Assembly: GCA_025963715.1 (NCBI GenBank)
Contig: JAOQAG010000036.1
Span: forward strand, 1-45,914
Length of the DNA: 45,914 nucleotides
Direction: 5' to 3'
Source of the DNA: Bacteroidota bacterium
Lineage (GTDB): Bacteria; Bacteroidota; Bacteroidia; 2-12-FULL-35-15
The stretch's first letter is position 1; every line of letters starts with the position of its first letter. The translations under genes and the position numbers were made by a program. Below the pieces are notes generated by a model. The model saw only the letters and a list, made by a program, of their open reading frames with translations, was not told where the DNA came from and made no database searches. Positions 1 to 45,914 of this stretch are shown here, one piece after another.

Positions 1-178
1 ATGTTGTTGTTTTTACAATGTTCACAAACAATACTGTCATCCCGGGCCTGACCCGGGATCTGTTAAATACTCGCAGCGCCCACACAGTTTTTAATTGGCA
101 GATCCCGGGTCAGGCCCGGGATGACAAGTCTGGAGAGTATTTCTGTTTCCATTAGCAACATTATTCTACAACATGACC
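1..178. mobile_element. MITE-like element, copy 1 (left end cut by window edge)
   Basis: It contains a left arm (about 1-35), a core made of a perfect 27-nt inverted repeat (36-62 and 99-125, each itself near-palindromic around CCCGGG), and a right arm ending ACAACATGACC at 178. The right end read inward is GGTCATGTTGTAG, matching the ends of the other copies. The left terminus lies about four bases before the window. There is no coding content. Confidence 0.65.
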
Positions 179-276
179 ATTAAATACTACAACTATTTAC
201 GGGATCCCGCAATAGGTGCGGGATGACAGTATTGTTTGTGAACATTGTAAAAAAAACATTTTATTACAACATAACC
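179..276. mobile_element. Inverted, truncated MITE-like copy next to copy 1
   Basis: It holds half of the core hairpin (about 203-227) and a left arm in reverse. Bases 223-253 are a perfect 31-nt inverted match to 10-40 of copy 1. It ends TTACAACATAACC at 264-276, i.e. terminus GGTTATGTTGTAA. The half facing copy 1 is missing. Confidence 0.6.
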
Positions 277-332
277 TTTTATTTCAAAAATGTAGACCTT
301 TGTTACTTAACTGGAAAATTTAATTCTTTTAG

Positions 333-625
333 GTACACAGCAAATCTGCACATCAATAATCCGCACGTCAGTAATCCTGTTTAAGCCTTGCTGTGTATCG
401 GAACGCAGATCAAAAATGATTTTTATGATGCTCAAATGATCGCCGTTGGCGCTTATGATTTGTTATGATCTGATTTGTTGCAAATTCATCAACTGGTTAC
501 ACAGTAAACACGCAGTATTACAACAATTAAAAACGATACTCACCCGGGTAGACGCTTTTGATCTTGTGCAGCAATAGCGGGAATAATTGCCTGGTGTACA
601 CAGCAAATCTGCACATCAGTAATCC
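333..625. repeat. About 200-bp dispersed repeat (family F) between 30-nt direct repeats
   Basis: The 390-590 segment matches, with perhaps 70-75% identity by eye and several indels, the reverse complement of 9328-9547; shared landmarks include TATCGGAACGCAGAT and GTAGACGCTTTTGATCTTGT. It is flanked by direct repeats at 333-362 and 596-625 that differ at one position. Together with the MITE copies it fills the 731-base region before the first gene. Confidence 0.6.
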
Positions 626-707
626 ACACATTAATAATCCGCCTTCCCGTTCATCAACCCAAAATCACCACTGATAAAAACAACGCATCTTATCTTTTTA
701 AGAAACG

Positions 708-715
708 TATCTTTG
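708..715 (+). promoter_or_regulatory. Possible Bacteroidota -7 promoter element for the DUF5916 gene
   Basis: TATCTTTG fits the TAnnTTTG consensus and would give a leader of only about 10-17 bases before the ATG at 732. No convincing TTG-type -33 element is seen, so this is weak. Confidence 0.3.
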
Positions 716-731
716 GTATTCTAAACAACAA

Positions 732-3170
732 ATGAAACGTTTTCTCTTTTTGATCCTGCTGTTACCGGCGGTTTTTTCTTTTGCACAAACGGCAAAGAAA
801 AAAACGACTGCGCAACGCGTGCAACAAGCGCCGAAAATAGATGGCGTGCTGGATGATGGCGTGTGGGAAAACGTTCCGGTTGCTACCGATTTTGTTCAGA
901 ATGCGCCGCATCCGGGGATTCCAGCCGCAAAAAGATCAGAAGTGAAAATTATTTACGATGACGTGGCGATCTATGTGGGGGCGCAGTTATACGACGATCA
1001 TCCCGATAGTATTTTGCATGAGCTGAGCCAGCGCGACAATGAAGCAAATGACGACATGTTTGGTGTTTTTTTTGACACGTACAACGACGATATCAATGCT
1101 TACGGTTTTTTTGTTACAGCGGCAGGCGTTCAGCTTGATGGCCGCTATTCCTCGCAGGGACAGGATCTGAACTGGAATGCAGTGTGGCAAAGCCAGGTAA
1201 GGATCAATGACAAAGGCTGGGCGGTTGAATTTAAAATTCCGTATTCCGCCATTCGTTTTCCAAAAGTAGCCGATCAGAATTTTGGTTTTAACATCATCCG
1301 TAAGGTAAGGCGTACGCGCGAAGATCAGTTTTGGAATGAGCTGAAACCCGATGTGGACGGATTGGTGAACCAGAGCGGTGACCTGGAAGGAATTTCCAAT
1401 ATCAAATCGCCGGTGCGTTTATCGGTTACGCCGTATGTGGCGGCTTACATGGATAATTTTCCGTATAGCGATCAGGCAAAAAATAGTAATTCATTTTCAT
1501 TCAATGGCGGCATGGATATTAAATACGGCATCAACGAAAGTTTTACACTGGACATGACGCTGGTGCCGGATTTTGGACAAGTGCAAAGCGATAACCGTGT
1601 ATTGAACTTATCGCCGTTTGAGATCCGTTACGATGAGAACCGGCAGTTTTTTACGGAAGGCACCGAGCTGTTCTCGAAAGGCGGATTGTTTTATTCGCGG
1701 CGGATTGGAGGAGCACCGGTAAATGCAAATGCACCGTATGATGAATTAAAACCCGGCGAATATGTAAAAACCGATCCAGGCACCACGCAGCTGATCAATG
1801 CCACCAAATTTTCGGGACGTACCACAGGTAATTTAGGGATCGGTGTTTTTAATGCAACATCGCTGGCGTCGTATGGCGTAATCTCCGATTCGCTTGGTAA
1901 TACGCGCAGGGTAATGACGCAGCCGCTTACCAATTACAATGTGATCGTGCTGGACCAGGCGTTGAAAAACAATTCGTATGTAAGCCTTGTGAACACCAAC
2001 GTAACGCGTGAAGGAAAAACATACGATGCCAATGTAACCGGTACGGAATTTAAATTTGCAAACAAAAAAAACAACTACGCTTTTAATGGAAATGCGGCGC
2101 TCACACAATTATTTTATGCAGATTCGTTAAAGCCCGTGCTGGGCTATTTGTATTACCTGAATGCAGGAAAGATCAGCGGAAATTTTCAGTACAATGTAAA
2201 TGCAACAGTAAAAAGCGACAAGTACGATCCCAACGATTTGGGTATTTCATTCATCAACAACACCATCGAGTTTTATGCAAATGCGTATTACAATATTTAC
2301 AAGCCTTTCTGGAAAGTGAATAATCTGTATACAAATATCGGTACCGGTTATTCACGTTTGTTCAGCCCCGACTTTTTGTGGAATTATAATATTTACGGAT
2401 CAATAAATACCACGTTCTCAAAAAACTTTTTATCTACCGGAGGAGGATTTAATTTCGAACCGATTGTAACGTATGATCATTGGGAGCCGCGTGTAAAAGG
2501 CCGCTATTATGCGTTCCCGCGCGATTATATGGGAAATTACTGGATCTCCAGCGATTACCGCAAACGTTTTGCATTGGATGTAAGCCTTAATTATCGCTAT
2601 TTTTATGAGAACAACCGGTATAATTTTACATTCGAACTGGATCCGCGCTTTCGGGTAAATAATAAATTATCCTTTGTTTACAGCTTTAACAGGACGTATC
2701 AAAACGATGACATTGGTTTTGTGAATTACGATGAATCCACCGGTGTGATCACTTTTGGAAGAAGGGAAGTGGTAACGCTGACTAATCAGCTGGATGCAAA
2801 TTATATATTCACGAATAAAATGTCGCTGTCGCTGCGTGCCCGCCATTACTGGTCGAAAGCCGACTACAAACAATATTATACACTAAGTGATAAAGGATTA
2901 TTGTTTGATGATAATCAGTATACCGGAAATTCAAATATTAATTTTAACGCTTTCAATATTGATCTCGTTTATCGCTGGCAATTCTCGCCGGGCAGCGAGA
3001 TCAGCTTTGTATGGAAAAATGCAATTTACACGCAGGGCGATGTGATCATTGAGCATTACCGCAACGATGTGGATGAAACATTCCGTTCGCCCAAATCCAA
3101 CAGCTTCTCCATAAAGATCCTGTATTACCTGGATTATGCGATGCTGCAAAAAATGAAAAAAAGAAAATAG
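732..3170 (+). CDS. DUF5916 outer-membrane barrel protein with CBM9-like N-terminal domain
   Basis: An 812-residue exported protein. Residues 1-19 form a signal peptide ending FAQ, so the mature protein would start with Gln. Residues about 30-225 resemble the carbohydrate-binding family 9-like domain that opens DUF5916 proteins (KIDGVLDDGVWENVP at the start, then alternating beta strands). The remainder is a long, aromatic-rich series of strands typical of the DUF5916 outer-membrane beta-barrel. Family members are common in Bacteroidota, and their substrate is generally unknown; a role in binding or uptake of carbohydrate is inference only. The ATG at 732 is well placed for the signal peptide. 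The stop codon directly abuts a dispersed repeat (3169-3202). The gene is probably monocistronic, because repeat-filled gaps lie on both sides. Confidence 0.85.
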   Translation: MKRFLFLILLLPAVFSFAQTAKKKTTAQRVQQAPKIDGVLDDGVWENVPVATDFVQNAPHPGIPAAKRSEVKIIYDDVAIYVGAQLYDDHPDSILHELSQRDNEANDDMFGVFFDTYNDDINAYGFFVTAAGVQLDGRYSSQGQDLNWNAVWQSQVRINDKGWAVEFKIPYSAIRFPKVADQNFGFNIIRKVRRTREDQFWNELKPDVDGLVNQSGDLEGISNIKSPVRLSVTPYVAAYMDNFPYSDQAKNSNSFSFNGGMDIKYGINESFTLDMTLVPDFGQVQSDNRVLNLSPFEIRYDENRQFFTEGTELFSKGGLFYSRRIGGAPVNANAPYDELKPGEYVKTDPGTTQLINATKFSGRTTGNLGIGVFNATSLASYGVISDSLGNTRRVMTQPLTNYNVIVLDQALKNNSYVSLVNTNVTREGKTYDANVTGTEFKFANKKNNYAFNGNAALTQLFYADSLKPVLGYLYYLNAGKISGNFQYNVNATVKSDKYDPNDLGISFINNTIEFYANAYYNIYKPFWKVNNLYTNIGTGYSRLFSPDFLWNYNIYGSINTTFSKNFLSTGGGFNFEPIVTYDHWEPRVKGRYYAFPRDYMGNYWISSDYRKRFALDVSLNYRYFYENNRYNFTFELDPRFRVNNKLSFVYSFNRTYQNDDIGFVNYDESTGVITFGRREVVTLTNQLDANYIFTNKMSLSLRARHYWSKADYKQYYTLSDKGLLFDDNQYTGNSNINFNAFNIDLVYRWQFSPGSEISFVWKNAIYTQGDVIIEHYRNDVDETFRSPKSNSFSIKILYYLDYAMLQKMKKRK

Positions 3171-3502
3171 TTCAAAGTTTAAAGTTCAAAAGTTTAAAGT
3201 TTGCTGTGCGCAGATGCTGTGTTTTATTTGTAACCAATCATTATAAGAACATGTCATCCCGGGCTTGACCCGGGATCTTATGAATGTTTGCAGGATCTAA
3301 AAAATGGTTTTTAATTAATAGATCCCGGGTCAAGTCTGGGATGACAATTTAATTTTAAAATTTTACTTTTTAAGAACGGTATCACACGCAGATTAGTAGA
3401 TTCGTACACATTAGTATTTAGTAGATACACCGATTCGTAGTTTTGTTCCTGTTCGTTATCTGTACAGCAAACTTTAAACTTTTGAACTTTAAACTTTGAA
3501 CT
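3169..3502. repeat. Intergenic mirror region: perfect 34-nt GTTCAAAG-family arms around a CCCGGG hairpin
   Basis: The arms 3169-3202 and 3469-3502 are perfect reverse complements (34 nt) of TTCAAAGTTTAAAG-type sequence. The left arm includes the last two bases of the DUF5916 stop codon. Inside lie a REP-like pair (3253-3278 and 3320-3345), a copy of family K (about 3385-3428) and an inverted copy of family E (3431-3465). No gene is supported in 3171-3582. Confidence 0.85.
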
Positions 3503-3582
3503 ATCTGTTGTTAGTAATTTCCCTTCCCACCCTTCATTCCTGCACCTTCCTTCCTTAATTTCGTTATAAGAAAAATTTCGCA

Positions 3583-6324
3583 ATGTTCAAACGAATCCTA
3601 TTCTGGTTTTTTATACTGCTGTGCATCAGCGGCGGCGTGTATTGGTTTGTATACACGAAAGAAAGCAGGATGCCTGTAGGAGATGGGATTAACGCGATCC
3701 CGGCAAATGCCGCACTTATTTTTGAAAGCAAGCAGGCGAAAAATACCTGGAAAAAATTATCCCAAACCAACATCATGTGGGAGGAATTGCTGGGAACGGA
3801 AACATTTGCAAAACTCAACCTGCAGGCACGTTACGTGGATTCTGTAATTGAACTGGATCCCTTCGTTGCTCCATTACCGGACGATCATTCGGTATTTATT
3901 TCGGTGCATCCCGCTACTGCGAATACATTTGAATTTTTATTTGTGTACAGCCTTCCCAATCTTACCTATCAGTCGGGGCTGCAAACGTTTTTAGAAAAAT
4001 TAAATAACGGACGCGCACCCGTTGCTGTAAATTATGAAGACGAGCAGATCCAAACCATTTCTCCCGCCGGTAAAAATCCTTTGTCGCTTTCATTTGTAAA
4101 TGGCACGCTCATCATGAGCATGCAGCACACACTGGTGGAAGATGCCATTCGCCAGTTAAAATCAAACACTTCTCTGGCAAAAGATCGCAGTTTCAGCAAA
4201 GTATTAACTACGGCAGGAAAAAAAGTGGATGCCAATGTGTATGTCAATTACAAAATGTTCCCACAGATCCTGAGCTCCTTTGTTTTTCCAACGTTTAAGA
4301 ACGATGTAAATGAGCTGGCACATTTTGCGGATTGTTCCGGCTGGGACATTGCATTAAAACCCAATTCAGTAATGTTGAGCGGTTTCACCTATTCAAACGA
4401 TTCCCTGAAAAGTAATTTCCTGAACATTTTCAACAAACAAAAAGCGCAAACAATTGAATTAACAAAAGTGATCCCTGCAAAAACCGCATTGATGGTATTT
4501 TACGGGATCAGCAATACAAAAACATTCCACGAAGATTATTTAACGTATTTAAAAGCAAAAGACCGTTTGCAAAATTATAACCGCTTTCGCGATACAGTAA
4601 ATGCAAAATATGGGATTGATGTGGAACCTGCGATGCTTCACTGGATCGATAATGAAATGGCGCTGGTAGTAACCGAACCTGCTGCTGCCAATTACAGCGA
4701 CAATGCATTTGCCGTAATGCATTCCGGTAACATTGAAGATGCGCTTGGTACACTCAATGGATTATCGGATAACGTAAATAAAACGAACGAGGAAAAAACA
4801 GATACAAGCAATTTTCGCGGACACACGATCGGTCGTTTGAACATTCCGGATGTATTGCCGCAACTGTTCGGCTGGCAATTTAATAAGATCAGGAAATGCT
4901 ATTATACTTCCATTGCCGATTACATTGTTTTTGGGAATAGTAGCGAAGCACTTCAAAATTTTATTACCGCGTATGAGAACAATAAAACACTGGCAAATGA
5001 TAAAAATTACAGCGCTTTTGCTGAAAATATTTCTACGGAATCCAATGTGTATATTTATTCTGCAATTGCCAGTTCAACTGCTTTTTACAGCAATTTTGTA
5101 ACGGAGCCGCTGGTAAAAGACATGGAAAAAAAATCGGACCTGATCCATAAATTTGAAGCAGCTGGCATTCAGTTTACTTTTAACAATAAATTATTTTACA
5201 GCAATATCTATTTAAAATACAACCCGGTGTACAAGCAGGAAACCGGTACCTTATGGGAAACAAAGCTGGACACTACCGTAAGTTCTAAACCGTACCTGGT
5301 TATCAATCACAATACCAAAGCAAAAGAAGTGCTGGTGCAGGACGATGCCAATAAAATTTACCTGATCAGCAATACCGGAAAAATTATCTGGACAAAACAA
5401 CTGGATGAAAAGATCATGAGTGATGTGATCCAGCTGGATGTGCTGAAAAATAACAAGCTGCAAATGCTGTTCAATACCAGTACTACCATTTACATGTATG
5501 ATCGTAATGGAAATGATATGAAAGGCTTTCCAATCAAATTAAAATCACCGGCTACTAATCAGTTATCAGTCGTGGATTATGAAAATAACCGCGATTACCG
5601 CATCTTCATTGCCTGCGAAAATAAAAAAATACTTTGCTACAAAGCCAATGGCGAATTAGTAGATGGTTTCCAGTTTGATAAAACAGCAAATCCCGTTTAT
5701 TTACCTGTGCAATATTTCAGTGCCAGCAATAAAGATCATTTGTGTGCGATCGATGTAAAAGGAAAAATTTATATCCTCGACCGCAAAGGCGAAACCCGCA
5801 TCAGGCTCAAAGAACAAATGGCGCAGGGCATCCGTAATTTTTACATCGAATCCGGTAAAGATTATTCCAAATCATACATCGTTGCTTCCGATACACTTGG
5901 AAATGTGATTAAGATCAGCCTTACCGGCGATAAAGAAAAAATGAAATTCCAGGATTTCGAAACATCACCTTATTTCGAATACAAGGATATTAATAACGAC
6001 AAAACCTGTGAATACATCTTTTTATCGCGCACGGAATTAAAAGTATTTAATGCCGATAAATCCCTGCTGTTCCGTTATGAGTTCAAAGATAAAATAACAC
6101 AATTGCCGCAATACTTCCTGTTCCCGGATGGTACAGGCAAGCTGGGTATTGTTTCAGATGCTGCTAACGAATTGTATTTATTCAACGATAACGGCTCCCT
6201 GTATGATTCATTTCCACTGAAAGGAAAAACCGCTTTTAGTATCGGCGATCTTAATAATGAAGGCATTTACAACCTTGTAACCGGGAGCGCCGATAACAGC
6301 ATTTACGTGTATCAGCTGCAATAG
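3583..6324 (+). CDS. Membrane-anchored protein with DUF3352-like region and C-terminal beta-propeller
   Basis: A 913-residue protein with one N-terminal membrane segment (about residues 5-25) and no obvious cleavage site, so it is probably anchored with the rest in the periplasm. Residues about 35-550 resemble the loosely conserved DUF3352-type region of Bacteroidota. Residues about 555-913 are repeated units of the kind DANKIYLISNTGKIIWT and KKILCYKANGELVDGF, typical of PQQ/FG-GAP-like propeller blades, probably six or seven. No catalytic motif is visible. Propellers of this kind are usually binding or scaffold domains. The ATG at 3583 directly precedes the membrane segment. The stop codon abuts a repeat arm at 6325. 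The function is unknown; the domain assignment is by eye. Confidence 0.75.
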   Translation: MFKRILFWFFILLCISGGVYWFVYTKESRMPVGDGINAIPANAALIFESKQAKNTWKKLSQTNIMWEELLGTETFAKLNLQARYVDSVIELDPFVAPLPDDHSVFISVHPATANTFEFLFVYSLPNLTYQSGLQTFLEKLNNGRAPVAVNYEDEQIQTISPAGKNPLSLSFVNGTLIMSMQHTLVEDAIRQLKSNTSLAKDRSFSKVLTTAGKKVDANVYVNYKMFPQILSSFVFPTFKNDVNELAHFADCSGWDIALKPNSVMLSGFTYSNDSLKSNFLNIFNKQKAQTIELTKVIPAKTALMVFYGISNTKTFHEDYLTYLKAKDRLQNYNRFRDTVNAKYGIDVEPAMLHWIDNEMALVVTEPAAANYSDNAFAVMHSGNIEDALGTLNGLSDNVNKTNEEKTDTSNFRGHTIGRLNIPDVLPQLFGWQFNKIRKCYYTSIADYIVFGNSSEALQNFITAYENNKTLANDKNYSAFAENISTESNVYIYSAIASSTAFYSNFVTEPLVKDMEKKSDLIHKFEAAGIQFTFNNKLFYSNIYLKYNPVYKQETGTLWETKLDTTVSSKPYLVINHNTKAKEVLVQDDANKIYLISNTGKIIWTKQLDEKIMSDVIQLDVLKNNKLQMLFNTSTTIYMYDRNGNDMKGFPIKLKSPATNQLSVVDYENNRDYRIFIACENKKILCYKANGELVDGFQFDKTANPVYLPVQYFSASNKDHLCAIDVKGKIYILDRKGETRIRLKEQMAQGIRNFYIESGKDYSKSYIVASDTLGNVIKISLTGDKEKMKFQDFETSPYFEYKDINNDKTCEYIFLSRTELKVFNADKSLLFRYEFKDKITQLPQYFLFPDGTGKLGIVSDAANELYLFNDNGSLYDSFPLKGKTAFSIGDLNNEGIYNLVTGSADNSIYVYQLQ

Positions 6325-6590
6325 TTTACCACTAAGGCACTAAGAGCACTAAGAAAAAAAGAAGGAAAGCTGGTGCTAATTTCGATGTTGTTTTATTGCC
6401 ACAGATTCACAGATTAAAAATTAAAAAAAGGAATTACGCTAATTATAAAAATCGCTATGCGATTTTACCTGTGTAATAATTATTCAATAAAAAAATCTGT
6501 GAATCTGTGTCAACAATACAAAATTTCTCAGTAGTTTTTCTCCCTTCTTTTTCTCCTTTTCCTTAGTGTTCTTAGTGCCTTAGTGGTAAA
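6325..6590. repeat. Intergenic mirror region: CACTAAGG arms around a family C element
   Basis: The outer arms 6325-6354 and 6561-6590 are inverted copies (30 nt, about two mismatches) of TTTACCACTAAGGCACTAAG. Inside is a family C element at 6398-6511 with terminal inverted repeats GCCACAGATTCACAGATT. It contains TAATAATT once at 6474-6481. The left outer arm begins directly after the stop codon of the preceding gene. Confidence 0.85.
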
Positions 6591-6612
6591 AAAACCTGCT
6601 TCCCGCATTTAA

Positions 6613-6643
6613 TTGTGTTTATTTCAAAAAAGTATTATCTTCA
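6613..6643 (+). promoter_or_regulatory. Possible promoter of the DUF5723/OmpA gene
   Basis: TTG at 6613-6615 and TATCTTCA at 6636-6643, 20 bases apart, partly match the bacteroidotal TTTG-N19-TAnnTTTG pattern. The leader would be about 20 bases. Confidence 0.3.
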
Positions 6644-6668
6644 CTTCACATTAATCAACATCTCTCTC

Positions 6669-9137
6669 ATGAAAAAACTTTTACGCATTTTACTAGCAGT
6701 AATGGCTACTTCATTTACTGCGCAGGCTCAGGATTTTTTAGGCTATATCAATAGTAATTATTCCGGCGTTACCGGCGTTGATATTAATCCCGCCAATGTG
6801 GTCAACAGCCGTTATAAAGTAGATGTTGCGCTTGTAGGAACAAGCGTTGCTGCTTATAACAATTATGTAGGCTTAAAACGTTCGGCTTTAAAAACCAATG
6901 CCGCCGGGCATTATTATGCATTTGACGATACCGCTTTTAATAATAATTATTTAAGCACACGAAAAAGCGGCGCGGATAAATCGGTGTATGTTTCCAACCA
7001 GATCTACTTACCTTCCGTACTGATCAGTCTTGGAAATAAAGATGCGATTGCGGTATCTTCCAAAGTAAGAACGCTTGTAAATGTGGATGGTGTAAGCTCC
7101 GATCTGGCGACACTGATCTATAACAGTTTGGATTATCCTTCTTTGTGGATCCAGCAATTGCACAACAAAGATTTGAGCGTGCAATCCATGACCTGGGCCG
7201 AATATGGCTTAACATACGGTCACGTGTTCAAGGACGAAGGCCCGCATTTTTTCAAAGCCGGTGTTACCGTTAAATACCTGCAGGGAATCCAGGCCGCATA
7301 CATTCATGTGAAAAATCTCGATTACCAGTTTACCGATGATACCACACTTTCTTTATTTCACTCGGATGTAAGCTACGGCCACTCCACCAATTTTGAGAAC
7401 GATGCCAATAATCCAACCTACAAAGCCATTTCCAAACCATCGTTCGGATTTGATTTAGGTGTGGTGTACGAATGGCGCCCCGACTGGCAAAGCTATAAAT
7501 ACGACATGGATGGAAAAACCAATCTATGGCGCAGGGATCAAAATAAATACAAATTAAAAGTAGGCCTTTCCGTTACCGATATCGGTTTTATTAAATTTAA
7601 AAAAGGAACCTACAGCCACGATTTTACAGCCGATATCACCGCCTGGAATTTGCACAGTTTTGATAATATTTCCAGCGTAGCGCAATACGACAGCACCATC
7701 AAATCCAATTTTACATTGAAAGATGGTAACAAATATTTTAAAATGAATTTGCCAATGGCCATCAGTGCGCAGATCGATTATCATATCTGGAAAGATTTTT
7801 ACGTAAACTTAACACCGTACTGGTCGCCGCGCTTAAAAAACAACAACGAAAAAGTACACGACCTTTCCGTGATCAGTCTTACACCGCGTTGGGATTACAA
7901 ATGGGTAGGCGTGTTTGTGCCGGTTTCGTATGATAACATGGGTAACACCAAAGTGGGGCTGGCACTGCGTCTTGGACCGATCATTGTGGGGACCAACAGC
8001 TTTGGCCCGTTTGTTACACACAAGGATATTTACGGAGCCGATGTGTATTGCATGCTCAAAATTCCGATCATGTACAGCCGTCCGAAAGATCGCGATAAAG
8101 ATAAAGTATCCAATAAAAAAGATCAGTGTCCGGATGTACCGGGCGTTTGGGAATTCATGGGTTGCCCTGATAAAGATGGCGATCACGTGCAGGATAAAGA
8201 CGATTTATGTCCGGATGTACCGGGATTGGTACAGTTCCACGGTTGCCCGGATCGTGATGGCGATGGAATTATCGACAGCCAGGATGCATGCCCGGATGAT
8301 GCCGGTTTAGCCGAATTTAACGGTTGCCCTGATAAAGACGGCGATAAAGTAATCGACAAAGAAGATGATTGTCCGGATGTTGCCGGATTGGTACAGTTCA
8401 AAGGCTGTCCCGACAGAGATGGCGACGGTGTAATGGATAAAGAAGACCGTTGTCCGGATAAACCAGGCCCTGCCAGCAACGACGGTTGCCCGGAAGTAAA
8501 ATTATACCTGATCGATTCACAGGGCAATACACTTAAAACAGCAACACAGGCAAAAGACGGCAGCTTTAGCTTCGACGATCTTCCTGCAGATGAATTAGTG
8601 ATCTTCAAACTGGACGGCGATGATACCGAAGGCATCAACGAAGTAAAAGTAGTTGTAGGCGGTATCGCTAAAAAAGCGATCAGGGATAGCAAAGATCGTT
8701 TCTTCCGCTTCATCATCATCAAACCGGATGTCTCTAAATTAAAACCGGAAGATGCGAAAGATGTAGCAATTAAATTGAACAAAGAAGAAGCAGAAGTATT
8801 GAAAAAAGCATTCAATAACCTGGAGTTTGCTACTGCAAAAGACATTATCAAACCGGAATCATTTGCTTCATTGGATGAGCTGGCAGTCTTAATGGCGAAA
8901 AAACCAAACTGGAGATTAAAAATTTCCGGCCATACCGATAACCAGGGTAAAGCAATTACCAACATGAAATTATCTGAAAAACGTGCAAAAGCAGTACAAA
9001 AATACCTTGTAGCAAAAGGCATCAGCGCAGATAGATTTAAAGTAGAATGGTTTGGTGCAACAAAACCAATTGCTGATAACAAAACAGAAGCCGGACGCCA
9101 GAAAAACCGACGTGTGGAAATGCTGATCATTGAATAA
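6669..9137 (+). CDS. DUF5723 family protein with thrombospondin type 3 repeats and OmpA C-terminal domain
   Basis: An 822-residue outer-membrane protein. The reading frame is open from a GTG at 6615, but the ATG at 6669 begins a proper signal peptide (MKKLLRILLAVMATSF, ending AQAQ), so I use it. Residues about 20-470 match the DUF5723 barrel-like domain (the early GYINSNYSGVTGVDINPAN is characteristic). Residues about 474-610 hold five calcium-binding TSP3 repeats of the form DxDGDxxxDxxDxCPD. Residues about 704-822 are an OmpA-type peptidoglycan-binding domain with GHTDNQG and a final KNRRVEMLI. The likely role is to tether the outer membrane to peptidoglycan. A strong hairpin terminator follows at 9163-9195. 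Confidence 0.87.
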   Translation: MKKLLRILLAVMATSFTAQAQDFLGYINSNYSGVTGVDINPANVVNSRYKVDVALVGTSVAAYNNYVGLKRSALKTNAAGHYYAFDDTAFNNNYLSTRKSGADKSVYVSNQIYLPSVLISLGNKDAIAVSSKVRTLVNVDGVSSDLATLIYNSLDYPSLWIQQLHNKDLSVQSMTWAEYGLTYGHVFKDEGPHFFKAGVTVKYLQGIQAAYIHVKNLDYQFTDDTTLSLFHSDVSYGHSTNFENDANNPTYKAISKPSFGFDLGVVYEWRPDWQSYKYDMDGKTNLWRRDQNKYKLKVGLSVTDIGFIKFKKGTYSHDFTADITAWNLHSFDNISSVAQYDSTIKSNFTLKDGNKYFKMNLPMAISAQIDYHIWKDFYVNLTPYWSPRLKNNNEKVHDLSVISLTPRWDYKWVGVFVPVSYDNMGNTKVGLALRLGPIIVGTNSFGPFVTHKDIYGADVYCMLKIPIMYSRPKDRDKDKVSNKKDQCPDVPGVWEFMGCPDKDGDHVQDKDDLCPDVPGLVQFHGCPDRDGDGIIDSQDACPDDAGLAEFNGCPDKDGDKVIDKEDDCPDVAGLVQFKGCPDRDGDGVMDKEDRCPDKPGPASNDGCPEVKLYLIDSQGNTLKTATQAKDGSFSFDDLPADELVIFKLDGDDTEGINEVKVVVGGIAKKAIRDSKDRFFRFIIIKPDVSKLKPEDAKDVAIKLNKEEAEVLKKAFNNLEFATAKDIIKPESFASLDELAVLMAKKPNWRLKISGHTDNQGKAITNMKLSEKRAKAVQKYLVAKGISADRFKVEWFGATKPIADNKTEAGRQKNRRVEMLIIE

Positions 9138-9162
9138 TAAAAACAGCATTATCAAAAAACAA

Positions 9163-9195
9163 AAAGCAGGAAAGCCTTATTGGTTTTCCTGCTTT
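9163..9195 (+). terminator. Stem-loop terminator after the DUF5723/OmpA gene
   Basis: A 14-bp stem with one mismatch (AAAGCAGGAAAGCC against GGTTTTCCTGCTTT) and a 5-base loop, 25 bases after the stop codon. Confidence 0.8.
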
Positions 9196-9327
9196 CTGTT
9201 TTCGGATATTGGCGTTCTGATACACAGCACTTCGTCGGCATCGTTGTTCTAAAATTAAAGCCTTTGCAATTTTTTATCTTCTTACTTTTTGCAGCCAAAA
9301 GTAACAATCCCGAAATCATCTATCCGG

Positions 9328-9547
9328 CGATCCTTCCCGCTATTGCTATACAAGATCAAAAGCGTCTACCCGGACGAATCTTGTTTTTAATTGTGATTGA
9401 TACGGGGTGTTACTGTGCGTGAAACGCACATGAGCAAGTTGATAAATTTGTACTCCAATCAGATCATAAAAAAATCATAATTCGCCACAGGCGATCTTTC
9501 TTTAACATCATAAAGATCATTTTTAATCTGCGTTCCGATACGCAGCA
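9328..9547. repeat. Family F dispersed repeat, inverted copy
   Basis: Reverse-complement match to 390-590 over its whole length. It fills most of the 583-base gap 9138-9720, together with the terminator and a short run of CCAACATC-type repeats (about 9614-9650). An 80-codon open frame across it (9180-9422) looks spurious. Confidence 0.6.
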
Positions 9548-9698
9548 TGGATTATTCTGGTTCACTTCCTGCATTTTGGTGCATCCTGACAAAAACAGAA
9601 TACACAATCTAATATCCAACATCTAAAAATCCAACATCCAATTCGGGATAGTACTTAAAAAAAGCAATTATTCTTATTAAAAACTTAACAGGGTTTAA

Positions 9699-9706
9699 TA
9701 ACTTTG
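9699..9706 (+). promoter_or_regulatory. Possible -7 promoter element
   Basis: TAACTTTG fits TAnnTTTG and lies 14 bases before the ATG at 9721. No -33 element is evident. Confidence 0.3.
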
Positions 9707-9720
9707 TAAAAAAAAATGTC

Positions 9721-10356
9721 ATGAAAAAAATAATCATAGCTGTACTGATCTCGATCACAGCTTTACAAATGAATGCGCAAAGCGCAAAAGATATTTTTAC
9801 CACCAATGAAATTGTGTGGTACGGGCTGGATTTTACACAGGCGAAATTTGTAGGCCAGTTCGACCAGGGATTTGGCGCCATGCCTGCAACCGGTTTGGAA
9901 ATGAAAAATAAATGGGTAGGGCAATGGAACGGATTAGTGGCAAAGGAACCGCAAAATTTTAAATTAAAGGAAGCGCTGCGCAAGGACAATGTATATTATG
10001 ACATGGCGCCGGTAAATGAAGCAAACAGCAAAATGAAGGTTGATGCCTGCATGACATTCAATCCGGGAAAAATTGACCCGAAAGACATTGATGCGATGGT
10101 GAAAAAATATGCCGCCGGAGATAAAAAACAAGGAATCGGGTTGGTGTTTATTGTAGAGAATTTTAATAAAAATTCTGAGATGGCCGATGTGTATGTCACC
10201 TTTTTCGACATAGCCACCAAAAAAGTATTGCTTACCGAAAAAATGTCAGGGAAAGCAATGGGAGTTGGGTTGCGTAATTACTGGGCAGGCGCTGTTAAAG
10301 CAATCATCAAATCAATTGATTCGGACCAATACAAAACCTGGAAAAGTAAATCTTAA
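9721..10356 (+). CDS. Secreted protein of unknown function
   Basis: A 211-residue protein with a clear signal peptide (residues 1-20, ending MNAQ; Gln at the mature end). The rest is a soluble alpha/beta protein with no motif I can assign. Similar small exported proteins occur in Bacteroidota, but I cannot name a family with confidence. An AT-rich TAACTTTG at 9699-9706 fits the Bacteroidota -7 promoter element. A stem-loop terminator follows directly at 10368-10392, so the gene is probably transcribed alone. Confidence 0.7.
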   Translation: MKKIIIAVLISITALQMNAQSAKDIFTTNEIVWYGLDFTQAKFVGQFDQGFGAMPATGLEMKNKWVGQWNGLVAKEPQNFKLKEALRKDNVYYDMAPVNEANSKMKVDACMTFNPGKIDPKDIDAMVKKYAAGDKKQGIGLVFIVENFNKNSEMADVYVTFFDIATKKVLLTEKMSGKAMGVGLRNYWAGAVKAIIKSIDSDQYKTWKSKS

Positions 10357-10367
10357 AACAGAAAAAT

Positions 10368-10392
10368 AAAGCGCTAAATGGCGCTTTGTTTT
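10368..10392 (+). terminator. Stem-loop terminator
   Basis: A perfect 7-bp stem (AAAGCGC / GCGCTTT) with a 6-base loop, followed by GTTTTTT, 11 bases after the stop at 10356. Confidence 0.75.
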
Positions 10393-10402
10393 TTAACAGC
10401 AC

Positions 10403-11113
10403 ATGAAAAAAAATATCCTGTTTACAACACTTTATTATTTACTGATCGTTTCCTGCAACCAGCAGGGAGGCGCCACCATGAACATTCATCCGCCGCAGAT
10501 CGGCATCGACCAGGATACCCTGCGTGTGATCAAAGAATTCAAAGGATTGTACATGAATGATGGAAAAAATAAGCTGTTTATTTCCTGCGATCATCCCGAA
10601 ATCAAACATTTAATTGAAAATAAATCCAACCAGGCAGATACGATCCTGAAAAGCATTTTGCCGCATGCCTATGCCGGTGAAGCTATTTATATTGAAATGA
10701 AAGCAGAGATCAATCCGTCCCCCGATCCGCAATTCCAGGACCTGCTGGTAATAAAAGAATTTGGAAAAGCAGAACAAAAGAATCGTAAAAACACCTGCGT
10801 GCCTTATGATTACTGGTGTACCGGAACCGAACCATTCTGGCAACTGCAGATCTCTGAAAAAGAAAACCTCATTGATTTTTATGATCCGAATGTGCAAACT
10901 ACGCTGCATTTCAGTTATTCCCAACCACAGATAATAAATGGCACAACGATATTCAGCGCCAAAAATGCGACCGGCACCATCAGCGTAAAAATCAAAAACG
11001 AAAAATGCAGCGATGGAATGAGCGATATCGAATACAGCTGTAAAGCCGAAGTGGTGATCAATAAAAATGAGTACAAGGGCTGCGCCATCAGGTACGGAGA
11101 AGCAATAAATTAA
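10403..11113 (+). CDS. Lipoprotein with GTEPFW motif (COG3650-like)
   Basis: A 236-residue predicted lipoprotein. The leader ends in LIVSC, giving a lipidated Cys18. The C-terminal half (residues about 130-230) contains CTGTEPFWQLQISE followed by beta strands and a final GCAIRYGEA, the pattern of the COG3650 group of small envelope proteins. The function of that group is not established. The ATG at 10403 lies just after the terminator of the preceding gene, so the upstream promoter must be very close to the start or read-through must occur. The following gene begins about 60 bases after the stop. Confidence 0.68.
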   Translation: MKKNILFTTLYYLLIVSCNQQGGATMNIHPPQIGIDQDTLRVIKEFKGLYMNDGKNKLFISCDHPEIKHLIENKSNQADTILKSILPHAYAGEAIYIEMKAEINPSPDPQFQDLLVIKEFGKAEQKNRKNTCVPYDYWCTGTEPFWQLQISEKENLIDFYDPNVQTTLHFSYSQPQIINGTTIFSAKNATGTISVKIKNEKCSDGMSDIEYSCKAEVVINKNEYKGCAIRYGEAIN

Positions 11114-11174
11114 TCCGGCGATACATTGTACCTTTTTCCCTTTTTGCATTATTGAATAGAAATTGAATCTGCGG

Positions 11175-13028
11175 ATGATGAAAAAAATTGTTTTTATTTT
11201 ATGTTTCCTGGTTTTAAAAACAATTTTGGTTGCGCAAACACCGGCAGCACGATACGCTGCGTTCATCAAAAAAGCGGATACGTTTTACCGTGTTAAAAAT
11301 TACAAAACATCCGGGCAAACCTACACACAGGCATTTAAATTCAATCATTGGAAAATTCCGCAAAGCGACGGCTTTAACGCTGCCTGTTCCTGGACGTTGG
11401 CAGATCAGGCCGATAGTGCTTTTGCATACCTGGACATCATCGCCACAGCCGGTTATTCCAAATACGATCAGCTTACCACCGATCACGATCTGCAATCGCT
11501 GCACCGCGATAAGCGCTGGAAAAAGCTATTGGCGGTTGTTACCGATAACAAGGCAAAAGAAGAAGCGAAGCTCAACAAACCATTGATCGCAGAGCTGGAT
11601 ACCATTTTGGATCACGACCAGAAATACCGCGCAAAAATAAACGACACAAAACAGAATTACGGCGCTGATTCCAAAGAAATGAAAGCGCTTTGGCGAACCA
11701 TCAATGAAAATGATTCCATTGATCTGCTGAAAGTAAAAACTATTTTAGACCGTGATGGCTGGCTGGGGCCGGATGTAGTTGGCGAAGAGGGAAGTGAAAC
11801 CTTGTTTTTAGTCATCCAGCATTCCGATCAGAAAACACAGGAAAAATATTTACCCATGGTGCGGGAGGCCGTTGAGGATGGAAGAGCAAGCGCCGGTATG
11901 CTCGCGTTGCTGGAAGACAGGGTTGCCGTGAAGCAAGGCAAAAAACAAATTTACGGAAGCCAGATCGTGACCGATCCGAAAACAGGAAAAGATACCATTG
12001 CGCCGGTGGAAGATTTTGCAAATGTAAACAAGCGCCGCGCTGCAATTGGATTGGAGCCGCTCGAAGAATATGTAAAACAATGGAACATTGTACTAAAAAA
12101 AGCACCGGAAAAACGTTTGATCCCCAATGGAATAGCCAACAGCGATTTTTCAACGGCAATGGAAATCCATGATTCCATTATAGATCTGCAGAATGTTACA
12201 ACCGGTTTTGGTAAACAATTGGATTATGCATTTGGTAATGGCTGCAAGCGCGAAACCAATTCTGCCTGGTACAAGATCACCGTTCCGTATGATACCATCA
12301 TCACATTCGACCTGGTGCCGAATGATCCGAAAGATGATTACGATTTTATTTTTTTTAAATGCCCGGATAAAACCTGTATTGATGGAATCAGCTCCTGCAA
12401 AGTAGGTCCTGATCGCTTCTGTTTCAGTATTAATTTTGATAAAAGCGCATCCACCGGTTTGTCGCTTTATTCAAACGAAACAGCGTTGAACTGTGGCCCC
12501 GGCGATGGTTATGTTGCGGGCTTGCCCGTAAAAGCAGGGGAAACCTGTTACCTGATGGTGAATTTCCCCGAATTTTATCACCGCACTTCCAAAGGATTTA
12601 CACTTTATTTCTACAATTACTGGCCTCAAAAACCGGAACGTTTAAAATCAAAACCTTCTGCCAGATCAAAAGTAATTCCTGCAAAAAAAACAATTGTGTT
12701 GGAAAATGTATTGTTCGTGTCCGATAAAACAGTGTTGTTAAAAGAATCAAATGCAGCGCTTGATAAGCTGGTAAGTTTTTTACAATCCAATAAAAACATG
12801 AAGATCGAGATCCGCGGACATACTGATAATACCGGCGATGAGAAAAAAAATCAAAAGCTTTCCGAAGGCCGCGCAAAAGCAATTGTGGATTACCTGGTCT
12901 CAAAAAAAATTGATAAAAGCCGCCTTTCCTACAAAGGTTTTGGCAGCACGCAACCCATTGCATCCAACGACAACGACGAAGGAAAACAAAAAAACCGCCG
13001 GGTGGAATTTATTATTCTGCCGAATTAA
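11175..13028 (+). CDS. TPR-DUF6624-OmpA fusion protein
   Basis: A 617-residue exported protein with at least three modules. The frame is open from a TTG at 11163, but tandem ATGs at 11175/11178 directly precede the signal peptide (MKKIVFILCFLVLKTIL, ending VAQ). Residues about 20-110 look like a single TPR-type helical pair with the phrase DHDLQSLHRDKRWKKLL. Residues about 130-310 match DUF6624 (LDRDGWLGPDVVGEEGSETL and later NKRRAAIGLEPLEEYV). Residues about 340-490 form a Cys-containing beta domain like the pre-peptidase or anchor domains of Bacteroidota. Residues about 500-617 are an OmpA domain (RGHTDNTGDEKKNQKLS, KNRRVEFIIL). It probably binds peptidoglycan at the outer membrane. Confidence 0.82.
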   Translation: MMKKIVFILCFLVLKTILVAQTPAARYAAFIKKADTFYRVKNYKTSGQTYTQAFKFNHWKIPQSDGFNAACSWTLADQADSAFAYLDIIATAGYSKYDQLTTDHDLQSLHRDKRWKKLLAVVTDNKAKEEAKLNKPLIAELDTILDHDQKYRAKINDTKQNYGADSKEMKALWRTINENDSIDLLKVKTILDRDGWLGPDVVGEEGSETLFLVIQHSDQKTQEKYLPMVREAVEDGRASAGMLALLEDRVAVKQGKKQIYGSQIVTDPKTGKDTIAPVEDFANVNKRRAAIGLEPLEEYVKQWNIVLKKAPEKRLIPNGIANSDFSTAMEIHDSIIDLQNVTTGFGKQLDYAFGNGCKRETNSAWYKITVPYDTIITFDLVPNDPKDDYDFIFFKCPDKTCIDGISSCKVGPDRFCFSINFDKSASTGLSLYSNETALNCGPGDGYVAGLPVKAGETCYLMVNFPEFYHRTSKGFTLYFYNYWPQKPERLKSKPSARSKVIPAKKTIVLENVLFVSDKTVLLKESNAALDKLVSFLQSNKNMKIEIRGHTDNTGDEKKNQKLSEGRAKAIVDYLVSKKIDKSRLSYKGFGSTQPIASNDNDEGKQKNRRVEFIILPN

Positions 13029-13052
13029 AACGATCATCCCTTTGTGTTTATC

Positions 13053-13165
13053 GCCACAGATTCACAGATTAAAAAGTAAAAAAGGAATTCTACGGATTTC
13101 TCTCAATCGCTTTGCGATTTAATCTGTGTAATGCTTTTGTATTTAAAAATCTGTGAATCTGTGGC
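13053..13165. repeat. Family C element, intact copy
   Basis: A 113-bp element with terminal inverted repeats GCCACAGATTCACAGATT / AATCTGTGAATCTGTGGC and an internal small palindrome around ATCGCTTTGCGAT. It lies 24 bases after the OmpA fusion gene, inside the 584-base gap before the MBL hydrolase gene. Confidence 0.85.
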
Positions 13166-13213
13166 TTTTTGTTGGACGTAGCATCCCGCTCGCCTTAAAT
13201 CCTTTGTGTTATC

Positions 13214-13515
13214 GCCACAGATTCACGGATTAAAAAGTAAAAAAGAATTTTTTGCGGATTTCTCTCAATCACTTCATGATAATTTGTGTAATAATTGGTA
13301 CTGTTGTAGGGAAATGTTTTTTTTTACAATATTCATAAATAATACTGTCATCCCGGGCTGGACCCGGGATCTCATGAATGGTAGCAGCATTTAATTGGCG
13401 GATCCCGGGTCCAGCCCGGGATGACAGTTCAGGAAAGTATTTCTGTTTCCATAGTAAGATGTTCTGCAAACATGACTTAATAATTTTGTATTAAAAAAAT
13501 CTGTGAATCTGTGGC
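13214..13515. repeat. Family C element interrupted by a MITE-like insertion
   Basis: The left half 13214-13296 and right half 13478-13515 join to give a complete family C element like the one 48 bases upstream. The insertion lies between them at 13297-13477. Joining the halves restores GTGTAATAATTTTGTATT, closely like the intact copies at 13053-13165 and 6398-6511. Confidence 0.8.
13297..13477. mobile_element. MITE-like element, copy 2 (complete, 181 bp, with target duplication)
   Basis: It is flanked by an 8-bp direct repeat TAATAATT (13289-13296 and 13478-13485). The left end is GGTACTGTTGTAG; the right end read inward is AGTCATGTTTGCAG, an imperfect inverted repeat. The core is a 25-nt inverted repeat (13347-13371 and 13401-13425). 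The left arm (TTTTTTTACAAT) and right arm (AGTATTTCTGTTTCCAT) match copy 1. It carries no coding sequence, so it would need a transposase from elsewhere. Confidence 0.75.
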
Positions 13516-13612
13516 TTTTTCAGTTGTTATCCAATTAAAAACGCTGAACTATTACAACGAAATCCGTAAATTCGTGCATCTTATTTTTAATTAAAAAATA
13601 CTTTGCCGTACT

Positions 13613-14467
13613 ATGAAACTACACGTAATCAATACCGGAAATTTTAAATTAGATGGCGGCGCCATGTTTGGCGTGGTTCCAAAAGCATTGTGGAACAAAA
13701 CCAATCCGGCCGACGAAAACAACCTGTGCAACTGGTCCATGCGCTGCCTTTTAATTGAGGATGGCAACCGTTTGATCCTTGTAGATAACGGCATCGGAAC
13801 CAAACAGGATGCAAAATTTTTCTCGCATTATTTTTTAAATGGAAATGATACACTCGAAAGCTCATTAAAATTAGCCGGTTTCAGCACCGATGATGTTACC
13901 GATATGTTTTTAACGCATTTGCATTTCGACCATTGCGGCGGCAGCATTAAAAATAACAAAGACAATACCGGTTATGAAACAGTGTTTAAAAATGCAACCT
14001 ACTGGAGCAATGCCGAACATTGGGAATGGGCTACAAAGCCTAATCCACGTGAAAAGGCGAGTTTCTTAAAAGAGAATATTTTGCCTATCCGGGAAAGCGG
14101 ACAATTGAAATTAATTACCGGGGAAGATTCAAAACAGCTGGGAGAAAATATTTCTTTTTCATACATGCGCGGACATACCGACGCAATGATGATCCCGCAA
14201 ATCCAATACAAAGGAAAAACCGTTGCATTCATGGCCGATCTGCTTCCATCCACGGGGCACATTCCATTGCCGTATGTAATGGGTTACGATACACGGCCTT
14301 TACTCACCATGACGGAAAAAGAAAAATTCCTGAACCGTGCGGCAACAGAAGAATTTATTTTATTCCTCGAGCATGATTCCGTAAATGAATGCTGCACCCT
14401 GCAAAATACCGAAAAAGGAGTACGGTTGAAAGAAGCATTTCGTTTTGAAGATTTTTTCGGGAAGTAA
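13613..14467 (+). CDS. Metallo-beta-lactamase-fold hydrolase
   Basis: A 284-residue cytoplasmic enzyme without a signal peptide. The zinc-binding motif THLHFDHCGG is at residues 101-110 (His102, His104, Asp106, His107). Later ligands are supplied by a GHTDAMM histidine (about residue 188), an MADLLP aspartate and FLEHDS near the end. This arrangement fits the lactonase-like or glyoxalase-like MBL hydrolases rather than true beta-lactamases. The substrate is unknown: lactones, thioesters or other esters are possible. The ATG at 13613 lies about 100 bases after a repeat-dense region, and the gene stands alone. Confidence 0.83.
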   Translation: MKLHVINTGNFKLDGGAMFGVVPKALWNKTNPADENNLCNWSMRCLLIEDGNRLILVDNGIGTKQDAKFFSHYFLNGNDTLESSLKLAGFSTDDVTDMFLTHLHFDHCGGSIKNNKDNTGYETVFKNATYWSNAEHWEWATKPNPREKASFLKENILPIRESGQLKLITGEDSKQLGENISFSYMRGHTDAMMIPQIQYKGKTVAFMADLLPSTGHIPLPYVMGYDTRPLLTMTEKEKFLNRAATEEFILFLEHDSVNECCTLQNTEKGVRLKEAFRFEDFFGK

Positions 14468-14479
14468 AATTAAAATATA

Positions 14480-14888
14480 GTTCATTAGTTTACCAGTTCA
14501 TTGGTTCACTGGTTTGCTGTGTGAGTGGGAGTAAATACTTCGTTGCTGTTGGGACAAATAGTACTTTGTTGTTGGGCGTCCCGGGACGTCTTATTTAACA
14601 AGGCATCCCGCCTGTTTTAAATTCCATGTCAGGTTTTTTCCTTACAATCATTCTCAGGAATCCAATCAATATATTAAACTGTCATCCCGTGCTTGACACG
14701 GGATCTCACGAATGTTTGCAGCGCATGCTTGTTGTTCTTAATAAAAAAATTCTATAACATTCCGGCATAACACTATAAAAAAATTCACTCCGGATTAAGC
14801 TTCATACGTCCACCACAGCACACACAACACTCATTCAGCACGGGCTTCGCCACCAATGAACCAGTAAACGAATAAACCAATGAACCAA
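14480..14888. repeat. Intergenic mirror region between convergent genes
   Basis: The outer arms 14480-14515 and 14855-14888 are imperfect inverted copies of a GTTCATTGGTTCACTGGTTT-type word. The right arm abuts the stop of the minus-strand gene. Between them are a CCCGGG palindrome near 14577-14587 and a single REP-like hairpin (14681-14706). No gene is supported in 14468-14889. Confidence 0.65.
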
Positions 14889-14889
14889 C

Positions 14890-15744
14890 TTAAAATACAA
14901 TCTCTTCCTGTTTCTGAAACTGCCCGTTTACCTGCAGCCGGATAAAATACTTTCCATGCGCTAAATGTTTTGCATCAAACGTGTAAAAATAATTATACTT
15001 TCCATCGGATTGCTGTTGATTTTCCTGGAATAATTGTACCATGCGCTCTTCACTGTTATAAATGCCAATTGTTACATTGGCCGGAGCATCCAGCGTGTAA
15101 CGCAATCTTCCTTCTATCTTCAGCAGATCGCCCTGTAAATTAGTTGGACTTTGATTGCAATAAATAATGCTGTAATGTGGAACAGTCTGGCCGGTAATAG
15201 TTCCGACACAATCGCGCATGTTATCGCTGATATCTTCATCTTCCGAACAGATGCTGGCCATCAGCTGATTGTCTGAAACCACCCACACAGCATGTTGTGC
15301 AGCGCCTTCGCTGTAATAATGGTGCTGATCTATATACGCAGCCACTTTAACAAGATTAGGTTCTGCCATTTTTCCTACACTATATGTCGCATCCTTTGCA
15401 GGAGCATGATTGTGCAGCTGGCAGCACATTCCGGAAACGGTAAACATTTTTTGCTGACAAGCCGCCAGTGCAAATGATTCTGATTTTGTTACTAAAATAT
15501 CCTGTTGTGTATTATTCTGTGAATCCAGCCGCCTGCCTGCTTCCACGTTTAAGATCAGCGTATCGTTCACCAGGCTGGCAATGGTCATGCTGATCACCGG
15601 GCCGGTAAATCCGCCTTTGCTTTTGATCGTTAAATTGATCAGTTTTTGCTTTTCGGCATCCTGAACAGAACAGGTGGTTCGTTTTGCCATTAACGGCTGT
15701 AGTAAGATCAGTGAAAGCAGTAGGAGGAGCGTGTGCTTTTTCAT
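14890..15744 (-). CDS. Secreted protein of unknown function with C-terminal beta domain
   Basis: A 284-residue exported protein. The frame opens upstream at 15783, but the ATG at 15744 precedes a standard signal peptide (MKKHTLLLLLSLILLQPLMA), which here ends with Lys instead of Gln. The mature protein has many cysteines (including MCCQ), which suggests disulfides. The last 80 residues (TIGIYNSEERMVQLFQENQ, KYFIRLQVNGQF) resemble a FlgD-Ig-like or sorting-type beta sandwich, although the end is not a canonical T9SS signal. I do not recognise the family. The gene converges on the MBL hydrolase, and its stop abuts a repeat arm (14855-14888). Confidence 0.65.
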   Translation of the reverse strand: MKKHTLLLLLSLILLQPLMAKRTTCSVQDAEKQKLINLTIKSKGGFTGPVISMTIASLVNDTLILNVEAGRRLDSQNNTQQDILVTKSESFALAACQQKMFTVSGMCCQLHNHAPAKDATYSVGKMAEPNLVKVAAYIDQHHYYSEGAAQHAVWVVSDNQLMASICSEDEDISDNMRDCVGTITGQTVPHYSIIYCNQSPTNLQGDLLKIEGRLRYTLDAPANVTIGIYNSEERMVQLFQENQQQSDGKYNYFYTFDAKHLAHGKYFIRLQVNGQFQKQEEIVF

Positions 15745-15833
15745 GGCGGATGTTTTTAAGAATGCATTTAATCTATAATGCAACGGTGCTGTAAAGATAC
15801 AGTAAAAAGGAAAAAAATGGAGTATTGTCAGCC

Positions 15834-16196
15834 TTAAAAAAGATTCCAGACCGTTTCCCTAAAGCCAATAAAAATACCCTCTTCACGGGTCTCGATCGGG
15901 TAGGTTTCTACTACATCGCCCAGGCCGCTTTTGGCTCTCCCGGTTTTTAAATCAAAATGATAACGGTGCAGTGGACAAACCACCGAACCTTCATCCGTAC
16001 AATAACCATTACCAAGCGAAGCGCCATTGTGCGGACATTTATCATTCACGGCAAACAAGCCTTCCCGGGTATGTGCAATGCATACTTTTTTCTTCCCAAC
16101 AGTAATAGTAGTTACATGCCCCACCGCCACCATGCGGGTTGCCGCTTCCATAGAATCAAATAATTTATACCAGTTGGTTTTTTTTTCGAAAAGCAT
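15834..16196 (-). CDS. Rieske [2Fe-2S] protein
   Basis: A 120-residue soluble Rieske ferredoxin. The cluster motifs are complete: Cys54-Pro-His56 and Cys74-Pro-Leu-His77, within CPHNGAS and CPLHRYHFDL. The length matches stand-alone small Rieske proteins related to NirD or dioxygenase ferredoxins. No oxygenase or nitrite reductase large subunit is encoded nearby, so the electron partner is unknown. The start at 16196 is the only good ATG. The next gene upstream on this strand (rnhB) is separated by a 446-base repeat region. Confidence 0.85.
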   Translation of the reverse strand: MLFEKKTNWYKLFDSMEAATRMVAVGHVTTITVGKKKVCIAHTREGLFAVNDKCPHNGASLGNGYCTDEGSVVCPLHRYHFDLKTGRAKSGLGDVVETYPIETREEGIFIGFRETVWNLF

Positions 16197-16204
16197 AATA
16201 TAAA

Positions 16205-16309
16205 GTACGGATAACGAACAGAAACGAATTTTACGAATCTGGGTGGTTACAAATTACGAATAAATACAAATATACGGATAACGAACAGGAACGAAACTAC
16301 GAATCTGAG
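16205..16309. repeat. Two family E repeats with a family M repeat between
   Basis: GTACGGATAACGAACAG-type copies lie at 16205-16241 and 16273-16309 in the same orientation, separated by GGTTACAAATTACGAATAAA-like sequence (16244-16275). A related M plus E fragment follows porX at 39103-39140. Confidence 0.75.
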
Positions 16310-16368
16310 TTGTATCAATTATACCCACACAGCAATCCTAACACATCTTATTTAAACACAGCAAAAAT

Positions 16369-16643
16369 AGCAAACACAGCTATCTTTTTTGATCATAACA
16401 ATCCTAATAAATCTGCGTTCCCATTATACATAGCATCCTGCAAACATTCATGAGATCCCGGGTCAGCGCCCGGGATGACAGTTCTTTATATTGATTTGAT
16501 TGCAAATAAAAATTCAACATCACACAAATTACGTACAGCACCTGATCGATATTTAATCCGTTTAAATCCGCGTCATCTGTGTTCCATTATACACAGCGCC
16601 ACACAGATTAGTATATTGGTACAAGTTGGTATTTAGTAGATGC
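16369..16643. repeat. Family G fragment, half REP-like hairpin and family K repeat
   Basis: Family G (16369-16430, AGCAAACACAGCTATC followed by ATCATAA and CTGCGTTCC) is repeated at 28309-28370. A single hairpin of the CCCGGG family is at 16454-16479. Family K (16601-16643, ACACAGATTAGTATA then GTATTTAGTAGAT) ends at the rnhB stop codon and is related to about 3385-3428. No gene is supported in 16197-16642. Confidence 0.65.
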
Positions 16644-17245
16644 TATTCCAGCTCCAGGATCAATTGTCTCGGCAACAACGCAAAACTTTTCCGGTGATGC
16701 TCGGTAGCGCCGTATTTACGGATCGCATCGCGGTGTTTCAGCGTGCCGTATGTTTTATTATTGATCCAGTCGTAGTGCGGAAAATGTTCGTGCAGCGCAT
16801 CCACATAATCATCGCGGTAAGTTTTTGCAAGAATGGAAGCCGCTGCAATGCTTAAATATTTACCATCGCCCTGTATGATACAATGGTGTGGAATGTCCTT
16901 GTATTTTTTAAAACGGTTACCGTCGATCAACAGGCATTCCGGGATTGTTTTTAATTGATCCAGCGCGCGGTGCATGGCCAGGAAAGAAGCATTCAGGATA
17001 TTGATCTCGTCAATTTCCTGTGCGCTTACTTCTGCAACAGCAAAAGCAATGGCATTCTCTTCAATGATCGGCCGCAGCATTTTCCGTTGTTTGTCAGTCA
17101 GTTTTTTTGAATCATCCAACAACGGATTTTTAAATTTTTTCGGGAGGATCACTGCCGCGGCAAATACGGGACCGGCAAGGCAACCGCGACCGGCTTCATC
17201 GCATCCGGCTTCGATCAGTACCTTATCAAAATATTTTTTTAACAT
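16643..17245 (-). CDS. rnhB: Ribonuclease HII
   Basis: A 200-residue enzyme that removes RNA from RNA-DNA hybrids and single ribonucleotides from DNA. The diagnostic [13 protein letters not shown] is at residues 15-27 (Asp16, Glu17), with further acidic active-site residues in LLIDGNRF and near [17 protein letters not shown]. The frame stays open to 17299, which would overlap the glycosyltransferase gene. I choose the ATG at 17245 because family members usually begin about 10-15 residues before the active-site motif and this leaves a 20-base gap. It is probably co-transcribed with the upstream glycosyltransferase. The stop codon (16643-16645) falls at the end of a dispersed repeat. Confidence 0.93.
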
Positions 17246-17265
17246 CCCGTTTTTAAGTTTTTTTA

Positions 17266-18393
17266 TTAACTGTTCATTGCTTTTTCCATACTTTTCCAAA
17301 GCAGATCCGCAGTTTTATCCCAGCTGAAATCCATGCAGCGTTTTCTGCCTTTTTCAATAAGCGTTTTGCGCAGATTTTCATCGGTATACATCATCAGCAT
17401 ACCTTTTGCAATCGAATCCACCGAAAACGGATCCACCAGCAAAGCCCCATCCTGCGCTACTTCCGGCATCGAGGTAAGGTTGCTCGTGATCACCGGCGTA
17501 TCGCAATGCATGGCTTCAATGATCGGGATCCCGAATCCTTCAAAATAAGGCACATACGTTAATGCCAACGCCGATGCCAGTACATTTTTTAATTCATCAC
17601 TTGTTAAACGTCCCGTAAACACCACATCTTTTTTGTGCTTCATGTTGATGTAGGAACGTTTTATTTCACTTGTCCAGTAATATTTTACGCCCACGATCAC
17701 CAGCTTTGTATCACCGGGCTGCGTGTTTTTAAACTGGTCAAAGGCTTCAAACAAACGCGAAATATTTTTGCGCGGATGCAAAGCGCCCACAAATAAAAAG
17801 TAATCGTTGCCGCTGCTGTATTTTTCCCTGGTTGCTTTTTGTACATCGGTATTAACCGGCTTATACAGCGTATTGCAACCGTTGTACACCACATCTATCT
17901 TTGCTTCCGCGATGCCGTATTGTTTTACAATGTCCTGTTTGGAATATTCCGAAACCGTAGCGATCCGCGTTGCTTTTTTTGCGAAGCGCGGAAAAAAATA
18001 CTTATAATACTTACGTACTAAAAACGAAAGATCTTTTGGATAATGTTCAAAATTAAGATCGTGGATCACGGCCAGCTGTTTGCATTTCGCGTTCAGCGAT
18101 AAATACCCGTCGGGCGAAAGGAACAGATCCGGTTTTAATTTATTGAGCGTTGATGCCACCGAAAGCTCAAACCACCAGTAAAATAAAAAAGGATGGCGTG
18201 CCTGCGGCGAAATGATCAGCGGTGTTACATTATCAGAAAATAAAAAATGCTCATCAAAATGCCTGTCAAATAAAAAGATAAAATGATGTTCCGGGTGTGC
18301 AATCGTGATCCGTTTCAGCGTTTCATAACTAAACCACCCGATCCCTTCCAGCTTATTCGGCAACAGCAAGCGTGTATTTACAACTATTTCCAT
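17266..18393 (-). CDS. GT4-type glycosyltransferase (GT-B fold)
   Basis: A 375-residue enzyme that transfers a sugar from a nucleotide-sugar donor to a growing glycan. The C-terminal domain shows the GT4 signatures GALHPRKN (residues about 203-210) and EGFGIPIIE (about 285-293), with the E-x7-E donor-binding pair. The frame extends to a GTG at 18489 inside a dispersed repeat. The ATG at 18393 before [11 protein letters not shown] is the correct-looking start. It lies 20 bases upstream of rnhB on the minus strand and is divergent from the FkbM methyltransferase, at the edge of the polysaccharide cluster. The exact sugar is unknown. Confidence 0.88.
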
Positions 18394-18476
18394 ATTTTGA
18401 GAAAACGAAAATACGGATTTCGCCAGAGATTTGCAGACCCCGGTCGGTTTTTTATTGCACAAATTATGCACGTGTT

Positions 18477-18708
18477 GCCACAGATTCACAGATTAAAAGG
18501 GATTCAAGGCATTGCACAGATTATCCGTAGTTTTTACAGTGTATCTTGCTGTGGGCAGAACACACCCCTAACCCCTCTCAAGAGGGGAATTTGGCGCTTC
18601 ATGCATAAAAAATAGTACACTATTACGGAAACGAATATTAATAAAAACGAGGAACAAAAAATCAGCAGAATGTTTCAGTTCCCCTCTTGAGAGGGGTCAG
18701 GGGTGTGT
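18477..18708. repeat. Family C fragment and mirrored family D pair between divergent genes
   Basis: A lone GCCACAGATTCACAGATT is at 18477-18494. The family D arms 18560-18589 and 18679-18708 are near-perfect inverted copies (30 nt), each containing the palindrome CCCCTCTCAAGAGGGG. The promoters of the divergent glycosyltransferase and FkbM genes must lie within or beside this material. Confidence 0.8.
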
Positions 18709-18716
18709 AATTTCTG

Positions 18717-18838
18717 TAGTGTTTTTCATTTTCAAATTTTCAAATTTTCTCATTTTCAAATTGTTTTCTCATTTTCAAATTGTTTTTTCATTTTCAAATC
18801 CACACATTTTCAAATTTTCAAATTCGCACATTTCTGTA
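18717..18838. repeat. Tandem low-complexity repeat (TTTTCAAAT family)
   Basis: About eight copies of CATTTTCAAATT-type words run head to tail, interrupted by TGTTTTCTC-like spacers, just upstream of the FkbM gene. It is not an array with regular spacers. Confidence 0.8.
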
Positions 18839-18876
18839 CCCTATTATTGCGAAAAAATGATACTTTTACAACCCGA

Positions 18877-19611
18877 ATGAAAAGTGCGACAAAATACATT
18901 CTGCATAAGCTGTTAGGATTTAAAAACTACCTCTTTGTTTTTTCCCTGTTTAAGATCTATACCTTAAAACGCGACAAGAACGAAAAAGATTTTTTTCAGT
19001 TTTTAGGGCTTATTCCCGAGGATACGGCTGTGCTGGATATTGGCGCCAACATTGGGATCATGACTGCTCACCTGGCGCGCATCAAAGGAGCAACGGTATA
19101 TGGCTTTGAGCCAATGCCGAATAACATCAATGCTTTTAACCGCATTGTCAACTATTTCAAATTCAATAATGTAAAGCTGTTTGAGATCGCCCTCGGAAAT
19201 ACCGAAGGCGAAGTGGAAATGGTAATGCCGGTAATCAGTTCTGTGCGTATGCAGGGGTTGAGCCATGTGGTGCACGAATCCATTACCGAAAACAATGACG
19301 GTGAACGTTTTAAAGTGCCCTTGAAAATGCTGGACCACATGGACGAGCTTACGGCCAATCCAAAACGCATCAGCGCCATCAAGATCGATGTGGAAAATTT
19401 TGAGTTTTTTGTGCTCGACGGGGCAAAGCAGCTCATCGCGAAGAACAAGCCGGTAGTGTATGCCGAGCTGTGGGATAATGAGAACCGTTACAATTGTTTT
19501 ACTTTATTTAACAATCTCCATTACAAAACATACGTTGCCATTAACAATGAGCTGGTTTTGTTTGACGCAGCCAAACATATAAAGCAAAATTTTATCTTTT
19601 TGCCTGCCTAA
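18877..19611 (+). CDS. FkbM family methyltransferase
   Basis: A 244-residue SAM-dependent methyltransferase. The SAM-binding region reads DIGANIGIMTAHLA, followed by YGFEPMPNN (acidic ribose contact). The later KIDVENFEFFVLDG is typical of the FkbM group, which often O-methylates sugars of surface glycans. The frame is open from a GTG at 18703, but that extension is a translation of tandem low-complexity repeats (KFSHFQIFKF-like), so I start at the ATG at 18877. It is followed after 18 bases by the flippase gene and is probably co-transcribed with it. Confidence 0.85.
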   Translation: MKSATKYILHKLLGFKNYLFVFSLFKIYTLKRDKNEKDFFQFLGLIPEDTAVLDIGANIGIMTAHLARIKGATVYGFEPMPNNINAFNRIVNYFKFNNVKLFEIALGNTEGEVEMVMPVISSVRMQGLSHVVHESITENNDGERFKVPLKMLDHMDELTANPKRISAIKIDVENFEFFVLDGAKQLIAKNKPVVYAELWDNENRYNCFTLFNNLHYKTYVAINNELVLFDAAKHIKQNFIFLPA

Positions 19612-19629
19612 AATCATTATTTTTGACCA

Positions 19630-21150
19630 ATGCAAAAGAAGTTCCTCACAAACCTGGGCTTGATCCTGTTCTTAAACCTGCTCATCAAACCCATATACGT
19701 TTTTGGGATCGATAAAGCAGTACAAAAGCAGGTAGGTACAGCCAGTTACGGATCTTATTTCGCCATCTTCAATTTTTGCTTCCTCCTTACCATTATCCTT
19801 GATTTTGGGATCACCAACTTCAATAATAAAAACATCGCCCAGAACAATCACCTGCTTACCAAGCATTTTTCCAGTTTGTTTACCCTCAAAGTGTTGCTGG
19901 CAGTGGTGTACATCATTACCGTTATTGTGATCGGGCTGGTGATCGGGTACGATACCCGCTTGATGAAACTCCTGCTGATCCAGGGTTTTAACATGTTCCT
20001 GCTCTTTTTTATCAATTACCTGCGCTCCAACCTTGCGGGCCTGCATTTGTTTAAAACCGATGGCTTTATTTCCGTGCTCGACCGTTCCCTGATGATCATT
20101 ATCTGTTCATGGATGCTGCATTCCGGCATTTTTTATACCGAAAACGGCATCATGTATTTTGTATACGCCCAAACGTTCTGCTATTCCGTAGCCGCACTTA
20201 CTGCTTTCCTCATCATTTTAAAAAAAACGCATACCTTCAAGATCAGCTGGAACTGGCCTTTTTCCTTAATGATCCTCAAAAAAAGCCTTCCATTTGCTAT
20301 TCTTACCCTGCTCATGTCGTTTTACAACCGTATTGATTCCGTTATGATCGAGCGGATCCTGCCGGATGGAGATGTACAATCCGGGATTTATGCGCAGGGA
20401 TTCAGGATCCTCGATGCCACCAATATGATTGCCTTTTTGGTAGCGGGGGTATTATTACCCGTTTTTTCAAGGATGCTCAAATACAAAGAATCCGTGGAAT
20501 CGCTGGTAAAGCTCATCAGCACCTTGTTGCTTACACCGGCCATTGTGATTGGGATCGGCAGCTTTTTTTACAATACCGAACTGATCAAAATGTTGTATTA
20601 TCCCGATCAGGTAGCAGGAGCTGCCGGAACGCTGCAAGTCCACCACCAGGCGGTTATTGAATCCGCAGAAATATACGCCATGCATTTAAAGGAATCGGCC
20701 GCTATTTTCGGCTTGCTGATGCTCAGCTTTATTGCTATTGCCACCACTTACATCTTCGGAACATTGCTTACCGCCAACGGTAACATGCGGCAGCTCAATT
20801 ACATGGCCGCGTTTGGAATGGTGCTGAACGTTATTTTCAATTATTTCCTCATCAAGCAATTTGAAGCTTACGGCTCGTCCATGTCCAGCCTGTTCACACA
20901 ATTCTTTACCGCCATCATCCAGGTGGCCATCGCTCAGCGGATCTTTAAATTCAAGGTAAACTGGCGGCTCATCAATACCTTCATTATGTACATCCTCGGC
21001 GTGATCGCCATTAATTACGGTACACACGAAATGCTTCCTTACCATTGGATGGTCCGGTTTGCGATCATGTTAGCAGGTTGCGGACTTTGGGCATTCATTA
21101 CCGGAATTATCAGTATAAAGGGAATGTTTCGCCTCCTCAAATACGGATAA
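19630..21150 (+). CDS. Polysaccharide flippase (Wzx/MATE-like)
   Basis: A 506-residue integral membrane protein with about 12-14 hydrophobic segments over its whole length. The opening FLTNLGLILFLNLLIKPIYV and the internal basic loops fit the oligosaccharide flippase/MviN-like superfamily that moves lipid-linked glycan units across the inner membrane. The neighbours (FkbM methyltransferase, Wzz-like proteins, O-antigen ligase) support this role. The ATG at 19630 is 18 bases after the preceding stop. A possible new promoter for the downstream genes lies at 21164-21194. Confidence 0.87.
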   Translation: MQKKFLTNLGLILFLNLLIKPIYVFGIDKAVQKQVGTASYGSYFAIFNFCFLLTIILDFGITNFNNKNIAQNNHLLTKHFSSLFTLKVLLAVVYIITVIVIGLVIGYDTRLMKLLLIQGFNMFLLFFINYLRSNLAGLHLFKTDGFISVLDRSLMIIICSWMLHSGIFYTENGIMYFVYAQTFCYSVAALTAFLIILKKTHTFKISWNWPFSLMILKKSLPFAILTLLMSFYNRIDSVMIERILPDGDVQSGIYAQGFRILDATNMIAFLVAGVLLPVFSRMLKYKESVESLVKLISTLLLTPAIVIGIGSFFYNTELIKMLYYPDQVAGAAGTLQVHHQAVIESAEIYAMHLKESAAIFGLLMLSFIAIATTYIFGTLLTANGNMRQLNYMAAFGMVLNVIFNYFLIKQFEAYGSSMSSLFTQFFTAIIQVAIAQRIFKFKVNWRLINTFIMYILGVIAINYGTHEMLPYHWMVRFAIMLAGCGLWAFITGIISIKGMFRLLKYG

Positions 21151-21163
21151 AGACCCCTATAAA

Positions 21164-21194
21164 TTGGGGAGTTTCCCAAATTTTTCTATTTTTG
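21164..21194 (+). promoter_or_regulatory. Promoter for the Wzz-Wzz-ligase genes
   Basis: TTG at 21164-21166 and TATTTTTG at 21187-21194 with a 20-base spacer match the Bacteroidota consensus TTTG-N19-TAnnTTTG well. The predicted start near 21201 gives a leader of about 25 bases to the ATG at 21226. Confidence 0.55.
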
Positions 21195-21225
21195 TCGTCC
21201 TAAGTAAAATCTATAAATCTCACAT

Positions 21226-22263
21226 ATGAATAAAGAAACTTCCGCTGCAGATGATTTTAATTCATTGAATGTAATGTTTTTTATATATAAATGGCGTAAA
21301 CAGCTTACTATTGTTGGAGTTTCAGCTTTTATAATTTCCTGTATCATTGCTCTTACCATCCAGGAAAAATACAAATCAACCGTTGTACTTTTTCCTGCCA
21401 CCACCAACTCCATTTCCAAAGCCCTTTTAAGGGATGATGCAAACAATAAAGAGGACGTTTTGCAATTCGGGGAAGAAGAAGAAGCGGAGCAAATGTTACA
21501 GATCCTTAGCTCCGATGAAGTAAGGACCCGCATCTGCGAAAAATACAAACTGATGGAACATTACGGGATCGATCCGGATGACCAGTACAAACGCACTAAA
21601 TTATTCGATAATTATTTGGAGAACATCAGCTTTAAGCGCACCGAATACATGTCGGTGAAGATTGAGGTAATGGACCACAATGCAGATACGGCAGCATTGA
21701 TCGCCAATGATATTGCAGCATTGCATGATTCCACCAAAACCCGCATCCAGCATGAGCGTGCAAAAGAAGCATTAAAGATCGTGGAGCGCGAATACCTGAG
21801 CAAGCTCGAAGAGATCCGTGGAATGGAAGATTCTCTGAAAACCATCAACAGCTATGGCGTATTTGATTACGAATCACAATCCGAAGTAACCAGCGAGCAG
21901 TATGCGATCGCGATCTCTAAGAACGATCAGCGTGCCATCAAATCATTGGAAGAAAAATTACAGATCATCGGAAAATATGGAAGTGCTTACGTTTCCCTGC
22001 GTGATAACATGTACATGCAGCGCAAACAGCTGAATTTGCTGAAATCAAAATACGATGAAGCAAAAGTGGATGCAGAGCAGGTATTGTCGCAAAAATTTGT
22101 AGTAAGCAATGCGTACCCGGCCGAGAAAAAATCGTATCCTATTCGCTGGCTGATCGTTGTTGTGTCTACATTGGCCACGCTCCTGATCTCTGTGATCGCT
22201 ATCCTGATCATCGAAAATTTCAGACAATTTAAGAAAGCTGCAAAAAATAAAATTCAGTTATAA
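21226..22263 (+). CDS. Wzz-type chain-length determinant protein, kinase-less (first copy)
   Basis: A 345-residue protein with a membrane segment near residues 25-46, a long periplasmic coiled-coil-rich section, and a second membrane segment near residues 306-330 preceded by the Pro-containing PAEKKSYPIRW. This is the Wzz/GumC polysaccharide co-polymerase layout. No Walker motifs or tyrosine-rich tail follow the second segment, so the autokinase domain of Wzc-type proteins is absent. It probably sets glycan chain length with the Wzy-like protein downstream. A good promoter match (21164-21194) suggests it begins a transcription unit with the next two genes. Confidence 0.85.
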   Translation: MNKETSAADDFNSLNVMFFIYKWRKQLTIVGVSAFIISCIIALTIQEKYKSTVVLFPATTNSISKALLRDDANNKEDVLQFGEEEEAEQMLQILSSDEVRTRICEKYKLMEHYGIDPDDQYKRTKLFDNYLENISFKRTEYMSVKIEVMDHNADTAALIANDIAALHDSTKTRIQHERAKEALKIVEREYLSKLEEIRGMEDSLKTINSYGVFDYESQSEVTSEQYAIAISKNDQRAIKSLEEKLQIIGKYGSAYVSLRDNMYMQRKQLNLLKSKYDEAKVDAEQVLSQKFVVSNAYPAEKKSYPIRWLIVVVSTLATLLISVIAILIIENFRQFKKAAKNKIQL

Positions 22264-22286
22264 TAACCCTACAAAAATCATTACCA

Positions 22287-23234
22287 ATGGAAGAATACAC
22301 ACAAAGTGCTTTTTATTACATAAAGCTGCTGATGAGATGGAAAATACAGTTTATTGTAATTACTGTGCTGGCAATTGCTGCCTCCGCCATCTTTTCAAGT
22401 GAGATGTTTATCAAGCCAAGATACAAATCAAGCGCGACGGTTTATCCTGCCAATGTGGTTCCTTTCAGTGAAGAAAGCACTACGGAACAGATCCTGCAGA
22501 TCTTCCAGTCGAACACCATCCGCACAGCGGTGATGAACAAATTTGACCTTGCCAAACATTACGGCATTGATACCACCAAAAAAGAAGGACATGCAGCATT
22601 GATCGGTGTTTACCAAACATTTGTTTCCATTTCAAAAACACAATATGAGTCTGTGGATATTGAAGTGACAGATACCGATCCGGAAATGGCGCGTAACATG
22701 GTGAATGAAATTATTTTTCAATTGAATGATAAGGTAAGTACCCTGCACAAAACCAAATCCCTCGAAGTTGGTATCGTACTGCAAAAACAAATGGCATTAA
22801 AACGGGCGCAGTTGGATTCACTGGGTGATTCATTACAGGTATTGCGTTCCAAATACCACATCCTGGATTACAACATCCAGGTGGAAGAAGTTACAAAAGG
22901 CTATATGAAAGCGCTGAACAGCGGTAAAGGTTTGAAAGATATTGATGAGCTGATGCGCAACCTGGAAGAAAAAGGCGGTGACTATTACAGGCTGAAAGTT
23001 GCGTATGATGCGGTATTACTTGGATACAACCAGGTTAGTAACGATTACGACAACGTGCAAAAAGAGCTGAACAAAAGATTTACATACACTTACATTGTTT
23101 CTTATCCTTCTGTTTCCGATAAAAAAGCGTACCCTGTCAGATGGCTGATCGTGCTGATCTCTACCGTTTCTGCAAACGTATTTTTATTCCTGGTGATCAT
23201 CATTGGCGATTATAGAAAAAGAATGGTCATCTAA
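22287..23234 (+). CDS. Wzz-type chain-length determinant protein, kinase-less (second copy)
   Basis: A 315-residue paralogue of the preceding gene. It has the same two-membrane-segment layout (about residues 18-37 and 287-307), matching phrases such as EQILQIFQSNTIRTAVMNKF against EQMLQILSSDEVRTRICEKY, and the same SDKKAYPVRWLIV before the second segment. It also lacks a kinase domain. The two copies are 23 bases apart and probably arose by tandem duplication. They may form a mixed oligomer in the inner membrane. Its 3' end may overlap the next gene. Confidence 0.85.
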   Translation: MEEYTQSAFYYIKLLMRWKIQFIVITVLAIAASAIFSSEMFIKPRYKSSATVYPANVVPFSEESTTEQILQIFQSNTIRTAVMNKFDLAKHYGIDTTKKEGHAALIGVYQTFVSISKTQYESVDIEVTDTDPEMARNMVNEIIFQLNDKVSTLHKTKSLEVGIVLQKQMALKRAQLDSLGDSLQVLRSKYHILDYNIQVEEVTKGYMKALNSGKGLKDIDELMRNLEEKGGDYYRLKVAYDAVLLGYNQVSNDYDNVQKELNKRFTYTYIVSYPSVSDKKAYPVRWLIVLISTVSANVFLFLVIIIGDYRKRMVI

Positions 23235-24681
23235 GCACACGCATACCTTGATACAACAAAAAAATATAAAGTGGGTATATTTACTGGCTATTGCATTTAT
23301 CCTGATAAATGCAGTGTGTACCTACTATGAATTTTATTATTTTAATTTACTGCCTGCTGCATTGCTTGTTGTTTTCCTTGCGCTTTTTTCGCTGGACAGG
23401 TTAATGCTGTTAGTGGTTTTTCTTACGCCTTTTGCCGTTAACCTGCAAAACCTGGAAGGTGGCCTGGGATTAAGCCTGCCTACGGAACCGATCATTTTCG
23501 GGATCATGGTGATCTTCCTCCTGAAACAATTGCACAGGGCCAATTTTGATAAAAAAGTACTGCGGCATCCCATTACAATTGCCATTATTGTAAACCTTGT
23601 ATGGATCACGATAACGGTTATCACCAGCGATATTCCAATTGTATCCTTTAAATTCCTGGTATCGCGGTTGTGGTTTGTGATCTCTTTTTATTTTTTAGGA
23701 ACGCAGCTGTTTAAAACGTATTCCAACATCAAAGTGTTCATTTGGCTCTACATTATTCCGTTTGCCGTGATCCTTATATACACCTTGTACAACCATGCAC
23801 AGGTGAACTTTGATGAACAGATCGCCAATTACATCATGTCGCCTTTTTACAACGATCACACTATTTACGGCGCCATGCTGGCCATGTTCTTTCCGGTACT
23901 TTTATTCTTTACCATGAATAAAAAATATTCCGGAAGTATCCGTTTTGCTGCCGTATTGCTGCTGATCGTCTACATCATTGCACTCATCTTCTCCTATACT
24001 CGCGCTGCATGGGTAAGTTTGGCTGTTGCATTAGCAGCATATATTTTGTTGTTATTTAAAGTGAAATTCCGCACCGTGCTTATTGCTCTTGCAGCCATTA
24101 TCACGCTTGCTTTTGTTTATCAGACGGAAATTGTAATGAAGCTGGAAAAAAATCGCCAGGACGCTTCGCAGGATTTCGACAAGCACATTGAGTCCATTTC
24201 CAATATCTCAACAGATGCCTCCAATCTGGAGCGTATCAACCGCTGGAATGCAGCATTCCGTATGTTTCACGAACGGCCGGTATTTGGCTGGGGCCCCGGA
24301 ACATACAGCTTTGAATATGCACCGTTCCAGCATGCGAAAGAAAAAACCATCATCAGCACCAACATGGGTGATAAAGGAAATGCACACAGCGAGTACATTG
24401 GGCCCTTATGCGAATCCGGCTTGCTGGGCCTTCTTACCTTCCTTGCCATTATTGTCTGCGTGCTGTCAACCGGATTCAGATTGTACTATACATTAAAAGA
24501 CAACGAAACTAAAAAAATAGTGCTCGTGTTAGTGCTTGGTTTTATTACCTACATCACACACGGCGCCCTCAACGATTTCCTTGATACCGATAAAGCATCC
24601 GTTCCTTTCTGGGGCTTTGTAGCGATGATCGTAGCGATCGATGTGTATCACAGGAACAAGGAAGAGGTTAGTATTGAGTAG
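23203..24681 (+). CDS. O-antigen ligase/polymerase family membrane protein (Wzy_C type)
   Basis: A protein of up to 492 residues with about 10-12 membrane segments and a large external loop near the C-terminus. The motifs FGWGPGTYSFEYAPF, then GNAHSEYIGPLCESGLLGLL, are those of the Wzy_C/WaaL superfamily, whose members polymerise glycan repeats or ligate glycans to lipid A core. There is no ATG before the first membrane segment. Possible starts are the TTG at 23203 (32-base overlap with the previous gene) or the TTG at 23248 (13-base gap); I give the longer form and cannot decide. It is the last gene of the polysaccharide cluster. Confidence 0.85.
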   Translation: MAIIEKEWSSKHTHTLIQQKNIKWVYLLAIAFILINAVCTYYEFYYFNLLPAALLVVFLALFSLDRLMLLVVFLTPFAVNLQNLEGGLGLSLPTEPIIFGIMVIFLLKQLHRANFDKKVLRHPITIAIIVNLVWITITVITSDIPIVSFKFLVSRLWFVISFYFLGTQLFKTYSNIKVFIWLYIIPFAVILIYTLYNHAQVNFDEQIANYIMSPFYNDHTIYGAMLAMFFPVLLFFTMNKKYSGSIRFAAVLLLIVYIIALIFSYTRAAWVSLAVALAAYILLLFKVKFRTVLIALAAIITLAFVYQTEIVMKLEKNRQDASQDFDKHIESISNISTDASNLERINRWNAAFRMFHERPVFGWGPGTYSFEYAPFQHAKEKTIISTNMGDKGNAHSEYIGPLCESGLLGLLTFLAIIVCVLSTGFRLYYTLKDNETKKIVLVLVLGFITYITHGALNDFLDTDKASVPFWGFVAMIVAIDVYHRNKEEVSIE

Positions 24682-24835
24682 TTAGTAATTAGATGCTGAT
24701 TAGTCCGTAGTCGGTAGTAATTAGTCTGGAGACGATATAGAAAAAAGCTTTAATTTTGTTTAGTATCCGTCTACGAACTACAAACAACGAACTACCGACA
24801 ACCTCTAACTACTATAGACTAACGACTACCTACTA
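24679..24835. repeat. Mirrored TAGT-rich repeat between convergent genes
   Basis: TAGTTAGTAATTAG / GTAGTCGGTAGT words near 24679-24728 face inverted ACTACCGACAACC / GACTACCTACTAG words at about 24768-24835. The arms reach into both stop codons. A related fragment is at 35655-35673. Confidence 0.6.
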
Positions 24836-26059
24836 GTGAATCCGTACGCTAAAAAGCGCAATATCATCAATATACGGTTTGCTTTGTTTGTAAGTAATAA
24901 TGGTTTCCATGATCAGCTTGTTCAGCGATTTCATGTCCAGTGTGGGATTGTTTTTGATGATTTCTTTTAATGCATCCATTCCGAAATCTTCCGCATTATC
25001 GTTTTCAAGTTCCACCAGGCCATCCGTATAACACACAATGGTAGTGCCCGGTGTAATGCTTACGATGCCTTCTTTTATTTTGGTGATCTCATCAAACATG
25101 CCTAAGCCGGTGCAACCGATCTTGAGTGCACTGATAGAGTTGCCGGTAGCCAGTAATGGCGGATTGTGCGCCGCATTGATATAGGTAAGTGTATGCGTTA
25201 CTAAATTATATTTTGCAATGAACAGCGTGATGAACTTTTCGCCTTTGGCGCTTGCCATTACTTTTCCGTTCAATTCTTTTACAAGCTCGGTAAGGGAAGT
25301 GGTGTGACTGAACAGGATCCGCAGGTTTGCCTGGAAATTCGACATCAGCAATGCCGCAGCAACTCCCTTTCCGGAAACATCCGCAACACAAAACGCGCAT
25401 TCGTTTTCATTCAACCAGATAAAATCATAATAATCGCCGCCAACCTGTTGATGCGGTAAATAAAATGCAGCCGTATCCAGCTTACTATCATGCGGTAACG
25501 TGCTTGGGAACAGCATGGATTGCATTTCAGATGCCAGCTCCAGCTCTTTTTTCATTGCTGCCTGACGAATGGTTTCTTTCGCCAGTTTTTTATTTTCGAT
25601 CGCCACCACAATAATGCTGGTAAGCGTTTGCACAAATGGTAAATGTTTAATGGCCGGGCTAACTTCCACTTTATCTTCCAGGTCGCCGATCAATACATAG
25701 GCCAATGGCTGTGATTTGTGATATACCGGCACAACGATCTCAAACGATTTATTCAAAACTTTTTTTGAAAAGTTGATCGTGCCAATTTCTTTGATCGGCA
25801 GCAGATCGCGCTCCACATTAATCTCGCTGTATTCCTGTCCCACACCGTATTTTAAGATACATTTCCAGCCGTTCTCATTTTCATTGCTGAAAAGTACCAG
25901 CTTGCCAATGTTCAATTGATTTTCCAGGACATCTTCAAAAAGTTCCAGCAATTGTTCCGTCGAAAAATTATTATTGATCGCTTTGGTGATCTCCAACAAC
26001 GAATTGAGTTTGATATCCTTGATTCGTTTTGATAAATTTTTATTGACCGGAGTTGACAT
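24833..26059 (-). CDS. GAF domain-containing SpoIIE/PP2C-type serine phosphatase
   Basis: A 408-residue cytoplasmic regulator. Residues about 20-160 look like a GAF sensory domain (NNNFSTEQLLELFEDVL then beta strands). Residues about 170-195 form a helical linker, and residues about 200-408 are a SpoIIE/RsbU-type phosphatase with metal-binding aspartates in GGDYYDF, CVADVSGKG, CYTDGLVELEN and PYIDDIALF. Such proteins dephosphorylate anti-sigma-factor antagonists in partner-switching pathways; no antagonist or anti-sigma gene lies in this window. The gene converges on the O-antigen ligase, and its stop codon overlaps a repeat arm. Confidence 0.88.
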   Translation of the reverse strand: MSTPVNKNLSKRIKDIKLNSLLEITKAINNNFSTEQLLELFEDVLENQLNIGKLVLFSNENENGWKCILKYGVGQEYSEINVERDLLPIKEIGTINFSKKVLNKSFEIVVPVYHKSQPLAYVLIGDLEDKVEVSPAIKHLPFVQTLTSIIVVAIENKKLAKETIRQAAMKKELELASEMQSMLFPSTLPHDSKLDTAAFYLPHQQVGGDYYDFIWLNENECAFCVADVSGKGVAAALLMSNFQANLRILFSHTTSLTELVKELNGKVMASAKGEKFITLFIAKYNLVTHTLTYINAAHNPPLLATGNSISALKIGCTGLGMFDEITKIKEGIVSITPGTTIVCYTDGLVELENDNAEDFGMDALKEIIKNNPTLDMKSLNKLIMETIITYKQSKPYIDDIALFSVRIH

Positions 26060-26169
26060 AAGCGTTATTGAGTAGGCAGCAAATTTAATCGTTTACTTCG
26101 TGGTTATTACAAATTTTAGACTAAGTGGGGCTTCCGCCCGATATGATCTTCAAAAAAATAAAAACTAAA

Positions 26170-27105
26170 TTATTTATCGCTGATCTTTTTGATCAGGTCG
26201 GGCAGCATTTTCAATGCTGCCACTTCTTTCATTTTTCCTCTGGCTTCACCTGCAGGCGTTCCAAAATAGGTTTTGCCTGCCGGGATATCTTCACCCAGGC
26301 CCGATTGCGCCAATAATACCGATCCTTTGCCTAATGTTACATCACTTCTTACACCGGCCTGTCCCCAAAGTGTTACACCATCTTCGATGGTAACCACACC
26401 CGCAACGCCCACACCCGATGCAAACAGGCACATTTTGCCCACTTGCGTATCGTGCCCGATCTGCACATGATTATCTATTTTTGTTCCTTCGCCAATACGT
26501 GTAATTCCGGAAACGCCTTTATCAATGGTACAAAGCGCGCCAATTTCCACATTGTTCTCGATCACCACACTTCCGCAGGAGATCATTTTATCGAAAAAAT
26601 CAGGACGTTTTTTATAATAAAAAGCATCTGCCCCGATCACCGAATTGGCGTGAATGATCACATTATCGCCAATGTGGCAATTATCGTATACCACCACATT
26701 GGGGTGCAGTACACAGTTTTTGCCTACGGTTACATTGTTTCCAAGGTATACGCCCGGCATGATCACTGTGTTTTCACCCACAATGGCTGTATCGCTTTTG
26801 GGTTTTGATGAATAATTGATCGGATTAAAATAACGCACCAGTTTGTTATAATCCCGGAATGGGTCTTCCGAGATCAGCAATGCTTTACCGGTAGGACATT
26901 CCACCTGTTTATTGATCAGAATAGTGGTAGCCTTTGAATGCAGGGCTTTGTCGTAATATTTCGGATGATCTACAAATACAATGTCACCGGCTTCCACCAT
27001 GTGGATCTCGTTCATGCCGGTAATTATATGGTCGGGCTGGCCGTTAAATTCACAATTAATGATGGCCGCGATGTCTCTGAGCGTATGCGCTAATGGTAAT
27101 TTCAT
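26170..27105 (-). CDS. LpxD-like acyltransferase paralogue
   Basis: A 311-residue left-handed beta-helix acyltransferase. After an N-terminal domain (residues about 1-110), hexapeptide repeats such as NNVTVGKNCVLHPNVVV run through to IPAGKTYFGTPAGEA. The NHVQIGHDTQVGK segment carries the histidine that corresponds to the LpxD catalytic base. A second, complete lpxD with the standard lpx neighbours is at 34047-35084, so this is a paralogue. It may act on another nucleotide-sugar or on a later step of lipid A or glycan acylation; that is inference. It follows efp on the same strand after a 423-base repeat-rich gap. Confidence 0.85.
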   Translation of the reverse strand: MKLPLAHTLRDIAAIINCEFNGQPDHIITGMNEIHMVEAGDIVFVDHPKYYDKALHSKATTILINKQVECPTGKALLISEDPFRDYNKLVRYFNPINYSSKPKSDTAIVGENTVIMPGVYLGNNVTVGKNCVLHPNVVVYDNCHIGDNVIIHANSVIGADAFYYKKRPDFFDKMISCGSVVIENNVEIGALCTIDKGVSGITRIGEGTKIDNHVQIGHDTQVGKMCLFASGVGVAGVVTIEDGVTLWGQAGVRSDVTLGKGSVLLAQSGLGEDIPAGKTYFGTPAGEARGKMKEVAALKMLPDLIKKISDK

Positions 27106-27152
27106 GCTGTTAAAAATAGGGGATTCGTTGTTTCAAATATAACAAAAAAATT

Positions 27153-27185
27153 AGTTTAAAGTTCAAAGTTTAAAGTTCAAAGTTC
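27153..27185. repeat. Family B repeat, solo copy
   Basis: 33 nt of AGTTTAAAGTTCAAAG-type sequence, 48 bases upstream of the LpxD-paralogue start. It belongs to the same family as 3169-3202, 31358-31391 and 43806-43838. Confidence 0.8.
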
Positions 27186-27209
27186 GCTGTGCCCGATGCT
27201 GGTGTGAAA

Positions 27210-27452
27210 GCTATAGATTTACAGATTTTTACAAGCGACTTGTTTCACAGATCAGCAAAATTGCTCGGCGGTTTTTTAATAATTGCGCAGGCGCGTTGTC
27301 CACTCGTGCCATTGTAATAATTATAAAAATAAGGGCGGGACGCCCTTAAATAGTTAGTCACGAGTGGAACACTCGCGCCTGCGGTGTGTGACAACGGGCC
27401 TGCTGGCAATCTGTGCAACTTTAAATTATTTTTTAATCTGTGAATCTGTGGC
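27210..27452. repeat. Three-shell inverted repeat region
   Basis: The outer shell is a degenerate family C pair (27210-27229 and 27435-27452). The middle shell is an inverted pair 27287-27308 and 27359-27382 (GCAGGCGCG then CCACTCGTG). The inner part is a perfect 7-bp hairpin, AAGGGCGGGACGCCCTT, at 27331-27347. It fills the gap 27106-27528 between efp and the LpxD paralogue. Confidence 0.75.
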
Positions 27453-27480
27453 AAAATATAAGCAGGCGCTTATAAATCAA

Positions 27481-27506
27481 AAAAGCCCTGCAAATGCAAG
27501 GCTTTT
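27481..27506 (-). terminator. Stem-loop terminator of efp
   Basis: A 12-bp stem with one mismatch (AAAAGCCCTGCA / TGCAAGGCTTTT), 22 bases after the efp stop, with a T-rich run on the minus strand. Confidence 0.75.
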
Positions 27507-27528
27507 AAAAGATCTGTAAAAGATCAGA

Positions 27529-28089
27529 TTATTTTACACGCTCCACGTATGAATTGGTACGGGTATCAATTTTGATTTTTTCGCCTTCGTTCACAAATAA
27601 CGGAACGTTAACTACCGCGCCTGTTTCCATGGTTGCAGGTTTTAATGTGTTGGTAGCTGTATCGCCTTTTACGCCTGGCTCAGCATAAGTGATCACCAGT
27701 TCAACAAATACCGGAGCTTCCGCCAGAATCGGTTCATCGCCTTCAAAGGACACTTTTACTTCCATTCCTTCTTTCAGGAATTTAATGCTCTCGCCCAGCA
27801 AAAATGAAGGAAGGTAAATTTGTTCATACGTATCATTATCCATCAGCACAATAAATTCGCCTTCAGGGTAAATAAACTGCATTTGTTTGTATTCCACGCG
27901 TACAACTTCTACTGCTTCACCTGCACGAAAGCGGTTTTCCACGATCTTGCCGTTTTTAAGGTTGCGCATGCGTGCCTGGTAAAATGCACGAAGGTTTCCC
28001 GGTGTACGGTGTTGGTATTCTTCTATTCTACAAAGCTCTCCGTTAAAACGGATCACAGAACCTACATTGATATCGCCTGAATTTGCCAT
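27529..28089 (-). CDS. efp: Translation elongation factor P, atypical tip loop
   Basis: A 186-residue EF-P, the normal length, which relieves ribosome stalling at proline stretches. The family features are clear: N-terminal KOW-like domain, then EPGVKGDTATNTLKPATMET and a final GEKIKIDTRTNSYVERVK. The tip loop reads HRTPGNLRAF where Escherichia coli has VKPGKGQAF, so the usual modified Lys (or Arg in rhamnosylated EF-P) is replaced by Asn32. No EpmA/EpmB or EarP gene lies nearby. A hairpin terminator follows at 27481-27506. The start ATG at 28089 gives the normal N-terminus. Confidence 0.95.
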   Translation of the reverse strand: MANSGDINVGSVIRFNGELCRIEEYQHRTPGNLRAFYQARMRNLKNGKIVENRFRAGEAVEVVRVEYKQMQFIYPEGEFIVLMDNDTYEQIYLPSFLLGESIKFLKEGMEVKVSFEGDEPILAEAPVFVELVITYAEPGVKGDTATNTLKPATMETGAVVNVPLFVNEGEKIKIDTRTNSYVERVK

Positions 28090-28235
28090 TTGATTATATT
28101 ATTTTAAAATTTTTAAAATTTGGGGTTTTTAAACCGGATTGCAAAGATAGGATTTCGAGGGGGAAATGCAAATTTTTATAGAGGATTGGAAGCATCCGAC
28201 TTTATGTTGCCGGGCATATCTGCGAACATTCATGA

Positions 28236-28370
28236 GATCCCGTGTCGGGGCACGGGATGACGTTTCTTTTTTGCGATTAGTATAAAAAAATCAGCATTCG
28301 AAGAAACCAGCAAACACAGCTATCTTTTTTCAGCATAAAAATCCTGAAAATTTGGGTTCCAATCATACAC
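28236..28370. repeat. Half REP-like hairpin and family G fragment
   Basis: The hairpin 28236-28261 (GATCCCGTGTC / GGCACGGGATGAC) is preceded by the same GAACATTCATGA seen at 16446 and, inverted, after 14706. Family G follows at 28309-28370. No gene is supported in 28090-28463. Confidence 0.65.
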
Positions 28371-28408
28371 CAATTGTCACTTTCTAACAGCGCCAGATGT
28401 AAAATAAA

Positions 28409-28434
28409 AAATCCCGCAATTGCTTGCGGGATTT
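28409..28434 (-). terminator. Stem-loop terminator of the cold-shock gene
   Basis: A perfect 11-bp stem (AAATCCCGCAA / TTGCGGGATTT) with a 4-base loop, 29 bases after the stop codon, followed by a T-run on the minus strand. Confidence 0.88.
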
Positions 28435-28463
28435 AAAATTATAAATGTGAATTAATATATAAA

Positions 28464-28655
28464 CTAAGCAAGTTTAACATTTACTGCATTTAATCCTTTT
28501 TTACCATCTTGTACGTCATAAGTAACTTGATCATTTTCTCTGATCTCGTCAACTAATCCTGATACGTGTACAAAAATTTCTTTTCCTGTTTGTTCATCTT
28601 TAACAAATCCGAAACCTTTCGCGTTGTTAAAGAACTTTACTGTTCCTGTGTTCAT
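28464..28655 (-). CDS. Cold-shock domain protein (CspA family)
   Basis: A 63-residue single cold-shock domain that binds single-stranded RNA or DNA. RNP1 (KGFGFV, residues about 13-18) and RNP2 (IFVHVS, about 27-32) are intact. The length is slightly shorter than the usual 65-70. Its promoter -7 element is probably at 28687-28694, which gives a leader of only about 25 bases, without the long cold-responsive leader of enteric cspA. A strong terminator lies at 28409-28434, so it is a monocistronic gene. Confidence 0.93.
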   Translation of the reverse strand: MNTGTVKFFNNAKGFGFVKDEQTGKEIFVHVSGLVDEIRENDQVTYDVQDGKKGLNAVNVKLA

Positions 28656-28686
28656 TGTATTTATTGTTTTATTAAATTAATTTATG

Positions 28687-28694
28687 CAAATATA
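28687..28694 (-). promoter_or_regulatory. Possible -7 promoter element of the cold-shock gene
   Basis: On the minus strand it reads TATATTTG, an exact match to TAnnTTTG, 31 bases before the start codon. The -33 element is not clear. Confidence 0.4.
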
Positions 28695-28780
28695 CGACGA
28701 ATAATCCAAATACGCACTAAATTCTTTTATTTTGCACTGTTTCAAGGGGTTAGATGGCCGCTATTCCTTGATATACAAGG

Positions 28781-29542
28781 CTATAAATTGTTTTTTTTAA
28801 TTCTGCTAGCCTCCTCTGTTTTCACCGAATCGGCTACTAATCGGTTAATTTCCGCCATTTCCGGCTCCGATAAATACCGCCATTCACCACTTTTTAGATT
28901 TCCCAGCCGGATATTCATGATCCGCACCCGTTTTAACTTTACCACGCCAAATTCCAGATAATCGCACATGCGGCGGATCTGCCGGTTGAGTCCTTGTGTA
29001 AGGGTGATTTTAAATACATAAGTACTTTCTTTGGTAACTATACATTTTTGGGTTACAGTGTCCAGGATGGGAATGCCATTGCTCATGCGCTGTATAAAGT
29101 CCGGTGTTACAGGCTTGTTTACGGTTACAACATATTCTTTTTCGTGATTATTGCCTGCGCGTAAAATTTTATTGACAATGTTGCCGTCGTTCGTTAAAAA
29201 GATCAATCCTTCGGAAGGATTGTCCAGCCTGCCGATCGGGAAAATGCGTTTTGGAAAATTAATGTAGGCAATAATGTTGTTGCGTTCTGCAAGATCAGTG
29301 GTACAGGTAATTCCCACCGGTTTATTAAAAGCAATGTAAATCGGCTCTTCTTTTTTTGTGATACTTTTTCCGTTCACAGTTACTTCATCCGCCTCCGTAG
29401 CGCGCATTCCAAGTGTTGCAATTACGCCATTAACGGTTACTTTCCCGGCTTCAATCAGGCGATCGGCTTCCCGGCGCGAACAAATGCCGGTATCGCTGAT
29501 GAATTTATTGAGGCGGGTAGAGGAGGTGTTATCTTCTGACAT
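28781..29542 (-). CDS. rluF: 23S rRNA pseudouridine synthase (RluF/RluB-like)
   Basis: A 253-residue enzyme that converts a specific uridine in ribosomal RNA to pseudouridine. It has an N-terminal S4 RNA-binding domain (residues about 8-55, LNKFISDTGICSRREADRLI) and a catalytic domain with GRLDNPSEGLIFLT, whose Asp is the nucleophile. The later QGLNRQIRRMCDYL is the conserved binding motif of the RsuA/RluB/RluE/RluF group. The subgroup looks most like RluF, but RluB specificity cannot be excluded by eye. It is the last gene of a four-gene operon, 11 bases after the glutaminyl cyclase gene. Confidence 0.88.
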   Translation of the reverse strand: MSEDNTSSTRLNKFISDTGICSRREADRLIEAGKVTVNGVIATLGMRATEADEVTVNGKSITKKEEPIYIAFNKPVGITCTTDLAERNNIIAYINFPKRIFPIGRLDNPSEGLIFLTNDGNIVNKILRAGNNHEKEYVVTVNKPVTPDFIQRMSNGIPILDTVTQKCIVTKESTYVFKITLTQGLNRQIRRMCDYLEFGVVKLKRVRIMNIRLGNLKSGEWRYLSEPEMAEINRLVADSVKTEEASRIKKNNL

Positions 29543-29553
29543 GTGCGTTTAAA

Positions 29554-30378
29554 TTAATGCGGAAATTTCAGTTCATATAAATTCGGCCATAATTTTCCGG
29601 TCACATAAATTTTATCTGCAGTAGCATCATACGCAATGCCATTGGTTACTTCCGAATTTTTATAAGCATCGTCCGCTTTGTATTTCAGTGGGGCCAGGTC
29701 AATTAATCCTACTACCTTTCCGCTCGCCGGATCAATCTTTACCACATAATTTTTCATCCACACATTCGCATAAATAAACCCTTTGATGTATTCTAGCTCA
29801 TTTAAGTTATTCTCGGGATAACCGCCGTTGGTCACGTTCAGCGTTTTGATCACATTAAAATTAGTTGGATCAAGAATGCTGAGGTTATCGGTACCGTCGC
29901 TCATGATGATGTTTGTTCCATCGGTTGTTAATCCCCAGCCTTCTTCGTTTTTAAAGCGAAACTGGCCCATTGGCTTATACGTTTTTGCATCGTACAAAAA
30001 GCAAATTTGATTTTTGTAGGTGAGCTGATAAAGCTTGTTGTTAAGGATCACCGTTCCTTCGCCAAAATAAGTGGCTTTGTCCAACTCTATTTTTTTATCC
30101 ACTTTTCCGGTTTTTACATCCACTGTTCCGAAAACCGATTTGAGCTGCGGCAGATCATCCGGGGAGCCTGTACTTTCGTAAAGCTGCCCGTTATTAAAAA
30201 ACAAGCCTTCGGTAAATGAATTGGTATCGTGCGGTAATGTGCCTGCAACAGTATAGTCGATGGTGGGTACAAATGCTTCTGCAACCGGTGTGGGTGCAGT
30301 GGGTTCCGGCGCTTTGGTTTCGTTTTTACAGCTGGCAATGGTAACCATGATCGCAAAAAAGAGGACTTGTTTTTTCAT
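29554..30378 (-). CDS. Glutaminyl-peptide cyclotransferase, lipoprotein
   Basis: A 274-residue beta-propeller enzyme that cyclises N-terminal Gln of exported proteins to pyroglutamate. The leader ends TIASC, so Cys17 is probably lipidated. The Glu_cyclase_2-type motifs are clear: SFTEGLFFNNGQLYESTG, FGEGTVILNNKLYQLT, EEGWGLTTDG, IIMSDGTDNL and LNELEYIKGFIYANVW. In Bacteroidota most signal-peptidase-I substrates start with Gln, and this enzyme modifies them. Eight leaders in this window fit that rule. It lies 14 bases after the HEAT-like gene in the operon. Confidence 0.92.
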   Translation of the reverse strand: MKKQVLFFAIMVTIASCKNETKAPEPTAPTPVAEAFVPTIDYTVAGTLPHDTNSFTEGLFFNNGQLYESTGSPDDLPQLKSVFGTVDVKTGKVDKKIELDKATYFGEGTVILNNKLYQLTYKNQICFLYDAKTYKPMGQFRFKNEEGWGLTTDGTNIIMSDGTDNLSILDPTNFNVIKTLNVTNGGYPENNLNELEYIKGFIYANVWMKNYVVKIDPASGKVVGLIDLAPLKYKADDAYKNSEVTNGIAYDATADKIYVTGKLWPNLYELKFPH

Positions 30379-30392
30379 TTATAGACGAACGT

Positions 30393-30911
30393 TTATTTTA
30401 TTTTTTTGATCGCACCGGCATATATTTTTTTGATACTGTTTTTTTCTTCGCGCTTCATGATCGCTTCTATTGCCGGAAGCAGCGTTTTGTTGTATGCTGT
30501 TTTTAATTGAATGATCCCGCCCAATGCAAATGCCGCGCTCCAGCACACCACCGTTCCGGTATGTTCCGTGTTGACCAGTAAATTACCGATGGCGGCATCC
30601 AGTTGCTTCGGAAATAAATGTGCGGTAGTACCAATTACTTTCGCTGATTCCCATTTGATCCGGGGCGCTTTTTCTGTAAGAGAAACAGTAACAAATTCAA
30701 AACATTTTTTGGTAACAACAGCAGGATCTTTTTTGGATGCAAATTCGATCGCTTCTATACATGTTGCTTTTACTGGATCTTTGGCGGATGTTGCAAAAGA
30801 AAGTAATTCATTCATGCTTACTTTTTTTTCGAGCAGCAAGGTGCTTAACGCTTCCGTTTTTTCTTTTGCTTTAAGGGATTTGTTTTCCAGCAATTCTTTC
30901 AGATCGGTCAT
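30393..30911 (-). CDS. HEAT-repeat-like protein
   Basis: A 172-residue soluble, all-helical protein. The frame opens upstream to 30992, but that part overlaps the ABC ATPase gene. The ATG at 30911 (MTDLKELLENKSLKAKEK) gives a 7-base gap and is preferred. The helices repeat with a period of about 35-40 residues (KDPVKATCIEAIEFASKKDP, APRIKWESAKVIGTTAHLFP, TVVCWSAAFALGGIIQLK), as in HEAT repeats. No catalytic residues are evident. It probably mediates protein binding. Its place between an ABC ATPase and glutaminyl cyclase suggests shared transcription but not a specific function. Confidence 0.8.
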   Translation of the reverse strand: MTDLKELLENKSLKAKEKTEALSTLLLEKKVSMNELLSFATSAKDPVKATCIEAIEFASKKDPAVVTKKCFEFVTVSLTEKAPRIKWESAKVIGTTAHLFPKQLDAAIGNLLVNTEHTGTVVCWSAAFALGGIIQLKTAYNKTLLPAIEAIMKREEKNSIKKIYAGAIKKIK

Positions 30912-30918
30912 CGCAAAA

Positions 30919-31569
30919 TTATTTATAATCCTCAATGCTGATCCATTTGTTGCAAAACGGATATTCATATTCCTGCTGATTGGATGCAACAACGATCAAA
31001 CGATCTGCCGCATGTGCATTTACCAGCTGCTGATACCAGTTGATCGCATTTTTATCCAGGTTGGAAGTAGGTTCATCCAATAATAAAAGCGGCGTATCGG
31101 CAAGGATCGCAAGTGCAAGGCGCACACGTTGTTTCATTCCCGATGAATAATATTTTAATTGTTTGTTTTTTGCTTTTTCCAGTTGGGTGATCTCAATGAT
31201 CTGCTTTGTAGTTAAGCTTTCGCGGAAAGGTTTGAACTGGGCCTGGAACTCAATGGATTCAGTCAGTGTAAATTCTTCCAGCAGATCAAGATAAGGAGCG
31301 GCATAGCTTAAATAGTGAAATCTGTTTTCCTCATCAATAAGCAAAGATTCGGCAATAGAACTTTGAACTTTTGAACTTTGAACTTTGAACTCTATTTGTC
31401 CTTCCGAAGCAATCAAATTTCCGGCAATTACCTGTAATAATGTAGATTTTCCGGAACCATTCGAGCCTAAAATAACATAGTTGTTTTCGCTGGTCAATTC
31501 ATAATTTATCTTACGAAAGATCCATTCGTAGTTGTAGCGTTTTCCTATGTTGTTTAAAGTGATTTGCAT
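30919..31569 (-). CDS. ABC transporter ATP-binding protein with embedded repeat
   Basis: A 216-residue ATPase subunit. Walker A is GSNGSGKST (residues about 35-43), the signature is YYSSGMKQR, and Walker B is LLLLDEPTS followed by the D-loop SNLD and a switch region. No permease gene is adjacent, so its partner lies elsewhere. Residues about 60-71 (EFKVQSSKVQSS) are encoded by a copy of the dispersed GTTCAAAG-type repeat that otherwise occurs between genes (31358-31391). This lies in the variable stretch between Walker A and the Q-loop. The ATG at 31569 is immediately preceded by another repeat arm. It is the first gene of the four-gene operon. Confidence 0.9.
   Translation of the reverse strand: MQITLNNIGKRYNYEWIFRKINYELTSENNYVILGSNGSGKSTLLQVIAGNLIASEGQIEFKVQSSKVQSSIAESLLIDEENRFHYLSYAAPYLDLLEEFTLTESIEFQAQFKPFRESLTTKQIIEITQLEKAKNKQLKYYSSGMKQRVRLALAILADTPLLLLDEPTSNLDKNAINWYQQLVNAHAADRLIVVASNQQEYEYPFCNKWISIEDYK
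31358..31391. repeat. Family B repeat inside the ABC ATPase coding region
   Basis: 34 nt of GAACTTTGAACTTTTGAAC-type sequence, the same family as the intergenic copies, translated in frame as EFKVQSSKVQSS at residues about 60-71 of the ATPase. Confidence 0.88.
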
Positions 31570-31570
31570 G

Positions 31571-31859
31571 GTACGGATAACGAACAGGAACGAATTTTAC
31601 GAATCTGTGACCGTTCTGAATTTATTTTGTGGTTTTATGCAGAACACACCCCTAGCCCCTCCTCTCAAGAGGGGAACCGAAGCATTCTGCACCATTGATG
31701 AGTATATTATTATTTTATGATTCTTTAAAAACTATAATTTTTAAATTCAGCAGGATCAATTCCCCTCTTGAGAGGGGCCAGGGGTGTGTTCCGCTTATAC
31801 ATTCTATTTAGTACGTCAAGCACAGATTCGTAAAATTCGTTCCTGTTCGCTATCCGTAC
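31571..31859. repeat. Two nested inverted pairs (family E outside, family D inside)
   Basis: The family E arms are 31571-31610 and 31821-31859 (GTACGGATAACGAACAGG type). The family D arms are 31644-31676 and 31760-31789 (ACACACCCCTAGCCCC type). The shell fills the whole gap: the left arm starts one base after the ABC ATPase start codon, and the right arm provides the first base of the lpxA stop codon. Confidence 0.88.
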
Positions 31860-32650
31860 TAAGAGATCCCCCGCATGATTCCATCCTTCGAATTACGAAT
31901 GAAATCCACGATCTGTTGTTTCTCCGGCGATTCCGGTGCTTCCTGCTCAATGATCGCCACCGCATTGGTTACGTTGTGTCCTTTTACATAAAGCGTTCTG
32001 TAAATATCCTCAATGTTTAAAATGGACTGGTCGCTAAAACCGCGTCGGCGCAAGCCAACCGAGTTAACGCCCACATATTGTAATGGTTCGCGTGCTGCTT
32101 TTGTAAACGGTGGTACGTTTTTACGAACGCCTGTAAGCCCCGATATAAAAGCATGAGCGCCGATGCGTACAAATTGCCCGACAGCGGTGCCGCCTTCAAT
32201 GATCACCCAGTCTTCAATATCCACGTGGCCTGCAAGGTTTACGCTGTTTGCGATGATAATGTTATTTCCTAAAATACAATCGTGTGCAATATGTACATAC
32301 GCCATCAGCAGGCAGTTATTGCCAATCACTGTTTTCATCTTATCCACCGTACCGCGGTTAATGGTCACACATTCGCGGATGGTGGTATTATCACCGATCT
32401 CCACAATGGATGCTTCGCCTTTAAATTTAAGATCCTGCGGAATGGCGGAGATCACAGCACCCGGAAAAATTTTACAATTTTTTCCAATGCGTGCACCCGG
32501 AAAAATGGTCACATTCGGCCCGATCCAGGTGCCTTCACCGATCGTTACATTTTCATAGATCGTGGAAAATGGCTCTATGGTTACATTGTCCGCGATATCA
32601 GCATCCGGATGAACGTAACAATTAGGATGTATGAGCGAGTGCTGGTTCAT
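31859..32650 (-). CDS. lpxA: Acyl-ACP--UDP-N-acetylglucosamine O-acyltransferase
   Basis: A 263-residue beta-helix enzyme catalysing the first step of lipid A synthesis. Hexapeptide repeats run from about residue 10 to 180, with the catalytic histidine in AYVHIAHDCILGNN. The C-terminal helical domain (NVTNAVAIIEQEAPESPEKQ) is intact, and the length is normal. The ATG at 32650 overlaps the 3' end of lpxC-fabZ by 29 bases, which suggests translational coupling. The TAG stop codon (31859-31861) lies at the end of a dispersed repeat arm that fills the following gap. Confidence 0.95.
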   Translation of the reverse strand: MNQHSLIHPNCYVHPDADIADNVTIEPFSTIYENVTIGEGTWIGPNVTIFPGARIGKNCKIFPGAVISAIPQDLKFKGEASIVEIGDNTTIRECVTINRGTVDKMKTVIGNNCLLMAYVHIAHDCILGNNIIIANSVNLAGHVDIEDWVIIEGGTAVGQFVRIGAHAFISGLTGVRKNVPPFTKAAREPLQYVGVNSVGLRRRGFSDQSILNIEDIYRTLYVKGHNVTNAVAIIEQEAPESPEKQQIVDFIRNSKDGIMRGIS

Positions 32651-34040
32651 TGTTTTTTACTTTTACGATTTGTGCCATCATTTCCGCTTCCATAACGGGT
32701 TTATTATTTACATACGCAGTGCCTTTCATGTGGCAGATCCCTCTGCGGATCGGTGTTACCAGTCGCAGGTCAAATACTACGGTATCGCCCGGAATTACCT
32801 GCTGGCGGAATTTTACACCGTCGATCTTGATAAAATAGGTTAGATAATTTTCAGGATCCGGAACGGTTTTCAACACCAGGATCCCGCCTGCCTGCGCCAT
32901 TGCTTCGATCAACAAAACGCCCGGCATTACCGGTTGTTCCGGGAAGTGTCCTTTAAAGAACTCTTCGTTCATCGTAACATTTTTTACACCGATCACGCTT
33001 TCTTTTGTAAGCTCCATGATCTTGTCGATCAACAGGAAAGGCTGGCGGTGCGGCAATATTTTTTGAATGTCGTAAATGTTCAACACCGGTTCTTTGTTGA
33101 GGTCGAAATTTTTTACGTCTTTCTTTTTTGATTTGATCAGCTCTTTTATTTTTTTCGCAAAAGCTACATTTCCGGCATGACCGGGACGTGCAGCCAACAC
33201 ATGCATTTTCAGCGGTGTTCCCACCAATGCAAGATCGCCGATGATGTCCAGCAATTTGTGACGGGCAGGCTCATTAAAATAATGCAGCGTAGTATTGTTC
33301 AGCACTCCTTTGCCTTTAATTTCAACGTCTTCACGATGAAATACTTTTTGCAAATGCGCGATCTGTTCTTTCGAAACTTCTTTATCCACCAGCACGATCG
33401 CGTTATTCAGGTCGCCGCCTTTAATTAAATTATGCGCCAGTAATGCTTCCAGTTCGTGTAAAAACACAAAAGTGCGGCACATGGCAATCTCCGATTTAAA
33501 TTCGCCGATGTGGTACATGGAAGCATGTTGCGTTCCCAATACATCGGAATTGTAATCCACCATTACCGTTGCGCGGTAAGCATCCTGTGGCACCGCCAGC
33601 ATTTCCACTTTTTTGATCGGATCTTCGTAGGTCAGATTTTCAGTCAGCTCAAAATAAATACGCTCTGCATTTTGTTCTATAGCGCCTGTTTTTTCAAGGA
33701 TTGCCACAAAGGGCATAGAGCTGCCATCCATGATCGGCATTTCAGGGCCGTCGAGCTGGATCAGTACATTATCGATCTCGAGTCCTACCAGTGCGGCAAG
33801 TACGTGCTCGGTAGTGTGTACTTTGGCACCGTTTTGCTCCAGTGTGGTTCCGCGCGACGTATCCACAACATTGTCCACATCCGCATCTATAATTGGGTTT
33901 CCCGGCATGTCTACGCGTTGGAATTTATATCCGTGATTTTCCGGGGCGGGCATAAAAGTTAAATTTACCTGCTTTCCGGTATGTAATCCAACTCCTGAAA
34001 TGGAGACTGGTGCTTTTAATGTTCGTTGTTTTACACTCAT
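32622..34040 (-). CDS. lpxC-fabZ: Bifunctional LpxC deacetylase / FabZ dehydratase
   Basis: A 472-residue fusion typical of Bacteroidota. Residues about 1-300 are the zinc-dependent LpxC deacetylase, the committed step of lipid A synthesis, with His79 in HTTEHVLAAL and the second zinc site in HKLLDIIGDLALVG. Residues about 320-472 are FabZ, the 3-hydroxyacyl-ACP dehydratase, with the active-site His in ILPHRQPFLLID and Glu in LLIEAMAQAGG. Fusion links use of 3-hydroxyacyl chains for lipid A and for fatty acids. It starts 6 bases after lpxD and overlaps lpxA, so the three genes form one operon. Confidence 0.96.
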   Translation of the reverse strand: MSVKQRTLKAPVSISGVGLHTGKQVNLTFMPAPENHGYKFQRVDMPGNPIIDADVDNVVDTSRGTTLEQNGAKVHTTEHVLAALVGLEIDNVLIQLDGPEMPIMDGSSMPFVAILEKTGAIEQNAERIYFELTENLTYEDPIKKVEMLAVPQDAYRATVMVDYNSDVLGTQHASMYHIGEFKSEIAMCRTFVFLHELEALLAHNLIKGGDLNNAIVLVDKEVSKEQIAHLQKVFHREDVEIKGKGVLNNTTLHYFNEPARHKLLDIIGDLALVGTPLKMHVLAARPGHAGNVAFAKKIKELIKSKKKDVKNFDLNKEPVLNIYDIQKILPHRQPFLLIDKIMELTKESVIGVKNVTMNEEFFKGHFPEQPVMPGVLLIEAMAQAGGILVLKTVPDPENYLTYFIKIDGVKFRQQVIPGDTVVFDLRLVTPIRRGICHMKGTAYVNNKPVMEAEMMAQIVKVKNNEPALAHTS

Positions 34041-34046
34041 TTTGGT

Positions 34047-35084
34047 TTATTTTTCTTTGATCAATTTTTCTATGTCTTTTAATTTGCTGCTCAGATCCGG
34101 CAGGTTGCGGAACATCACGTACGAACGTTTGTAATCGCCAATCCCGAATGCAGGCGAGCCTTGCACGGTTTGGTTCTGTTCTACAATGCTGTTTCCAACG
34201 CCGGATTGCGCTGCTACTTTTGTTCCGTCGGCAATAGTGATATGCCCTACAATTCCCACCTGTCCGGCAATAATGCAATTTTTTCCAATTTTGGTAGAGC
34301 CAGCAATGCCCGTTTGCGCTACAATAATTGTGTTTTCACCAATCTCTACATTGTGCCCGATCTGGATCAGGTTATCCAGCTTCACGCCTTTGCGGATAAT
34401 GGTGGAGCCCAGTGTTGCCCTGTCGATAGTTGTATTGGAGCCTACATCCACATAATCTTCGATGATCACATTTCCGATCTGCGGAATTTTCTTGTAATTA
34501 TTTTCAGAGTTGGGAGTAAAACCAAAGCCGTCGCCGCCAATGATCACGCCCGAATGGAAGGTACAGTTGTTCCCGATCACACATTCGTGATGGATCTTTA
34601 CGCCTGCCAGTACAAGGGTATTGCTCCCGATCACGGTATTGTTTCCGATGTAAGCATTCGGGTAAATTTTTGAATTATCGCCGATGGTTACATTGTCGCC
34701 GATGTAGGCAAATGCACCAACGTATACATTTTTTCCGATGGTGGCTGTCGGAGAAATAAACGAAGGCTGTTCGATACCGGTTCTATTATCTTTCAGCTGA
34801 TTGTACGCTTCCAGCAATACGGCAAAACTTGCTCTCGGATCGGCCACGCGAACCAACGTACAGGTTGATTTTACCGGCTTTTCGAGCATCAGGTCGCTTG
34901 CAACGATCACGATGGAAGCATCGGTAGTGTAGATATACGGGGTGTAAACGGGATTGCTTAAAAAAGAAATGGATTCAGGAATGCCTTCCTCAATTTTTGA
35001 AAGTTTGGTAACAATAGCATTTGCGTCTCCTTCAACGGTGCCTCCTAGTAATCCGGCTATTTGCTGTGCAGTAAATTTGCTCAT
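34047..35084 (-). CDS. lpxD: UDP-3-O-(3-hydroxyacyl)glucosamine N-acyltransferase
   Basis: A 345-residue enzyme for the third lipid A step, of normal length. It has an N-terminal uridine-binding domain (residues about 1-100), a long hexapeptide-repeat beta-helix, the catalytic histidine in [14 protein letters not shown], and a C-terminal helix ([18 protein letters not shown]). The sequence [20 protein letters not shown] at the start is typical. The ATG at 35084 is the first of the lpxD-lpxC/fabZ-lpxA operon. The HD phosphohydrolase that usually precedes it in Bacteroidota is present but separated by 566 bases of repeats. Confidence 0.95.
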
Positions 35085-35296
35085 CGTTCTTTTTTATTGG
35101 CTGATGTGTTAAGTCATTCAGACGCAAAAAATGTCCGTTTGCTTAACAAAAAAATAACCAATAGATTTTACTTATTTGTTTCAGTTGTTTATGAGTTCCA
35201 AATTTATACAAATTATTTATTTAATGGTAGTTTCGGGGAGTTTTTATTGTACACAAGGGGAGGTTGAAAAAGGAGGGAGACAGCCTGAAGGATTTA

Positions 35297-35555
35297 GCCA
35301 CAGATTCACAGATTTTTAATGTTGAAAAAAATAAATTCAACGGATTACCGGAGTACTTATGAAGCTCTGAAATTTCACCACAGATTGCCTGATTTTAGCG
35401 TTAAATGATGTTGGGCGTTTATGAGCGATGGTAGTGTAGCCACAGATTCACAGATTTTGGCGTTAGATTGATTTAACGGATTGTTTAATCCAATCGCGTA
35501 AGCGGTACAATCCTTTTTAATTTTTTAATGCGAAGGAAATCTGTGAATCTGTGGC
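35297..35555. repeat. Family C copies between lpxD and the HD gene
   Basis: A solo arm lies at 35297-35314. A complete 117-bp element is at 35439-35555 with both GCCACAGATTCACAGATT ends and an internal AATCGCGTAAGCG. The rest of 35085-35650 is low-complexity or repeat fragments, including ACCGACTACCGAC near 35655. No gene is supported. Confidence 0.8.
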
Positions 35556-35650
35556 GGAAAACCGGACATAGCCAGCGCTAGCCGCTGATGCTAACCCTTC
35601 CGGGGATTTGAAACCCTGAAAGGGTGTTCTAATAATAATTGGTAAACCGT

Positions 35651-36895
35651 CTAAAGACTACCGACTACCGACTTTTTCGGATAACACAGGTAATATTTTT
35701 TCACTGTTTTTGCCAGTACATCCACGTTCAGCTGATCGGAGGCTTCGGTAATATCGGCCACGGTGCCGTCCTTAAACAAAATATTGATGCTGATCTCATC
35801 GGCACGGTAGGCGTCATTTTCCACATCTTTTGAAAAAACAAAATACTCCACTTCCTGGTCATTCAAATGCAATTGCTGTTTTACTTCATTTTTGATCCGT
35901 TCGATCTTTTCTTTTTCAAAAGGCTGCTTTTGCAGTTCCACTTTGAATAATTCGCGGTTTACCAGTTTTTTGCAGAGCATGGAAAGTACGCGGTCGGGGT
36001 GCTCTGTCCATACTTTTATGGATGCCATGATGTCGTAATCGTCCAGTTTGGCAAAGGTTTCCAGCAGGGAACGATCGGTGCTGAAATCGGCTTTGTTGTA
36101 TTTGTGATATAAAAAAACATGCAGTGCCGGTGTGCAGAATAATTCAATTTTTTGTTCGGCCAGCTCTTTGGCGCGTTTCAGAATATTGACCAGTAAATTT
36201 TCGGCGCTCAGCACTGTTTTATGCAGGTATACTTGCCAGTACATCAGCCTGCGGGCGATGATGAATTTTTCGATGGAATAGATCCCCTTCACTTCGATTG
36301 CCAGCTCATCGTTTACCACATTGAGCATTTTGATGATGCGATCGGAGCTGACCACGCCTTCGGAAACTCCGGTAAAAAAACTATCGCGGTTAAGGTAATC
36401 GAGGCGGTCCATGTCCAGCTGACTGGAAACCAACTGGTGCAGGAATTTTTTCGGGTATTTATCCTGGAAGATCTCAATTGCCAGCGTTAGCTCGCCTTTA
36501 AACTGTTCGTTGAGGCGGCTCATCAGTAATTCGGAAATATTTTCGTGGTTGATATTGCTCACAATGCTGTGTTCGAGTGCATGTGAAAAAGGTCCGTGGC
36601 CGATGTCGTGCAGCAGGATGGCAATGGTAACGCCCTGTGCCTCTTCCGGTGTGACCTCCTGTCCTTTTGAGCGCAATACGTCAATGGCCTGTCCCATCAG
36701 GTGCATGGCGCCCATCGCATGATGGAAGCGGGTATGCAGCGCACCGGGATACACAAGATTAGTTAATCCCAATTGTTTGATCCTGCGCAAGCGCTGAAAA
36801 TAGGGATGATCAATAAGATCGTAAATGATCACGAAAGGAATGGAAACGAAACCATAAATGGGATCGTTGAATATTTTTAGTTTGTTAGAATTCAT
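35651..36895 (-). CDS. HD-domain phosphohydrolase (dGTPase/SAMHD-like)
   Basis: A 414-residue enzyme of the COG1078 type. The HD metal-binding residues are visible as His58/His59 in HTRFHHAMG, His96-Asp97 in ILLHDIGHGPFSH, and the Asp of LDMDRLDYLNRD. Family members hydrolyse deoxynucleoside triphosphates; the exact substrate here is unknown. It is the usual neighbour of lpxD in Bacteroidota. The next gene on the same strand, a small secreted protein, ends 28 bases upstream of this start. Confidence 0.88.
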   Translation of the reverse strand: MNSNKLKIFNDPIYGFVSIPFVIIYDLIDHPYFQRLRRIKQLGLTNLVYPGALHTRFHHAMGAMHLMGQAIDVLRSKGQEVTPEEAQGVTIAILLHDIGHGPFSHALEHSIVSNINHENISELLMSRLNEQFKGELTLAIEIFQDKYPKKFLHQLVSSQLDMDRLDYLNRDSFFTGVSEGVVSSDRIIKMLNVVNDELAIEVKGIYSIEKFIIARRLMYWQVYLHKTVLSAENLLVNILKRAKELAEQKIELFCTPALHVFLYHKYNKADFSTDRSLLETFAKLDDYDIMASIKVWTEHPDRVLSMLCKKLVNRELFKVELQKQPFEKEKIERIKNEVKQQLHLNDQEVEYFVFSKDVENDAYRADEISINILFKDGTVADITEASDQLNVDVLAKTVKKYYLCYPKKSVVGSL

Positions 36896-36923
36896 TTTTT
36901 AGTAAAAGCAGGTTGATAAAATA

Positions 36924-37289
36924 TTACATGACAATGCCGTAAGTGCCCGGTTTACCCTCAATTGCCGGTGCTATTAATTTTAATTTGTAAATGTATGTGA
37001 TATGATTTGCCAATGTTTTATTTTCTATGGCTTCGCGGATGCAATTCTGGTGAATAAAAATGGTGTTCCCCAGATAAAATCCATGCATCACTTTAATGAC
37101 CTTGTATTTTAAAACCACATCGGTCATGTGAATGCCGCAGTAGGGCGGGAGTACCAGCTCTTTTAAATTATCGAACAGCATTACCTGTACTTCGATCGTT
37201 TCTTCTTTTTGAGCTGCAGCCGTTTGTGCTGGCACGTAAATGGTTGCCAACAGCAATAGGAATAAAGAAAAGCAGATCTTTAATTTCAT
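36924..37289 (-). CDS. Small secreted protein of unknown function
   Basis: A 121-residue exported protein. ATGs occur at 37301 and 37289; the second gives the cleaner signal peptide (MKLKICFSLFLLLLATIYV, ending PAQ, Gln at +1). The mature part has a single short beta-rich domain with PPYCGIHMTDVVLKYKVIKV and one further Cys. I do not recognise the family. It lies 28 bases before the HD phosphohydrolase gene and is probably co-transcribed with it. It diverges from porX across a repeat-containing gap. Confidence 0.65.
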   Translation of the reverse strand: MKLKICFSLFLLLLATIYVPAQTAAAQKEETIEVQVMLFDNLKELVLPPYCGIHMTDVVLKYKVIKVMHGFYLGNTIFIHQNCIREAIENKTLANHITYIYKLKLIAPAIEGKPGTYGIVM

Positions 37290-37366
37290 GAGCAGAATCA
37301 TGCAAAATTAGTAAATATTAACGTTTGAAGCACAATAATAATGAATGCTGTGTGTTTAAAAGTAGA

Positions 37367-37484
37367 GCCACAGATTCACAGATTTTACGCGATCAAAAAA
37401 TTAAACAGATTCCTACATTAAGCTGAGCTAAATATTTTTTATCCGGGTAATTTTTTTAAAATTTAAAATCTGTGAATCTGTGGC
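37367..37484. repeat. Family C element between a secreted-protein gene and porX
   Basis: 118 bp with full GCCACAGATTCACAGATT / AATCTGTGAATCTGTGGC ends in the divergent gap upstream of porX, so the porX promoter must be within its right end or in the 64 bases after it. Confidence 0.85.
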
Positions 37485-37548
37485 AAAAAACGCAGTCGAT
37501 TGATTGCAATGTTGTACATTTATAAATTCAAAATTTAATAAAACAACT

Positions 37549-39102
37549 ATGGAAAGAATTAACGTTTTGTGGGCTGATGATGAAATTGACTTGTTGAAAC
37601 CACACATTTTATTTTTAAAAGATAAAGGCTATGATGTGCATACCGCAACCAGCGGTGATGAAGCATTGGAACTGGCCGAAAAAAATAATTATTCGGTAGT
37701 GCTGCTTGATGAGAATATGCCGGGATTATCGGGTTTGGAAACGCTGAACCAGCTGAAAGTAAAATACTCGGACCTGCCGGTGATCATGATCACTAAAAGT
37801 GAAGAGGAGCATTTAATGGAAGATGCGATCGGGTCAAAGATTTCGGATTACCTGATCAAGCCGGTAAACCCGAACCAGATCCTGCTTTCGTTGAAAAAAA
37901 CACTGGATAACAGGCGCCTGATCTCGGAAAAAACAACCTCGAATTACCAGCAGGAATTTCGCCAGATAGGGATGACAATGAGCGACCGTTTGAGCTGGCC
38001 AGAATGGCAGGACGTTTATAAAAAATTGGTATACTGGGAACTGGAGCTGGAGAAAAGCAAGGATGAAAGCATGTTCGAGATCCTGAAAATGCAAAAATCG
38101 GAAGCGAATAAATTGTACGGAAAATTCATTGAAAATAATTATGTCGGCTGGCTGAATGGAAAAACGCAAAATCCGCCGTTATTCTCCCATACTATTTTCA
38201 AGCAGCGCATTGCACCGATGCTGGACAAGGACGAATCCACATTTGTGGTGCTGATCGATAATCTGCGTTACGATCAATGGAAAATTATCCAGCCGATCAT
38301 TGCCGATTATTTTAAAATTGACAATGAGGAATTGTACAGCAGTATTTTGCCAACAGCAACACAATATGCCCGCAATGCTTTTTTCGCAGGCTTAATGCCG
38401 AGCGAGATCGAAAAACGTTTTCCTAAATTATGGCTGAACGATGAAGATGAGGGCGGAAAAAATATGCACGAGGAAGAGCTGCTGGTAGAACAATTGAAAC
38501 GTTTGGGGAAAGATGTGAAAATGAGTTATAATAAGATCACGAATCATGCTGCCGGTAAAAAATTATCCGAGAACATGAGTAACCTGATGCAGAACAAGCT
38601 GAATGTGATCGTGTATAATTTTGTAGATATGTTATCGCATGCACGTACGGAAATGGAAGTGATCCGCGAGCTGGCGGATGATGAAAAAGCATACCGTTCC
38701 ATTACGTTATCGTGGTTTGAGCATTCGCCATTGCACGAGATCATCAAACAAATTGCTGCAAAAAAATGCAGGCTGGTGATCACTACCGATCACGGAACAA
38801 TTAAAGTAACGGAGCCATCCAAAGTAGTGGGGGATAGAAATGTAAATACCAATTTGCGTTACAAACAAGGTAAAAGCCTGGATTATGTGAAAAAAGATGT
38901 GTTTGAGATCCGTAACCCGGCTGATGCATTTTTACCAAAACAACATGTAAGCTCTGCGTTTGTATTTGTAAAAGAGGATATGTTTTTTGCATACCCGAAC
39001 AATTACAATTATTATGTGAGCTATTACCGGAATACCTTTCAGCATGGCGGTTTGTCGATGGAGGAGATGATCATTCCGTTTATTACTTTATCACCGAAGT
39101 AA
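37549..39102 (+). CDS. porX: PorX-type response regulator with PglZ domain
   Basis: A 517-residue two-domain regulator of type IX secretion. Residues 1-120 form a receiver domain with Asp10/Asp11, the phosphate acceptor Asp54 (VVLLDENMPG), Thr82 and Lys104 (DYLIKPVNP). A helical linker (about 125-215) leads to a PglZ domain of the alkaline phosphatase superfamily, with metal ligands in VLIDNLRYDQW and VITTDHGTIKV. Known PorX proteins work with a PorY histidine kinase and a SigP sigma factor; neither gene is in this window. The frame is open from 37504, but the ATG at 37549 fits the receiver domain. A repeat abuts the stop. Confidence 0.93.
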   Translation: MERINVLWADDEIDLLKPHILFLKDKGYDVHTATSGDEALELAEKNNYSVVLLDENMPGLSGLETLNQLKVKYSDLPVIMITKSEEEHLMEDAIGSKISDYLIKPVNPNQILLSLKKTLDNRRLISEKTTSNYQQEFRQIGMTMSDRLSWPEWQDVYKKLVYWELELEKSKDESMFEILKMQKSEANKLYGKFIENNYVGWLNGKTQNPPLFSHTIFKQRIAPMLDKDESTFVVLIDNLRYDQWKIIQPIIADYFKIDNEELYSSILPTATQYARNAFFAGLMPSEIEKRFPKLWLNDEDEGGKNMHEEELLVEQLKRLGKDVKMSYNKITNHAAGKKLSENMSNLMQNKLNVIVYNFVDMLSHARTEMEVIRELADDEKAYRSITLSWFEHSPLHEIIKQIAAKKCRLVITTDHGTIKVTEPSKVVGDRNVNTNLRYKQGKSLDYVKKDVFEIRNPADAFLPKQHVSSAFVFVKEDMFFAYPNNYNYYVSYYRNTFQHGGLSMEEMIIPFITLSPK

Positions 39103-39209
39103 GGTTACGAATTACGAATAAATACGAATGTACGAATCTGTGTTTGCTAAACTAAAATTATAAAATTGCGCAGGATCAATTCCCCTCTTGAGAGAGGTCA
39201 GGGGTGTGT
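39103..39209. repeat. Family M/E fragment and solo family D arm between porX and tsaE
   Basis: GGTTACGAATTACGAATAAA starts directly after the porX stop (39103-39140). A single family D arm is at 39180-39209, with the same AGGATCAAT before it as the copy at 31760. Confidence 0.7.
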
Positions 39210-39229
39210 TTCTGCGGCATGATAAAAAA

Positions 39230-39649
39230 ATGCAACATACAATTATTATTAACAACATTTCTGATCTTTCTGCCGCTGCTGCTGAATTTTTAAAAATATG
39301 CAGCGGCAAAAAGATCTTTGCTTTTTCCGGACAGATGGGCGCCGGAAAAACAACATTCATCAAAACCGTGTGTGAAGCGCTGGGTGTGAAAGATCCCATC
39401 AGCAGTCCTACCTTTTCCATTGTCAACGAATATGTTGCTGCCACCGGGGAAAAAATTTACCATTTCGATTTTTACCGCATCAAATCGGAAAGCGAAGCCT
39501 ACGACATGGGCTACGAGGAATACCTGTATTCCAAGGCCTGGTGTTTTATTGAATGGCCCGAAAAAATCGATGGCCTGCTGCCCGATAATACGGTGCAGGT
39601 AAGCATTTCTCTGCAGGATGATAAACGCACATTGTTTATAAATCTATAA
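39230..39649 (+). CDS. tsaE: tRNA threonylcarbamoyladenosine synthesis ATPase TsaE
   Basis: A 139-residue P-loop ATPase needed with TsaB, TsaC and TsaD for the t6A modification of tRNAs. Walker A is GQMGAGKTTF (about residues 33-42), followed by the conserved DPISSPTFSIVNEYV and a later FIEWPEKI. The frame opens upstream at 39188 inside a dispersed repeat; the ATG at 39230 gives the normal length. The porX-tsaE-ald order is seen in other Bacteroidota, but here two extra secreted-protein genes lie between tsaE and ald. Confidence 0.92.
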   Translation: MQHTIIINNISDLSAAAAEFLKICSGKKIFAFSGQMGAGKTTFIKTVCEALGVKDPISSPTFSIVNEYVAATGEKIYHFDFYRIKSESEAYDMGYEEYLYSKAWCFIEWPEKIDGLLPDNTVQVSISLQDDKRTLFINL

Positions 39650-39740
39650 ATAACTCATTTCTTGTTTTTTTTTAACGTGTAAATAGCCTTATATTTACAT
39701 CGATAAAAAATAATGTTTCATCTAAATAAACCATTTACTC

Positions 39741-40064
39741 ATGAAAAAGAAAATTTTCTCCTTCATCCTTGCTGTAGGGATCTCCGGCAGTATATTCGCA
39801 CAGGATGGCGCTAAAAAGATCGGTGCAAACCCGGATCTGCAGCAAATTACCGTATTAAAAGACAAAGCGGCAGCTATTTCTGCGGCAGAATCGGCAGCAG
39901 CCAGTACATCGCGTGCAAACGCAGCGGCAGCGCATGATAAGATAACTGCATTGTATGCGGATTATACCAAAGAACTTGAAAATCAAAAGAAAATTCACGC
40001 GAAGGAAGCAAAAACAGTTGCCGCTCTTGATGCTGAATTGAAATTGATCAACACACAGAAATAA
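39741..40064 (+). CDS. Small secreted Ala-rich helical protein
   Basis: A 107-residue exported protein. The signal peptide (residues 1-21) ends IFAQ. The mature protein is almost entirely helical and rich in Ala, Lys and Glu (for example SAAESAAASTSRANAAAAHD), with heptad-like spacing that suggests a coiled coil. I do not recognise a family. It lies 20 bases upstream of the T9SS cargo gene on the same strand and is probably co-transcribed with it, so it may help its export or attachment, but that is inference. Confidence 0.7.
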   Translation: MKKKIFSFILAVGISGSIFAQDGAKKIGANPDLQQITVLKDKAAAISAAESAAASTSRANAAAAHDKITALYADYTKELENQKKIHAKEAKTVAALDAELKLINTQK

Positions 40065-40084
40065 ACCACGTAAAACAAACAGAC

Positions 40085-42385
40085 ATGAAAACAAACTACA
40101 CTCTAAAATCGTTAGTAGTGGCGACATTCTTTGCGGGACTCGCATTGAATGTAAATGCGCAGGCCGTTTCGGAAAGCTTTAATGATATTACCACACTGGC
40201 CGGTAGCGGCTGGGTAATGACCAATGCCAGCGTTGCCGTAGGAACTACAAACTGGTTCCAGGGAACAAGCGTTGCCGGTGGCGGCCCGTTTGATTCTTAC
40301 AATGGAGCAGCAAATGCATACATCGGAGCAAATTATAACAACACCGGTAATACAGGTACGATCAGCAACTGGCTGATGATGCCTAACCGCACGCTGAGAA
40401 ACGGTGATGTGATCACTTTTTATACACGCAAAGTATCCCCGGATAATTATGCCGATCGTTTGGAAGTGCGTATGAGCACCAACGGCGCCAGCACAAGCGT
40501 TGGAACGGGAACGGCAGTAGGCGATTATACAACGCTGCTGCTGAGCGTTAATCCTACACTGGTATTAGGTGTTTATCCTGTTAACTGGACGCTTTATACA
40601 ATTACCATCAGCGGCTTACCGGCACCAACTTCCGGACGGGTTGCTTTCCGTTATTTTGTTACAGGTGGCGGTTACCTTGGTACCGCTTCTGATTACATCG
40701 GGATCGACCAGGTTGATTATACACCTTATGTATGCCCTACTGTAAACGTAACGCCAAGTTCAGTAACCGGTGGAACTGCAGGAACGGCATATTCCTCCAC
40801 ATTGAGCCAAACAGGCGCATTGGGCGCTCCATCTTTTGCTGTAACAGCAGGCGCATTGCCTCCGGGATTAACACTTTCTGCATCCGGAACTATTTCAGGC
40901 ACGCCAACTGCAACCGGTACATTTAACTTTACAGCATCTGTAAGCGATGCAAGCGGATGTGTTGGTTCAACAGCATACAGCCTTACCATCGTTTGCCCGA
41001 TCAACGGCGCTGCACTTACAACACCACCGGCATTGTGTACAAACGGAACGCCTTATACACTTGTTGAAGGTTCGCCAGCAGGCGGTACATACAGCGGTAC
41101 AAACGTAAGCGGCGGAATGTTTGATCCTTCATCAGGAAGCCAGAGCATTACTTATACATTGATCGATCCATACGGTTGTACGCAAACAGCAAACGGTATA
41201 GTTACTGTAAATATACCTCCTGCAGTAGGCGCAAGCTCTGATGCGGCAGCAAATACTATTTGTAACGGCGCTTCTGTAACACTTACAGGCAGCGGAGCAG
41301 ATACATATGTATGGGATAACAGTGTGACGGATGGCGTGGCATTTATGCCAACCGATACAACTGTATATACCGTAACCGGCACAGCTACATCCACAGGTTG
41401 CAGCTCTACGGAAACGATCACTGTTAATGTAAATGGATTACCAACAGTAACAGCAAGCTCCAATGCTCCTGCAAACACCGTGTGTGAAGGATCGCTGGTA
41501 ACTTTAACCGGTGGTGGTGCCGATACATATACATGGGATAACAGTGTAATGGATGGTGTTGCTTTTAGTGTAGCAGATACAACAATGTACATGGTAATGG
41601 GAACAACTACGGCAACAGGCTGTAGTAATATGGCCATGATCACTGTTTATACAAATCCGCTTCCTGCTGTAACAGCAACTTCTGATGCTCCTTTAAACAC
41701 AGTGTGTGCAGGTTCATCTGTAACTCTAAATGGAGTAGGAGCTGATAATTATGCATGGGATAACAGCGTAGTGGATGGTGTTGCTTTTACAGTATCAGCA
41801 ACTGCTGATTACATTGTAACCGGTACAAGTATTGCAACCGGTTGTTCGGCTAACGATACCATTACTATCACGGTAAATCCATTACCAGCAGTTGATTTTC
41901 CTGCGTTTGCAGGGTTAGTGTGCGACTATTCACCGGTGCTTACACTTAGCGGTGGAAGTCCTGCAGGCGGTACATTCTCCGGAACCAGCGTTACCGCAGG
42001 TTCATTTGATCCAACCATTGGTGCTGGCATGTACCTGATCACGTATTCGTATACGGATGCGAACGGTTGTGCAAATTCGGATACCTCCAGCATTACGGTA
42101 GACGTTTGTACAGGAATTGCAGCGAACAGCAATGTCGAAAATGTAATGGTGTATCCAAACCCAAGTAATGGTGCATTTACAGTGGAATTTAACCAGGCTG
42201 TGGCCGGAAAAGTTTCTGTGAAAATCACCGACCTTCAGGGTAAATTAATTGCAGATGAGGAACTGAGCAATTTTGCAGGCAATTACAAAAACAACTTTGA
42301 TCTGAGCAGTTTCAACAAAGGAATGTACTTGTTGGAAGTAACAGGCAACAACACTCATTTTGTGAGCAAAGTGATCCTGAAATAA
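40085..42385 (+). CDS. Type IX secretion cargo protein with adhesin-like domains (type A sorting domain)
   Basis: A 766-residue surface or secreted protein. The signal peptide ends NVNAQ (about residue 26). Residues about 30-215 look like a choice-of-anchor J / cleaved-adhesin domain (ISNWLMMPNRTLRNGDVITF, YIGIDQVDY). Residues about 220-305 are a putative Ig (He_PIG) domain. Residues about 380-600 hold three tandem Ig-like units sharing the motif ADxYxWDNSVxDGVAF. The last 80 residues are a T9SS type A sorting domain (VMVYPNPSNGAFTVEF, FNKGMYLLEVTGN, SKVILK), which directs secretion and removal or anchoring at the surface. It has no catalytic domain. A strong terminator follows at 42408-42438. 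Confidence 0.9.
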   Translation: MKTNYTLKSLVVATFFAGLALNVNAQAVSESFNDITTLAGSGWVMTNASVAVGTTNWFQGTSVAGGGPFDSYNGAANAYIGANYNNTGNTGTISNWLMMPNRTLRNGDVITFYTRKVSPDNYADRLEVRMSTNGASTSVGTGTAVGDYTTLLLSVNPTLVLGVYPVNWTLYTITISGLPAPTSGRVAFRYFVTGGGYLGTASDYIGIDQVDYTPYVCPTVNVTPSSVTGGTAGTAYSSTLSQTGALGAPSFAVTAGALPPGLTLSASGTISGTPTATGTFNFTASVSDASGCVGSTAYSLTIVCPINGAALTTPPALCTNGTPYTLVEGSPAGGTYSGTNVSGGMFDPSSGSQSITYTLIDPYGCTQTANGIVTVNIPPAVGASSDAAANTICNGASVTLTGSGADTYVWDNSVTDGVAFMPTDTTVYTVTGTATSTGCSSTETITVNVNGLPTVTASSNAPANTVCEGSLVTLTGGGADTYTWDNSVMDGVAFSVADTTMYMVMGTTTATGCSNMAMITVYTNPLPAVTATSDAPLNTVCAGSSVTLNGVGADNYAWDNSVVDGVAFTVSATADYIVTGTSIATGCSANDTITITVNPLPAVDFPAFAGLVCDYSPVLTLSGGSPAGGTFSGTSVTAGSFDPTIGAGMYLITYSYTDANGCANSDTSSITVDVCTGIAANSNVENVMVYPNPSNGAFTVEFNQAVAGKVSVKITDLQGKLIADEELSNFAGNYKNNFDLSSFNKGMYLLEVTGNNTHFVSKVILK

Positions 42386-42407
42386 TTTTAGATTTTTTTG
42401 AATGGAG

Positions 42408-42438
42408 AAGCCGGAACTTATTGTTCCGGCTTTTTTTA
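42408..42438 (+). terminator. Stem-loop terminator of the T9SS cargo gene
   Basis: A perfect 10-bp stem (AAGCCGGAAC / GTTCCGGCTT) with a 5-base loop and a T-run, 23 bases after the stop codon. Confidence 0.9.
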
Positions 42439-42547
42439 TGCGCCGTTTTTACATTGCCCCAAACCTTGCAGATCCATTTGCATGCCGGGAGCGTTTGGGT
42501 TTAGTAACTGACTCAAATTTTAAACGGCATATTTCTAATAGTTTTTG

Positions 42548-42555
42548 TAAATTTG
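42548..42555 (+). promoter_or_regulatory. Possible -7 promoter element of ald
   Basis: TAAATTTG fits TAnnTTTG, 28 bases before the ATG at 42584. No clear -33 element is seen. Confidence 0.35.
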
Positions 42556-42583
42556 TGTTCTCTCTGCAAACAAAAGACCGACT

Positions 42584-43801
42584 ATGAAAACATCTAAGGA
42601 ATTATTGGCTTCACTTACGCAAACGGCGCTTATGCCGCAGGAAGAAATGCTGGAAGTGGGCCGTAAAAAGGGTAAATTGTTCATTGGGATTCCAAAAGAG
42701 ATCTCTTTCCAGGAAAACCGTGTTGCCCTGGTTCCGGATGCAGTAGCCTTGCTGGTAAACAACGGGCACCGTGTGGTGGTGGAAACCAACGCCGGTAAAA
42801 TGGCTAATTTTCAGGACCATGATTACAGCGAAGCGGGTGCACAGATCGTGTACAGCGCCGAAGATGTGTTTAAAGCAGATATTATTTTAAAAGTAGCGCC
42901 GCCATCTCCGCAGGAAATGGAAATGATGCAGCAGAAACAAACGCTGATCTCTGCGTTGCAGCTAACCGTTCAGCCCGAAGATTTTTTAAAGCAATTAATG
43001 TCCAAAAAGATCACTGCTATTGCCTTCGACTGGATCAAGGACCGGGATGGTATTTACAGCGTGATCCGCTCCATGGGCGAGATTGCCGGTGGAACTTCCA
43101 TTTTGATCGCGGCTGAATATTTAAGCAATGCCAACAACGGACAAGGTGCTATTTTAGGCGGTATTTCCGGAATCTCGCCTACCGAAGTTGTGATTTTAGG
43201 AGCCGGAACAGTAGGGGAGTTTGCCACCCGTGCGGCATTGGGATTAGGCGCTTCCGTAAAAGTATTTGATAATTCCATTTATAAATTAAGACGTTTGCAA
43301 AGCGATATCGGTACACGGATCTTTACTTCCGTGATCCAGCCGCGTGTACTGGCCAAACATTTAAAAACTGCCGATGTGGTGATTGGTGCTATCCGTGCAC
43401 AAAACGGACGTACGCCTTGTGTGGTAACGGAAGCGATGGTGAGTGAAATGAAAGTTGGCTCGGTGATCATTGATGTGAGCATCGATCAGGGCGGTTGTTT
43501 CGAAACATCGGAAGTGACCAATCATTCCAAACCGGTATTCCGTAAACACGGCGTGATCCATTATTGTGTTCCGAACATTGCTTCGCGTGTTTCGCGCACG
43601 GCATCGTATGCACTCAGTACTATTTTTGCTCCTATTTTGTTGAACATCGGCGAAGAAGGTGGTGTGGAAAATATGCTGCGCAGGGACGAAGGTGTGCGCA
43701 ACGGGATTTATGTATACAACGGAGTGTTAACTAACCAGGTGCTGGGCGAAATGTTCAAGCTGCCGTACAAGGATATTAATTTGTTTATGGCGGGAATGTA
43801 A
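42584..43801 (+). CDS. ald: Alanine dehydrogenase
   Basis: A 405-residue NAD-dependent enzyme interconverting alanine and pyruvate plus ammonia. The N-terminal part (GIPKEISFQENRVALVPDAV) and the Rossmann motif VILGAGTVGEFATRAALGLG are typical of the alanine dehydrogenase/transhydrogenase family. The length and the C-terminal RDEGVRNGIYVYNGVLTNQ are like those of other bacteroidotal members. The ATG at 42584 is about 20 bases from a possible promoter -7 element (42548-42555). A repeat arm starts five bases after the stop. Confidence 0.92.
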   Translation: MKTSKELLASLTQTALMPQEEMLEVGRKKGKLFIGIPKEISFQENRVALVPDAVALLVNNGHRVVVETNAGKMANFQDHDYSEAGAQIVYSAEDVFKADIILKVAPPSPQEMEMMQQKQTLISALQLTVQPEDFLKQLMSKKITAIAFDWIKDRDGIYSVIRSMGEIAGGTSILIAAEYLSNANNGQGAILGGISGISPTEVVILGAGTVGEFATRAALGLGASVKVFDNSIYKLRRLQSDIGTRIFTSVIQPRVLAKHLKTADVVIGAIRAQNGRTPCVVTEAMVSEMKVGSVIIDVSIDQGGCFETSEVTNHSKPVFRKHGVIHYCVPNIASRVSRTASYALSTIFAPILLNIGEEGGVENMLRRDEGVRNGIYVYNGVLTNQVLGEMFKLPYKDINLFMAGM

Positions 43802-43805
43802 AATA

Positions 43806-44174
43806 AGTTCAAAGTTTAAAGTTCAAAAGTTTAAAGTTAGCTGTGTAGGCTGTACGGATAACGCCCGCCTGAACGATTCGGGCAGGAACAGGAACGAAAC
43901 TGCGAATCTGTATGTGAGTTGTGTTTAATGCGAAGTATGATCTTCAATTATACTGTCATCCCGGGCGCCGACCCGGGATCTCATGAATGTTAGCAGAATG
44001 TGATTGTTACAGTTCTTAATTAACAGATCCCGTGTCAGGCACGGGATGACGATCCGAAAAGATGAATTGATTTTTAATAAAGACAGCAAACATTTAAACG
44101 TTACAACTTTTTAACCTTACAACTTCTTTTACACACAGCACAACTTTAAACTTTTGAACTTTAAACTTTGAACT
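43806..44174. repeat. Intergenic mirror region with 33-nt family B arms
   Basis: The arms 43806-43838 and 44142-44174 are perfect reverse complements of each other and the same sequence as the arms around 3169-3502. Inside are an interrupted family E copy (43852-43910) and a REP-like pair (43955-43980 and 44026-44050). No gene is supported in 43802-44183. Confidence 0.88.
43863..43885. repeat. 23-nt palindromic insert inside a family E repeat
   Basis: GCCCG and CGGGC flank an 11-base centre. Removing these 23 bases restores the GTACGGATAACGAACAGGAAC of the other family E copies exactly. Confidence 0.7.
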
Positions 44175-44183
44175 AAAAAAAAT

Positions 44184-44600
44184 ATGGCGATTCCCGGTAA
44201 AAATGCTGATTTATACAGAAGATTAAGACTTTACGGATTTGGATTTGTATTGGGATTATTGGTCGTTAGTTTTATTTACAAAGGCAAAGGCTGCCAGTTG
44301 CCTAACTCTGCAAAAGTGGAAGAGCTGGCGTTCCAGAAAATGGAATATACCGAGCATGCATTGTGCCGTATGAAATGCCGAAGCATTACCGAAGCGGAGA
44401 TCAGGCAGGTATTAAAAAGCGGGAAAGTAAATTACGATAAAAGTCATGTACATGATAAGCCTTATCCGACTTATGCTATTGAAGGCCCAACCGGCGATGG
44501 AAAAACATTGCGCCTTGTGATTGCTGATGTAGATACCATTTCGAGGCTGGTAACTACCATTGACCTTAAAATGGAAACGGATAGCTGCGATTGCAAATAG
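44184..44600 (+). CDS. DUF4258 protein with N-terminal membrane segment
   Basis: A 138-residue protein. Residues about 14-33 form one hydrophobic segment, and residues about 50-135 match DUF4258 (YTEHALCRMKCRSITEAEIR, then LRLVIADVDTISRLVTTIDL). DUF4258 proteins are related in fold to small RelE-like/BrnT-like toxins, but here the domain is tethered and no antitoxin gene is adjacent. Similar membrane-tethered forms lie close to ald in other Bacteroidota. The ATG at 44184 lies nine bases after a repeat arm. The C-terminus is Cys-rich (DSCDCK). Confidence 0.8.
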   Translation: MAIPGKNADLYRRLRLYGFGFVLGLLVVSFIYKGKGCQLPNSAKVEELAFQKMEYTEHALCRMKCRSITEAEIRQVLKSGKVNYDKSHVHDKPYPTYAIEGPTGDGKTLRLVIADVDTISRLVTTIDLKMETDSCDCK

Positions 44601-44672
44601 AAAGAAATTATAAATGGTGAATTATAAATTATAAATTTTTTTGCTGCTCAGGATAAGTAACTAAATAAAACA

Positions 44673-45701
44673 TCACCTCAAAAGCGTAACAAAACCTTTT
44701 TCTGTTTTGGCGTTCTCACAAAACTGGTTCTTGTAAGTGATGATGTAATAATACGTGCCTTCATTGCACATTTTTTCATCTGTGCTTTTTCCATCCCATG
44801 CAAAAGCCGCGTTGTTGCTTTTATACACGGCCTTGCCCCAGCGGTCGTAAATTAAAATGCTGAATTCATTTATTCCCACTAAACCGGGGATCTCAAAAAA
44901 ATCATTTGCCTGATCGTTATTCGGTGTAAACACATTGGGGATCCGCTGCTGTATATCGTCCTGTATAAAACCCAGCTCCGCTTTTGATGCGGCACCGTAT
45001 GCGCCTGTATAGCTAATGGTGTCGCATACCCTTACACAGTGGGCTGTTGCCGGATCAACCTCATACACCGAATATCCTTCAAATGCATACAGCTTTGATC
45101 CATTTCCGCTGCAATCCGTAGTACCCATTGTTAATACACCAAACACATTCATGCCCGGCGTATTCATAACGCCCACTATGCTTACCGACTGAATTGAATT
45201 TTGATCGTTTGCCAGTTTTATTTTCATCAGCTGATTTGTAAAGGCAACGGAAATATAATAATAGCCTTTGTAAAAGGTAATATCGCCGGAAGGCAGATAA
45301 CCGGTGTAGCCTATGCAGGTTGTATCTCCGGTTGTTGTGTTGATCTTGTACAAGCCTGAATTAATATCGCCGCCCAGCAAATAATCATCGCTCAGTGCGG
45401 TAAGGCTGTTGAACGCGCCTCCCAATCCTTCAATGTCGGCAACATAGGTCAATGCTGCGGTGTTGGTATCTATGCGGTATAATTTATAAGCATCTGTGCC
45501 GTACAGTTGGCCTGATGGTGTGATGGCAATGTCATATAACATAAGTCCGGTTTGCCCGATGGTAAGGGTATGGCAATTGGAAATGTCCAGTTTTATCAGG
45601 CTTTTATCCATAAATGCCACATAGGTATTCAGCTGGCTGTAACAGCTGTTGGCGAGTAAAAGCCAAATCGACAAGGCTAAAATAATGGAACGTTTTAGCA
45701 T
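44673..45701 (-). CDS. Type IX secretion cargo protein with gliding-motility (type B) C-terminal domain
   Basis: A 342-residue exported protein. The frame extends to a TTG at 45734, but the ATG at 45701 starts the signal peptide (MLKRSIILALSIWLLLANS, ending CYSQ). Residues about 30-245 form short repeated beta units (LYGTDAYKLYRIDTNT, GLYKINTTTGDTTCIGYTG) like a propeller. The last 90 residues are the CHU_C / T9SS type B domain (IPNVFTPNNDQANDFFEIPG, ILIYDRWGKAVYKS, GTYYYIITYKN, GFVTLLR), used for export and surface attachment. The ligand is unknown. The region upstream carries a truncated MITE copy. Confidence 0.88.
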   Translation of the reverse strand: MLKRSIILALSIWLLLANSCYSQLNTYVAFMDKSLIKLDISNCHTLTIGQTGLMLYDIAITPSGQLYGTDAYKLYRIDTNTAALTYVADIEGLGGAFNSLTALSDDYLLGGDINSGLYKINTTTGDTTCIGYTGYLPSGDITFYKGYYYISVAFTNQLMKIKLANDQNSIQSVSIVGVMNTPGMNVFGVLTMGTTDCSGNGSKLYAFEGYSVYEVDPATAHCVRVCDTISYTGAYGAASKAELGFIQDDIQQRIPNVFTPNNDQANDFFEIPGLVGINEFSILIYDRWGKAVYKSNNAAFAWDGKSTDEKMCNEGTYYYIITYKNQFCENAKTEKGFVTLLR

Positions 45702-45817
45702 GCTGGATACAATTGGAGTGTAGCTAACGTACAAAATAATTGCGGGGATTCCTATGGAAAAGTATTTAATGTTAATTGAGTATCGGAAAGTTTATACCAA
45801 ATGCTTTTATTTTGTAT

Positions 45818-45914
45818 GGTTATGTTGCAGAATATTATTGTTTATGGAAACAGAAATACTTTCTTAAGCTGTCATCCCGGGCTTGACCCGGGATCTGTTA
45901 AATACTTGCAGCGC
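45818..45914. mobile_element. MITE-like element, copy 3 (cut by window end)
   Basis: It begins GGTTATGTTGCAGAATATTA, then ATGGAAACAGAAATACT, then the core half hairpin 45871-45896, and continues GTTAAATACTTGCAGCGC to the end of the window. It is in the opposite orientation to copies 1 and 2. Confidence 0.65.

Follow-up and report, generated by a model that had tools for sequence, protein, structure and literature searches.

The window analyzed here, the whole 45,914-nt stretch of contig JAOQAG010000036.1, belongs to a Bacteroidota assembly of 4.91 Mb in 51 contigs. It contains an ABC ATPase gene without internal stop codons, which adjoins lpxA (31859-32650) and lpxC/fabZ (32622-34040), both named from NCBIfam models above their cut-offs. 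The 216-residue product matches the Pfam family ABC_tran with 82.6 bits. The features that enter the analysis, by window position, are as follows.

30919-31569, minus strand: ABC ATPase gene, 216 aa, Pfam ABC_tran.
31303-31407, minus strand: variable loop of residues 55-89, which runs from SEG, a motif that follows Walker A, up to the AAPY motif (coordinates calculated from residue numbers).
31358-31391, minus strand: in-gene copy of the heptamer element, with units of 7-7-8-7 nt plus GTTC, encoding EFKVQSSKVQSS.
3170-3201, plus strand: intergenic copy, starting at the last stop-codon base of ORF 732-3170 and leading into GCTGTG.
3470-3501, minus strand: inverted copy at the far end of the intergenic region that also contains 3170-3201, before ORF 3583-6324.
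27154-27185, plus strand: intergenic variant without the 8-nt unit.
43807-43838, plus strand: intergenic copy just after ORF 42584-43801.
44142-44173, minus strand: inverted partner of 43807-43838, just before ORF 44184-44600.
17-76, 3234-3293, 13328-13387, 14662-14721, 43937-43996 and 45852-45911: copies of the GTCATCCCGGGC...GACCCGGGATCT element.

The 34 nt at 31358-31391 lie within codons 60-71, read AGTTCAAAGTTCAAAGTTCAAAAGTTCAAAGTTC on the gene strand, and are organized there as GTTCAAA GTTCAAA GTTCAAAA GTTCAAA GTTC. A first-pass annotation had reported a 34-nt dispersed repeat translated in frame at this site, and that observation is sound: the segment is read through without an internal stop and belongs to a dispersed family, but the family consists of 32/33-nt arrays of GTTCAAA/GTTTAAA heptamers rather than of a plain repeat. 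With its 7-nt tandem units, the element is a heptanucleotide tandem repeat in which one unit has 8 nt. The surrounding loop, from SEG to AAPY, has 35 codons in the window's gene, compared to 25 in the shortest members of the genus. Alignment to solved ABC proteins, with ABCA3 (7w01) as the best match, positions the loop after the conserved glycine that follows the Walker A helix and before the Q-loop region. The site was first described as lying between Walker A and the Q-loop, but the usual Q-loop glutamine is replaced or absent in this family of ABC ATPases. Further, the Pro-Tyr pair at residues 92-93 is invariant across 46 aligned orthologue rows. The loop itself, presumably a beta-hairpin turn at this position, is hydrophilic and variable within the genus.

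The gene copy belongs to a large family that is almost confined to its own genome. In particular, the 32-mer GTTCAAAGTTYAAAGTTCAAAAGTTYAAAGTT, searched with C or T allowed at two sites plus one mismatch, has 102 copies in the window's genome versus 0 for the reversed pattern; in 35 other genomes of the genus it has one copy in G031 and none in the remaining 34. The gene copy (C47:31359-31390) matches the 32-mer without mismatch. A related 26-mer with up to 3 mismatches has two overlapping matches in the window, both at the gene site, versus 0 in 100 shuffles, and an 18-mer with up to 1 mismatch has 230 matches in the genome (0 for its reversed pattern), which are not 230 arrays because array units overlap. 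Moreover, a permissive array pattern, run on 80 stretches plus the window (1.646 Mb), identified 88 arrays, 47 of them full length with the gene copy included, and the 7-7-8 unit order of the gene copy is the commonest one (38 of 88). Across the same 1.646 Mb, there are 33 tandem arrays at period 7 and 0 to 4 at each other period within 4-13, while periods 14 and 15 yield 33 and 28 arrays, as 7-7 and 7-8 units would give; a simulated control contained 0 arrays at period 7. Together, the shuffles, the reversed patterns, the simulated control and the 102 copies rule out a chance origin of the repeat.

The consensus of the 47 full-length copies, the gene copy included, is AGTTCAAAGTTTAAAGTTCAAAAGTTTAAAGTT followed by TGCTGTG; its column purity is not evidence, because the search pattern itself fixes most of the positions. 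The gene copy is identical to this consensus at 31 of 33 nt, and the two differing sites are both T to C changes that turn an in-frame consensus TAA into CAA. Only 3 of the 47 copies, again counting the gene copy, are open in the gene's frame. Of the 102 places where the 32-mer occurs, 100 were listed, 79 of them without mismatch; among these 79, counted by eye, only the gene copy has C at both sites, and a copy at C39 with one mismatch, also among the places listed, likewise has C at both. Selection may have favored the stop-free form of the gene copy, which would itself derive, through recombination or template switching, from a copy elsewhere in the genome.

The intergenic copies hold a fixed orientation toward genes. 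Four of the copies first reported between genes were found as described, and the fifth, given at 27153, is the variant that lacks the 8-nt unit. Among the 88 arrays of the permissive search, 78 were placed between genes, 6 lie in ORFs, and 4 were set aside as having no gene on one side; for 73 of the 78, the GTTC end is the one nearer a gene, at a median distance of 6.5 nt compared to 281 nt on the other side. The GTATCAR and AAAGTCA heptamers of four other genomes show the same gene-end orientation at 13 sites versus 3, where the sites comprise all 14 non-loop GTATCAR sites of G035 and G011 and part of the AAAGTCA sites of G003 and G017. The available part of PMC4692102 describes a similar orientation rule for the G-rich heptamers of Xanthomonas and Nostoc.

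Neighboring arrays within 1.5 kb form 15 convergent pairs, as opposed to 2 divergent pairs and 3 on the same strand; GCTGTG follows the array in many copies, and the pair at 3151-3207 and 3464-3520 is 88% complementary over 57 nt. All three characteristics would suit a MITE-like element with terminal inverted repeats, of which the gene copy would be a solo end left behind by transposition. The gene copy, however, has no GCTGTG after the array and continues with CTATTGCC instead, no target duplication flanks it (by eye, for that copy only), and the heptamers of other species follow the same gene-end orientation, making such an origin quite improbable. In folding calculations, the gene copy was no better than its shuffles (z = +0.54), two intergenic copies formed a weak hairpin (z = -2.30 and -2.65), and no inverted repeat was found in 31340-31410.

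The intergenic regions at 3170-3501 and 43807-44173 each have a heptamer array at both ends, the two arrays being inverted relative to each other and each adjoining its flanking gene; other dispersed repeats lie between them. The dispersed GTCATCCCGGGC...GACCCGGGATCT element has six copies in the window, all in register, and a separate CCACAGATTCACAGATT repeat family is present as well.

A search of 99 relatives for the ATPase matched in all of them, some weakly and probably not orthologous, and a second collection added 80 loci; the resulting alignment has 110 rows, with several species included twice, once per collection. The extra residues face a gap in each of the 57 orthologue rows from outside the genus, though these are not 57 independent lineages because many are Pontibacter. 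Within the genus, the proteins range from 206 to 240 aa and the SEG-to-AAPY stretch from 25 to 36 residues in 32 genes, including the 35 of the window; several members carry other heptamers and some have no heptamer signal. An insertion limited to this lineage, which the first-pass annotation had named as the supporting outcome, is seen with respect to the rows outside the genus, but extra length also occurs elsewhere inside it, and no close relative with an empty site was found among the relatives examined. The longest loop insert in the genus (L311, from G030) extends about 31 residues beyond the 25-residue form and has no period-7 run.

The same loop contains different heptamers in different species: AAAGTCA in G017, GAAGACR in G008, GAATCMA in G031, GTATCAR in G035, GTAGCAR with GTATCAA in G003, a degenerate AAAGCTG in G016, and GTTCAAA or its degenerate forms in G000, G011, G028, G032 and G006. 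For G035 and G003 there is no net insertion, because their heptameric loops have the basic 25 residues. When lags were tested on 32 genes of the genus, 14 had their strongest lag-7 window in the loop, with 6 ties, where the loop accounts for 10% of the windows. Nine of the 32 loops (the near-identical G032 and G006 both among them) reached 11/14 at lag 7, versus 0-1 at lags 4-6 and 8-13, and 8 did so at lag 14, a multiple of 7; outside the loop, 3 of 32 genes reached 11. None of the 57 outgroup genes reached 11 in the loop at lag 7, and 3 did at lag 6. The test left out G020, G021 and G023 (weak matches only) and G030 (matched in two pieces), and took L082 and L083 as G034 and G015, as assigned from contig positions. 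Further, no strict period-7 array was found in the 57 outgroup loci (365 kb, many Pontibacter), compared to three in 23 closest-relative loci (142 kb), two of which are in the ATPase loop.

These measurements bear on whether the likeness could have arisen in the protein, by convergence on a loop that favors K, Q, S, N and E and whose AT-rich codon use would look heptameric. The hydrophilic and variable character of the loop is consistent with that idea. Yet composition would not explain signals at lags 7 and 14 that exceed those at neighboring lags and are lacking in the outgroup genes, or a gene copy that nearly equals the family consensus; the lag test rejects compositional convergence, and a convergent origin is extremely improbable.

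Exact 18-mers for six motifs were counted in 36 genomes of the genus. The motif of a loop recurs elsewhere in its owner's genome in 6 of 10 pairs (G000, G028, G017, G035, G008 and G031), where 2.1 are expected (P = 0.007); the pairs were assembled after the loops had been read, and the AAAGCTG-like loop of G016, a motif without a genome search, was excluded from the count. The four failing pairs are G011, G032 and G006, in whose genomes no exact GTTCAAA 18-mer occurs, and G003, whose sole GTAGCAR match is the loop itself. GAAGACR occurs in 1 of the 36 genomes, that of its owner G008, in the loop plus one other array; the reversed GAAGACR control also gives 2 in G008, because the unit reads nearly the same backwards, and the reversed GTTCAAA control gives 2 in G015 and 1 in G027. 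The exact GAAGACG and AGAATCC 18-mers were too strict and were widened, the exact GAAGACG 18-mer having yielded 0 in 36 genomes and missed even the loop. In a tree of MutS and ATPase sequences stripped of the linker and the loop, the sisters G008 (GAAGACR) and G031 (GAATCMA) differ in heptamer (support 99), and the group of G003, G035 and G011 (support 96) has two kinds of heptamer; the root of this tree is unreliable, because two outgroup rows with ABC sequence only fell inside the genus. Several independent changes to the loop across the genus are likely, because grouped and sister species carry different heptamers.

Part of the segment may be older, because the loops of G032 and G006, which are nearly identical to each other, carry EFNIQSS from a degenerate GTTCAA tract, in genomes where neither the 32-mer nor an exact GTTCAAA 18-mer occurs. 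Orthologues with the same residues but without the repeat family had been named in the first-pass annotation as evidence against an insertion, and EFNIQSS in these two genomes is in part such a case. It is consistent with local replication slippage, by which a GTTCAA-like tract would have expanded in place and its likeness to intergenic arrays would reflect a genus-wide period-7 bias. Degenerate GTTCAA tracts without exact family 18-mers occupy the same loop in G011 as well as in G032 and G006, period 7 is the commonest short tandem period in three genomes sampled, and the loop heptamer of G003 has no other exact match in its genome. Against slippage, the architecture of the gene copy is the commonest one in a family of 102 copies, whose full length it also has, and loop motifs match their owners' genomes above expectation; an 8-nt unit at the same place would not be expected from slippage alone, though a one-base gain in an A run is easy. 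Expansion in place is an unlikely sole origin. The first suggestion, that the repeat was inserted or copied into coding sequence, is mostly right in light of a 102-copy family almost confined to one genome, but an older heptamer tract may have preceded the gene copy, which would make the event a replacement or expansion and not one clean insertion.

Arrays are under-represented in coding DNA. Of the 33 strict arrays in the window's genome, only 8 fall within ORFs of 100 aa or more, though such ORFs make up 86% of the DNA, and with a stricter overlap 7 arrays lie in ORFs and 26 outside. By eye, the plausible in-ORF arrays are those in the ATPase loop, a MutS linker, two C-terminal tails and a signal peptide; the remaining three are at or near ORF starts, and the true start may be downstream. 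In the probable signal peptide (L233, 10959-10982), CTTGCTT heptamers encode the hydrophobic core (LLVSCFLLLASPAHA) from a pyrimidine-rich strand. In stretches of four other genomes, picked for holding GTATCAR or AAAGTCA arrays, 8 of 24 arrays are in ORFs. Four of these occupy the start of an ORF that closely follows the stop of another gene. Of the remaining four, two share one position in an amidohydrolase of G035 and G011, one is in a ketoacyl synthase of G011 and one in a PcrA/UvrD helicase of G017. Compared to solved relatives, the amidohydrolase has about 6 extra residues at the array, the helicase has about 55 inserted residues, which include a second dispersed repeat, and the ketoacyl synthase has no net gain. 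MutS linkers, available from 30 of 36 genus genomes, are 35-62 residues long, and 12 of the 30 contain a period-7 run (by a looser threshold and at lag 7 only) with differing motifs.

Two of these proteins carry further repeats. The helicase insert of G017 (L310, about 3021-3130) also contains GTCACCCTGAGCGGAGTCGAAGGG in frame, whose 15-nt core is found in five other loci, of G035 and G011. The MutS linker of G031 (L279) has two in-frame stretches of a CTCCCCTTTAGGGGCTGGGGG-type palindrome, which resemble the TTCCCCTCTTGAGAGGGG repeats of the window (31756-31789), and one similar CTCCCCTTTAGGGGCTGGGGG-type copy was seen in 400 kb of the G031 genome.

Overall, the in-gene segment is probably a copy of a species-specific dispersed heptamer repeat that entered, or replaced, the ATPase loop after Walker A and is translated there. 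Heptamer arrays would arise or be copied all over the genome in this genus, with each species amplifying its own set; selection would then remove most of them from coding DNA, and in-frame arrays would last only in places where the protein can accommodate extra residues and the strand that is read has no stop, as in the ATPase loop, the MutS linker, and other loops and tails. The wider pattern is stronger than could be seen in the first-pass annotation. A phase-variation switch is not favored, because the frame would be broken if one heptamer were gained or lost; no internal stop occurs among the genus matches listed. A bolder extension, possible but on balance doubtful, is that a dedicated process writes species-specific heptamers outward from gene ends and also into tolerant protein loops, as a continuing source of peptides. 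If so, noncoding repeats would supply VQSSKVQSS, VSSIKYQ, KVKSQKS and ESRIKNQ at fixed sites in conserved proteins.

By description, the closest precedent appears to be the Rickettsia palindromic elements (RPE). Like RPEs, the window's repeat is read in frame in conserved genes, the ABC ATPase and others; unlike these palindromes of about 100-150 bp, the heptamer arrays are about 20-35 nt long (34 nt for the gene copy), the gene copy folds no better than shuffled sequence, and species use different heptamers. The accessible parts of PMC3767692 and of PMC10969869, the latter citing Ogata 2000 and 2002, describe RPEs as dispersed repeats in frame inside unrelated housekeeping genes, with different families near the same place in orthologues.

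A second comparison is with the TAACTGA direct repeats of Beggiatoaceae, cyanobacteria and some Bacteroidetes, which, in the available portion of PMC4679880, are mostly intergenic, with some inside ORFs on the stop-free strand or overlapping ORF ends. The present arrays share with them, as far as that portion goes, the heptamer units, the mostly intergenic location and the occasional placement in ORFs. The TAACTGA repeats are described there as one motif across phyla, with in-ORF cases mostly at the protein periphery; here, in contrast, there are many motifs, a set per species, recurring at one internal loop of a conserved protein. The heptamers GGGAATC and GGGGAYT of Xanthomonas and Nostoc are G-rich and can form G-quadruplexes according to the available part of PMC4692102, which reports no recurrent in-frame site for them, whereas the units here are A-rich. 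The same part of that paper states that little had been written on the abundance of heptamer repeats in bacteria. A search of the open-licence literature yielded no account of heptamers being inserted recurrently at a single protein loop, which is weak evidence of absence.

The ATPase thus provides a natural series: related species have acquired different repeats in a single loop of the same conserved enzyme. This series allows direct comparisons that bear on how protein insertions originate and on the abundance of heptamer repeats in bacteria. Any mechanism must also account for a second clue, the fixed orientation in which the arrays stand at gene ends. At sites that tolerate them, new protein segments appear to be supplied continually by noncoding repeat DNA.
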